A stretch of 32,637 nt of DNA. Source: a virus. Location of the stretch: positions 1 through 32,637 of IMG/VR virus record IMGVR_UViG_3300009184_000124. One strand, 5' to 3'. The position numbers were made by a program, and so were the translations under genes. The notes under the pieces were generated by a model. It saw only the letters and a program-made list of their open reading frames with translations. It was not told where the DNA came from and made no database searches. This document shows, one piece after another, positions 1 through 32,637 of the stretch; positions within the stretch are counted from its first letter, which is position 1, and each line of letters starts with the position of its first letter.

Positions 1-1024
1 CAAATGTTGCAACAACTGTTTTATTTATATTAAGATATGTAACTACAGCATCCGAAGCACCACCTTGAGTAATATTATTAACTATATTAACAGAATCAGA
101 TAATAGCACAGGTTTAATATTAGATGATTTTCCTTTATTTGTTTTAATTGAAAACTCTTCAGTTCCTGAAGCTAACTCTAAACCAAAAACTATTTGCGCA
201 GCTCCATAAGCAGTTGTCATGGAAGCCATACTTTTATTTAGTGACTCTGGAATTAAGTATCCATTTAAACTAAGTGTAAAATTAGTTCTAGAAGCTCGAT
301 TCTCACCTAAATTATAGGTTGTATTATCAGTAAATGATTCTATTGAACTATAGAACTGGAAGCGGTTAGGATCGCCCCAATATGATCTGGAAGCGAAATT
401 AACATCCTCGATAAGTTTATCCATTTGTTCTACATAATGTGTCCATAAAATACACTCATACTCAACAGTAATATAATCAGGTGTTGCTGATACTACGTAC
501 TTACTTTCAGGTGCTCTATTATTTAATATATTAAAGTTACTATAAAAATTTCTTTTTGTATATTTCTTTTTAAATAGCTGCATATTATGCGCCATATTTC
601 CATCTAACTTATTACCTAGACCTCTATTTTGTGTTACACTACCCCTTTTAAACATTAAAAGAGGCGCCATTAATTTTCCATTTTGATCTCTGTAATAACC
701 GTCTTCTTGAACACTTTTCCAATTTTCAGGAGTTCCGTAAATAACTGGGAGGGTTAATTTTGTATTATTTTGAACAACACTTAATTTTAATATATTATTA
801 AAATAATAATAAACAGCTTCATCAATATCTTTTATTCCAATATTGAATTCTTTTTCAGGCTCTGATTTATTGCTTATTTCGTAGGCTCTATTTTCTTCAG
901 GCTGACCTAATTTAGTTGACTCAGAAAAAACCGCATTTGGATTTCCAGATTTTGGATCATACGGCTCAACTAACTTATCCATGAATTCTCGCCTATTAGT
1001 AGGTCTAACTATTTGTATTGCCAT
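1..1024 (-). CDS. gp15: gp15-like tail completion / sheath terminator protein (partial, C-terminus outside window)
   Basis: The ATG lies at 1024 and the frame stays open to the window edge, giving at least 341 residues. In T4, gp15 caps the contracted-tail end and joins it to the neck. The match is from memory: residues about 90-102 (LTLPVIYGTPENW) resemble the gp15 segment around its VPITYASKEHF. Residues about 180-208 (TPDYITVEYECILWTHYVEQ and on) resemble the PSPIKMIYELSIFTRYEDD region, and 246-260 (SRTNFTLSLNGYLIP) resembles RRIEWSLTFEVNGWMYP. It directly follows gp14- and gp13-like genes in transcription order, as in T4. The start overlaps the upstream stop as TAATG. It is longer than T4 gp15 (about 272 aa), mainly because of an extra N-terminal part. 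A different neck or tail-tube-terminator role is possible. Confidence 0.6.
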   Translation of the reverse strand, partial: MAIQIVRPTNRREFMDKLVEPYDPKSGNPNAVFSESTKLGQPEENRAYEISNKSEPEKEFNIGIKDIDEAVYYYFNNILKLSVVQNNTKLTLPVIYGTPENWKSVQEDGYYRDQNGKLMAPLLMFKRGSVTQNRGLGNKLDGNMAHNMQLFKKKYTKRNFYSNFNILNNRAPESKYVVSATPDYITVEYECILWTHYVEQMDKLIEDVNFASRSYWGDPNRFQFYSSIESFTDNTTYNLGENRASRTNFTLSLNGYLIPESLNKSMASMTTAYGAAQIVFGLELASGTEEFSIKTNKGKSSNIKPVLLSDSVNIVNNITQGGASDAVVTYLNINKTVVATF

Positions 1025-1515
1025 TATAATCTTTCTTTAACTATACCAAGTTTATCAGGACTTGAATAATGTGTTTCTAATATAATAGAGTAAGAGTCAC
1101 CAAAATTAACTAAATCAGGACTATAAGAATATTGAGGGTCTTTTCCTAAAATATACTGATTCTCATTAACATTATCTACTTCATAGTAACCTTCATTATA
1201 CATAATAACATCTCCAACTTCAGGAAATACGTTAGCGTCTTTTAAATGATCTGTAAGAAATCTAAAGGTATTAGATCTTATAGTATCCGGGCCATATTCT
1301 GTTCTTTCTTGATTAAAATCTCCTCTTACTATTAAACACGGTATTAATACAGGACCTATAAAATATTTAGACATACTCTCTCCATATATATTGGATTGAG
1401 TATCGCCTAATTTATATTTATAATAACCTATTTCTTGGGAAATAATGTCTTCTATTAATTCTCTAGAAAATATTTTAAAGGTATTAATGTCATTTATAGT
1501 TCCAAATAAAGCCAT
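1024..1515 (-). CDS. gp14: gp14-like neck (head-tail connector) protein
   Basis: This 163-residue protein starts at ATG 1515. Residues about 101-125 (GDVIMYNEGYYEVDNV...YILGK) resemble the gp14 segment with [20 protein letters not shown] and YQLG. The segment PVLIPCLIVRGDFNQE, about residues 55-70, corresponds to the gp14 part with its surface-exposed strand. It is shorter than T4 gp14 (about 256 aa), so the T4 C-terminal extension is missing. Its position between the gp13-like and gp15-like genes supports the call. gp14 and gp13 form the neck that seals the filled head and receives the tail. The gene ends in TAATG coupling to the gp15-like gene. Confidence 0.6.
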   Translation of the reverse strand: MALFGTINDINTFKIFSRELIEDIISQEIGYYKYKLGDTQSNIYGESMSKYFIGPVLIPCLIVRGDFNQERTEYGPDTIRSNTFRFLTDHLKDANVFPEVGDVIMYNEGYYEVDNVNENQYILGKDPQYSYSPDLVNFGDSYSIILETHYSSPDKLGIVKERL

Positions 1516-1524
1516 AGTATAAAT

Positions 1525-2721
1525 TTATCCGATATAAATAAACATGGGTACTTCATTTAAAGTACTTGAAATAGATTGATTCTCTGATTGTTTTCTTTCT
1601 AATTGAGCTTGTCTGCTTAGATCTACTAAATCGCCTCTTAATCTTTCTCTTAATGCGGCTTGAGTATCTTTTCCTTTAGAAATTAAATCAGCGCCATTAA
1701 GAGTAACTTCTGAACCAGGAGCAGGTATTTGAGTATACTTACCTCTTACTAAACCTAAAAGTTCAGATGCAAGAGCTAATGTAAATTCATAGATCCACTG
1801 TCTTCCTGGTTGGTTTATTTGATTATATGTAACATTTGTATATGGCACATTTGATGGATTTGTTATTAATCCACCTCCATAAGATGGACCGCTAGTACTA
1901 CTTGTTCCACTTCCATAAGGACTATTACCACTTATACTAGCTAATTCACTTTTCTTCCAATAATCTACATATACTACTATTCCATCTATTTCAGGAAAAG
2001 GAAATATAGTTAATTTATTATTTGCTATTCCAAAAGAATATGCAGATCTTCTAACAGTGTTAGACATTTCAATTTCTTGAATTCTTTGAATATCCCAATA
2101 TACAGGGAATAATACAAAATTTAATCCAGGAGAATAAGAAGCCCAACCAAAATTTTCTGTTGCACCTTGATAGTTTATTGATCCTCCAATATATGGATCA
2201 TAGTATTGATTAATAGCTGGTTGAGCTTCATAATATATTTTGTTTATTACAACACTATCACCTGGCTCTATTAGACTTCCGCTAAGAGCCCAGGCTTGTA
2301 AATCATATATTTGTTTACCAGCAGTTAAATATAAAGGAGCTTTATATACCTCAGAATAACCACCAATGCCAATTTGTGCTCCATAGTTTTCAGCTATAGT
2401 TACTATTGCATTAAGATTTGGAACAACTACTGTATTATTTAATACAGATCCAGTTGATCCTCCTTCTAAACTTAAATAGTTATCTTTAATTTTAGATAGA
2501 TATAATTCTTCTGAATAGACAGATACAGCTTCTTCAAAACACGCATATATGTTTATATCTTGAAGTTCAACTTCCATTACAGGGTATCCTAATTTTCTTG
2601 CAACATAGTTTGCTACTTTAGGTCCGTCTGATTGGTATTGACTATCATTATCATAGAAACCAAACGGAGTTGATCCAGAAATTGCTATAGGAGTACCATC
2701 ATATATCTGTGTTGTTGCCAT
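1525..2721 (-). CDS. gp13: gp13-like neck protein
   Basis: This 398-residue protein starts at ATG 2721, overlapping the phoH stop as TAATG. The N-terminal part has the motif VANYVARKLGYPVMEVELQD followed by YACFEEAVSVYSEE (residues about 37-75). I recognise this from head-tail connector or neck proteins of marine and freshwater T4-like phages. A middle region rich in Tyr, Gly and Ser (about 255-290) looks like a flexible loop. The helical C-terminal part (ELLGLVRGKYTQIP... KDTQAALRERLRGDLVDLSRQAQLERKQ) suits an adaptor that packs on the portal. It is longer than T4 gp13 (309 aa). The identity rests on the N-terminal motif and gene order; the function is inferred from family. Confidence 0.6.
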   Translation of the reverse strand: MATTQIYDGTPIAISGSTPFGFYDNDSQYQSDGPKVANYVARKLGYPVMEVELQDINIYACFEEAVSVYSEELYLSKIKDNYLSLEGGSTGSVLNNTVVVPNLNAIVTIAENYGAQIGIGGYSEVYKAPLYLTAGKQIYDLQAWALSGSLIEPGDSVVINKIYYEAQPAINQYYDPYIGGSINYQGATENFGWASYSPGLNFVLFPVYWDIQRIQEIEMSNTVRRSAYSFGIANNKLTIFPFPEIDGIVVYVDYWKKSELASISGNSPYGSGTSSTSGPSYGGGLITNPSNVPYTNVTYNQINQPGRQWIYEFTLALASELLGLVRGKYTQIPAPGSEVTLNGADLISKGKDTQAALRERLRGDLVDLSRQAQLERKQSENQSISSTLNEVPMFIYIG

Positions 2722-3392
2722 TAATCGTGTGCTTTATATATTTCAAGAATTTTTTCTACTATTGGATCACGATGATTTGTTTTCAAAGTGACTATACTAA
2801 AACCTGGTACCTCTTTAAAATTAGTACATATGAAATTAAAACCACTCATTTTTTTATCTTTTAAATCAATCTGTGCGCCATCACCGCATATAATCATTCT
2901 ACTACCATTACAAATACGACCTAACATTAATTCCATTTGCCTATGTGTAATGTTTTGTCCTTCATCTACTACAATACAACAATTTGATAAATTTCTACCT
3001 CTCATAAATGCTAATGGTATAACTTCTATTTCTCCCTCTAGTATTGCTTTATCTATTTTCTCTTTATTATAAAGCCTATACATATTATCATATATAGCTG
3101 CTGTATAAGGAGCTAATTTAGCATCTTTATCTCCTGGAAGATATCCTATCTCTTCACCTGATGTTACTGCAGGCCTTGTTAGGATTATTTTTTCAACTTC
3201 ACGATGAAATAAAAGATCTAAAGCAACTTGAGCCGCAACTAAAGATTTACCAGAACCTGCTTGACCTCTTAAAACAGTTATTTTATTACTTAATATAACC
3301 GCTTTTGCTTGTTTTTGTTCTTCATTTAAATTTACTCCGAACTTAATTGGATTTTTTAAAGACCTCTTTGCAGTTTTTTTTGGATTGTCCAT
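2721..3392 (-). CDS. phoH: PhoH-family ATPase
   Basis: PhoH proteins are P-loop ATPases related to the N-terminal half of superfamily 1 helicases and are common in marine phages. Counting from the ATG at 3392 gives 223 residues. Walker A is GQAGSGKS (43-50), Walker B is IVVDEGQN (140-147), and the family segment TRPAVTSGEEIGYLPGD lies at 72-88. The frame can be extended to a TTG at 3407, but the ATG is preceded by GAAAAGG and is the better start. The gene sits between the capsid terminator and the neck genes, with its own copy of the RATATTTAT motif just upstream. Its role in infection is unknown; RNA metabolism or phosphate stress are the usual proposals. Confidence 0.9.
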   Translation of the reverse strand: MDNPKKTAKRSLKNPIKFGVNLNEEQKQAKAVILSNKITVLRGQAGSGKSLVAAQVALDLLFHREVEKIILTRPAVTSGEEIGYLPGDKDAKLAPYTAAIYDNMYRLYNKEKIDKAILEGEIEVIPLAFMRGRNLSNCCIVVDEGQNITHRQMELMLGRICNGSRMIICGDGAQIDLKDKKMSGFNFICTNFKEVPGFSIVTLKTNHRDPIVEKILEIYKAHD

Positions 3393-3407
3393 CAGATACC
3401 TTTTCAA

Positions 3408-3416
3408 ATAAATATT
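3408..3416 (-). promoter_or_regulatory. RATATTTAT unit-head motif upstream of phoH
   Basis: AATATTTAT on the minus strand, 15 nt before the phoH ATG and just downstream (in transcription) of the gp23 terminator. It is in the right place to restart transcription into phoH and the neck genes. Promoter function is inferred from its recurrence at other unit heads. Confidence 0.5.
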
Positions 3417-3430
3417 GAGTTATAGTAAAT

Positions 3431-3460
3431 AAAAAACCCAACCTTACGGGGTTGGGCTTT
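3431..3460 (-). terminator. Intrinsic terminator after the major capsid gene
   Basis: Read on the minus strand this is a GC-rich hairpin with arms CCCAACC (plus 3437-3443) and GGTTGGG (plus 3450-3456) around a 6-nt loop, followed by a run of six T (plus 3431-3436). In a genome this AT-rich a perfect 7-bp GC-rich stem with a U-tract is a strong rho-independent terminator. It lies 23 nt past the gp23 stop and should end the highly expressed capsid transcript. Confidence 0.9.
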
Positions 3461-3482
3461 ATTATATATCTAATTGTTATTA

Positions 3483-5138
3483 TTAGATAACGTTGGTATC
3501 AGCTACCAATACTAAACCATAGTATTCAGGACGTACCATAGTCATTGCGTAACGAGTCATAATACCTTTTCTTGGAGTGAAGGTATTTGGATCGTACACA
3601 AGTGGAGTCATAATCAATGGAACGTATGGAGAGTAAACAGCACCACACTCAAGGAATTGATTACCACGGAATCCTAAAAGGATAGCGTTCTCAACCATGT
3701 AAGGGTTTTTGTATACTTTATAACGACTATTTAATTGGCCAATTTTCTGAACACCAAATGCATATTTCATAGTATCTGCTGCACCATCGGTATCAGCTGC
3801 AAATCCAGGGATTGATTCAAGGATAGTAGCGATAGTTGGAGAAACAACTAGGAAGTTAGCACCACCACGTAATGTACGTTGGTGAATGATGTTAGATACT
3901 TTTTGAAGTTTAATTCCAAGAGTTTGGAACCAACTCATTTGAGTATAATAAACACCAGCAGTGTTTGCAGTAAATCCAGTAGACGCATTTTGGTTAATTT
4001 GATTACCAACCTTTGCAGACCAGTACTCAATAGTTGGAGCATTTTGAATTAACATGTCTAATATTTCAAGATCAATCTCAAGAGAGATATGTTCAGAAAG
4101 AAGACCAGTCAATTCAGCTTCAGCATCAAGTGAATGATAAGCGTTAAGGTCTTGTGCAAATTCTGGAGTCCATTGTGCTTTTAACTTACGAGTTTTAGCA
4201 GAAATGGTTTGGCTCTTCATTTGTACATTGATATCAGGGATAACAATTGAAGTCGCAGACTGATTATTAGGAACTGCAGGAAGTCCTGAACGATCTTCGA
4301 AATCACCACGTGAGTTAAAATCAGTAGCTTTATTATAGCTAACGATATAAGGCGCAGTTGTACTACCAGAAAATCCTTTGTTAATAAAGAAGTTGATAAA
4401 TACACCAGCAGCACTTGAAGATACGGCTGTAAATTGCTGAAGAACATCAGTAACAGCAAAAGTACCAGAACCAGTAGCAATAGTAAAAGCACGAACACCA
4501 TCAAAATTTAAAGATCCGCTCAATGATGAAGTTGGTACAGTCAATTTAACAATACCATTTGGAGTAGAAGCTGTATAAGCAGCATCGTAATCTACTTCAA
4601 ACTGAGTTGCAGAAGCTGAAGTTGGACCTACGATAGAAGCAGAGAATTGGTTTAAAGAATAACCAAAACGACCAGCTCCATAAAGACCGCCAGCAGCAGC
4701 GTTACCAAAGTTTGCAGTTGCAGTACCATAAATAGAAGTATCAGCAGTAAAAGGTGATTTTGTATTTCCGTATTGGAAATCAAGATAGAACACCAAACCT
4801 GCAGGTAAGTTCATTGGTTGAACTGAAACAAACTCTTTAGACGCGATTTGACCAAAGATCTTACGAACTAAAGGTAAAGCTACACCAGCCCATTGTTCGC
4901 CGTTACCAGCTGTGAAAGTTGCTTGTGTGCCAGTTCCACCTGTTTGAGAAGATTCGATTACTAATTGTTTAGCTTGATTCTCAAGCATTAACGACATGTT
5001 ATTTTTGTCGTAATCTTGAAGGCCTTCTAAAAGACCTGATTTTCCCCATTTCTTGCATAATTTCTGAGCAACACCATGTTGATCAGAGAATGCTGTTTGG
5101 GCAGATTCGGTTAGTAAAGATTGTACTAAGTTTGCCAT
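3483..5138 (-). CDS. gp23: Major capsid protein (gp23-like)
   Basis: This is the main shell protein of the T4-type head. Starting at the ATG at 5138 (MANLVQSLL) it has 551 residues, near the 521 of T4 gp23. An in-frame ATG 72 nt upstream lies inside the scaffold gene and would add an unlikely 24-residue tail. The segment VSVQPMNLPAGLVFYLDFQYG (about 110-130) matches the T4 block around ICGVQPMNSPTGQVFALRAVYG. T4 gp23 is cleaved by gp21 after Glu65; here LVIE (59-62) followed by SSQTGGTG lies at the matching place, suggesting cleavage after Glu62. The C-terminal region has the family-like segment GIMTRYAMTMVRPEYYGLV. It follows the scaffold gene by 13 nt and is closed by a strong terminator. 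An A-rich leader replaces a clear Shine-Dalgarno sequence. Confidence 0.95.
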   Translation of the reverse strand: MANLVQSLLTESAQTAFSDQHGVAQKLCKKWGKSGLLEGLQDYDKNNMSLMLENQAKQLVIESSQTGGTGTQATFTAGNGEQWAGVALPLVRKIFGQIASKEFVSVQPMNLPAGLVFYLDFQYGNTKSPFTADTSIYGTATANFGNAAAGGLYGAGRFGYSLNQFSASIVGPTSASATQFEVDYDAAYTASTPNGIVKLTVPTSSLSGSLNFDGVRAFTIATGSGTFAVTDVLQQFTAVSSSAAGVFINFFINKGFSGSTTAPYIVSYNKATDFNSRGDFEDRSGLPAVPNNQSATSIVIPDINVQMKSQTISAKTRKLKAQWTPEFAQDLNAYHSLDAEAELTGLLSEHISLEIDLEILDMLIQNAPTIEYWSAKVGNQINQNASTGFTANTAGVYYTQMSWFQTLGIKLQKVSNIIHQRTLRGGANFLVVSPTIATILESIPGFAADTDGAADTMKYAFGVQKIGQLNSRYKVYKNPYMVENAILLGFRGNQFLECGAVYSPYVPLIMTPLVYDPNTFTPRKGIMTRYAMTMVRPEYYGLVLVADTNVI

Positions 5139-5151
5139 TGTTTTATTTATT

Positions 5152-6207
5152 TTATTTTCTTTTTGAAATACCAGCAAGTGTCTGCCATCTGTTAATAAAT
5201 GGATCTGCATCCACTATATTACCTTTTGGAGCCATACCTGCGGCTTGTGAAGCAAAACCAATTGATTCTTTAAGTTGAGTTTTCTTAGTTTCACTAAAAG
5301 ACTCTTTCAAAGTTTCATAAGTGTTCTTAACTTCTGCTACATTACTAGCACGATCAAGAGCGTTGATAACTTTTACTTTTTGAGATTCAGTTAAAGACTT
5401 AGATTTAAACAACTTATTCATGTAAAGATACTTAGCATTAAGAAGATTAACTTCTTGAAGATTTTGACGAAGTGTTTCAATAGTAGCTTTAGCTTCTTCA
5501 AGTTCACCGTCATCTTCTTCTTTTTTGTGCTTCTTTTCAAACATGTCTTTTTTAGAAGATTGGTTATCAGTTTCTGAAGTTAGTTCAGCTTCATACTGTC
5601 CCGCTTTTTCATTACCTTCTTCCATTTCAAGTTCAGCTAGAATTTCATCAAGAGAGATTTCAGATTCGGCTTCTGCATCGTTGGCTTCTGCATCAGAAAC
5701 GTCTTGATCCATTCCTAGATCAGCGCCATCTTGACCTGCCATTACAGATTGAAGTACTTGTTTAAGATCGCCTAAAGTAATATCGATGATTTTTGTTTCA
5801 TCTCCAATTTCTTCAGTTGCATCTTCAGCAGCGTCTTCTTCAGAATCTTTATCTTCATCTTCATCAGCTTCTTCAGCTTCTTGAAGTGGAGATTGATTTT
5901 CTTCTTTTGATAATTCTTCTAATTGAGCAAGAATTTCTTCAAGTTCAGCTTCATTGATGTCCACGTTTTCTTCCATATCTACTGAAGATACAGATTCTTC
6001 TTCCATAGCATCATTTGCAGCATCAGTTGCGATGTCGCTCATAGTTTCATCTTCTTCTAGCGAATCAAACTCTTCAGTGAGTTTAAGACGCATCATTTCT
6101 TGGATCTTAGGCTCAAATGCTTCTTCTAAAGCTGCTTTTGCGTTGGCCATTGCACTAGCGCGTAAAGCTTTAGCATCGAGGATTGCATCCTGGTAAAGGT
6201 TACTCAT
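5152..6207 (-). CDS. gp22: Prohead core scaffolding protein (gp22-like)
   Basis: This 351-residue protein is extremely acidic and helical in the middle (about 45-215; many Glu/Asp-rich runs), with predicted coiled coil at about 215-300 (ELEEAKATIETLRQNLQEVN). The basic C-terminus ends GISKRK. Composition, size and position between the gp21-like protease and gp23 are those of T4 gp22 (269 aa), the internal scaffold degraded by gp21 during maturation. Several (L/I)xE sites such as LEE and LTE could serve as cleavage points. Sequence similarity to T4 gp22 itself is not visible to me, so the call rests on synteny and composition. It has a 142-nt upstream gap holding motif and promoter candidates, which fits strong expression with gp23. 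Confidence 0.8.
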   Translation of the reverse strand: MSNLYQDAILDAKALRASAMANAKAALEEAFEPKIQEMMRLKLTEEFDSLEEDETMSDIATDAANDAMEEESVSSVDMEENVDINEAELEEILAQLEELSKEENQSPLQEAEEADEDEDKDSEEDAAEDATEEIGDETKIIDITLGDLKQVLQSVMAGQDGADLGMDQDVSDAEANDAEAESEISLDEILAELEMEEGNEKAGQYEAELTSETDNQSSKKDMFEKKHKKEEDDGELEEAKATIETLRQNLQEVNLLNAKYLYMNKLFKSKSLTESQKVKVINALDRASNVAEVKNTYETLKESFSETKKTQLKESIGFASQAAGMAPKGNIVDADPFINRWQTLAGISKRK

Positions 6208-6324
6208 TTGTAAAAATGTTGATTGTAATTGCTTATTAGATTAGGAAGCAATATAGGATTGTAATCTAGTAGTACTATATTAGAATTAGTACATATGCAA
6301 TAAATATGTAGATTTACTGCAAAA

Positions 6325-6333
6325 ATAAATATT
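6325..6333 (-). promoter_or_regulatory. RATATTTAT motif upstream of scaffold and capsid genes
   Basis: AATATTTAT on the minus strand in the 142-nt gap before the scaffold gene, 117 nt from its ATG. A variant, CATATTTAT, follows at 6300-6308. This is the only gap with a long leader after the motif, as might be expected for the most highly expressed unit. Confidence 0.45.
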
Positions 6334-6335
6334 TA

Positions 6336-6362
6336 CAAAAATATTTTTACTAGTGAAGGCAA
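6336..6362 (-). promoter_or_regulatory. Possible Bacteroidota-type promoter before scaffold and capsid genes
   Basis: Minus-strand TTG at 6362-6360, a 16-nt spacer, then TATTTTTG at 6343-6336, which fits the Bacteroidota -7 consensus TAnnTTTG. A second TATTTTTG follows at 6327-6320 and overlaps the RATATTTAT motif. Spacing is about one nucleotide short of the usual 17-19, and AT-richness makes chance matches likely. Confidence 0.3.
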
Positions 6363-6982
6363 CAGATGCCTGACTGAGAACAAATAATATCAGAAATCAT
6401 TCTGTTAATCTTAGAGGTATTTGTATTTTGTTGAATATTTCTATCAACAGATTCTCTTAATCCAGAAACAGGTTTCATGTATGCACCATATGTTGATGGT
6501 GTTGAAACAAAATCCCAACAAATAAGATCAAGATCGTCTTCAACTTGTACTAGACCTTCACCAATAGGAGAAACAGAACCCATAGCTCTAGATGAAATTC
6601 CCACAGTAATATTATTTCTAAATAATTCCTTTAATATATTACCAGAAGGAGTTGGAAGTATTTCAATATCTCCATAAAGATCTTTTCCATCCCACCACAT
6701 CTTAATTATATTATGACTAACATTTTTAAGATTAATAACACTAGATTCTGGATGATCTAATTCTCCTAAAGCTCTATTTTCAGCAATAGGACCTGCAATA
6801 TATTTTTCAACTTGTTGAAATAGAATTCCATATGGATATATTCTATGATTTGCATTAGGCTTGTCACAAGCCTGAACTAAACCAGATACTACCATATTAC
6901 CATTAGCTAATCTTCTACCTTCAGTTAATGAATGAGGAAGCGGGCTAAATGCATTATATTCTATTAGAAGTTGTTTGTTCAT
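6350..6982 (-). CDS. gp21: Prohead core protease (gp21-like, serine peptidase family S77)
   Basis: gp21 matures the T4 prohead by cleaving scaffold, core proteins and gp23. This protein has 210 residues, the same size class as T4 gp21 (212). The fold landmarks are ANHRIYPYGILFQQVEKYI (45-62), the catalytic His in GELDHPES (His77), the Ser in GISSRAMG (Ser130 or Ser131), and the following DLDLICWDFVSTPS (150-163). All are typical of the phage prohead protease family. The start at 6982 overlaps the upstream gene stop as TAATG. The scaffold and capsid genes, its expected substrates, follow. Substrate consensus in T4 is (L/I)xE, which the capsid protein here offers. Confidence 0.93.
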   Translation of the reverse strand: MNKQLLIEYNAFSPLPHSLTEGRRLANGNMVVSGLVQACDKPNANHRIYPYGILFQQVEKYIAGPIAENRALGELDHPESSVINLKNVSHNIIKMWWDGKDLYGDIEILPTPSGNILKELFRNNITVGISSRAMGSVSPIGEGLVQVEDDLDLICWDFVSTPSTYGAYMKPVSGLRESVDRNIQQNTNTSKINRMISDIICSQSGICCLH

Positions 6983-8073
6983 TATAAATTTTGTTGTATT
7001 ACTTGACTTTTTGCAGATGGCTCTAAAGAATTTATATATTGCGTTGCTGTTCCTGGACTTCCAAAAACAGCGCCAGGTATTGCAGAACCGCCTTTCTTTT
7101 TTATAATAGTTAATTCTTTTAGCTTAGTATAAAGACGTTTTATTTTTTCTTTATCATCCTTATACTTGTCAATATATTTTTTGATAGTCTCAGGATCTAA
7201 AGGTGTTTGCCAATATTCAGGATCACCAAGCATTCCAGCAAATACTTTGGGATTTTCTTTATCTCTTTGTGCCCAGGCAGCGTCTAATTCATGCTTATTA
7301 AGTTGGGTTTCATTTTCTGCCTCTTTAGCTTTCTCTGTATGGTGATCTACAGTATTTATTTGAACATCTACTAAAGAGCCATCTTCCATTTCAATAGTGA
7401 AAGTACTACCAATAATCTCTTTTATTTTACCCTTACCATTATGAGTATATACTTCGGCACCTACATTATATGTGGGATGTACATCTTCTTTAACTAAATC
7501 TTTTTTTTTAAGGGAAGAAAGAAGTTCATCAAGAACTGCTTCTTTCATGATTTCAACACCTTTTGGCTTACCTTTTTTATTTTCTTTAGTGCTAACTTTA
7601 GTATTAGCTTTAGCATCATTTTTACCTTTAATCTTCTTCATCTCGCGATCCTCGTTATTGAAGTTGTCTTTTTTAACAGGCTCCATTTGAAGTTTAGCAT
7701 CAGCTTTTTCAATCTCATCAGCATTAGCAAACATGTCTACTTCGTAGAAGTTTGGATCTTTTATTAAATTTTTAGCTGCTTTATTAAGAGCATTTACATA
7801 AGAATCATTAGTTAATTCTTTTTCTTTTGCGAGAAGGGATTGAACTCCTTTCTTAAGGAAATATGGATTAACAAGATCAACTGCTGGATCTATTTGCACA
7901 TTAGCATCCATTTCACGAATAATGCCTTTGTTTTTAAGGATTTTTACTGCATCATCATAAGATGTAATGTTAGTTACCCAAGGTAAATTATTATCTCTAC
8001 GAACTTCGTATAGAAATTTATCACGGCTTACTGTTCCGAATTTATGTTTCTTATATAATTCTAGTGTTGTCAT
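6982..8073 (-). CDS. Head-module protein with KOW/SH3-like segment, function unknown
   Basis: This is a 363-residue protein I do not recognise as a whole. Residues 1-55 look like a small helical domain (MTTLELYKKHKFGTVSRDKF...). Residues 130-175 are a Lys-rich low-complexity linker. Residues about 203-238 (YNVGAEVYTHNGKGKIKEI, then FTIEMEDGSLVDV) have the strand-turn-strand pattern of KOW/SH3-like barrels. The Lys-rich C-terminal part is helical. It lies directly upstream of the prohead protease with TAATG coupling, where T4 has core proteins gp67 and gp68, so an internal head or core role is plausible. A RATATTTAT motif overlaps the stop of the preceding 41-codon gene, only 5 nt before this ATG. 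Confidence 0.7.
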   Translation of the reverse strand: MTTLELYKKHKFGTVSRDKFLYEVRRDNNLPWVTNITSYDDAVKILKNKGIIREMDANVQIDPAVDLVNPYFLKKGVQSLLAKEKELTNDSYVNALNKAAKNLIKDPNFYEVDMFANADEIEKADAKLQMEPVKKDNFNNEDREMKKIKGKNDAKANTKVSTKENKKGKPKGVEIMKEAVLDELLSSLKKKDLVKEDVHPTYNVGAEVYTHNGKGKIKEIIGSTFTIEMEDGSLVDVQINTVDHHTEKAKEAENETQLNKHELDAAWAQRDKENPKVFAGMLGDPEYWQTPLDPETIKKYIDKYKDDKEKIKRLYTKLKELTIIKKKGGSAIPGAVFGSPGTATQYINSLEPSAKSQVIQQNL

Positions 8074-8078
8074 ATTCT

Positions 8079-8087
8079 ATAAATATT
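8079..8087 (-). promoter_or_regulatory. RATATTTAT motif before the 363-residue head gene
   Basis: AATATTTAT on the minus strand, 5 nt upstream of the ATG at 8073 and overlapping the stop codon of the 41-residue gene. If it is a -10 element, the resulting mRNA would be nearly leaderless. Confidence 0.45.
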
Positions 8088-8211
8088 AGGCTTTTCCTTG
8101 TCCACGATAGTTTCTTTCTTTTCTATCATGTTTATTAAATGATTTTTTTGCAACTCCTTTTTTCTTTTTACCAAAACTAATTTTAATTAAACTACTTGCA
8201 GCTTTTGCCAT
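8086..8211 (-). CDS. Small basic 41-residue protein
   Basis: The ATG at 8211 opens 41 codons ending in TAA at 8086. The product is strongly basic, with a KKKK run and KKSFNKHDRKERNYRGQGKA at the C-terminus. I recall similar short Lys/Arg-rich proteins ending in a YRGQGR-like motif from other T4-type phages, but cannot name the family. It fills the only gap between two head-module genes, is in the same strand and spacing pattern, and has protein-like codon use. DNA binding or an internal head role are guesses. It is too short for routine ORF calling and easy to miss. Confidence 0.6.
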   Translation of the reverse strand: MAKAASSLIKISFGKKKKGVAKKSFNKHDRKERNYRGQGKA

Positions 8212-8237
8212 GGCTATTTATTTTTTATTTAAATTTT

Positions 8238-9185
8238 TTATGGTAGTCGCATTATTGTTGCGGCTCTTCTTTCTATTTCTGCTTTATCCATATATGAATT
8301 AGTTTCAGAATCTTGTCCTCTTAACTTTGCAAGGGCTTTATCAATTCTATTTAAATCACGTCCATATCTATCAGCAATTGGCCCGCCTTCTGGTTCTGCT
8401 TCTTGCTCCATATCACTCATTAATTCAGCTCTGCGCCTTAAAAGTACTTTAATCTTTTCAGAATTTTTAATAGCCTTATAATCAGGATTAATTGTTTTTA
8501 CAGGTTCAGATTTTGGTTGAGATTTTTGATATGCTGCGGCTCTTACTTTCATTAAAATAGGATCATTAGCATCTAACTCTGATATATTTTTATCATCAGA
8601 TTGTGCATTTAATACTGCGGCAAATGATTTAGCGTCACGCACAGGCTCTCCAAATAATTCTACAGTAGGTTCATCATAATCATCTGACATATTTATTCGA
8701 ATTGCTCCATCTTGATAGCCTAAATCTAATACGAGTGTATTATAATTTTTACCTACCGCTGTACCACCTCTGATTCCTTTACCTGCTTTTTCTGCCCATG
8801 CGGCAACTTTATTTACCAAAGAGGTTACACCTTTGTCTTTTGCAAACTTTTTTATATTACTTGGTACATAAGCTTCACTTATTTCATCTTCTTCAATTGG
8901 ACCATGATCGTCTTCTGGATTGTCTGAACCATAGTCGTCATCATCATAGAATGAATCAGCGTCTTCAGCGTCTAGCATATCATTAACTATATCCATCATT
9001 TCATTGAAAGCACCTAATAGTCCTTGTTTTGAAACTGTTGGTATAGTAGAATCTGTTGATATATTACGATTTAAATTACTAAGTATAGCTTCTAATTTTT
9101 CTGCTGATGATTTAGATTTAGCTTCATTAATATTTTCTTTAAGTAGACCAGCTAATTTTTGTAATTGTTTTCTTTCATTATTCAT
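8238..9185 (-). CDS. Head-module protein of unknown function with amphipathic N-terminus
   Basis: A 315-residue protein. The N-terminus (MNNERKQLQKLAGLLKENIN) is a short amphipathic helix ending in INE-A, the pattern of a T4 capsid-targeting leader with an (L/I)xE cleavage point. A very acidic stretch (about 75-100) follows. Then comes an ordered segment (about 105-195) with GKGIRGGTAVGKNYNTLVLD and VELFGEPVRDAKSFAAVLN, and a helical charged C-terminus. I do not recognise the domains. Placement between portal and prohead protease suggests a prohead-core or internal head protein. The ATG at 9185 overlaps the upstream stop as TAATG. Confidence 0.7.
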   Translation of the reverse strand: MNNERKQLQKLAGLLKENINEAKSKSSAEKLEAILSNLNRNISTDSTIPTVSKQGLLGAFNEMMDIVNDMLDAEDADSFYDDDDYGSDNPEDDHGPIEEDEISEAYVPSNIKKFAKDKGVTSLVNKVAAWAEKAGKGIRGGTAVGKNYNTLVLDLGYQDGAIRINMSDDYDEPTVELFGEPVRDAKSFAAVLNAQSDDKNISELDANDPILMKVRAAAYQKSQPKSEPVKTINPDYKAIKNSEKIKVLLRRRAELMSDMEQEAEPEGGPIADRYGRDLNRIDKALAKLRGQDSETNSYMDKAEIERRAATIMRLP

Positions 9186-9901
9186 TATAGTTCTTTTATC
9201 TTTTTATAAGCTTCTACAACTGATGATTTTATTTTCTCCATAAGACGATTTGTCGGGGCATTTCCTGTCTCATGCAATTCTAATTTTAATTTAGAAGCAT
9301 ATTCTAATATAGCATTTACTTCTTTTAATTTTTTATTTGCTAACTTAGCAGCTTCATTAAATTGTTGAGATTTATTACGCTTAGTTATTTCTGTTTTAAT
9401 TCCTTCTTGTAAAGGTTCTTTTAAATACTCAAATAATTGCTTATAGATAAATCCTCCTTTTGAAGGGCGATTAGGTATTGATGGAGCTTCTTCCCAACCT
9501 TTCATTATATTTTTACTTTTACCAGCAGCTAGTTTTGGCTCAACATCTTTAGCTTCTTTTACTTTTTTAGTGTATCCTGCTTTATATACCTTCTCAGGTA
9601 CATCAAGACCTGGTAAAAAAGCTTCGCCTCCACCAGTTACAGATCCTTCTTCATCTACATTTTCTTTTTTTACAATATCAGTCATATTAAGTCCCATACT
9701 AAAAGCCTTGTCTTCGAATTTACCAAATGTATCGGCATCTAGAGAATAGTAGTCTCCATCTTTATCTAATTTATCGTAAAATTCTGTATTTAATAGATTG
9801 TCTACTTTAGGATCATTTGTAGAAAATAATACTTTGTCATACTGACCTTCAAACTCTTCTCTAAGACGTAGTGTTGAAAATTGTTGATTAAATTCTTTCA
9901 T
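9185..9901 (-). CDS. Head-module protein, function unknown
   Basis: A 238-residue, highly charged and mostly helical protein. The N-terminus (MKEFNQQFSTLRLREEFEGQ) is an amphipathic helix. A central Gly-rich loop with GSVTGGGEAFLPGLDVPEKV lies at about 87-107. The C-terminal third (AAKLANKKLKEVNAILEYASKLKLELHE) is a probable coiled coil. No family is recognised. TAATG overlaps on both sides place it in a translationally coupled group with its two neighbours, between portal and protease, where T4 has scaffold-core genes. Core or chaperone roles are inferred only from position. Confidence 0.7.
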   Translation of the reverse strand: MKEFNQQFSTLRLREEFEGQYDKVLFSTNDPKVDNLLNTEFYDKLDKDGDYYSLDADTFGKFEDKAFSMGLNMTDIVKKENVDEEGSVTGGGEAFLPGLDVPEKVYKAGYTKKVKEAKDVEPKLAAGKSKNIMKGWEEAPSIPNRPSKGGFIYKQLFEYLKEPLQEGIKTEITKRNKSQQFNEAAKLANKKLKEVNAILEYASKLKLELHETGNAPTNRLMEKIKSSVVEAYKKIKEL

Positions 9902-10752
9902 TATGCAGATCTTTTTAGCTCATCAATTAAATCTAGATACTGAAGAATACCGGTAATTATCTCGTCTTTAATAGTCTGATTTTCTTTAATAGGAGTAACA
10001 AACTTAAGTACTTCTTCTAATTTAATTTTTATAACTTGATCTTGTGTAGATTCTTTTAGTGATACTAATTCTGATTTTATGGTCTTTAATTGTCCATTTA
10101 AATAGACTCTTAAATTCTTTGTATCAGAAATATTTGTAATATATTCTTTTAATACTTCTTTTTGCTTTTCAGACATGTTTTGATACTTGTTATTGAATTT
10201 TTCTACAAGTATTTTATAAGCCATTAGTCTAATTTCTTTATCTTCTTTCATAAACTCCTGGATCAGTGACTTTGGAGCTTTAGTATCATCTAAAGATTTT
10301 ACTGATAGATGTTCTAAAAGATTAATTTTATTTAGAATTAGTTGTTTTGTATCAACAGATTCACTATTTTGAGATTCAAATATAGTATAAATTGAAGCAA
10401 AAGGCTTATAATTTTCTATTTTGGCTTTAAAAAAATTATCTAAATCGTAGTTTGCTTTAATTTCTTTAATTAAATTATACTTTAACTTATTTATTTTATC
10501 ATGATCTAACTTATTATATTGTTCTATAATAGTAGAAATAAGAATTTCAGACTTAGCTTCAGTTAATTTTGGACTGGAGGAAAATGTGCCATAAAGACTA
10601 TACTCTTTTCCTAATTCTGTATTAGTAAAATACTTTTTTAAGATCCTAACAGCTTTTGAGTCCTGGTTATTAATTAAATCAGACGTAGTCTGTCTAACTA
10701 GTAATTCAAATAAAATACCAGTATTTCTAAATTTAGAATGTTTAATGCTCAT
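9901..10752 (-). CDS. Conserved T4-type phage protein next to the portal, function unknown
   Basis: A 283-residue helical protein. The N-terminus has FRNTGILFELLVRQTTSDLINN (residues 8-29), which I recall as a conserved opening in uncharacterised proteins of marine T4-type phages, next to structural genes. The rest is helical with many Lys and Glu (for example KYQNMSEKQKEVLKEYITN). It is the first gene after the portal, with a 36-nt gap that holds a RATATTTAT motif. An assembly or head-core role is inferred from position; there is no catalytic motif. Confidence 0.7.
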   Translation of the reverse strand: MSIKHSKFRNTGILFELLVRQTTSDLINNQDSKAVRILKKYFTNTELGKEYSLYGTFSSSPKLTEAKSEILISTIIEQYNKLDHDKINKLKYNLIKEIKANYDLDNFFKAKIENYKPFASIYTIFESQNSESVDTKQLILNKINLLEHLSVKSLDDTKAPKSLIQEFMKEDKEIRLMAYKILVEKFNNKYQNMSEKQKEVLKEYITNISDTKNLRVYLNGQLKTIKSELVSLKESTQDQVIKIKLEEVLKFVTPIKENQTIKDEIITGILQYLDLIDELKRSA

Positions 10753-10773
10753 AGTTTTTTGAATACTCTAGTA

Positions 10774-10782
10774 ATAAATATC
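10774..10782 (-). promoter_or_regulatory. RATATTTAT motif in the gap after the portal gene
   Basis: GATATTTAT on the minus strand, 21 nt before the ATG at 10752. It sits in the 36-nt gap between the portal stop and the next gene. Confidence 0.45.
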
Positions 10783-10788
10783 TATATA

Positions 10789-12693
10789 TTAATCTAAACC
10801 CTCAATTATATTCTCGCCACTTAAAAGATTTGATTCTTCGAATAACTTTGTTTTTCTACCTCCTTTATTCATTTTAGAAAGCATACCCCTATTCTTTAAA
10901 TATTCAGTCATTGTGTTTTCAAGAGCTAATGGAGATCCTCCTTTAAAATTTTGTTTTAAACTATCTTCACCAGCTTGATTAGAATCTCTTCTATCTGCTG
11001 AACCAATAGGATCACGACCGAAAGCAGATTTATCAGTGCCTGTGGTTGAACTAAAACTCTTAGGGCGTCCTGGTTTATTTTCATCATAGCCATAAGGTGC
11101 ATTAAGAACTTCGTCATCTTTACCTCCATATAGACTTGCTATTTGATGTGGTGTTCCGTATGCTTGCCCAGATTCTGATGGATCATTTCCTTCTTCTGCA
11201 ATTTGTTTATATCTAAAGTCTCTTTTTTTATCTTCTACAATCTGATCTTCTAGTTCACCAAATTGATCTTCAGAGAAGTGGAATATCTTATCATAAATAA
11301 AGTCTCTTGGTAAAAGAGATCCTTCCATGGCTTGTTTAGCAAGATCTATTTTCTCCTTAAATAATGCAATCCTCTCTTGATCATAAATAATAGACGGATT
11401 AGTTAGAGAAAGGGTAAAGTTGGCAGCACTTTCATTAGTGTATCCATGAGCATACAAATGTATTAAACCAATTTTAGTTAGTTCAGATATAAGAATTCTT
11501 TGTAGTCTTTCTATTGTTCTAGCAAATCTGATATCTTCCGCAGCAAGTGTTGCTTTACCAGTTAAATCTTTTTCATATCCCATGAAAGCCTTAGGAATCT
11601 TAAGAGCTGCAAATAACTTTTCTCTAAAATAAGCCACATCTTCAATACCATTATATTCTAAACCTTTAGCTGTATCTATTTTAGTAGACGTATCATTTCC
11701 TCTAACAGGAATAAAGAAGTCTTCTAATAGGTTTTGCTGATTATATTTAAGATTATAATTACCGGTATTAGGATCAATAAGAGGAGTTTTTTTCATCTTA
11801 TTAATCATCTTTTGGATATAGTTATCTACTTCTGCTGGGGGAATTGCTCCTACATTAACATAAAATATTCTCCTTTCAGGAGCCCTAGTAATACGATGGA
11901 TTAGCATCGCATCTTCAATTAGAGTATATTGTTTAAATAGTTTACGAGCTGGCTCAAGATAAGATCTACCATAAGGAAGATAGTTAACATCTCCTGTTAA
12001 TCTAAAGTGCGCCATCTCATAATTGTCAAACCAAACACCAGAATCACGATTTTGTGCGGAGCTATACCCTGTAGATGAAGCCAGTGTTGCATTTGGATCA
12101 TACTTAAATCTAACTTCTTGTGGATTTTCATGATTGAATCCTTCTTCGCGCACAATATTATATGCAGAGAAAGGAATAACATTATAAACACCATATTTTT
12201 CTGCTATCTCTAATTTGAGGTAGAAATCACCATACTTAGCCATATTACGAACCCAAGACCAAAGATTAAATTCAATATTAAGTACAGAATAAAATAAGTT
12301 GTAGAGGAGCTTCTGAATATTTTCGTCAGCAGATCTAATTTGTAATACTTCACCTTGTTCATTTTTAAGTGTACACTCATCTGCTACGATATCTAATGCA
12401 GAACAACATATTGCATCTGTATCCATAGCATCATAATCTGCATAGATTTGAACCCTAGCTGATTGATAATTCTGGGCTAAGTTAAGATTTACACCATATG
12501 CCGTAGACATTGTGTAGACCTTATTAAATCTATCTACTAAAGAGTTAGTTTGAATAACACCAGACCTTTGAATAGTATCTGTGTCAATTACTTTTAGCAT
12601 ATCTCCACCTTCATTACGAATAATTACGTCTGTAGAAAACAAACGTCTAAGAGTGGAAAATAAATTGTTCTGTTTTTGTGGTTGTTCTGCCAT
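10789..12693 (-). CDS. gp20: Portal protein (gp20-like)
   Basis: The portal forms the dodecameric ring at the head vertex through which DNA is packaged and ejected. Starting at ATG 12693 (MAEQPQKQNN) it has 634 residues. A longer in-frame start inside the terminase gene would add 23 residues and is unlikely. Family segments include DYDAMDTDAICCSALDIVADECT (about 90-112), APERRIFYVNVGAIPPAEVDNYIQKM (about 270-295), and PKAFMGYEKDLTGKATLAAEDIRFARTIERLQ (about 370-400), all typical of T4-type portals. The C-terminal 130 residues are Gly/Asp/Lys-rich and probably disordered. The start lies 5 nt past the terminase stop, giving the terminase-portal order. T4 gp20 has 524 residues, so this version is larger. 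Confidence 0.93.
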   Translation of the reverse strand: MAEQPQKQNNLFSTLRRLFSTDVIIRNEGGDMLKVIDTDTIQRSGVIQTNSLVDRFNKVYTMSTAYGVNLNLAQNYQSARVQIYADYDAMDTDAICCSALDIVADECTLKNEQGEVLQIRSADENIQKLLYNLFYSVLNIEFNLWSWVRNMAKYGDFYLKLEIAEKYGVYNVIPFSAYNIVREEGFNHENPQEVRFKYDPNATLASSTGYSSAQNRDSGVWFDNYEMAHFRLTGDVNYLPYGRSYLEPARKLFKQYTLIEDAMLIHRITRAPERRIFYVNVGAIPPAEVDNYIQKMINKMKKTPLIDPNTGNYNLKYNQQNLLEDFFIPVRGNDTSTKIDTAKGLEYNGIEDVAYFREKLFAALKIPKAFMGYEKDLTGKATLAAEDIRFARTIERLQRILISELTKIGLIHLYAHGYTNESAANFTLSLTNPSIIYDQERIALFKEKIDLAKQAMEGSLLPRDFIYDKIFHFSEDQFGELEDQIVEDKKRDFRYKQIAEEGNDPSESGQAYGTPHQIASLYGGKDDEVLNAPYGYDENKPGRPKSFSSTTGTDKSAFGRDPIGSADRRDSNQAGEDSLKQNFKGGSPLALENTMTEYLKNRGMLSKMNKGGRKTKLFEESNLLSGENIIEGLD

Positions 12694-12698
12694 AATTT

Positions 12699-14294
12699 TT
12701 ATATAAGCCAGGTTAAATCTTGTGTTTCTGATCCTTGTGATGTGTTTATATTCATACTCCAAGGATTTTGATTATATTGATCACTAGTATTATAAGCAAT
12801 ACTTGTATCCGCTGTTTTAGTAAAGCTATTTAAAGTTGCATAAGTTAAACTTTCAGCAGTTTTTTTATACATAAGAGAGGTTTCTCTTAAATACATAGCT
12901 ATAGAAAAACACATAACCAAATCATCATTATAACTACTCATAGCTTGAGCCTTACCATTTTTCCAAATAAAAACCCTAAGTTCTTCTAATAGTCTTATTG
13001 ATTTTATATTAGCAAGTCTATTTTCTACAAAATTTCTCAGCTTCTCTACAGCTAGAGGTCTTGTCTTTTCTGTAGTAGAGAAACCAGGAACTAATCCATC
13101 TGCTCTATTATACTTATCTACATATCTAGAAAAGTCCATATTTTGTTCTTGCTTATAACTATAGTGGATATTATTATATCCTCTTTCTATAATAGTTTGA
13201 ATAACATCCCAACCTATATTTGCATTTTCTACTACAAGTAGAGCATTATTATATTCTGAAGCTATACTCAAAAGAATGTTTGCATAATCTCTAGTACCTA
13301 TTTGGGATTTATATTCTGCAACTTGTGTTACTGATTCAACATCTATAACATGGAATGCGGAATAGTCATTTCCATCACCACGAGCCACGTCAGCCACAAC
13401 AGCATAGTATTTTAGAGGATCGGGATATTCCCATATCCATAAAGCTTTGTCTAAACCACGCCGCTCTATTGGATCACAAATCATATTCTCTTCATACCAA
13501 GTAAGAATATCTGGTTCTATAACTGTATTACCTGATGAAGCAAAGTCACAATCGCACTCTTGAGCCGCATTTCTTTTACCTAAAGTAATATCTTGATCGT
13601 CTCTCCAGTCTTGATTACGTTCAGGATGAACAGACCAAGGAAGAGATATAGGAATAAATTTATTCTCTTGCTTTTGAGCTGTAGTATAGGTTTTATGAAA
13701 CCAGTTACCTACACCATTAGGAGTAGATAGCGCCACGCAACCACCACCTGTCGCCAAAGTTTGTTGAGCGGCTGTAAAAATAGTTTCAATATTATCAATA
13801 AACGCAGCTTCATCTATTACAAGTAACGATACTGCTTCAGAACGTCCTGCATCACCTGCTGCGGATACAGCTTTTATTTGTGATCCATTAGAAAGTCTTA
13901 AACTAAGTCGATTATCCTCTGCGGCAGTTATTTTTAACCAAGTTGGTAAATTTTGGTAAGCGAATCTTACTTTAGTTACCATGTTTTTAGCAGTTTCTTG
14001 CTTAGTTGCAATAACAAGTACATTTTTATCTTTATTAAAAAGCATTAACCATAAAGAATAAGCAGACACGAGTGTAGATATACCTAGCTGTCTTGACTTA
14101 TTTATTATAGAGTAGTCATGCTTTTGAAATAATCTTAATACTTTTTCTTGGAATGGATATAGATCAAATAATTGGCGGCCTCTTTGTGGATGCTGGATCA
14201 TGTAATACTTTTTCATAAAGTAAACAGGGTCTGTTGCGCATCTTACAAATTCTTCCTTTATTCTTTCTTTTATATTGATCTGTGTATCAGCCAT
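12699..14294 (-). CDS. gp17: Large terminase subunit (gp17-like), ATPase and nuclease
   Basis: This packaging motor cuts concatemeric DNA and pumps it into the prohead through the portal. In 531 residues I see the ATPase with Walker A SRQLGIST (67-74), Walker B LLVIDE (157-162) and coupling motif ALSTPNG (188-194). The RNase H-like nuclease follows, with Asp302 (VVADVARGDGNDYS), Glu356 (LLVVENANIGWD) and Asp457/Asp458 (SSYNDDLVM). All catalytic residues are present. Length is close to T4 gp17 (610 aa) but lacks some N-terminal sequence. No small terminase (gp16-like) is recognised next to it. The start overlaps the stop of the two-membrane-segment protein as TAATG. Confidence 0.95.
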   Translation of the reverse strand: MADTQINIKERIKEEFVRCATDPVYFMKKYYMIQHPQRGRQLFDLYPFQEKVLRLFQKHDYSIINKSRQLGISTLVSAYSLWLMLFNKDKNVLVIATKQETAKNMVTKVRFAYQNLPTWLKITAAEDNRLSLRLSNGSQIKAVSAAGDAGRSEAVSLLVIDEAAFIDNIETIFTAAQQTLATGGGCVALSTPNGVGNWFHKTYTTAQKQENKFIPISLPWSVHPERNQDWRDDQDITLGKRNAAQECDCDFASSGNTVIEPDILTWYEENMICDPIERRGLDKALWIWEYPDPLKYYAVVADVARGDGNDYSAFHVIDVESVTQVAEYKSQIGTRDYANILLSIASEYNNALLVVENANIGWDVIQTIIERGYNNIHYSYKQEQNMDFSRYVDKYNRADGLVPGFSTTEKTRPLAVEKLRNFVENRLANIKSIRLLEELRVFIWKNGKAQAMSSYNDDLVMCFSIAMYLRETSLMYKKTAESLTYATLNSFTKTADTSIAYNTSDQYNQNPWSMNINTSQGSETQDLTWLI

Positions 14295-14986
14295 TATTTA
14301 TGCGTTATAGCAAGACTTACTACTAAAGCTGCTAGAACAAATTTTTGTATTTTACCAATTTTAAATCTTCTATTACTTTTTTTAATGTCTTCTTTTAATC
14401 CACCAATTTGAGTTTTGTAGTTATCACCTTGTTCAACTTGTTTTTGGATTATAGACTGATAATTAACCTCTTTATCTCTTAAAGTAGCCACTATTTGATT
14501 AGTATTTTGTATTGTTTGATCTTGATTAACTATAACATTATCTTGAGCAATTATAATATCTTTATTAATATCTGCTTGTTGTAAATCGACTACTACGGTT
14601 TTACTTACTTGAATAGGAAGTTGGGTTGTATCATTAGATACCTCAGCATACTTTTCAGGATATCTAGCAACAAAAAAACTATCTACTTGACTAGGAGTAT
14701 ATAAATGAGAAAGTTCTGATTGTTTTAAACTAGATTTTAAATTTGATATTTTACCTTTTAAAGAATCAGTTTTTTCAACTAAAAAAGCATTTTGTCCTTG
14801 TAGAGAATCTATACTTAATTCTAATGTATCATTTACAAGAGCAATAGAATCAATTCCATGTTGAAGAGAATCTATCTTTGCTTCATAAGGTTTAGTATTA
14901 AATTTAGCAGGCTTATAAACGAATAAATACCATATAACAATTAGGGCCGCAAGGATTAAGGAAATGCTAATCAGTGTCTTTTTCAT
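14294..14986 (-). CDS. Membrane-anchored coiled-coil protein with two terminal hydrophobic segments (possible lysis/spanin or envelope protein)
   Basis: A 230-residue protein with an N-terminal membrane segment after KK (residues about 4-24, LISISLILAALIVIWYLFVY). A long helical, probably coiled-coil, middle with repeated DSL/IDSLQ motifs (about 38-90) follows, and a Gln/Asn-rich helix lies at about 130-195. A second hydrophobic stretch near the C-terminus (about 213-228, KFVLAALVVSLAITHK) is preceded by basic residues. It lies directly upstream of terminase with TAATG coupling, and 20 nt of its start overlap the previous gene. The architecture could suit a spanin-like protein bridging the envelope, or a tail or structural protein. 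It has no lipobox and no homologue I recognise. Confidence 0.65.
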   Translation of the reverse strand: MKKTLISISLILAALIVIWYLFVYKPAKFNTKPYEAKIDSLQHGIDSIALVNDTLELSIDSLQGQNAFLVEKTDSLKGKISNLKSSLKQSELSHLYTPSQVDSFFVARYPEKYAEVSNDTTQLPIQVSKTVVVDLQQADINKDIIIAQDNVIVNQDQTIQNTNQIVATLRDKEVNYQSIIQKQVEQGDNYKTQIGGLKEDIKKSNRRFKIGKIQKFVLAALVVSLAITHK

Positions 14987-15332
14987 TATTATCTATTTTA
15001 GGTTGTTCTACAGAGTCTATCTGTTGTTTAAGAAGTCTTAATCTGTCAGGAATATTACCTACCGCTATTTTATATCCGGCTACATCTTTAAGTTTTAAGG
15101 TTCCGTCTGGGTTCCTTACACTATATTTAGCTATGATAGCTTTTACTTTTGATTGAAGATCAGCGTATTCTTTTTTCTTTTTATCAAGATCTCTAAAATC
15201 TTTTTCTGTTGATTTAAGATCTGCTTTAGTAGGCTCTTGATCTTCTAGATCTTCTTCTGCCTCCTCTCTGATTTTAGAAATAATAGTGAGATTATTCTCA
15301 GTTAAGTACTTCTGGATGTTAAACGGTTCCAT
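14967..15332 (-). CDS. Small charged protein, function unknown
   Basis: A 121-residue protein. The N-terminus MEPFNIQKYLTENNLTIISK followed by IREEAEED has a short leader-like helix and IREEA, then a charged coiled coil (TEKDFRDLDKKKKEYADLQS). A small ordered part lies at about 70-95 (SVRNPDGTLKLKDVAGYKIAV). No family is recognised. It overlaps the next gene by 20 nt, the largest overlap in the window. A RATATTTAT motif lies 14 nt before the ATG. Confidence 0.6.
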   Translation of the reverse strand: MEPFNIQKYLTENNLTIISKIREEAEEDLEDQEPTKADLKSTEKDFRDLDKKKKEYADLQSKVKAIIAKYSVRNPDGTLKLKDVAGYKIAVGNIPDRLRLLKQQIDSVEQPKIDNNEKDTD

Positions 15333-15346
15333 TGTCTCTTTTACTT

Positions 15347-15355
15347 ATAAATATT
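15347..15355 (-). promoter_or_regulatory. RATATTTAT motif upstream of 121-residue protein and terminase operon
   Basis: AATATTTAT on the minus strand, 14 nt before the ATG at 15332 and just before the stop codon of the upstream gene ends. It heads the run leading to terminase and portal. The sequence is locally near-palindromic, with TATAAATA on the opposite strand. Confidence 0.45.
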
Positions 15356-15357
15356 TA

Positions 15358-15603
15358 TCAATCATCTAAATCTTCTTTAGGCTCTGGAGTCCTATAAGAT
15401 TTGGTTAATTCGTACCACTTATTGTGGTCATATTTAACGCCGTAAAAATAGTATTCTGAAGTTTTTTTATCCGAATCTGGATAAATTATTGCTGGACCTG
15501 TAGTACAATGAGGTTTATATAAGCCATTTTTATCCTCATAAAGGTGCATAATAATTCCCTCTATAGTCTTTATTTTTCTAAAACCTGTTTCTTTCTTAGC
15601 CAT
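15358..15603 (-). CDS. Small protein with GPAIIYPD/Tyr repeat-like unit
   Basis: An 81-residue protein. The segment TTGPAIIYPDSDKKTSEYYF followed by YGVKYD resembles the MORN-like units with GPAxxYxDG and YxxNGxxHR that recur in uncharacterised phage proteins. Only one unit is present here. The C-terminus is acidic. Gaps on both sides (25 and 50 nt) make it partly independent. No function can be given. Confidence 0.55.
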   Translation of the reverse strand: MAKKETGFRKIKTIEGIIMHLYEDKNGLYKPHCTTGPAIIYPDSDKKTSEYYFYGVKYDHNKWYELTKSYRTPEPKEDLDD

Positions 15604-15653
15604 AAACTTAATTTACTATTACAATATACAATAAAAAATTGATATAAAAAAAT

Positions 15654-17555
15654 TTATTTTTGACCAAGTATTTGTATACCTGGTGTATTAATATATAGTG
15701 ACTTACCTGCCCATCCACCGCTAGCTCTAGTTCTTACTGTTAGTGGTATTTTTACAAATGCCTTAATAAGAGAACTGTAGAATGTTACTGTAAAAGATTG
15801 ACCTCCTGAAGTTGCTACACGTATGTCTTTTACATTTTTTGGAGTTGATTTTGTAAGTAAAATTTTTGCCTTTTCATCAGAAGACACGTCTTTTATTGTA
15901 GATCCTTTTTCTGTTCCAATTAATAATTTATATGGGCACGGAGTAGATCCAGCTTCTACTTGTCCATAAGTATAAAATCCTATAGTTTTTAAAAGATAAG
16001 AAACATTGTTTGAATCAGACCAATAATCAGTAAGATTATCAATTAATTGATTTCTAAATATGTAATAAAATCCGTCTTTATAAAAATCAAGACCATCTTT
16101 TTCAAACTCTCTAGCTAAATTTGCAAACGCATCTCTACTTGAACTTTCAGAATGTTTTTCTTTTGTTATATCAAATCCTTTAATAGCTTTAGATGCATTT
16201 GGACCTTTTACTTTTTTAGCAGCTTGATTCCAAGATTGATCTACAATATTTTTAATATTAGTATCTTGAGATTCGTCTCCTAATTTTTGAGCAAAAGCAG
16301 AAAGGCTTGTATTAAGTTTTGGAGTTGTATCTTCTCCTCCTGCGGTTATTTTATTAGAATATCCTATAAATGATCCGTCTCCTAACTCTATAATTATATC
16401 AGATGGATTTTTTGAAGATATGCCTCCAGGTTTTGCTCTAGGAGTCCAATATAATTTACTAGGAGTTTGTTTATTTGATTTTAAATCAGATTTTACTGCT
16501 TTAGCATTATTCATACCAATAGTAATATCTCTTTCTGGTGTTGAGTCTTGCACGATCATGTGACTCAGAAACTGCATTGACACTTCTTCACCTTCTCCAG
16601 TAAATACTCCACTATTTTTAAAACCTGGTTTCTTTGAAAATTTTATAAATTCTTTTGCACTACCATCAAAAGGATGCACTAAAAAATACAAAGATAGGAA
16701 CTCATTAACATTAGATGATGCTGTAGAATTTTTACGAAGCGAAGTACCATAATGTCCTGTTACTTCTGGCTTTGCAGCTTTTATATAATAACTAGTATCT
16801 TTTACATTTCCTGAATTATCAACCCCTATTTGAAATAAAAAGTTACCTTTTCTATCAATAGCAGGTTTTCCTTTAGGTTCAGTTATATTTTTAAAAACTA
16901 TTTTACTAGGATCTAATTTTAATTTTTTTGCAACCTGATTTTTTACATCGTCATTTAATGTATAGTATGGATTAAATCCGGCTTTTGTTTTATAGTTAGG
17001 ACTTATTGTTAATTCACTAACTATCTTTTTTTTTAAGATCCCTTCTAATATTTTAGATTCTGATAATTGTTCTTCGCCCGAAGTAGTGTCACTTGTTTCT
17101 GCCGGAGGTGTTGGCCCTGCTTCTTCTGCAGGTCCTTCTGAATCTCTAGTTGCTTGTTCTGCTCCTTCTGGACCTTTAGTCTTTAAAGGATTTCCATATC
17201 TTAATAATCTAGAAATAGCAACCATCGCTCTTTCCTTCTCACCAATAGTCATTAAATAATATTTCTTTCCTTGAACAGTTGCTTCATAAGCTTTTCCCAT
17301 GAACTGTAAAAAGAAAAATTGACCGTTGTGTAAAACTATTTTAAATGTAGTTGGCTTAGGAGCTACAACATATATACCGGTAACATATTCTTCAAATGAA
17401 GGAGTCATTAAGTATTCTAAAGTTGTTTTAAGACCTTGATACTTACTTAATATAAATTGCATAGGATCATCCTCAAACGTTGAAGTTTCAGGTTCCATCC
17501 TATCTAACTCATTTAAAAGTATAGCTTTTAGTATATCGTTATTACTCACTTGCAT
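15654..17555 (-). CDS. Large protein with possible PD-(D/E)XK-like nuclease core
   Basis: A 633-residue protein, the largest in the accessory run. An N-terminal domain (1-125) opens with a leader-like amphipathic helix (DILKAILLNELDRME) and ends in KERAMVAISRLLRYG. A Pro/Glu/Thr-rich linker (about 126-168) leads to a big C-terminal domain. There, Glu285 in SSNVNEFLSLYFL, Asp386 and Glu390 in PSDIIIELGDGSFIGYSNK, and Lys402 thirteen to sixteen residues on, resemble the E...D-x(n)-(S/E)xK spacing of some restriction-endonuclease-like proteins. That similarity is judged by eye and is weak. It sits 3 nt from the upstream gene's stop, in a set with similar N-termini. An injected or internal head enzyme is one possibility. 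Confidence 0.65.
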   Translation of the reverse strand: MQVSNNDILKAILLNELDRMEPETSTFEDDPMQFILSKYQGLKTTLEYLMTPSFEEYVTGIYVVAPKPTTFKIVLHNGQFFFLQFMGKAYEATVQGKKYYLMTIGEKERAMVAISRLLRYGNPLKTKGPEGAEQATRDSEGPAEEAGPTPPAETSDTTSGEEQLSESKILEGILKKKIVSELTISPNYKTKAGFNPYYTLNDDVKNQVAKKLKLDPSKIVFKNITEPKGKPAIDRKGNFLFQIGVDNSGNVKDTSYYIKAAKPEVTGHYGTSLRKNSTASSNVNEFLSLYFLVHPFDGSAKEFIKFSKKPGFKNSGVFTGEGEEVSMQFLSHMIVQDSTPERDITIGMNNAKAVKSDLKSNKQTPSKLYWTPRAKPGGISSKNPSDIIIELGDGSFIGYSNKITAGGEDTTPKLNTSLSAFAQKLGDESQDTNIKNIVDQSWNQAAKKVKGPNASKAIKGFDITKEKHSESSSRDAFANLAREFEKDGLDFYKDGFYYIFRNQLIDNLTDYWSDSNNVSYLLKTIGFYTYGQVEAGSTPCPYKLLIGTEKGSTIKDVSSDEKAKILLTKSTPKNVKDIRVATSGGQSFTVTFYSSLIKAFVKIPLTVRTRASGGWAGKSLYINTPGIQILGQK

Positions 17556-17558
17556 AAT

Positions 17559-17990
17559 TTATTTACCAGCTTTTTGTATAATTTGTTCTGCTTTTTTAAT
17601 AGCGCTTGCTCCGTATTTAACGTACTTTTCAAAGTTAAAGTCTTCTAACTCTTCTCCAAATTCTAAGCTTTTTAATTCAATGCCTTCTTCATCACTATCA
17701 TACATATTTTGGCCTGGGCTATATAGTGTGATCACTGTAGCATAATAATCATTAGGGGTATATACTACTCTATATCCATTTTCATCACCTTTATAATACC
17801 AAACAATTGGTTGATCATCAAATCCTACAGAATCTTCTGCTACGTCAATTTTCCAATTACCATATTGTTTTGGTAATTCATCCATCCATTCAAATCCAGA
17901 TTCCCAATCACCGGCTTCTTCTTTAATAGATTTAATTCCTGCAAGTTTTTTTAATTTAAGTACTTCTTCAAGTAATACATTTTTTTTCAT
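17559..17990 (-). CDS. Small acidic protein with leader-like N-terminus
   Basis: A 143-residue protein. The N-terminus MKKNVLLEEVLKLKKLAGIK followed by SIKEEA is a Leu/Lys amphipathic helix ending near a Glu-Glu-Ala. It resembles the QLQKLAGLLKENINEA opening of the 315-residue head-module protein. An acidic, Trp/Tyr-rich domain follows (DWESGFEWMDELPKQYGNWK, IVWYYKGDENGYRVVY), with a final helix (YGASAIKKAEQIIQKAGK). No family is recognised. It is tightly packed between neighbours. A role as a virion-packaged protein is inferred from the N-terminus only. Confidence 0.65.
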   Translation of the reverse strand: MKKNVLLEEVLKLKKLAGIKSIKEEAGDWESGFEWMDELPKQYGNWKIDVAEDSVGFDDQPIVWYYKGDENGYRVVYTPNDYYATVITLYSPGQNMYDSDEEGIELKSLEFGEELEDFNFEKYVKYGASAIKKAEQIIQKAGK

Positions 17991-18004
17991 GATAATTTTT
18001 TTTT

Positions 18005-18463
18005 TTATTTAGCTTTTTTTCCTTCAAACAAATCTTCCATCATAGATTTAAGTTTCATTTGTATATCTTCTGCATCCCCGGCTGGTACTTCTTCTGTACC
18101 GTCTGGAAGTTCATCCATATCATATTCGCTAGTTGCGCCTTCATTGTATTCATGATAGTTTTTAGAAGCCTGGTTGATATAGTTTTCCGCATTAGTAATA
18201 TGATCTTGAATCCAAGCAGGAATATTTTTCTCATTTTGACCTATAGAATTCATTAATTGACTAGCAGCACTAATAATAGATTTTAAACTATTTTGTGCCA
18301 TAGAAACTTCATGATCTTGACCTTCTTCTTTAACTATTTGAGCCTGTAATTCATCAGGAAGATTTTTTTGTCCGCCTTTTAGTTTAGGATCATCATTATA
18401 TTTTTTAGTAAATGAAGCTTCATCCATTTCAAGAAGTGCTTTGATAAAAGATACTTTGTTCAT
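18005..18463 (-). CDS. Small helical protein with phage-conserved SMAQxxLKxI...IPAWIQDHI module
   Basis: A 152-residue protein. The N-terminus MNKVSFIKALLEMDEASF is leader-like. Residues about 52-105 (EVSMAQNSLKSIISAASQLM, then NIPAWIQDHITNAENYINQA) form a helical pair that I recall from many uncharacterised T4-type marine phage proteins, where the core reads PAWVQxKITxAxDY. The C-terminal third is acidic. The module occurs in proteins of differing architecture, so it is probably a docking or structural unit. Exact function is unknown. Confidence 0.65.
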   Translation of the reverse strand: MNKVSFIKALLEMDEASFTKKYNDDPKLKGGQKNLPDELQAQIVKEEGQDHEVSMAQNSLKSIISAASQLMNSIGQNEKNIPAWIQDHITNAENYINQASKNYHEYNEGATSEYDMDELPDGTEEVPAGDAEDIQMKLKSMMEDLFEGKKAK

Positions 18464-18464
18464 T

Positions 18465-18941
18465 TTATTTTTTTGTTGCTTTATTAATTTCTTTTGCCGC
18501 TTTAACTGCTTTTTTATATTCTTCTGATCCTTTTCTAGCAGGTTTTTCTCCTCTTGCTCTTTGAGCTCTTATATTTGCCCAAAGACCTGGCTTTTCTTTT
18601 TTCTCTTCTAAATCATAAATGCCTAATTCTTTTTCAATCTCAACAACATCATCATGACCTAATTCTAATAAGTCTTTTTCTAATTTATCAAGATTTAAAT
18701 GAGGTTGTCCTGATACGTACTTGGCAATATTTTGTTTGGTGTGATTATCACTATTAACAAAAGTATCAACTATATTCTGAAAGTGAATATCAGTTTTAGC
18801 CATTTCTTTTAAAATTTCTGTTAGTTTCATTTCTTTATTATTATGTCCACATTTATGACAAACGTAAGTATCTTTTCCTCCATCAGATAGCTTCCAATGA
18901 TGAGGACAATTCTTACAATATATTTCTTTATCTTTTACCAC
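18465..18941 (-). CDS. Zinc-ribbon protein with LWANIRAxRARGEKPAR motif, GTG start
   Basis: A 158-residue protein. It begins at GTG 18941; an in-frame TAG just upstream rules out a longer form, and a later ATG would remove the zinc ribbon. Cys9, Cys12, Cys28 and Cys31 (YCKNCPHHWKL... YVCHKCGHNN) form a zinc ribbon of a type common in phages of Bacteroidota. The middle has a leader-like LTEILKEMAKTD. The C-terminus has PGLWANIRAQRARGEKPARK followed by EEYKKAVKAA, a basic motif found in many phage proteins of unknown function (I think Pfam DUF5872, unverified). The start overlaps the previous gene by 7 nt, so coupled initiation may compensate for the weak GTG. Confidence 0.7.
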   Translation of the reverse strand: MVKDKEIYCKNCPHHWKLSDGGKDTYVCHKCGHNNKEMKLTEILKEMAKTDIHFQNIVDTFVNSDNHTKQNIAKYVSGQPHLNLDKLEKDLLELGHDDVVEIEKELGIYDLEEKKEKPGLWANIRAQRARGEKPARKGSEEYKKAVKAAKEINKATKK

Positions 18942-19405
18942 GCTCTACAACTCCAATATCTAGCTTTCCATCTTGGTCCAGGATTAGTATCACAATGATG
19001 TCTTGCTCTAAAACTTTTTCTCCTTGCAGGATTATTCTTCTTTATCTTTACTCCTTTCTGACCAAAGTTAACCTTAACCACATTTCCTTTATCATTCTTA
19101 ACATACACCTTAAACTTCTTGACATCACCAGCCATGGGCTTTCCTAATGGAACATTTCGACCTTGATACTTAGCTTCTTCAATAGGTTGATCCCAACATT
19201 CTTGGATATATTCAGCTAAACATTGAGGACAATATTCGCCTTCATTAAGTTCTTCTTCTAAACCAGCCTTAGCTAATTTATCATAATATTTTGGATCTTC
19301 TTTTATATGATCCATTGCTATTTTTAAAGCCATTTTTGGATCATTAGTATGTTCCTTTTCCTTCTCAAGGCCTTTCTTTATTTGTTGTAGCAAGGCTTTA
19401 TCCAT
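18935..19405 (-). CDS. Two-module phage protein (EHTxDPKxAxxIAxDHxKEDPxYY plus basic Cys/Trp C-terminus)
   Basis: A 156-residue protein. Residues about 11-47 (GLEKEKEHTNDPKMALKIAM, DHIKEDPKYYDKL) match a recurrent phage domain that I believe Pfam lists as DUF5661. A CPQC pair lies at about 59-62. The C-terminal part (KKFKVYVKNDKGNVVKVNFG, then NPARRKSFRARHHCD and GPRWKARYWSCRAW) is a well-conserved basic block I have seen in many T4-type phage proteins. No function is known for either module. The ATG at 19405 overlaps the upstream stop as TAATG. Confidence 0.7.
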   Translation of the reverse strand: MDKALLQQIKKGLEKEKEHTNDPKMALKIAMDHIKEDPKYYDKLAKAGLEEELNEGEYCPQCLAEYIQECWDQPIEEAKYQGRNVPLGKPMAGDVKKFKVYVKNDKGNVVKVNFGQKGVKIKKNNPARRKSFRARHHCDTNPGPRWKARYWSCRAW

Positions 19406-19767
19406 TAATGTAAAAATTTAAGCTTATACTTAGTTGATTCAATAAGACCTACTACATTATCAATCTCATTTTGAATATAAGAATCTTGAGGAACCTTTGT
19501 TCTAATTACTTCTACAAATTTAGATAGTGCGTCAAAATACATTACAGGATTATCATCTTCTTTAATAGCATTTTCCATTTTATATCCACGAAGAATACCA
19601 TATCTACCTTGATAAGATTCAACTAGTCCATCAGCTAACTCAATAATCTCTTCATAATACTCTTGTAGAGCTTTATGTGCTGCAAAAGAAGGAGTTTGTA
19701 AATGATATATGTGTGCTTGATTTCTAGATTGAAATAAAGTTCCAATAAATAGTGCGTATGGTTCCAT
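19405..19767 (-). CDS. Dps/ferritin-like small protein
   Basis: A 120-residue helical protein. The segment QAHIYHLQTPSFAAHKALQE then YYEEIIELADGLVE has His19, His31, Asp46 and Glu50. This spacing, H-x11-H-x14-D-x3-E, is the one used by Dps ferroxidase centres (for example Listeria Dps H31, H43, D58, E62). The order of aromatic and His residues (SFAAHKALQEYYEE) also resembles the Dps FFTLHEKFEELY block. It is shorter than Dps (about 150-160 aa). I think such phage proteins are placed in a DUF (possibly DUF5856, not verified). Iron binding or DNA protection is inferred. It is coupled to both neighbours by TAATG. Confidence 0.65.
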   Translation of the reverse strand: MEPYALFIGTLFQSRNQAHIYHLQTPSFAAHKALQEYYEEIIELADGLVESYQGRYGILRGYKMENAIKEDDNPVMYFDALSKFVEVIRTKVPQDSYIQNEIDNVVGLIESTKYKLKFLH

Positions 19768-20657
19768 TATTTTATTTTTTTAGCTGCTAATTTAGTATCT
19801 TTTTTTGATTTATTATCCATATAAGAACCCGGTCCCCACCAAGCAATTACTGCATCAGTATCAGCTGTTGAATTAAAATTTGGTCCAGCATTGAATACAT
19901 CTACATTTTGTAAATTTTTATTTGTGCTTATTAATTGCTTAGCAAAACTAAGAGCTGCTTTTGGATCTTTAAATTTTTTAGCTTGTCTTACACCATCTGA
20001 GAAATGTACTTCGTAAGCTTCTTTAAGATCTTTTTTATTGTCGTCTTTATTAATTTCTTTTTTAGACTTTTCAATCTTTTCTAACTTAGTCATAAGATCA
20101 TCAATTTGATGTGCTATTTTAGCAATATGTTCTTTATGTTTAGAAGCATTTTTTGGGTCTTCTTTTGCTAAATTGATATGTTCTTTATGTTTTTTCTCTA
20201 GTTGATCAATAGCTTTTTTAATTTTATCTCCAACTTGGCCTTTTTTCTCTTCAAGCATACTCTCTTCTTCACAATAAGCTTCATAAAGTTCATTAGCTAC
20301 TACGTTTGCTTGATCTTGATCAGCATATACTGCATGAACTTGATCAGGAACTATCTGATGTCCAGCTCCTATACCTAATAGAGGATCGATAGGTTCTACT
20401 AAAGAAGTCAATTGACATCCCGTATAAGGTTTTTTAACCATATATAAAGTTTCAATTGCTCCGTCTAGGTTTTCTTTCTTTACTTTTTTAGAAAGTCCTT
20501 TATGTTTAGTAGATGCAAAGTCAGTGACATCTCCTTTTTTCATTGATTTAGCCATTTCTTTTGCTTTACCTGATGCTTGAGAAGGTTTCATGTCTCCTGT
20601 TTGTAGAGCATGAACTATGCCCATTAGTTTTTGTTGTTGTTGTGAGGTCGCTGGCAT
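19767..20657 (-). CDS. DUF3008-like N-terminus fused to a charged coiled-coil region
   Basis: A 296-residue protein. The N-terminus (MPATSQQQQKLMGIVHALQT then AKSMKKGDVTDFASTKHKGL) matches a short phage domain opening MPAVSKKQQRFMGMV and containing FASTKHKGLP, which I believe is DUF3008. A middle with EPIDPLLGIGAGHQIVPDQVH (about 88-108) follows, then a Lys/Glu coiled coil (about 135-200). The C-terminal domain (about 210-280) has AYEVHFSDGVRQAKKFKDPK and DAVIAWWGPGSY. The DUF3008 module is frequent in T4-type marine phages, usually near structural genes, and its function is unknown. A RATATTTAT motif lies 16 nt before the ATG. Confidence 0.7.
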   Translation of the reverse strand: MPATSQQQQKLMGIVHALQTGDMKPSQASGKAKEMAKSMKKGDVTDFASTKHKGLSKKVKKENLDGAIETLYMVKKPYTGCQLTSLVEPIDPLLGIGAGHQIVPDQVHAVYADQDQANVVANELYEAYCEEESMLEEKKGQVGDKIKKAIDQLEKKHKEHINLAKEDPKNASKHKEHIAKIAHQIDDLMTKLEKIEKSKKEINKDDNKKDLKEAYEVHFSDGVRQAKKFKDPKAALSFAKQLISTNKNLQNVDVFNAGPNFNSTADTDAVIAWWGPGSYMDNKSKKDTKLAAKKIK

Positions 20658-20670
20658 ACTATATAATTTG

Positions 20671-21246
20671 CTAATAAATATCGGTATTCTTTAGTTTATC
20701 CAAGTTAGCTTTGATTTCCTGATATATCTTTGTCTTATCTCCACCTTGCCAACTTTCTACATCTCCGGCCTCACTTACAAAGGTATCTTTGTCTAATAAC
20801 CACTGATCAACGGCTCTTTCAAAGTCTTCTAAGCTTGCATTTTTATTTGCATTAATCATTTTCTTTTCATAATCTTCAAAAGTACCTTGTTTTTTCATTT
20901 CTGCCTCAATATCAATTGCACAATTAAAACAAGTACTATATATAGAGTACATTTTTTTATTAAGATCATTAGCTTTCATTGGCTTAGAACACTTAGGACA
21001 GCAAAGCGGTAAAACAACTAACTTTTTAAATCCATCTAACTTAGTTACAGTTTGTTTTATACCATTTTTAATAGTCCAAGAGCGTCCTAGCTCTTGCCAA
21101 ATGTCTCCTTCTTTATGATCTTCTTGTTTTTTTTGCCAACCTGCTAAGGTTTGTGTCTTATCTCCAGTTTTTCCGGTGATAATATTTCTCATTCTTTGGA
21201 CGTCCTTTTTTGAGAACTCCTTTTTCATAGACTGTTTCTCTTCCAT
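20671..21246 (-). CDS. Zinc-binding phage protein of unknown function
   Basis: A 191-residue protein. The N-terminal half (FSKKDVQRMRNIITGKTGDK, later EGDIWQELGRSWTIKNGIKQ then TVTKLD) is a conserved block I recall from uncharacterised T4-type phage proteins. It is followed by CCPKCSKPM and a second CFNC, giving a probable zinc ribbon (Cys about 84-87 and 106-109). The C-terminus is helical. It could bind nucleic acid or a virion partner. There are several possible starts near the N-terminus (MEEKQSM); the first ATG, 21246, is used here. Confidence 0.65.
   Translation of the reverse strand: MEEKQSMKKEFSKKDVQRMRNIITGKTGDKTQTLAGWQKKQEDHKEGDIWQELGRSWTIKNGIKQTVTKLDGFKKLVVLPLCCPKCSKPMKANDLNKKMYSIYSTCFNCAIDIEAEMKKQGTFEDYEKKMINANKNASLEDFERAVDQWLLDKDTFVSEAGDVESWQGGDKTKIYQEIKANLDKLKNTDIY
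20674..20682 (-). promoter_or_regulatory. RATATTTAT motif upstream of the DUF3008-like gene
   Basis: GATATTTAT on the minus strand, 16 nt before the ATG at 20657, directly before the stop codon of the zinc-binding gene. Confidence 0.45.
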
Positions 21247-21256
21247 AACAATTTTA

Positions 21257-22159
21257 TTATAACTTAAATTTATTTAATATGTTATTTGTTCCTTCAAATG
21301 ATTTATGCATAATTCCAATTCCTCCTATTTGTTTCCAAGGAGCTACATTTGGAAAATAATCATCAATTAGAATTGAATTTTTGATTTCTGATTCTGGTTT
21401 ATCTATTATTGCTTGATGTTTATTTCCAGCTTTTGCAAAAATAGTATTTTTAGGTTCCGGGGATAGATTTTCTTTAATCCAGATTTTTTTTCCTTCAATT
21501 GCGTATTTAAAATTTCCTGGACTTGTTAATATAGTTGGATTATATGGAGATATTTTAGCCCATAATTCTTTTCCTCCTGACATCCAAGGCATTTTACACC
21601 AGAATTGTACTCCTACTTTATCTACAGCATCCTCGAATACTTTTTTTCCTTTCTCATTACTATAATCTCTTGGATTTACTCCATAATAATGATCAAATTG
21701 AGTATCAAAATCACAAAGAACTCCATCCATGTCACAATATATCTTTAATCTAGATACTTTTTCCTCTTCATAAATGTCTTTTAGGCTAGGAGTCTTGATC
21801 TCATATATAAGTTCATTAGCTTTACCATAATTTCGCATTAAAACACCCGCTATTGAATTAGCTTCGTTCTCTATCTCTGATCCTGTTTGTCCAGATCCGT
21901 TTTTTAATACTCCAAGTTCTCCTTGTTTATGATGAACTAACTCATGGCCTAATGTTCTAAGTATATCTGCTAAATTTCTATTACCTATATAAACAAAAAG
22001 AGTTACTTTTCCTGGATCATACTCACCAAAACTATGCCTTTCTACTGCCCAAGCTCTATCATTAGTAAATTGGATAGGCGGTAGACTATCTATTTTTAAT
22101 ACAGATTTGCAATACTGTATAAACTCCTCTATAATTTGCTGTTTTAAATCTTCTGTCAT
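21257..22159 (-). CDS. Fusion of a HExxH metallopeptidase-like domain and a HAD-type phosphatase
   Basis: A 300-residue protein with two domains. Residues about 1-120 hold GHELVHHKQ (71-79; HExxH = His72, Glu73, His76) with a downstream Glu99 in SEIENEANSIAG, the layout of a small gluzincin-like metallopeptidase. Residues 138-300 start with LKIYCDMDGVLCDFD (motif I, Asp143 and Asp145) and contain ILTSPGN (motif II-like Ser/Thr) and SILIDDYFPNV (acidic motif IV). They match HAD phosphatases of the 5'-nucleotidase or polynucleotide-3'-phosphatase type. Substrates are unknown. It overlaps the nucleotidyltransferase gene by 4 nt (ATGA), and the kinase lies one gene further up. I cannot exclude that the peptidase part acts on a phage or host protein while the HAD part acts on nucleotides. 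Confidence 0.75.
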   Translation of the reverse strand: MTEDLKQQIIEEFIQYCKSVLKIDSLPPIQFTNDRAWAVERHSFGEYDPGKVTLFVYIGNRNLADILRTLGHELVHHKQGELGVLKNGSGQTGSEIENEANSIAGVLMRNYGKANELIYEIKTPSLKDIYEEEKVSRLKIYCDMDGVLCDFDTQFDHYYGVNPRDYSNEKGKKVFEDAVDKVGVQFWCKMPWMSGGKELWAKISPYNPTILTSPGNFKYAIEGKKIWIKENLSPEPKNTIFAKAGNKHQAIIDKPESEIKNSILIDDYFPNVAPWKQIGGIGIMHKSFEGTNNILNKFKL

Positions 22160-22746
22160 TTTATTATTTTAATAAGACGACCAAATACGTCTTTAGCAAC
22201 ACCTTTATTATATGCTGCATCAGGAATAAGCTTAGCAAACTCTTCAAAGTTACCAGTTTTAACTACGGCTCTCATATCTGTCGCTCTTATTCTACCAAAT
22301 TGTGCAGGTATAACTTGTTTTCTTACCCTATTAGGATATCTTTTTTGAATACTATCAAAATATCCTATTCCTTCTACCTCTTCTTCTCCGCCTGCAACAT
22401 ATATTGGGGCAACATCTGGATTCTCTGCCATAAAAGCAAATATATCTTTTATAGGTGTTGATTCTTTAGAGATTGAAACTTTTATTTTAGGATTTGGCTC
22501 AGCTTTAAGATATTCTTGCCAAATATAAAGAGAGTCTTCTGGTGTTATTCCAAATTTAGTTACATTAGATATAATTACATATACTATATTAATATAATTT
22601 AAAGATGCTAAGTATTTAGCGGCTTCAAAATGTCCTTTATGTGGAGGTTTAAATTTACCAGGAAAAAAACAAGGTCCTACATCAGGACTTCCTTCTCTTA
22701 ATAAATCTTCAACGATCTGTCTTCCTATATAATCAAAATTCATCAT
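22156..22746 (-). CDS. HxGH-type nucleotidyltransferase (cytidylyl/adenylyl-transferase-like)
   Basis: A 196-residue protein. Residues 28-45 (FPGKFKPPHKGHFEAAKY) contain the HxGH nucleotide-binding motif (His36-His39), and GRIRATDMRAVV (151-162) stands where ISSTxIR lies in NMN adenylyltransferases and related enzymes. VAGGEEE (118-124) is typical of the phage version. Such enzymes transfer AMP or CMP to a phosphate; the substrate (NMN, phosphopantetheine or something else) cannot be read from sequence. It starts ATGATG at 22746 and overlaps both neighbours by 4 nt. The N-terminus (YIGRQIVEDLLREGS) resembles the leader-like helices seen on other genes here. Confidence 0.8.
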   Translation of the reverse strand: MMNFDYIGRQIVEDLLREGSPDVGPCFFPGKFKPPHKGHFEAAKYLASLNYINIVYVIISNVTKFGITPEDSLYIWQEYLKAEPNPKIKVSISKESTPIKDIFAFMAENPDVAPIYVAGGEEEVEGIGYFDSIQKRYPNRVRKQVIPAQFGRIRATDMRAVVKTGNFEEFAKLIPDAAYNKGVAKDVFGRLIKIIK

Positions 22747-23528
22747 GATTTTATAAATGATTTTACTTTACTCACAACATTTGATATATTAGAACTGCCT
22801 AAAGATTTTACTTGAGATTCTATATCATCAAATTGATCAGATAGTATATCTATTTGTCTATCTACTAATTCTTTTGATTTAGCTATCTCTTCAGGAGTTT
22901 TCTGTTTAGCCGGATCATTTCTAAATGTAGACTTAAACTCTCCGGATTTTAGTAAGGACTCAAAAAATTGCTTTAATTCTCCAGAATTATATGCTTGATT
23001 AAATCGTTCTACCATTTTTGCTTCGTCTGGAGTTAATCCTGTTTCCACAAGATAAAATTTATCTCCGAACATTTGCTTATATGTAGAAAGATTTTTATAT
23101 ACACTATTCCAGCTAGTTAATACTCCAACTGTTGGAACCTTTCTTTCCCTTTTAAAGTTGCGAAGAAAACTAACAATTGGACTAGTATATACCATGACCA
23201 TCATAGTATCGTAACCAGAATCTACTATATTCTGTATTTTACTTGGATTTGCTCCTGTAGTATCATAAAGGAAATTTTGCCCTTTATTTACAGTTTGTGG
23301 TAATTCTTGTTTATCTATATATGAAGAAGCTTTGCCTAGATTATTATACATAGGACTATCTTTATCCTCAATATATTTATCTGCATTTAATTCAATCCAA
23401 TTATTACTTTTAAGATCAGGTTTAATTTGTTTTACAAATGTAGATTTGCCTGCTCCAGCGCCACCAGCCATAATAATGGCTTTTTTTTGAGATTTTACCT
23501 CTTTTAATATATCTAGTAGTTTGATCAT
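22743..23528 (-). CDS. P-loop kinase (zeta-toxin / polynucleotide-kinase-like)
   Basis: A 261-residue protein. Walker A is GGAGAGKST (22-30). LNADKYIE (about 46-53) and FLYDTTGANPSKI (about 86-98) fit the Asp and substrate-binding segments of the zeta-toxin/AAA_33 kinase group, and RNFKRERKV (about 122-130) could be the Arg lid. The C-terminal 90 residues are helical and charged. It might phosphorylate a nucleotide, a polynucleotide 5' end or a UDP-sugar. The neighbours are a nucleotidyltransferase and a HAD phosphatase. The N-terminus MIKLLDILKEVKSQKK is leader-like. A RATATTTAT motif lies 7 nt before the start. Confidence 0.8.
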   Translation of the reverse strand: MIKLLDILKEVKSQKKAIIMAGGAGAGKSTFVKQIKPDLKSNNWIELNADKYIEDKDSPMYNNLGKASSYIDKQELPQTVNKGQNFLYDTTGANPSKIQNIVDSGYDTMMVMVYTSPIVSFLRNFKRERKVPTVGVLTSWNSVYKNLSTYKQMFGDKFYLVETGLTPDEAKMVERFNQAYNSGELKQFFESLLKSGEFKSTFRNDPAKQKTPEEIAKSKELVDRQIDILSDQFDDIESQVKSLGSSNISNVVSKVKSFIKS

Positions 23529-23535
23529 ACTACCT

Positions 23536-23544
23536 ATAAATATT
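23536..23544 (-). promoter_or_regulatory. RATATTTAT motif upstream of the kinase gene
   Basis: AATATTTAT on the minus strand, 7 nt before the ATG at 23528, overlapping the stop codon of the nuclease gene. It heads the kinase / nucleotidyltransferase / HAD group. Confidence 0.45.
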
Positions 23545-24337
23545 AATCAGAAAGTTTAACTGTGTTTGGAAGAGTAAGTAGTTCAATATCTTGTTCTGGA
23601 TGCATTATTTTATATGTTTCATATGTATGTAGGAACATTTGGAAGTACTCATCAACTGTTTTTTTACCTTCAATGATTTCCCAACCAGGACCTTGCATCT
23701 TTTTACCATATTTATCTGGACCTCTCTTTGTTGATTTTAACCAAATAATTCCATTATTGTCTACTTTTTGAAGATATTTCTCTTCATAAGCCTTTGTATA
23801 TGCTGACATTTGTAAATGATAACTTTCATGTATATTATTTGATGTTTTAATATCAAGAAGCCATTTTTTACCTTCAATATCTACTAAAAGATCTAGGGTT
23901 CCAGAATATTTGTGGGTATCTGAATACATAAATTCTTCTGAAAGTAATAGGGTTGGTTTATATCTACTCCAAAAATCAACAAATGCTAGTATCATTTTCC
24001 ATACATGAGTACTATAATTAACACGGCCATCAGATTCAATCCACCTAATACTTTCACCATTAAGATATTTTTCAATAGCAGTATGAACTTGAGTACCTTC
24101 ATCACCAGCACGCCTCATAATGATATCAGAATTATGTCCAACATCCTTAATCCAGGTTTCAAAAAAGTGTCCTTTAGGAAAATAACTTAAAATTGTAGTA
24201 ACAGAAGGATAAAATACTCCAGGAGATCTTTGATAATATCTAGAGTCGTGTAAAGTTATCTGTCTTAATTCAGGATCTGTCTCAACAATTCTTTTTAAAA
24301 AATTATCTTTATAGATATTTTTAGATTGTTCAATCAT
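23543..24337 (-). CDS. PD-(D/E)XK nuclease (RecB/Cas4-like exonuclease family)
   Basis: A 264-residue protein. The motifs in order are AGDEGTQVHTAIEKYL (77-92, His85), SEEFMYS (133-139), GTLDLLVDI (146-154, Asp149), LLDIKTS (160-166, the D-x-K), and HLQMSAYTKAY (174-184, the QxxxY motif). These are the full set of RecB-type nuclease residues. It probably degrades or processes DNA ends during phage replication or recombination. It overlaps the primase gene by 4 nt (ATGA), consistent with a replication group. No Cys cluster of the Cas4 iron-sulfur type is visible. Confidence 0.88.
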   Translation of the reverse strand: MIEQSKNIYKDNFLKRIVETDPELRQITLHDSRYYQRSPGVFYPSVTTILSYFPKGHFFETWIKDVGHNSDIIMRRAGDEGTQVHTAIEKYLNGESIRWIESDGRVNYSTHVWKMILAFVDFWSRYKPTLLLSEEFMYSDTHKYSGTLDLLVDIEGKKWLLDIKTSNNIHESYHLQMSAYTKAYEEKYLQKVDNNGIIWLKSTKRGPDKYGKKMQGPGWEIIEGKKTVDEYFQMFLHTYETYKIMHPEQDIELLTLPNTVKLSD

Positions 24338-25263
24338 AGTAGTTGGATTTTTTTAAGAAGTAGATCACTAAATGAAAGTGGCTTCGCTTTGTGTAGTAAC
24401 TTGGTCATATTATTAAAACCAAGATCTGAAGGATCTTTCCCCTCTAATTCTATTAAATAAACCTCTTTTCCAAGGTTCAAAAGATTTTGAGAATAATCAA
24501 GAGCTTCCTTCAAAGCATCTTTATCTAATGCTAAATATATAGTTTTTACTTCAGATTCTACTAATTTCATCATTAGTGATTTAGTAATAGTCTTACCAAA
24601 TAAAGGAATAGCGTTTCTTTTAATAGATATTGCATCAAAGATTCCTTCACAAAGAATAACAGGAACGGACCAATTAATAAAATACTCTAATCCAATTATT
24701 TCTGTCTTATTACATGTAGGAGCATCATATTTTCTACTAGGATCAGATTCAAATGATCTAGCAATAAAATAATTTAAGACTCCTGATTTATCATAAGATG
24801 GAACTATTATTCTGTTTCTATATCTTCCGGTCTTACAATACCCTATTCCATATTTTTTAATATCATTTTCTGTAATTCCTCTTTTCTTTATGTAAGATAA
24901 TGCATGTCTAGTCTCTAATGTTTTATCTGGATTAGATAAAGATATAAATTCTTCTGGTAAGGTTACTTTATCTGATTTTGTGGTATCAATCTTGGTATTA
25001 TCTCCTTTAAAATAGCTCTTCATTTCTAATAACCTGTCATTTGGAGCATCTATTTTTTTAAAAAGTGATACTGGTGTTTTACCTTTAGTAGGTGGATGGC
25101 ATGTCCAGCAATTATACTGTCCAGATTTGATATTAACAATAAGTTTAGGATTCTTATGTTTACAAACTGGGCAATAAAAAGCATAGTCCATGGTTGTTTT
25201 TGATCCTTTTCCTTTACCAAGGACAGATTCTAATAAACCTAAAACTAAAAGTTCATTCTCCAT
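24334..25263 (-). CDS. DNA primase with zinc ribbon and TOPRIM domain
   Basis: A 309-residue protein from the ATG at 25263. An upstream ATG at 25290 in the same frame would add nine hydrophobic residues and is less likely. The zinc ribbon is CPVC (31-34) and CWTC (52-55). The TOPRIM domain has ILCEGIFDAI (203-212, Glu207), ALDKDA (245-250, Asp247 and Asp249) and EGKDPSDLG (274-282), all expected residues of a DnaG-type or T4 gp61-type primase. It lays down RNA primers for the lagging strand. It is short for DnaG and lacks a separate helicase-binding domain, as phage primases often do. It is the first minus-strand gene after the divergent region and is coupled to the PD-(D/E)XK gene. Confidence 0.88.
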   Translation of the reverse strand: MENELLVLGLLESVLGKGKGSKTTMDYAFYCPVCKHKNPKLIVNIKSGQYNCWTCHPPTKGKTPVSLFKKIDAPNDRLLEMKSYFKGDNTKIDTTKSDKVTLPEEFISLSNPDKTLETRHALSYIKKRGITENDIKKYGIGYCKTGRYRNRIIVPSYDKSGVLNYFIARSFESDPSRKYDAPTCNKTEIIGLEYFINWSVPVILCEGIFDAISIKRNAIPLFGKTITKSLMMKLVESEVKTIYLALDKDALKEALDYSQNLLNLGKEVYLIELEGKDPSDLGFNNMTKLLHKAKPLSFSDLLLKKIQLL

Positions 25264-25297
25264 TATACTAATATAAGATAAAAAAACCATATAAAAA

Positions 25298-25306
25298 AAT
25301 ATTTAT
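25298..25306 (+). promoter_or_regulatory. RATATTTAT motif in the divergent region, plus orientation
   Basis: AATATTTAT on the plus strand, about 250 nt upstream of the first plus-strand ORF. The complementary strand reads a one-mismatch form toward the primase. It is the only copy not close to a start codon or the scaffold gap. Confidence 0.35.
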
Positions 25307-25467
25307 CAAAATAAATTTTTTTATTTCAATTATTTGTTGTATATTAGTTGTATTAATGCCATATACTTAGGTTCTATACCATAGCTTGGTTAAATTCCAT
25401 GAGTGAGTTTTAGAATAAGTAATAAATTGGCTACCAGGAGCTAAGACTAAGCATAATGCTTCAGGTA

Positions 25468-25475
25468 TATAAATA
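25468..25475 (+). promoter_or_regulatory. Exact T4-type late promoter box TATAAATA
   Basis: TATAAATA on the plus strand, about 80 nt before the 17-codon ORF and 142 nt before the first 56-residue gene. This equals the T4 late -10 consensus, but such AT-rich 8-mers occur by chance, so support is weak. Confidence 0.3.
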
Positions 25476-25503
25476 AAATTGATAAATAAGTTTTAAAATA
25501 ATA

Positions 25504-25534
25504 TCGGCAATATCCGACGGTTTAGTCCGCTAAA
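25504..25534 (+). other. Two adjacent small hairpins
   Basis: TCGG (25504-25507) pairs with CCGA (25514-25517), and TTTAG (25521-25525) pairs with CTAAA (25530-25534) around TCCG. They lie 23 nt before the 17-codon ORF. The high local GC in an AT-rich region suggests a folded leader RNA. Confidence 0.4.
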
Positions 25535-25556
25535 GGGTTTTAAATATAAACTATCA

Positions 25557-25610
25557 ATGAAAAACAAAGTCAATCCTACTCTAAATAAAGGCCTAATACC
25601 TTTAAACTAG
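25557..25610 (+). CDS. 17-residue mini-ORF (possible leader peptide)
   Basis: ATG 25557 to TAG 25610 encodes MKNKVNPTLNKGLIPLN. It lies downstream of the hairpins and ends 6 nt before the next start codon. Its last codons overlap a 6-bp hairpin (25586-25604), a layout like a translated leader or attenuator. It may equally be a chance ORF. Confidence 0.3.
   Translation: MKNKVNPTLNKGLIPLN
25586..25604 (+). other. Hairpin at the end of the mini-ORF
   Basis: TAAAGG (25586-25591) pairs with CCTTTA (25599-25604) around a 7-nt loop, with no T-run after it, so it is not an intrinsic terminator. It lies 12 nt before the next start codon and could occlude or set translation of that gene. Confidence 0.35.
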
Positions 25611-25616
25611 CCTATT

Positions 25617-25787
25617 ATGAAAATAGAAGATATAGAAATAGAAGGAAATAAATTAACAGAAGATCAATTACAAGCTTTATATATATATTTGTCTATGAAT
25701 TATGATTCTATGGAAGAAGACGAAAAAAAAGCATGGTATTTGATAATGGAAAAAATAGATAGTGAATTTAATGATATAGATACATGA
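25617..25787 (+). CDS. 56-residue acidic protein
   Basis: ATG 25617 to TGA 25787; the stop overlaps the ATG of the thioredoxin-like gene as ATGA, which supports it being real. The product is acidic with a helical pattern (TEDQLQALYIYLSMNYDSME then KKAWYLIMEKIDSEFND). No family is recognised. It is the first plus-strand gene, so it may be expressed early. Confidence 0.6.
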   Translation: MKIEDIEIEGNKLTEDQLQALYIYLSMNYDSMEEDEKKAWYLIMEKIDSEFNDIDT

Positions 25788-26107
25788 AAATACAATTGAT
25801 AACATTACAAGATTGCAGTAGATGCAATAAATTAAAAAAAGAGTTGTCCAATAATAATATTATCTATAAATTTACTAATTGTGAAGATAATCCTAATCAA
25901 TGTGATTCATTAGAAACTTTACTTGGTATCGAAGAATATCCTATGATACTAATAACAGATAAAGAAGATAGAATTCTAGAGATCTTATATATGGCTAATT
26001 CTTATGAAATGATTAGCAAATATAAAGATTTTGATGGTGGAGTAACAGGAATTCCTATGCACTCTATAGATAGTATGTTACATTATATAAAAAATAAATT
26101 AAATTAG
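25784..26107 (+). CDS. Thioredoxin/glutaredoxin-like protein
   Basis: A 107-residue protein. Cys11 and Cys14 (DCSRCNKL) form a CxxC redox pair after the first strand, and EYPMILI (51-57) supplies the cis-Pro53 expected in the thioredoxin fold. Size fits a glutaredoxin-like protein, possibly an electron donor for ribonucleotide reductase. The C-terminal part, residues about 72-107, is longer than glutaredoxin and contains FDGGVTGIPMHSIDS. It is coupled to the 56-residue gene by ATGA. Confidence 0.75.
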   Translation: MKIQLITLQDCSRCNKLKKELSNNNIIYKFTNCEDNPNQCDSLETLLGIEEYPMILITDKEDRILEILYMANSYEMISKYKDFDGGVTGIPMHSIDSMLHYIKNKLN

Positions 26108-26111
26108 CATT

Positions 26112-26291
26112 ATGAGAAATAAACAATTAATTTTAAAAAAGTTTTTTGAGATAGCAAATTTTATAAATGTTCAAAAAGCTATGCTTTCTGATAATAGACC
26201 TAGAGAAGAGTTTTCTGTTCAAATAGATAAAATAGAAACTAAACTAAAAGAAATAGAAGTTTTAATTAATACTGAGCAAGATTCATTTTAA
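26112..26291 (+). CDS. 59-residue helical protein
   Basis: ATG 26112 to TAA 26291, filling the gap between two genes with 4- and 9-nt spacers. The sequence (MRNKQLILKKFFEIANFINV, ending in KLKEIEVLINTEQDSF) looks like two helices with a likely coiled coil. No family is recognised. Placement and codon use support a real gene. Confidence 0.6.
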   Translation: MRNKQLILKKFFEIANFINVQKAMLSDNRPREEFSVQIDKIETKLKEIEVLINTEQDSF

Positions 26292-26300
26292 AAAATAGTT

Positions 26301-26942
26301 ATGAAACAATTACAACCTGAACAGATGTTAGAAAATCTGAATAAGTTCTATTCAATTATTACAAAATACATTAGTGATAGTAGAAAAGATAAACTTATTG
26401 ATTTTTATAAATCTATTGAAGAAACATTAGTTACTTCTCCTGCATCTACTAAATTAGATCATCATAATGCATTTGCTGGTGGATATATTGATCATGTTAT
26501 AAGAGTTGTTGAGGCTTCTTTAGTATTTGAAAAGGTATGGGATAGATTTGGCCAGAAAAAAGATTATAGTACAGAAGAATTAGTATTTTCAGCTATTAAT
26601 CATGATCTAGGCAAGCTAGGAACTAATGATGAACCTATGTATCTTCCTAATGATTCCCAGTGGCATATAGAAAAACAAGGAGCAATATATAAATACAATC
26701 CTAATATAACATACATGAGAGTTGCAGATAGGAGTTTATTCTATCTTCAAAAAGCAGGTGTTCCAGTAACTCAAAATGAGTATCTTGCTATTAAACTTCA
26801 TGACGGTTTATATGAGGAATCTAATAAAGCTTACTACATTACCTATAATAAAGATAATGAATTAAGATCTAATATTGCTTTTATTCTACATCAAGCAGAT
26901 TTGATGGCAAGTAAAGTAGAACTACAAATAAATAAAATATGA
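26301..26942 (+). CDS. HD-domain phosphohydrolase
   Basis: A 213-residue protein. HHNAFAGGYIDHVIRVV (54-70) supplies His65 and earlier His residues, SAINHDLGK (97-105) holds the HD pair (His101, Asp102), and KLHDGLYEES lies at about 165. This is the layout of metal-dependent HD hydrolases, including nucleotide and 3'-5' RNA-processing members such as YhaM-type exonucleases. The substrate cannot be told. The TGA stop overlaps the following ATG (ATGA). Confidence 0.8.
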   Translation: MKQLQPEQMLENLNKFYSIITKYISDSRKDKLIDFYKSIEETLVTSPASTKLDHHNAFAGGYIDHVIRVVEASLVFEKVWDRFGQKKDYSTEELVFSAINHDLGKLGTNDEPMYLPNDSQWHIEKQGAIYKYNPNITYMRVADRSLFYLQKAGVPVTQNEYLAIKLHDGLYEESNKAYYITYNKDNELRSNIAFILHQADLMASKVELQINKI

Positions 26943-27211
26943 CAACACTAATCTTTTCAATATCAATATGGATAGTATCCGTAATAGGATACATAATTTG
27001 GAATTTATTTCAAAAAAATAAAAAATTAGAAGCAATAGTTTTGAATCAGCAAACTTTTATTAATGGAATTAAAGAATCCATGAGAGATATTAATAAGGCG
27101 GCTGAGCAAATAGACTCTAAATTATGGGTTCAATCAGATCCTGAGTTTTTACTACTTATGGAAAATGTCAAAACTATGCAAACATCAATTAATCAATTTA
27201 TAGACTCTTAA
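26939..27211 (+). CDS. Small membrane-anchored coiled-coil protein
   Basis: A 90-residue protein with one N-terminal hydrophobic segment (about 3-23, TLIFSISIWIVSVIGYIIWNL) followed by basic residues and a charged helix. Topology would be N-out or signal-anchor. It follows the HD gene with 4-nt overlap and precedes the sigma factor by 1 nt. The function is unknown; a lysis or host-envelope role is possible. Confidence 0.6.
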   Translation: MTTLIFSISIWIVSVIGYIIWNLFQKNKKLEAIVLNQQTFINGIKESMRDINKAAEQIDSKLWVQSDPEFLLLMENVKTMQTSINQFIDS

Positions 27212-27212
27212 T

Positions 27213-27968
27213 ATGGAAGCAAAATTAGGAAATGAGGAAGAGATTTTACTGTTAACTAAAAAAGGAGAGCCTAGGAAAAGAAAACCAAAGGTAAAAAATA
27301 ATTATTTTACTTCTGAAACTGAGGAAGCTATTCTTAGATATAGAAAGAGTGGTTCTTTAGCGGAAAGAAACAAGATTTATAATCAAGATATCCATTATGG
27401 GTTTTATAAATTAGTAGAAAATATTATACATACATTTAAATTCTATTATACAGAGGTTGATAATATTGAGGATTTAAAATATGAGGTTATTTCTTTCCTT
27501 CTACAAAAATTAGACCTTTATGATCAGTCAAAAGGTAAGGCGTATTCTTATTTTGGAACTATCGCAAAGAGATATTTGATCATTTATAATCAAAAAAACT
27601 ATAAAAAACTAGTTTCAAAAGCCGAAATAGGAGAGCAAAATGACGATAATGCTCTTGTAAATAGTATTATTGTTAAAGAACCTGAACCGGAATTGGATAA
27701 ATTAGAGATTGTCGAGCTATTTATTAAATACGTAGACGATAATCTACTAGAACTTTTTGAAAAGAATGATGAACTTAAAATAGCCGATGCTATACTAGAA
27801 ATATTCAAAAAAAGAGAAAATATAGACATTTTTAATAAAAAAGCGGTCTTTATTTATGTAAAAGAGATGACAGACGCACAATCTAATACAATAACCAAAG
27901 TAATAAAGCGCCTAAAAACTATATATAAACGAATCCTTGACAACTATTTAGAAAATAATGATTACTAA
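27213..27968 (+). CDS. gp55: Late transcription sigma factor (gp55-like)
   Basis: T4 gp55 directs host RNA polymerase to late promoters. In this 251-residue protein, residues about 45-130 (SLAERNKIYNQDIHYGFYKL, EDLKYEVISFLLQKLDLYDQ, GKAYSYFGTIAKRYLI) resemble the sigma region 2 part of gp55. The segment with YDQSKGKAYSYFGTIAKR is the best match. T4 gp55 has 185 residues; the longer C-terminus (about 165-251) is helical, and no region 4 is recognised. A RATATTTAT motif begins at its stop codon. Its presence makes a dedicated late promoter motif in this genome likely. Confidence 0.8.
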   Translation: MEAKLGNEEEILLLTKKGEPRKRKPKVKNNYFTSETEEAILRYRKSGSLAERNKIYNQDIHYGFYKLVENIIHTFKFYYTEVDNIEDLKYEVISFLLQKLDLYDQSKGKAYSYFGTIAKRYLIIYNQKNYKKLVSKAEIGEQNDDNALVNSIIVKEPEPELDKLEIVELFIKYVDDNLLELFEKNDELKIADAILEIFKKRENIDIFNKKAVFIYVKEMTDAQSNTITKVIKRLKTIYKRILDNYLENNDY

Positions 27969-27976
27969 ATATTTAT
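27968..27976 (+). promoter_or_regulatory. RATATTTAT motif before the baseplate operon
   Basis: AATATTTAT on the plus strand, overlapping the last base of the gp55-like stop codon, 11 nt before ATG 27988. It heads the coupled run of baseplate genes. Confidence 0.5.
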
Positions 27977-27987
27977 TCTAAACCTTT

Positions 27988-28350
27988 ATGGAATTAGATA
28001 AAGTCATTTTCAAGGATAAAACCATTTCAGACCTCGTAGAAGAGGTTTATAACAAGCATAAAAATCAAGATAAAACACTACGAGATGAGATTTTGAGGCT
28101 AACAGACATGATTGAAACGCCTGGAGATGCTATTGTTATTGTCCCTCTATTGAAAGGATTCTTTGATTCTAGCCTAAAAAACGATGAAGTTCTAATGAAA
28201 CTACTAACAGTATTTCAAAAAGACTCTGCTGACTCTAAAAAAGAAGGCGCTGAAGATAATGGAGTCCTTACTGAAAAGGATATAGAACAGTTATTTAGTG
28301 AAGTTACAACATTAAAAGTTAAAGATCCTAAACAACTACCTAGCGCATAA
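27988..28350 (+). CDS. Baseplate-operon small protein, function unknown
   Basis: A 120-residue protein. The N-terminal half (MELDKVIFKDKTISDLVEEV then KNQDKTLRDEILRLTDMI) is helical, with AIVIVPLLKGFFDSSLKNDE at about 48-67. I recall similar proteins ahead of baseplate genes in T4-type marine phages, but have no name for them. The ATG of the next gene overlaps its stop as TAATG. Confidence 0.65.
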   Translation: MELDKVIFKDKTISDLVEEVYNKHKNQDKTLRDEILRLTDMIETPGDAIVIVPLLKGFFDSSLKNDEVLMKLLTVFQKDSADSKKEGAEDNGVLTEKDIEQLFSEVTTLKVKDPKQLPSA

Positions 28351-29252
28351 TGGGATACGTATTTGGAAATAAAACAGATTCTGATCTTTCAAAATTAGGA
28401 GGTCAATACTTTCAAATAGGTAGAGTTAAATCTATTGTTATGGGTCCTTATATAGGAAATAGCACTCTTCCTACTCCTGATTATAAAAATCCTAGTGATA
28501 TAGGTAAAATAAAATACGAAATATTATATTCAAGTTTATCTACTTCCAAATCAAATGAAGTATCAGAACCAGCTTGGCCTATATTTAGTTTTATAAAGCA
28601 ATATCCGGCAGTAAATGAAATAGTATTAATAGTAGCCGGACCTACTGATGGATTAAACGATAATTTTTCTAGACAAAAGTTTTTTTATTTTCCTCCCTAT
28701 GATATTTGGAATCATGTTAATCACTCTGCTTTTCCTAATATGTCCGAATATGCTAAATTTTTGAATAAATTTTCTAATCAACCTAACTATCAAGGATCGG
28801 CTGTTAAAGGACCTAAATTACCTTTAGGATATACTTTACAAGAAAAAGACAACGTAAGAAATTTACAACCTTTTGAAGGAGATACAATACTAGAATCTAG
28901 ATTTGGACAATCAATAAGATTTGGTAGTACAGTTCCAGTAATGAAAAAAAGTAATAATTGGTCTAATTCTGGAAATAATGGTGATCCTATAACTATTATT
29001 GTTAATGGTCAAGGACAAAATAAAACTTTAAGTAAATTTGATCCAATAGTAGAGGATATAAATAAAGATAAATCGTCAATATATTTAACAGCAGGACAAG
29101 AAATAAATATAGAAGACTTAACTTTATTTCCTCTTGCATCTTTTAGAACAAGTACGGGTGCTATAATACAAACTCCTATAGAATTAGTAAAACCACCTAT
29201 ATCAGACGAAATAGTTTCTGCACAATTCCAAGATGAAAACGCTAATAAATAA
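28350..29252 (+). CDS. Baseplate hub/spike protein (gp5-like OB-fold candidate)
   Basis: A 300-residue protein. The N-terminal part (YFQIGRVKSIVMGPYIG at about 20-36, KIKYEILYSS, EIVLIVAGPTDG at about 91-102) has a beta-rich pattern expected for the OB-fold domain of spike proteins. FEGDTILESRFGQSIRFGST (about 174-193) and GDPITIIVNGQ (about 212-222), followed by KSSIYLTAGQEI (about 240-251), are motifs I know from structural proteins of this lineage, where the C-terminal beta part is carried on a separate gene. The next gene looks like that C-terminal part. No lysozyme domain as in T4 gp5 is seen. The call rests on position and general pattern. Confidence 0.6.
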   Translation: MGYVFGNKTDSDLSKLGGQYFQIGRVKSIVMGPYIGNSTLPTPDYKNPSDIGKIKYEILYSSLSTSKSNEVSEPAWPIFSFIKQYPAVNEIVLIVAGPTDGLNDNFSRQKFFYFPPYDIWNHVNHSAFPNMSEYAKFLNKFSNQPNYQGSAVKGPKLPLGYTLQEKDNVRNLQPFEGDTILESRFGQSIRFGSTVPVMKKSNNWSNSGNNGDPITIIVNGQGQNKTLSKFDPIVEDINKDKSSIYLTAGQEINIEDLTLFPLASFRTSTGAIIQTPIELVKPPISDEIVSAQFQDENANK

Positions 29253-29689
29253 TGTTTAAACCAGAATTTCCATATAAAGGTAATCAAATTATAATATCAT
29301 CAGATAGAGTAACGCTGCATTCTAAAACTGATGCTATATTTTTATTTGGTAAACAAGCCGTTTCATTATCTTCTACAAAAACTATAAATCTTGATGCATT
29401 AGAAGGGGTTAAAATAGATTCTCCTAATATAGAATTAGGGCATGAAGCAAAAACATTAGGAGAACCTGTTGTATTAGGAAGAACACTAACTCAAGAATTA
29501 AAATCTTTATTAGATTCTATTATGCAGGCAGGTGCAGAATTAAAAAAGGCATCTTCTGAAAATGCTACTTTGGGAGCTACTATGCAAAGTATAGCTGGAG
29601 CAGGTAAACTATTATATAATGCTGCTGATACTTTAAAAAATAGATTAGTTGCGGATTCTATTTTGTCTAAAAATACTTTTACAAAATAA
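29252..29689 (+). CDS. Central spike beta-helix-like protein (gp5 C-terminal-like)
   Basis: A 145-residue protein. Residues about 10-85 (NQIIISSDRVTLHSKTDAIF then LFGKQAVSLSSTKTINLDAL, VKIDSPNIELGHEAK) show the short alternating strand repeat of a triple beta-helix, as in the spike. VVLGRTLTQELKSLLDSIM then closes the helix with a helical C-terminus. It is coupled by TAATG to the gp5-like gene and probably forms the spike shaft with it. It is much shorter than full T4 gp5. Confidence 0.6.
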   Translation: MFKPEFPYKGNQIIISSDRVTLHSKTDAIFLFGKQAVSLSSTKTINLDALEGVKIDSPNIELGHEAKTLGEPVVLGRTLTQELKSLLDSIMQAGAELKKASSENATLGATMQSIAGAGKLLYNAADTLKNRLVADSILSKNTFTK

Positions 29690-29691
29690 CA

Positions 29692-31737
29692 ATGCCAGAT
29701 CGAATAACTCCAAATACAAAAATTAGTGCGCCTACAAATGTGACCGCTAAATTAGATCCTACTATTAAAGCTAAAATGGATACTATAAATAATCCTAGAA
29801 TAGCAAATCTAGGAAAAGGTATGTTTGGTGGAAATTTAGATATAAATCTAACGTATGCAAAAGGATTAGAAAAAGCAATCGGTCTTACAACATTTTTTAT
29901 AATTGATGCACAAACAAAAACAGACCAATTATTATATGGAAAATATTCAGTATCTGAAAATGAGATTAATCCAATTAAAAAAGCTTTAGATAAAGGAATA
30001 ATTAAATTACTTGAAGTAGTTGCCAGTGTTGACTTTTGTAATCTTGTAAACTACGCTATAAATCAAGTACCTGGAGGGAAAAAATTTGATCCTAAAAGTA
30101 ATCCACCAACAGATTCACTAGGTAAAAAAAAATGGCAAATACAAAAAAAGGCATTTGATATACAAACTTATATAGACGATTATTATAAAAAATATGGAGA
30201 CGCACAAAATCCTGAAAGTAAATTAGGTCTTTATACTTTAACAAAAGAAATATCTAATATATTTGATTCTTTATTAAGTCCGTCAACAGGTTTAAATGAT
30301 CCAGATTTAACTAATGCTTTTCCTCAACTATCTATATTTAATAATTTTTTACAAAATTCTTTAGGAGTATTTAATAAATACACAGATATTAGACAAGTTC
30401 CTAATTCAGAATTACAAAAAATTATAAGTTATGTAGATAAAATAAGAGGTATTTCTATTGCTATTCAAGGATTAAATTCAGTATCTTCAGTAGTTAGTTT
30501 AGCAGATACTTTTACAAATGGTGCAGTTTCTAATGAGATATCTAGACTAAGTCAATTAATACCTATAAATAAACTTATACCTACATTAAAATCTATATTA
30601 AAAACAGCTAATAATATTAATTCTATAGGTAGAAAAATTGTAGGGTATATAAATTCAGCACAATTTCTTATTAAGTTAATGATAGGATTAGTTTGGGTAT
30701 TTAATATAATTAAAGCATTCTTTTTAGCTCTTCCAATACCAAATATTGGAACTAGTGTTGGAGTTACTACAGGTTTTTCTGATAAATTTAATGAGACACT
30801 ACGTGAGCAAGGTCAAAAAAGATTAATAAGAAGATTAGGACAACTTAACTCAGTATTAAGCTATCTTTCTTTATTTGCTGTAAGTTTAGTAGCGGGAATG
30901 GCTAATATTATTGGTAAACTAGAATTAATTTTACTTAATATAGAAAATTGTGATAATGTAGATCCTAGTTTAGCAGAAGAAGTTAAAGACACTATAAATA
31001 ATTTAGTAGATACAGCAAATTCTTTACAAAAATTTGTTAATGAATATGAAACAAATAAAAATAAATTAAATAATACTTTTGGACAATATCAAATAAAAAT
31101 AGTTGATGAAGAAATAACTGATCAGGGTGTCGGATTAAAAAGAAGATACGGAGTGGCTTTAGATTTAAATGGTGTTTTATCAGTCCAAACTACTCCAACT
31201 TTTGCATCATTAGATCAAATAATAATAAACGAAGTAAAAGTTCTTTTAGTTTCTAAAGGTTTAGTTAATTCAAGTTTAAGTACAATGTCTCTTGATGATA
31301 TAGCAATAATGAATGATTCACTAAATTATATAGGAGACATAGATATCAATATAAATGATATAGAACTCAGTAGTATTAATTCAGGATTAGATGATGCCGA
31401 TAATACAGATCCAGATCAAGGCCTTGGTCTTAATGCTTTTGTTAATAATCTACCAGGTGGTAAAGCACTTAAAAGAAGAATTAGAAAGATGATGATTATT
31501 CAAAATAAACAATTTTCTACTGATCTAAAGAAGGCAGATCCAAATGGTAAATACACTAGTAATATTATTAAAGAGAAGCAATCAGAAACAAACAAATTAA
31601 AAATAGAGGAACTTGAGGCAGAAAAGAAAAAATTAGCTCTTACCCTTGCAGTTAATATAAATCCTGTAATTACAGCAGTTACAATAAAAAAAATAAAAGA
31701 AATAGACGACCAAATAAATAAACTTAAAAACGGTTAA
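29692..31737 (+). CDS. Large baseplate-region protein with hydrophobic segments
   Basis: A 681-residue protein, the largest in the plus-strand arm. It is helix-rich with Asn/Lys-rich stretches. Two long apolar regions (about 325-350, LIKLMIGLVWVFNIIKAFFLALP; about 380-412, LSYLSLFAVSLVAGMANII) look like membrane-interacting helices. The C-terminus (LKIEELEAEKKKLALTLAVN and beyond) is a coiled coil. A tail tube initiator or tape-measure-like role, or an inner-membrane pore after ejection, would fit, but there is no recognised motif. It lies between the spike and gp25 genes. Confidence 0.6.
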   Translation: MPDRITPNTKISAPTNVTAKLDPTIKAKMDTINNPRIANLGKGMFGGNLDINLTYAKGLEKAIGLTTFFIIDAQTKTDQLLYGKYSVSENEINPIKKALDKGIIKLLEVVASVDFCNLVNYAINQVPGGKKFDPKSNPPTDSLGKKKWQIQKKAFDIQTYIDDYYKKYGDAQNPESKLGLYTLTKEISNIFDSLLSPSTGLNDPDLTNAFPQLSIFNNFLQNSLGVFNKYTDIRQVPNSELQKIISYVDKIRGISIAIQGLNSVSSVVSLADTFTNGAVSNEISRLSQLIPINKLIPTLKSILKTANNINSIGRKIVGYINSAQFLIKLMIGLVWVFNIIKAFFLALPIPNIGTSVGVTTGFSDKFNETLREQGQKRLIRRLGQLNSVLSYLSLFAVSLVAGMANIIGKLELILLNIENCDNVDPSLAEEVKDTINNLVDTANSLQKFVNEYETNKNKLNNTFGQYQIKIVDEEITDQGVGLKRRYGVALDLNGVLSVQTTPTFASLDQIIINEVKVLLVSKGLVNSSLSTMSLDDIAIMNDSLNYIGDIDININDIELSSINSGLDDADNTDPDQGLGLNAFVNNLPGGKALKRRIRKMMIIQNKQFSTDLKKADPNGKYTSNIIKEKQSETNKLKIEELEAEKKKLALTLAVNINPVITAVTIKKIKEIDDQINKLKNG

Positions 31738-31741
31738 AAAT

Positions 31742-31750
31742 AATATTTAT
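31742..31750 (+). promoter_or_regulatory. RATATTTAT motif before the gp25-associated genes
   Basis: AATATTTAT on the plus strand, in the 18-nt gap after the 681-residue gene, 5 nt before ATG 31756. Confidence 0.5.
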
Positions 31751-31755
31751 AAGAT

Positions 31756-32208
31756 ATGGCACAAGTAGAATTATTAAGAAAATTGATCCGAGAAGAACTC
31801 CGTGCGGTTCTAAAGGAAGAACTCCCTAAAATGTTAAAGGAGATCAAACAACCAGTTTATGTAGATCAGAAAAAAGCACTACAAGAAGAGGTTAAAACAA
31901 AAATACCAGGTACACTTAATACAAATAGATCTAATCCAGTTGCTGGTGTTAAATTTCAAGGAAATAATCCTATGGCAAGTTTATTAAATGAGACAGCTAT
32001 GAGTATGGTTTCAGAGAATATGATGTCATTTAGTACTGATCATGTTAGTCCAACCATGGCATTCCAACCAGCGGAGGTTAGCGTAGGATCTGTAGAAGGT
32101 ATGCTTGGAACAGCTAGGGCTAGTTCAAATTTAGATGCAGTACAGATAAATGAAGTACCAGATTTCTCAGGACTTATGTCAAAACTTAAAGCCCAAGGAC
32201 AAATTTAA
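31756..32208 (+). CDS. Baseplate-operon protein of unknown function with amphipathic N-terminus
   Basis: A 150-residue protein. The N-terminus (MAQVELLRKLIREELRAVLK then EELPKMLKEIKQP) is a long amphipathic helix. NPMASLLNETAMSM (about 75-88) and a second MVSENMMSFSTDHVSPTMAF segment are Met-rich. I recall similar NPLADLLNETA proteins next to gp25 in T4-type phages but cannot name their function. It ends in TAATG with gp25. Confidence 0.6.
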   Translation: MAQVELLRKLIREELRAVLKEELPKMLKEIKQPVYVDQKKALQEEVKTKIPGTLNTNRSNPVAGVKFQGNNPMASLLNETAMSMVSENMMSFSTDHVSPTMAFQPAEVSVGSVEGMLGTARASSNLDAVQINEVPDFSGLMSKLKAQGQI

Positions 32209-32621
32209 TGGCATACGGATTAAAAAAAATATCGCCTTTAGACCTTAAACCATCTACCGGAATTGGTGTAAAAATACCATTTTCTACAGACGGAGTATTT
32301 TCTTCTGTTTATACAACAAAAGAACAAACAAAATATAATATAATAAACTATCTACTTACAGATCCTAAAGAAAGACCTTTTAATCCTACTTTTGGTGCTG
32401 GATTAAGATCTAGATTATTTGAGCAAATAAATCAGGAAGCATTTGAAGATCTAAAGCAGTCCATAACTACTCAGATGGAAAACTATTTTCCGCAAATAAA
32501 AATTACTCAATTAGATATTATAGGAGATCCTGATTATAATTCAATAAATATAAAATTTAGTTATCGATTATTAAGATCAAATGAAAATGATTCAGTTATA
32601 CTGACTATACAAAATATGTAA
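32208..32621 (+). CDS. gp25: Baseplate wedge protein gp25 (lysozyme-like fold)
   Basis: A 137-residue protein, the size of T4 gp25 (132). The signature PKERPFNPTFGAGLRSRLFE is at 53-72 and the C-terminal strand part (SINIKFSYRLLRSNENDSVI) matches the family. gp25 forms part of the baseplate wedge core and nucleates sheath assembly. It sits in a run of baseplate genes and is followed 3 nt later by the next ATG. Confidence 0.92.
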   Translation: MAYGLKKISPLDLKPSTGIGVKIPFSTDGVFSSVYTTKEQTKYNIINYLLTDPKERPFNPTFGAGLRSRLFEQINQEAFEDLKQSITTQMENYFPQIKITQLDIIGDPDYNSINIKFSYRLLRSNENDSVILTIQNM

Positions 32622-32624
32622 AAA

Positions 32625-32637
32625 ATGGCTAACGAAA
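32625..32637 (+). CDS. Start of next baseplate gene (partial, probably gp6-like)
   Basis: ATG 32625 opens MANE at the window edge, 3 nt after the gp25 stop. In T4-type phages gp6 often follows gp25, so gp6-like is a guess from order only; four codons show nothing. Confidence 0.4.

What the first reader, a model, noticed from the sequence alone, without database searches (positions are those of the whole stretch)
21257..23528. Coupled kinase, HxGH nucleotidyltransferase and metallopeptidase-HAD fusion cluster
Three genes overlap by ATGA and are headed by a RATATTTAT motif: P-loop kinase, nucleotidyltransferase, and HExxH-peptidase fused to HAD phosphatase. Kinase plus phosphatase is the layout of nucleic-acid end-healing (as in T4 Pnkp), and an HxGH nucleotidyltransferase is typical of NAD or coenzyme synthesis. 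The set could repair RNA or DNA ends, or rebuild a nucleotide or NAD pool depleted by host defences. It does not match any T4 operon I know.
Basis: partly seen in the sequence, partly recalled or inferred. Interest (0 to 1): 0.6.

Follow-up and report, generated by a model that had tools for sequence, protein, structure and literature searches.

The report
Phage head-packaged enzyme cassette, probably injected
A virus of bacteria related to phage T4 carries a tightly linked set of enzymes (a kinase, a nucleotidyltransferase, a metallopeptidase and a nucleotidase), two of which begin with a short tag like the one T4 uses to load proteins into its head, so the set is probably injected into the host together with the viral DNA.

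Summary
The three coupled genes are real: P-loop kinase 23528-22743, HxGH nucleotidyltransferase (NTase) 22746-22156, zincin-HAD fusion 22159-21257. They head a cargo-like region between primase and terminase of an Immutovirus-like T4-type phage, and the order is conserved in relatives (all four domains in 24 of 36 NTase loci with both flanks).

The kinase starts MIKLLDILKE|VKSQ. In 29 diverged kinases M1, L4 and E10 are invariant alongside the Walker A residues. This is the register of T4's capsid-targeting sequence (MKTYQEFIAE|A, residues 4/7 targeting, 8/10 processing) and of gp24 (MAKINELLRE|S). The same decapeptide occurs on some relatives of the NTase, HAD and peptidase, three unrelated folds. 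Prohead-protease-like sites (L/I-x-E|S/A) mark NTase-peptidase fusion junctions 16-fold above expectation. Cyanophage NTase relatives with this tag (S-SCSM1, S-CREM2) were found in virions by mass spectrometry by others.

Best reading: a cassette of head-packaged, prohead-protease-processed enzymes delivered at infection. Substrates are unproven. NTase resembles NadD/PPAT, kinase Pnkp/Zeta, HAD 5'(3')-nucleotidase; a role in NAD or nucleotide supply is plausible. T4-style end-healing is weakly supported (Pnk Arg38 absent). Weakest links: no proteomics of this virus; NTase tag in shifted register.

The parts
22743..23528 (-). P-loop kinase (Zeta/Pnkp superfamily), 261 aa, first gene of the cassette
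   Evidence: (AF2 pLDDT 87.7)
23499..23528 (-). kinase residues 1-10 MIKLLDILKE: capsid-targeting-like tag with prohead-protease-like site after E10
   Evidence: M1, L4, E10 invariant in 29 kinases; exact T4 register in 23/25 representatives vs 0.15 expected by shuffling; outside the fold, pLDDT 59
22156..22746 (-). HxGH nucleotidyltransferase, NadD/NadM/PPAT-like, 196 aa
   Evidence: (pLDDT 89.6)
22693..22746 (-). NTase residues 1-18 MMNFDYIGRQIVEDLLRE: longer tag-like helix ending LLRE|G
   Evidence: helix 4-19 precedes the fold with pLDDT 66-72; spacing pattern found in 25/53 NT representatives
21797..22159 (-). zincin (gluzincin-like) metallopeptidase domain, HELVHH ... ENEAN
   Evidence: H72, E73, H76, E97 and N98 invariant
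21749..21796 (-). inter-domain linker with tag-like SLKDIYEEEK; possible processing site, weak
   Evidence: separate HAD relatives start MIKLLDILKEAEEQ, MITLGDILKEV
21260..21748 (-). HAD phosphatase of 5'(3')-deoxyribonucleotidase (NT5C) type
   Evidence: phrog_2643 E 2e-24; PDB 5'(3')-deoxyribonucleotidases E about 0.01; all HAD motifs conserved
23536..23544 (-). AATATTTAT element before the kinase start; candidate late promoter or start signal
6350..6982 (-). gp21-type prohead protease, catalytic His/Ser/Asp kept, N-terminus MNKQLLIE like T4 MNEPQLLIE
3483..5138 (-). gp23-type major capsid protein with QLVIE|SS aligned to the T4 site FLTE|A, and N-terminus MANLVQSLLTE|S
19767..20657 (-). DUF3008-domain protein; homologue of S-SCSM1 gp279, annotated as a virion protein
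   Evidence: E 7e-16
18935..19405 (-). Cys/His-rich RKSFRARHxC domain protein; in Methylophilales phage Melnitz the same domain is fused to the NTase polypeptide
   Evidence: E 7e-18
18465..18941 (-). candidate further cargo: internal start gives MKLTEILKE|M
14967..15332 (-). candidate further cargo: MEPFNIQKYLTE|N
15654..17555 (-). candidate further cargo, 633 aa, MQVSNNDILKAILLNE

Best explanation
The cluster is the front of a cassette of head-packaged enzymes. Mechanism: (1) the enzymes are made late with the head proteins; (2) a short hydrophobic N-terminal (or linker/C-terminal) tag of the T4 capsid-targeting type draws them into the prohead core; (3) the virus's gp21-type prohead protease cuts after (L/I)-x-E, freeing mature enzymes inside the head and, in relatives with fusions, cutting polyproteins at domain junctions; (4) the enzymes are injected with the DNA and act before any viral gene is expressed. 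In the host, the kinase, the NadD-like adenylyltransferase and the 5'(3')-nucleotidase most likely act on small nucleotide or coenzyme substrates (a NAD-type supply or repair step is my leading guess, about 0.35), and the zincin cuts a host or cargo protein. Shown here: domain classes, intact active-site residues, conserved linkage, tag conservation and register, junction sites, intact protease, and homology of the NTase and the DUF3008 neighbour to proteins reported in virions. Inferred: packaging and cleavage in this virus, injection, substrates.
For: Kinase tag: M1, L4, E10 invariant in 29 sequences at 28-73% identity to the window protein; exact register M..[hydrophobic]..[hydrophobic]2.E in 23/25 representatives vs shuffle mean 0.15, max 2. 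T4 comparison from fetched T4 sequence: IPII/IPIII MKTYQEFIAE, gp24 MAKINELLRE, gp21 MNEPQLLIE; literature: residues 4 and 7 target, 8 and 10 process, 10 aa suffice (PMC9026906); gp24 loses a 10-residue peptide (PMC9958956). The same decapeptide on unrelated folds: HAD MIKLLDILKE, MIKLMSLLKE, MITLGDILKE; peptidase MKKFREYLKE; cyanophage NTases MKKFSAFLTE, MKSFLQFLKE, MKNFSSFLTE, MKKFNAFLIE, MKSFFQFLSE. Virions: S-SCSM1 NMNAT and four of its neighbours, next to the same primase gene, are annotated as virion proteins (PMC9602691); S-CREM2 cytidylyltransferase detected by MS (PMC10665884). Junctions: 20 of 57 [LI]xE[SAG] sites fall in the 13-aa junction window of 21 NT-peptidase fusions, 1.25 expected. 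Prohead protease triad and gp23 site intact. Immuto genome: tag pattern in 11/23 genes of the cargo/head region vs 19/204 elsewhere, p 1.6e-5.
Against: No proteomics of this virus; cleavage and packaging not observed. The window NTase tag is in a shifted register (E at 18), and the window peptidase has no clear N-terminal tag. In S-SCSM1 the tag patterns do not separate virion from other proteins in general (p 0.38 and 0.066 for two patterns, 0.028 for a third), so most virion proteins enter otherwise. The authors of the virion studies note that abundant enzymes could be contaminants. Counts within families are not independent of descent, and the immuto region boundaries were set after looking at part of it. 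Some NTase relatives (MIKTVIAIYPGRFQP type) have no tag.
Confidence: 0.76

Rival explanations
1. Ordinary cytoplasmic auxiliary metabolic genes: a nucleotide/NAD salvage operon expressed during infection, with the N-terminal peptide serving only folding or complex formation.
For: Enzyme classes fit nucleotide or NAD metabolism; virion detections of relatives could be contamination, as their authors say.
Against: The tag is shared by four unrelated folds, in T4 register, ends in the prohead-protease motif, lies outside the folds, and the genes sit between terminase and primase among other tag-bearing genes.
Confidence: 0.13
2. Nucleic-acid end healing as in T4 Pnkp: the kinase phosphorylates 5'-OH ends, the HAD removes 3'-phosphates, and the NTase activates or caps. 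(A statement about substrates; compatible with packaging.)
For: Foldseek best hits include Clostridium thermocellum Pnkp kinase (2e-6); profile hits T4 Pnk at 2e-4; the lid Arg and the Asp base align with T4 Pnk.
Against: T4 Pnk Arg38 (binds the 3'-phosphate of the acceptor, own knowledge) is replaced by Tyr/Ile at the aligned place, next to an invariant Glu; the HAD matches 5'(3')-deoxyribonucleotidase families, not the Pnk phosphatase; no RNA ligase was seen among the genes that I scanned (not a full test).
Confidence: 0.15
3. Split NadR-like pathway: the kinase makes NMN from nicotinamide riboside, the NTase makes NAD, supplied by the virion at once to counter NAD-depleting defences. (A statement about substrates; compatible with packaging.)
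For: NTase fold nearest NadD; immuto homologue annotated NadR; NT and kinase fused NT-then-kinase in L129, L148, L157 and others; NMNAT-like proteins recur in cyanophage virions.
Against: The kinase scores as Zeta/Pnkp, not as the NadR kinase (Pfam AAA_28 E 0.097); PPAT and citrate-lyase-ligase profiles score as well as NMNAT profiles.
Confidence: 0.3
4. Zeta-type attack: the injected kinase phosphorylates UDP-N-acetylsugars and stops host wall synthesis, and the other enzymes support this. (A statement about substrates; compatible with packaging.)
For: Pfam Zeta_toxin above cut-off (48.3 vs 22.3 bits); profile best PDB hit Zeta/PezT at about 1e-7; zeta-like kinases are described in injected phage proteins (PMC5512222).
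Against: Only the P-loop and catalytic Asp are shared at residue level; no test of the sugar-binding residues was possible; it does not explain the linked NTase and nucleotidase.
Confidence: 0.15

Closest known systems
T4 internal head proteins with capsid-targeting sequence (IPI, IPII, IPIII, Alt) and gp21 processing
   Same: Short N-terminal tag with hydrophobic residues at 4, 7, 8 and Glu at 10, cleavage motif (L/I)xE, intact gp21-type protease, variable cargo genes.
   Different: Cargo are predicted metabolic-type enzymes in a conserved operon; tags also appear in linkers and perhaps at C-termini; packaging is not shown for this virus.
NMNAT/cytidylyltransferase proteins found in cyanophage virions (S-CBWM1, S-SZBM1, S-SCSM1, S-CREM2)
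   Same: Related NTase family (phrog_395/phrog_3041), next to the same primase gene in S-SCSM1; same tag in the six cyanophage members read here.
   Different: Cyanophage loci read here lack the adjacent kinase and peptidase; the published reports give no targeting mechanism.
Polyvalent proteins (Iyer et al. 2017, PMC5512222)
   Same: Injected sets of unlike enzymes including zincin peptidases and zeta-like kinases; fused members such as immuto gp088 (PolB-like NTase, NadD-like NTase, zincin).
   Different: In the window the domains are mostly separate genes, and the proposed liberating enzyme is the prohead protease rather than the embedded zincin.
T4 Pnkp (PseT)
   Same: Kinase fold, Asp base and lid Arg; a HAD enzyme in the same operon.
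   Different: Arg38 absent, HAD of nucleotidase type and in a different polypeptide, extra N-terminal tag.
NadR and phage NAD reconstitution (NARP) enzymes
   Same: HxGH adenylyltransferase plus P-loop kinase.
   Different: Kinase family differs; gene order kinase then NTase in the window; substrate unknown.

Membership tests
T4-type capsid-targeted internal proteins | N-terminal decapeptide with targeting residues 4/7 and processing residues 8/10 | tested here: met
   Kinase: L4, I7, L8, E10; 23/25 representatives. Window NTase only in a shifted register.
T4-type capsid-targeted internal proteins | Cognate prohead protease with intact catalytic residues and the same cleavage motif in the major capsid protein | tested here: met
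   H/S/D kept; gp23 QLVIE|SS aligned to T4 FLTE|A
T4-type capsid-targeted internal proteins | Protein present and processed in the virion | not testable with these tools
   Only relatives: S-SCSM1 and S-CREM2 NTases reported in virions
T4-type capsid-targeted internal proteins | Tag on the zincin-HAD protein of the window | tested here: inconclusive
   Linker SLKDIYEEEK is tag-like, but the conserved IYE before it also ends stand-alone peptidases
T4 Pnkp | P-loop, general base Asp35 and lid Arg126 | tested here: met
   aligned D50 and R127
T4 Pnkp | Arg38 contacting the acceptor 3'-phosphate | tested here: not met
   aligned place holds Tyr/Ile, followed by invariant Glu54
T4 Pnkp | Fused 3'-phosphatase HAD domain | tested here: not met
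   HAD is in another gene and of NT5C type
Zeta toxin kinases | Pfam Zeta_toxin above the curated cut-off | tested here: met
   48.3 vs 22.3 bits
Zeta toxin kinases | UDP-GlcNAc binding residues and partner antitoxin | not tested
   only residues up to the lid align; antitoxin not searched for
NMN/NaMN adenylyltransferase | (H/T)xGH and SxTxxR-type motifs, NadD-like fold | tested here: met
   H39 and R159 invariant; Foldseek NadD 4e-7
NMN/NaMN adenylyltransferase | NMN/NaMN specificity rather than phosphopantetheine or another substrate | tested here: inconclusive
   NadD, NadM, PPAT and citrate lyase ligase all match
NadR | ribosylnicotinamide kinase domain of the NadR type | tested here: not met
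   AAA_28 E 0.097, far below cut-off; Zeta/Pnkp preferred
Polyvalent proteins | several unlike enzymatic domains in one polypeptide | tested here: inconclusive
   Window: two domains in one ORF; relatives: up to three (immuto gp088, L152)
5'(3')-deoxyribonucleotidase (NT5C) | HAD motifs DxDG, T/S, K, DD and family match | tested here: met
   phrog_2643 2e-24; motifs

The most novel reading that the evidence does not exclude
Many T4-like phages of aquatic bacteria deliver a small biochemical pathway, not just single inhibitors, from the capsid: tag-bearing kinase, adenylyltransferase, nucleotidase and peptidase are loaded and trimmed by the prohead protease (sometimes from polyproteins) and rebuild or redirect a nucleotide/NAD pool at time zero, before host abortive defences can act.
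Probability: 0.33. Interest if true: 0.85.

Novelty: new variant of a known kind. Interest (0 to 1): 0.64.

Why it matters
[quoted passage not shown] The tag found here gives a simple, testable one, links it to three further enzyme families, and offers a sequence rule for predicting injected cargo in uncultured T4-like phages. If the set repairs NAD or nucleotides, it would be counter-defence that acts before gene expression.

Tried and rejected
IYE at the end of the peptidase domain looked like a cleavage site but also ends stand-alone peptidases, so it is not evidence. In S-SCSM1 the tag patterns do not separate virion from non-virion proteins in general: p 0.38 for the broad pattern, 0.066 and 0.028 for two narrower ones; only the NMNAT among the internal proteins is a clear case. 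The window kinase and NTase had no tblastn match in the phage collection when used directly; the bridge came through the peptidase-HAD protein and the Melnitz NTase, and a diverged kinase found HTVC008M, Melnitz and Atu_ph07. The kinase was not found in immuto. hhalign of the kinase profile with T4 Pnk gave no usable output; a MAFFT addition was used instead. The Atu_ph07 kinase protein gp053 (in the CDS 31-76 virion-rich cluster) could not be checked individually, since supplements were out of reach. No tRNA genes in the window.

Full report
Observation. Domain searches give Zeta_toxin for the kinase (E 1e-12), a cytidylyltransferase-like fold for the second (33 of 38 family members hit Pfam CTP_transf_like), and an HExxH peptidase followed by a 5'(3')-deoxyribonucleotidase-type HAD for the third (phrog_2643, E 2e-24). 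Active-site residues are conserved in all four domains. AATATTTAT stands just before the kinase. The motif is over-represented in the window (11 vs 5.4 expected) and ATATTTAT is kept upstream of 19 of 25 diverged kinase genes, so the kinase probably starts a transcription or translation unit.

Setting. The window is a 32.6 kb virus record. Its portal protein is 55% identical to that of Flavobacterium phage immuto. The cluster lies between a primase/exonuclease pair and the terminase-portal-prohead protease-capsid block, as in immuto. In immuto the NTase and peptidase are fused with a PolB-like domain in gp088 (907 aa), followed by a separate HAD, gp087.

Linkage. In 52 distinct NTase loci the peptidase is adjacent or fused in 37/38, the kinase directly upstream in 31/50, the HAD within 4 kb or fused in 26/38, and all are present in 24/36 with both flanks. 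Pelagibacter phage HTVC008M has kinase gp129 overlapping NTase gp130, and HAD gp134 shortly after.

The tag. Aligned kinases share an N-terminal decapeptide M-I-x-L-x-x-L-L-x-E; M1, L4 and E10 are invariant although identity to the window protein falls to 28%. In the structure model it is a loose helix before the first strand with low confidence, and T4 Pnk starts where the fold starts, without it. In T4, fetched here, IPII/IPIII begin MKTYQEFIAE, gp24 MAKINELLRE, gp21 MNEPQLLIE, and gp23 carries FLTE|A. The literature says that ten residues of IPIII suffice for packaging, that residues 4 and 7 matter for targeting and 8 and 10 for processing (PMC9026906), and that gp24 loses ten residues (PMC9958956). 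The kinase matches this register (L4, I7, L8, E10): 23 of 25 representatives fit the strict pattern against a shuffle mean of 0.15. Genome-wide background for the strict pattern is 4/275 in S-SCSM1 and 8/227 in immuto.

The same decapeptide stands at the N-terminus of relatives of the other three enzymes, which are unrelated folds: HAD (MIKLLDILKEAEEQ, MIKLMSLLKEVEEA, MITLGDILKEVTNS), peptidase (MKKFREYLKEQETH) and cyanophage NTases (MKKFSAFLTEA, MKSFLQFLKEA, MKNFSSFLTEA, MKKFNAFLIEA, MKSFFQFLSEA). Some stand-alone peptidases carry it at the C-terminus (SLKLGNILKEIKRK). In 21 distinct NTase-peptidase fusions, 20 of 57 [LI]xE[SAG] motifs fall within 13 residues of the junction, with 1.25 expected, often as tandem LTEG-RLNES. 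These fusions are mostly one clade, so the number of independent events is small. Within the immuto genome the pattern is found in 11/23 genes of the cargo/head region and 19/204 elsewhere (p 1.6e-5); the region limits were chosen after I had seen part of it.

Virion evidence from relatives. In Synechococcus phage S-SCSM1 the NMNAT gene and four neighbours (gp089, gp282, gp280, gp279), close to the same primase, are annotated as virion proteins, and the paper reports NMNAT in the virion (PMC9602691). gp279 is homologous to the window DUF3008 protein (E 7e-16). S-CREM2's cytidylyltransferase, which starts MKNFSSFLTEA, was also detected (PMC10665884). Authors speculated on carriage but gave no targeting signal, and warned of contamination. 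In S-SCSM1 the tag does not explain virion proteins at large, so it marks a subset. The window virus has an intact gp21-type protease and an aligned gp23 site.

What the enzymes do. The NTase model (pLDDT 89.6) is closest to NadD and then PPAT; sequence profiles do not separate NMN/NaMN, phosphopantetheine and citrate-lyase-ligase types. The kinase model is closest to Clostridium thermocellum Pnkp kinase and Zeta; D50 and R127 align with the T4 Pnk base and lid, but Arg38 is absent. The HAD is nucleotidase-like. In other phages NTase and kinase are one polypeptide, which argues for a shared pathway. I lean to nucleotide/coenzyme, perhaps NAD, supply at the start of infection, but this step is inference. 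T4-style end-healing is less likely.

Verdict. The parts are known kinds (T4 internal proteins, polyvalent proteins, virion NMNATs). The combination, the shared tag across four enzyme families and the junction sites appear not to have been described in the papers I could search, which cover open-access literature only.

Noticed in passing
window 3408, 8079, 10774, 15347, 20674, 23536 (-) and 27968, 31742 (+): RATATTTAT on the coding strand just before several late gene starts; in immuto 16 forward vs 1 reverse occurrence. It contains the reverse complement of T4's TATAAATA late element (in part), so possibly a late promoter or a start-site signal of this group.
   Followed up: partly
window 18935-19405: RKSFRARHxC...YWxC domain that is fused C-terminally to the NTase polypeptide in Melnitz and stands next to the NTase in HTVC008M (gp131): probably part of the same cargo set.
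   Followed up: partly
L223 (Agrobacterium phage Atu_ph07) gp053-gp055: Three adjacent proteins begin M(K/R)W..L(N/T)E and look ADP-ribosyltransferase-like; gp053 also holds the kinase domain (phrog_12810). They lie in a cluster rich in MS-detected virion proteins. Possible Alt-like injected ART-kinase fusion.
   Followed up: no
L195 gp076, gp077, gp080, gp082, gp092, gp093, gp095 (immuto): Many hypothetical proteins share tag-like N-termini (MENFDLKKFLVE, MRLLELLRE, MISIYNILKE): candidate further injected cargo.
   Followed up: partly
window 15654-17555, 18005-18463, 8238-9185 vs immuto gp079 (841 aa): Pieces of three separate window proteins match parts of one immuto protein, suggesting repeated fusion and fission of cargo (some of this may be low-complexity similarity).
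   Followed up: no
L043, L044, L063, L065 and immuto gp088-gp089: DNA polymerase beta-type nucleotidyltransferase domain fused in front of the HxGH NTase and the peptidase.
   Followed up: no
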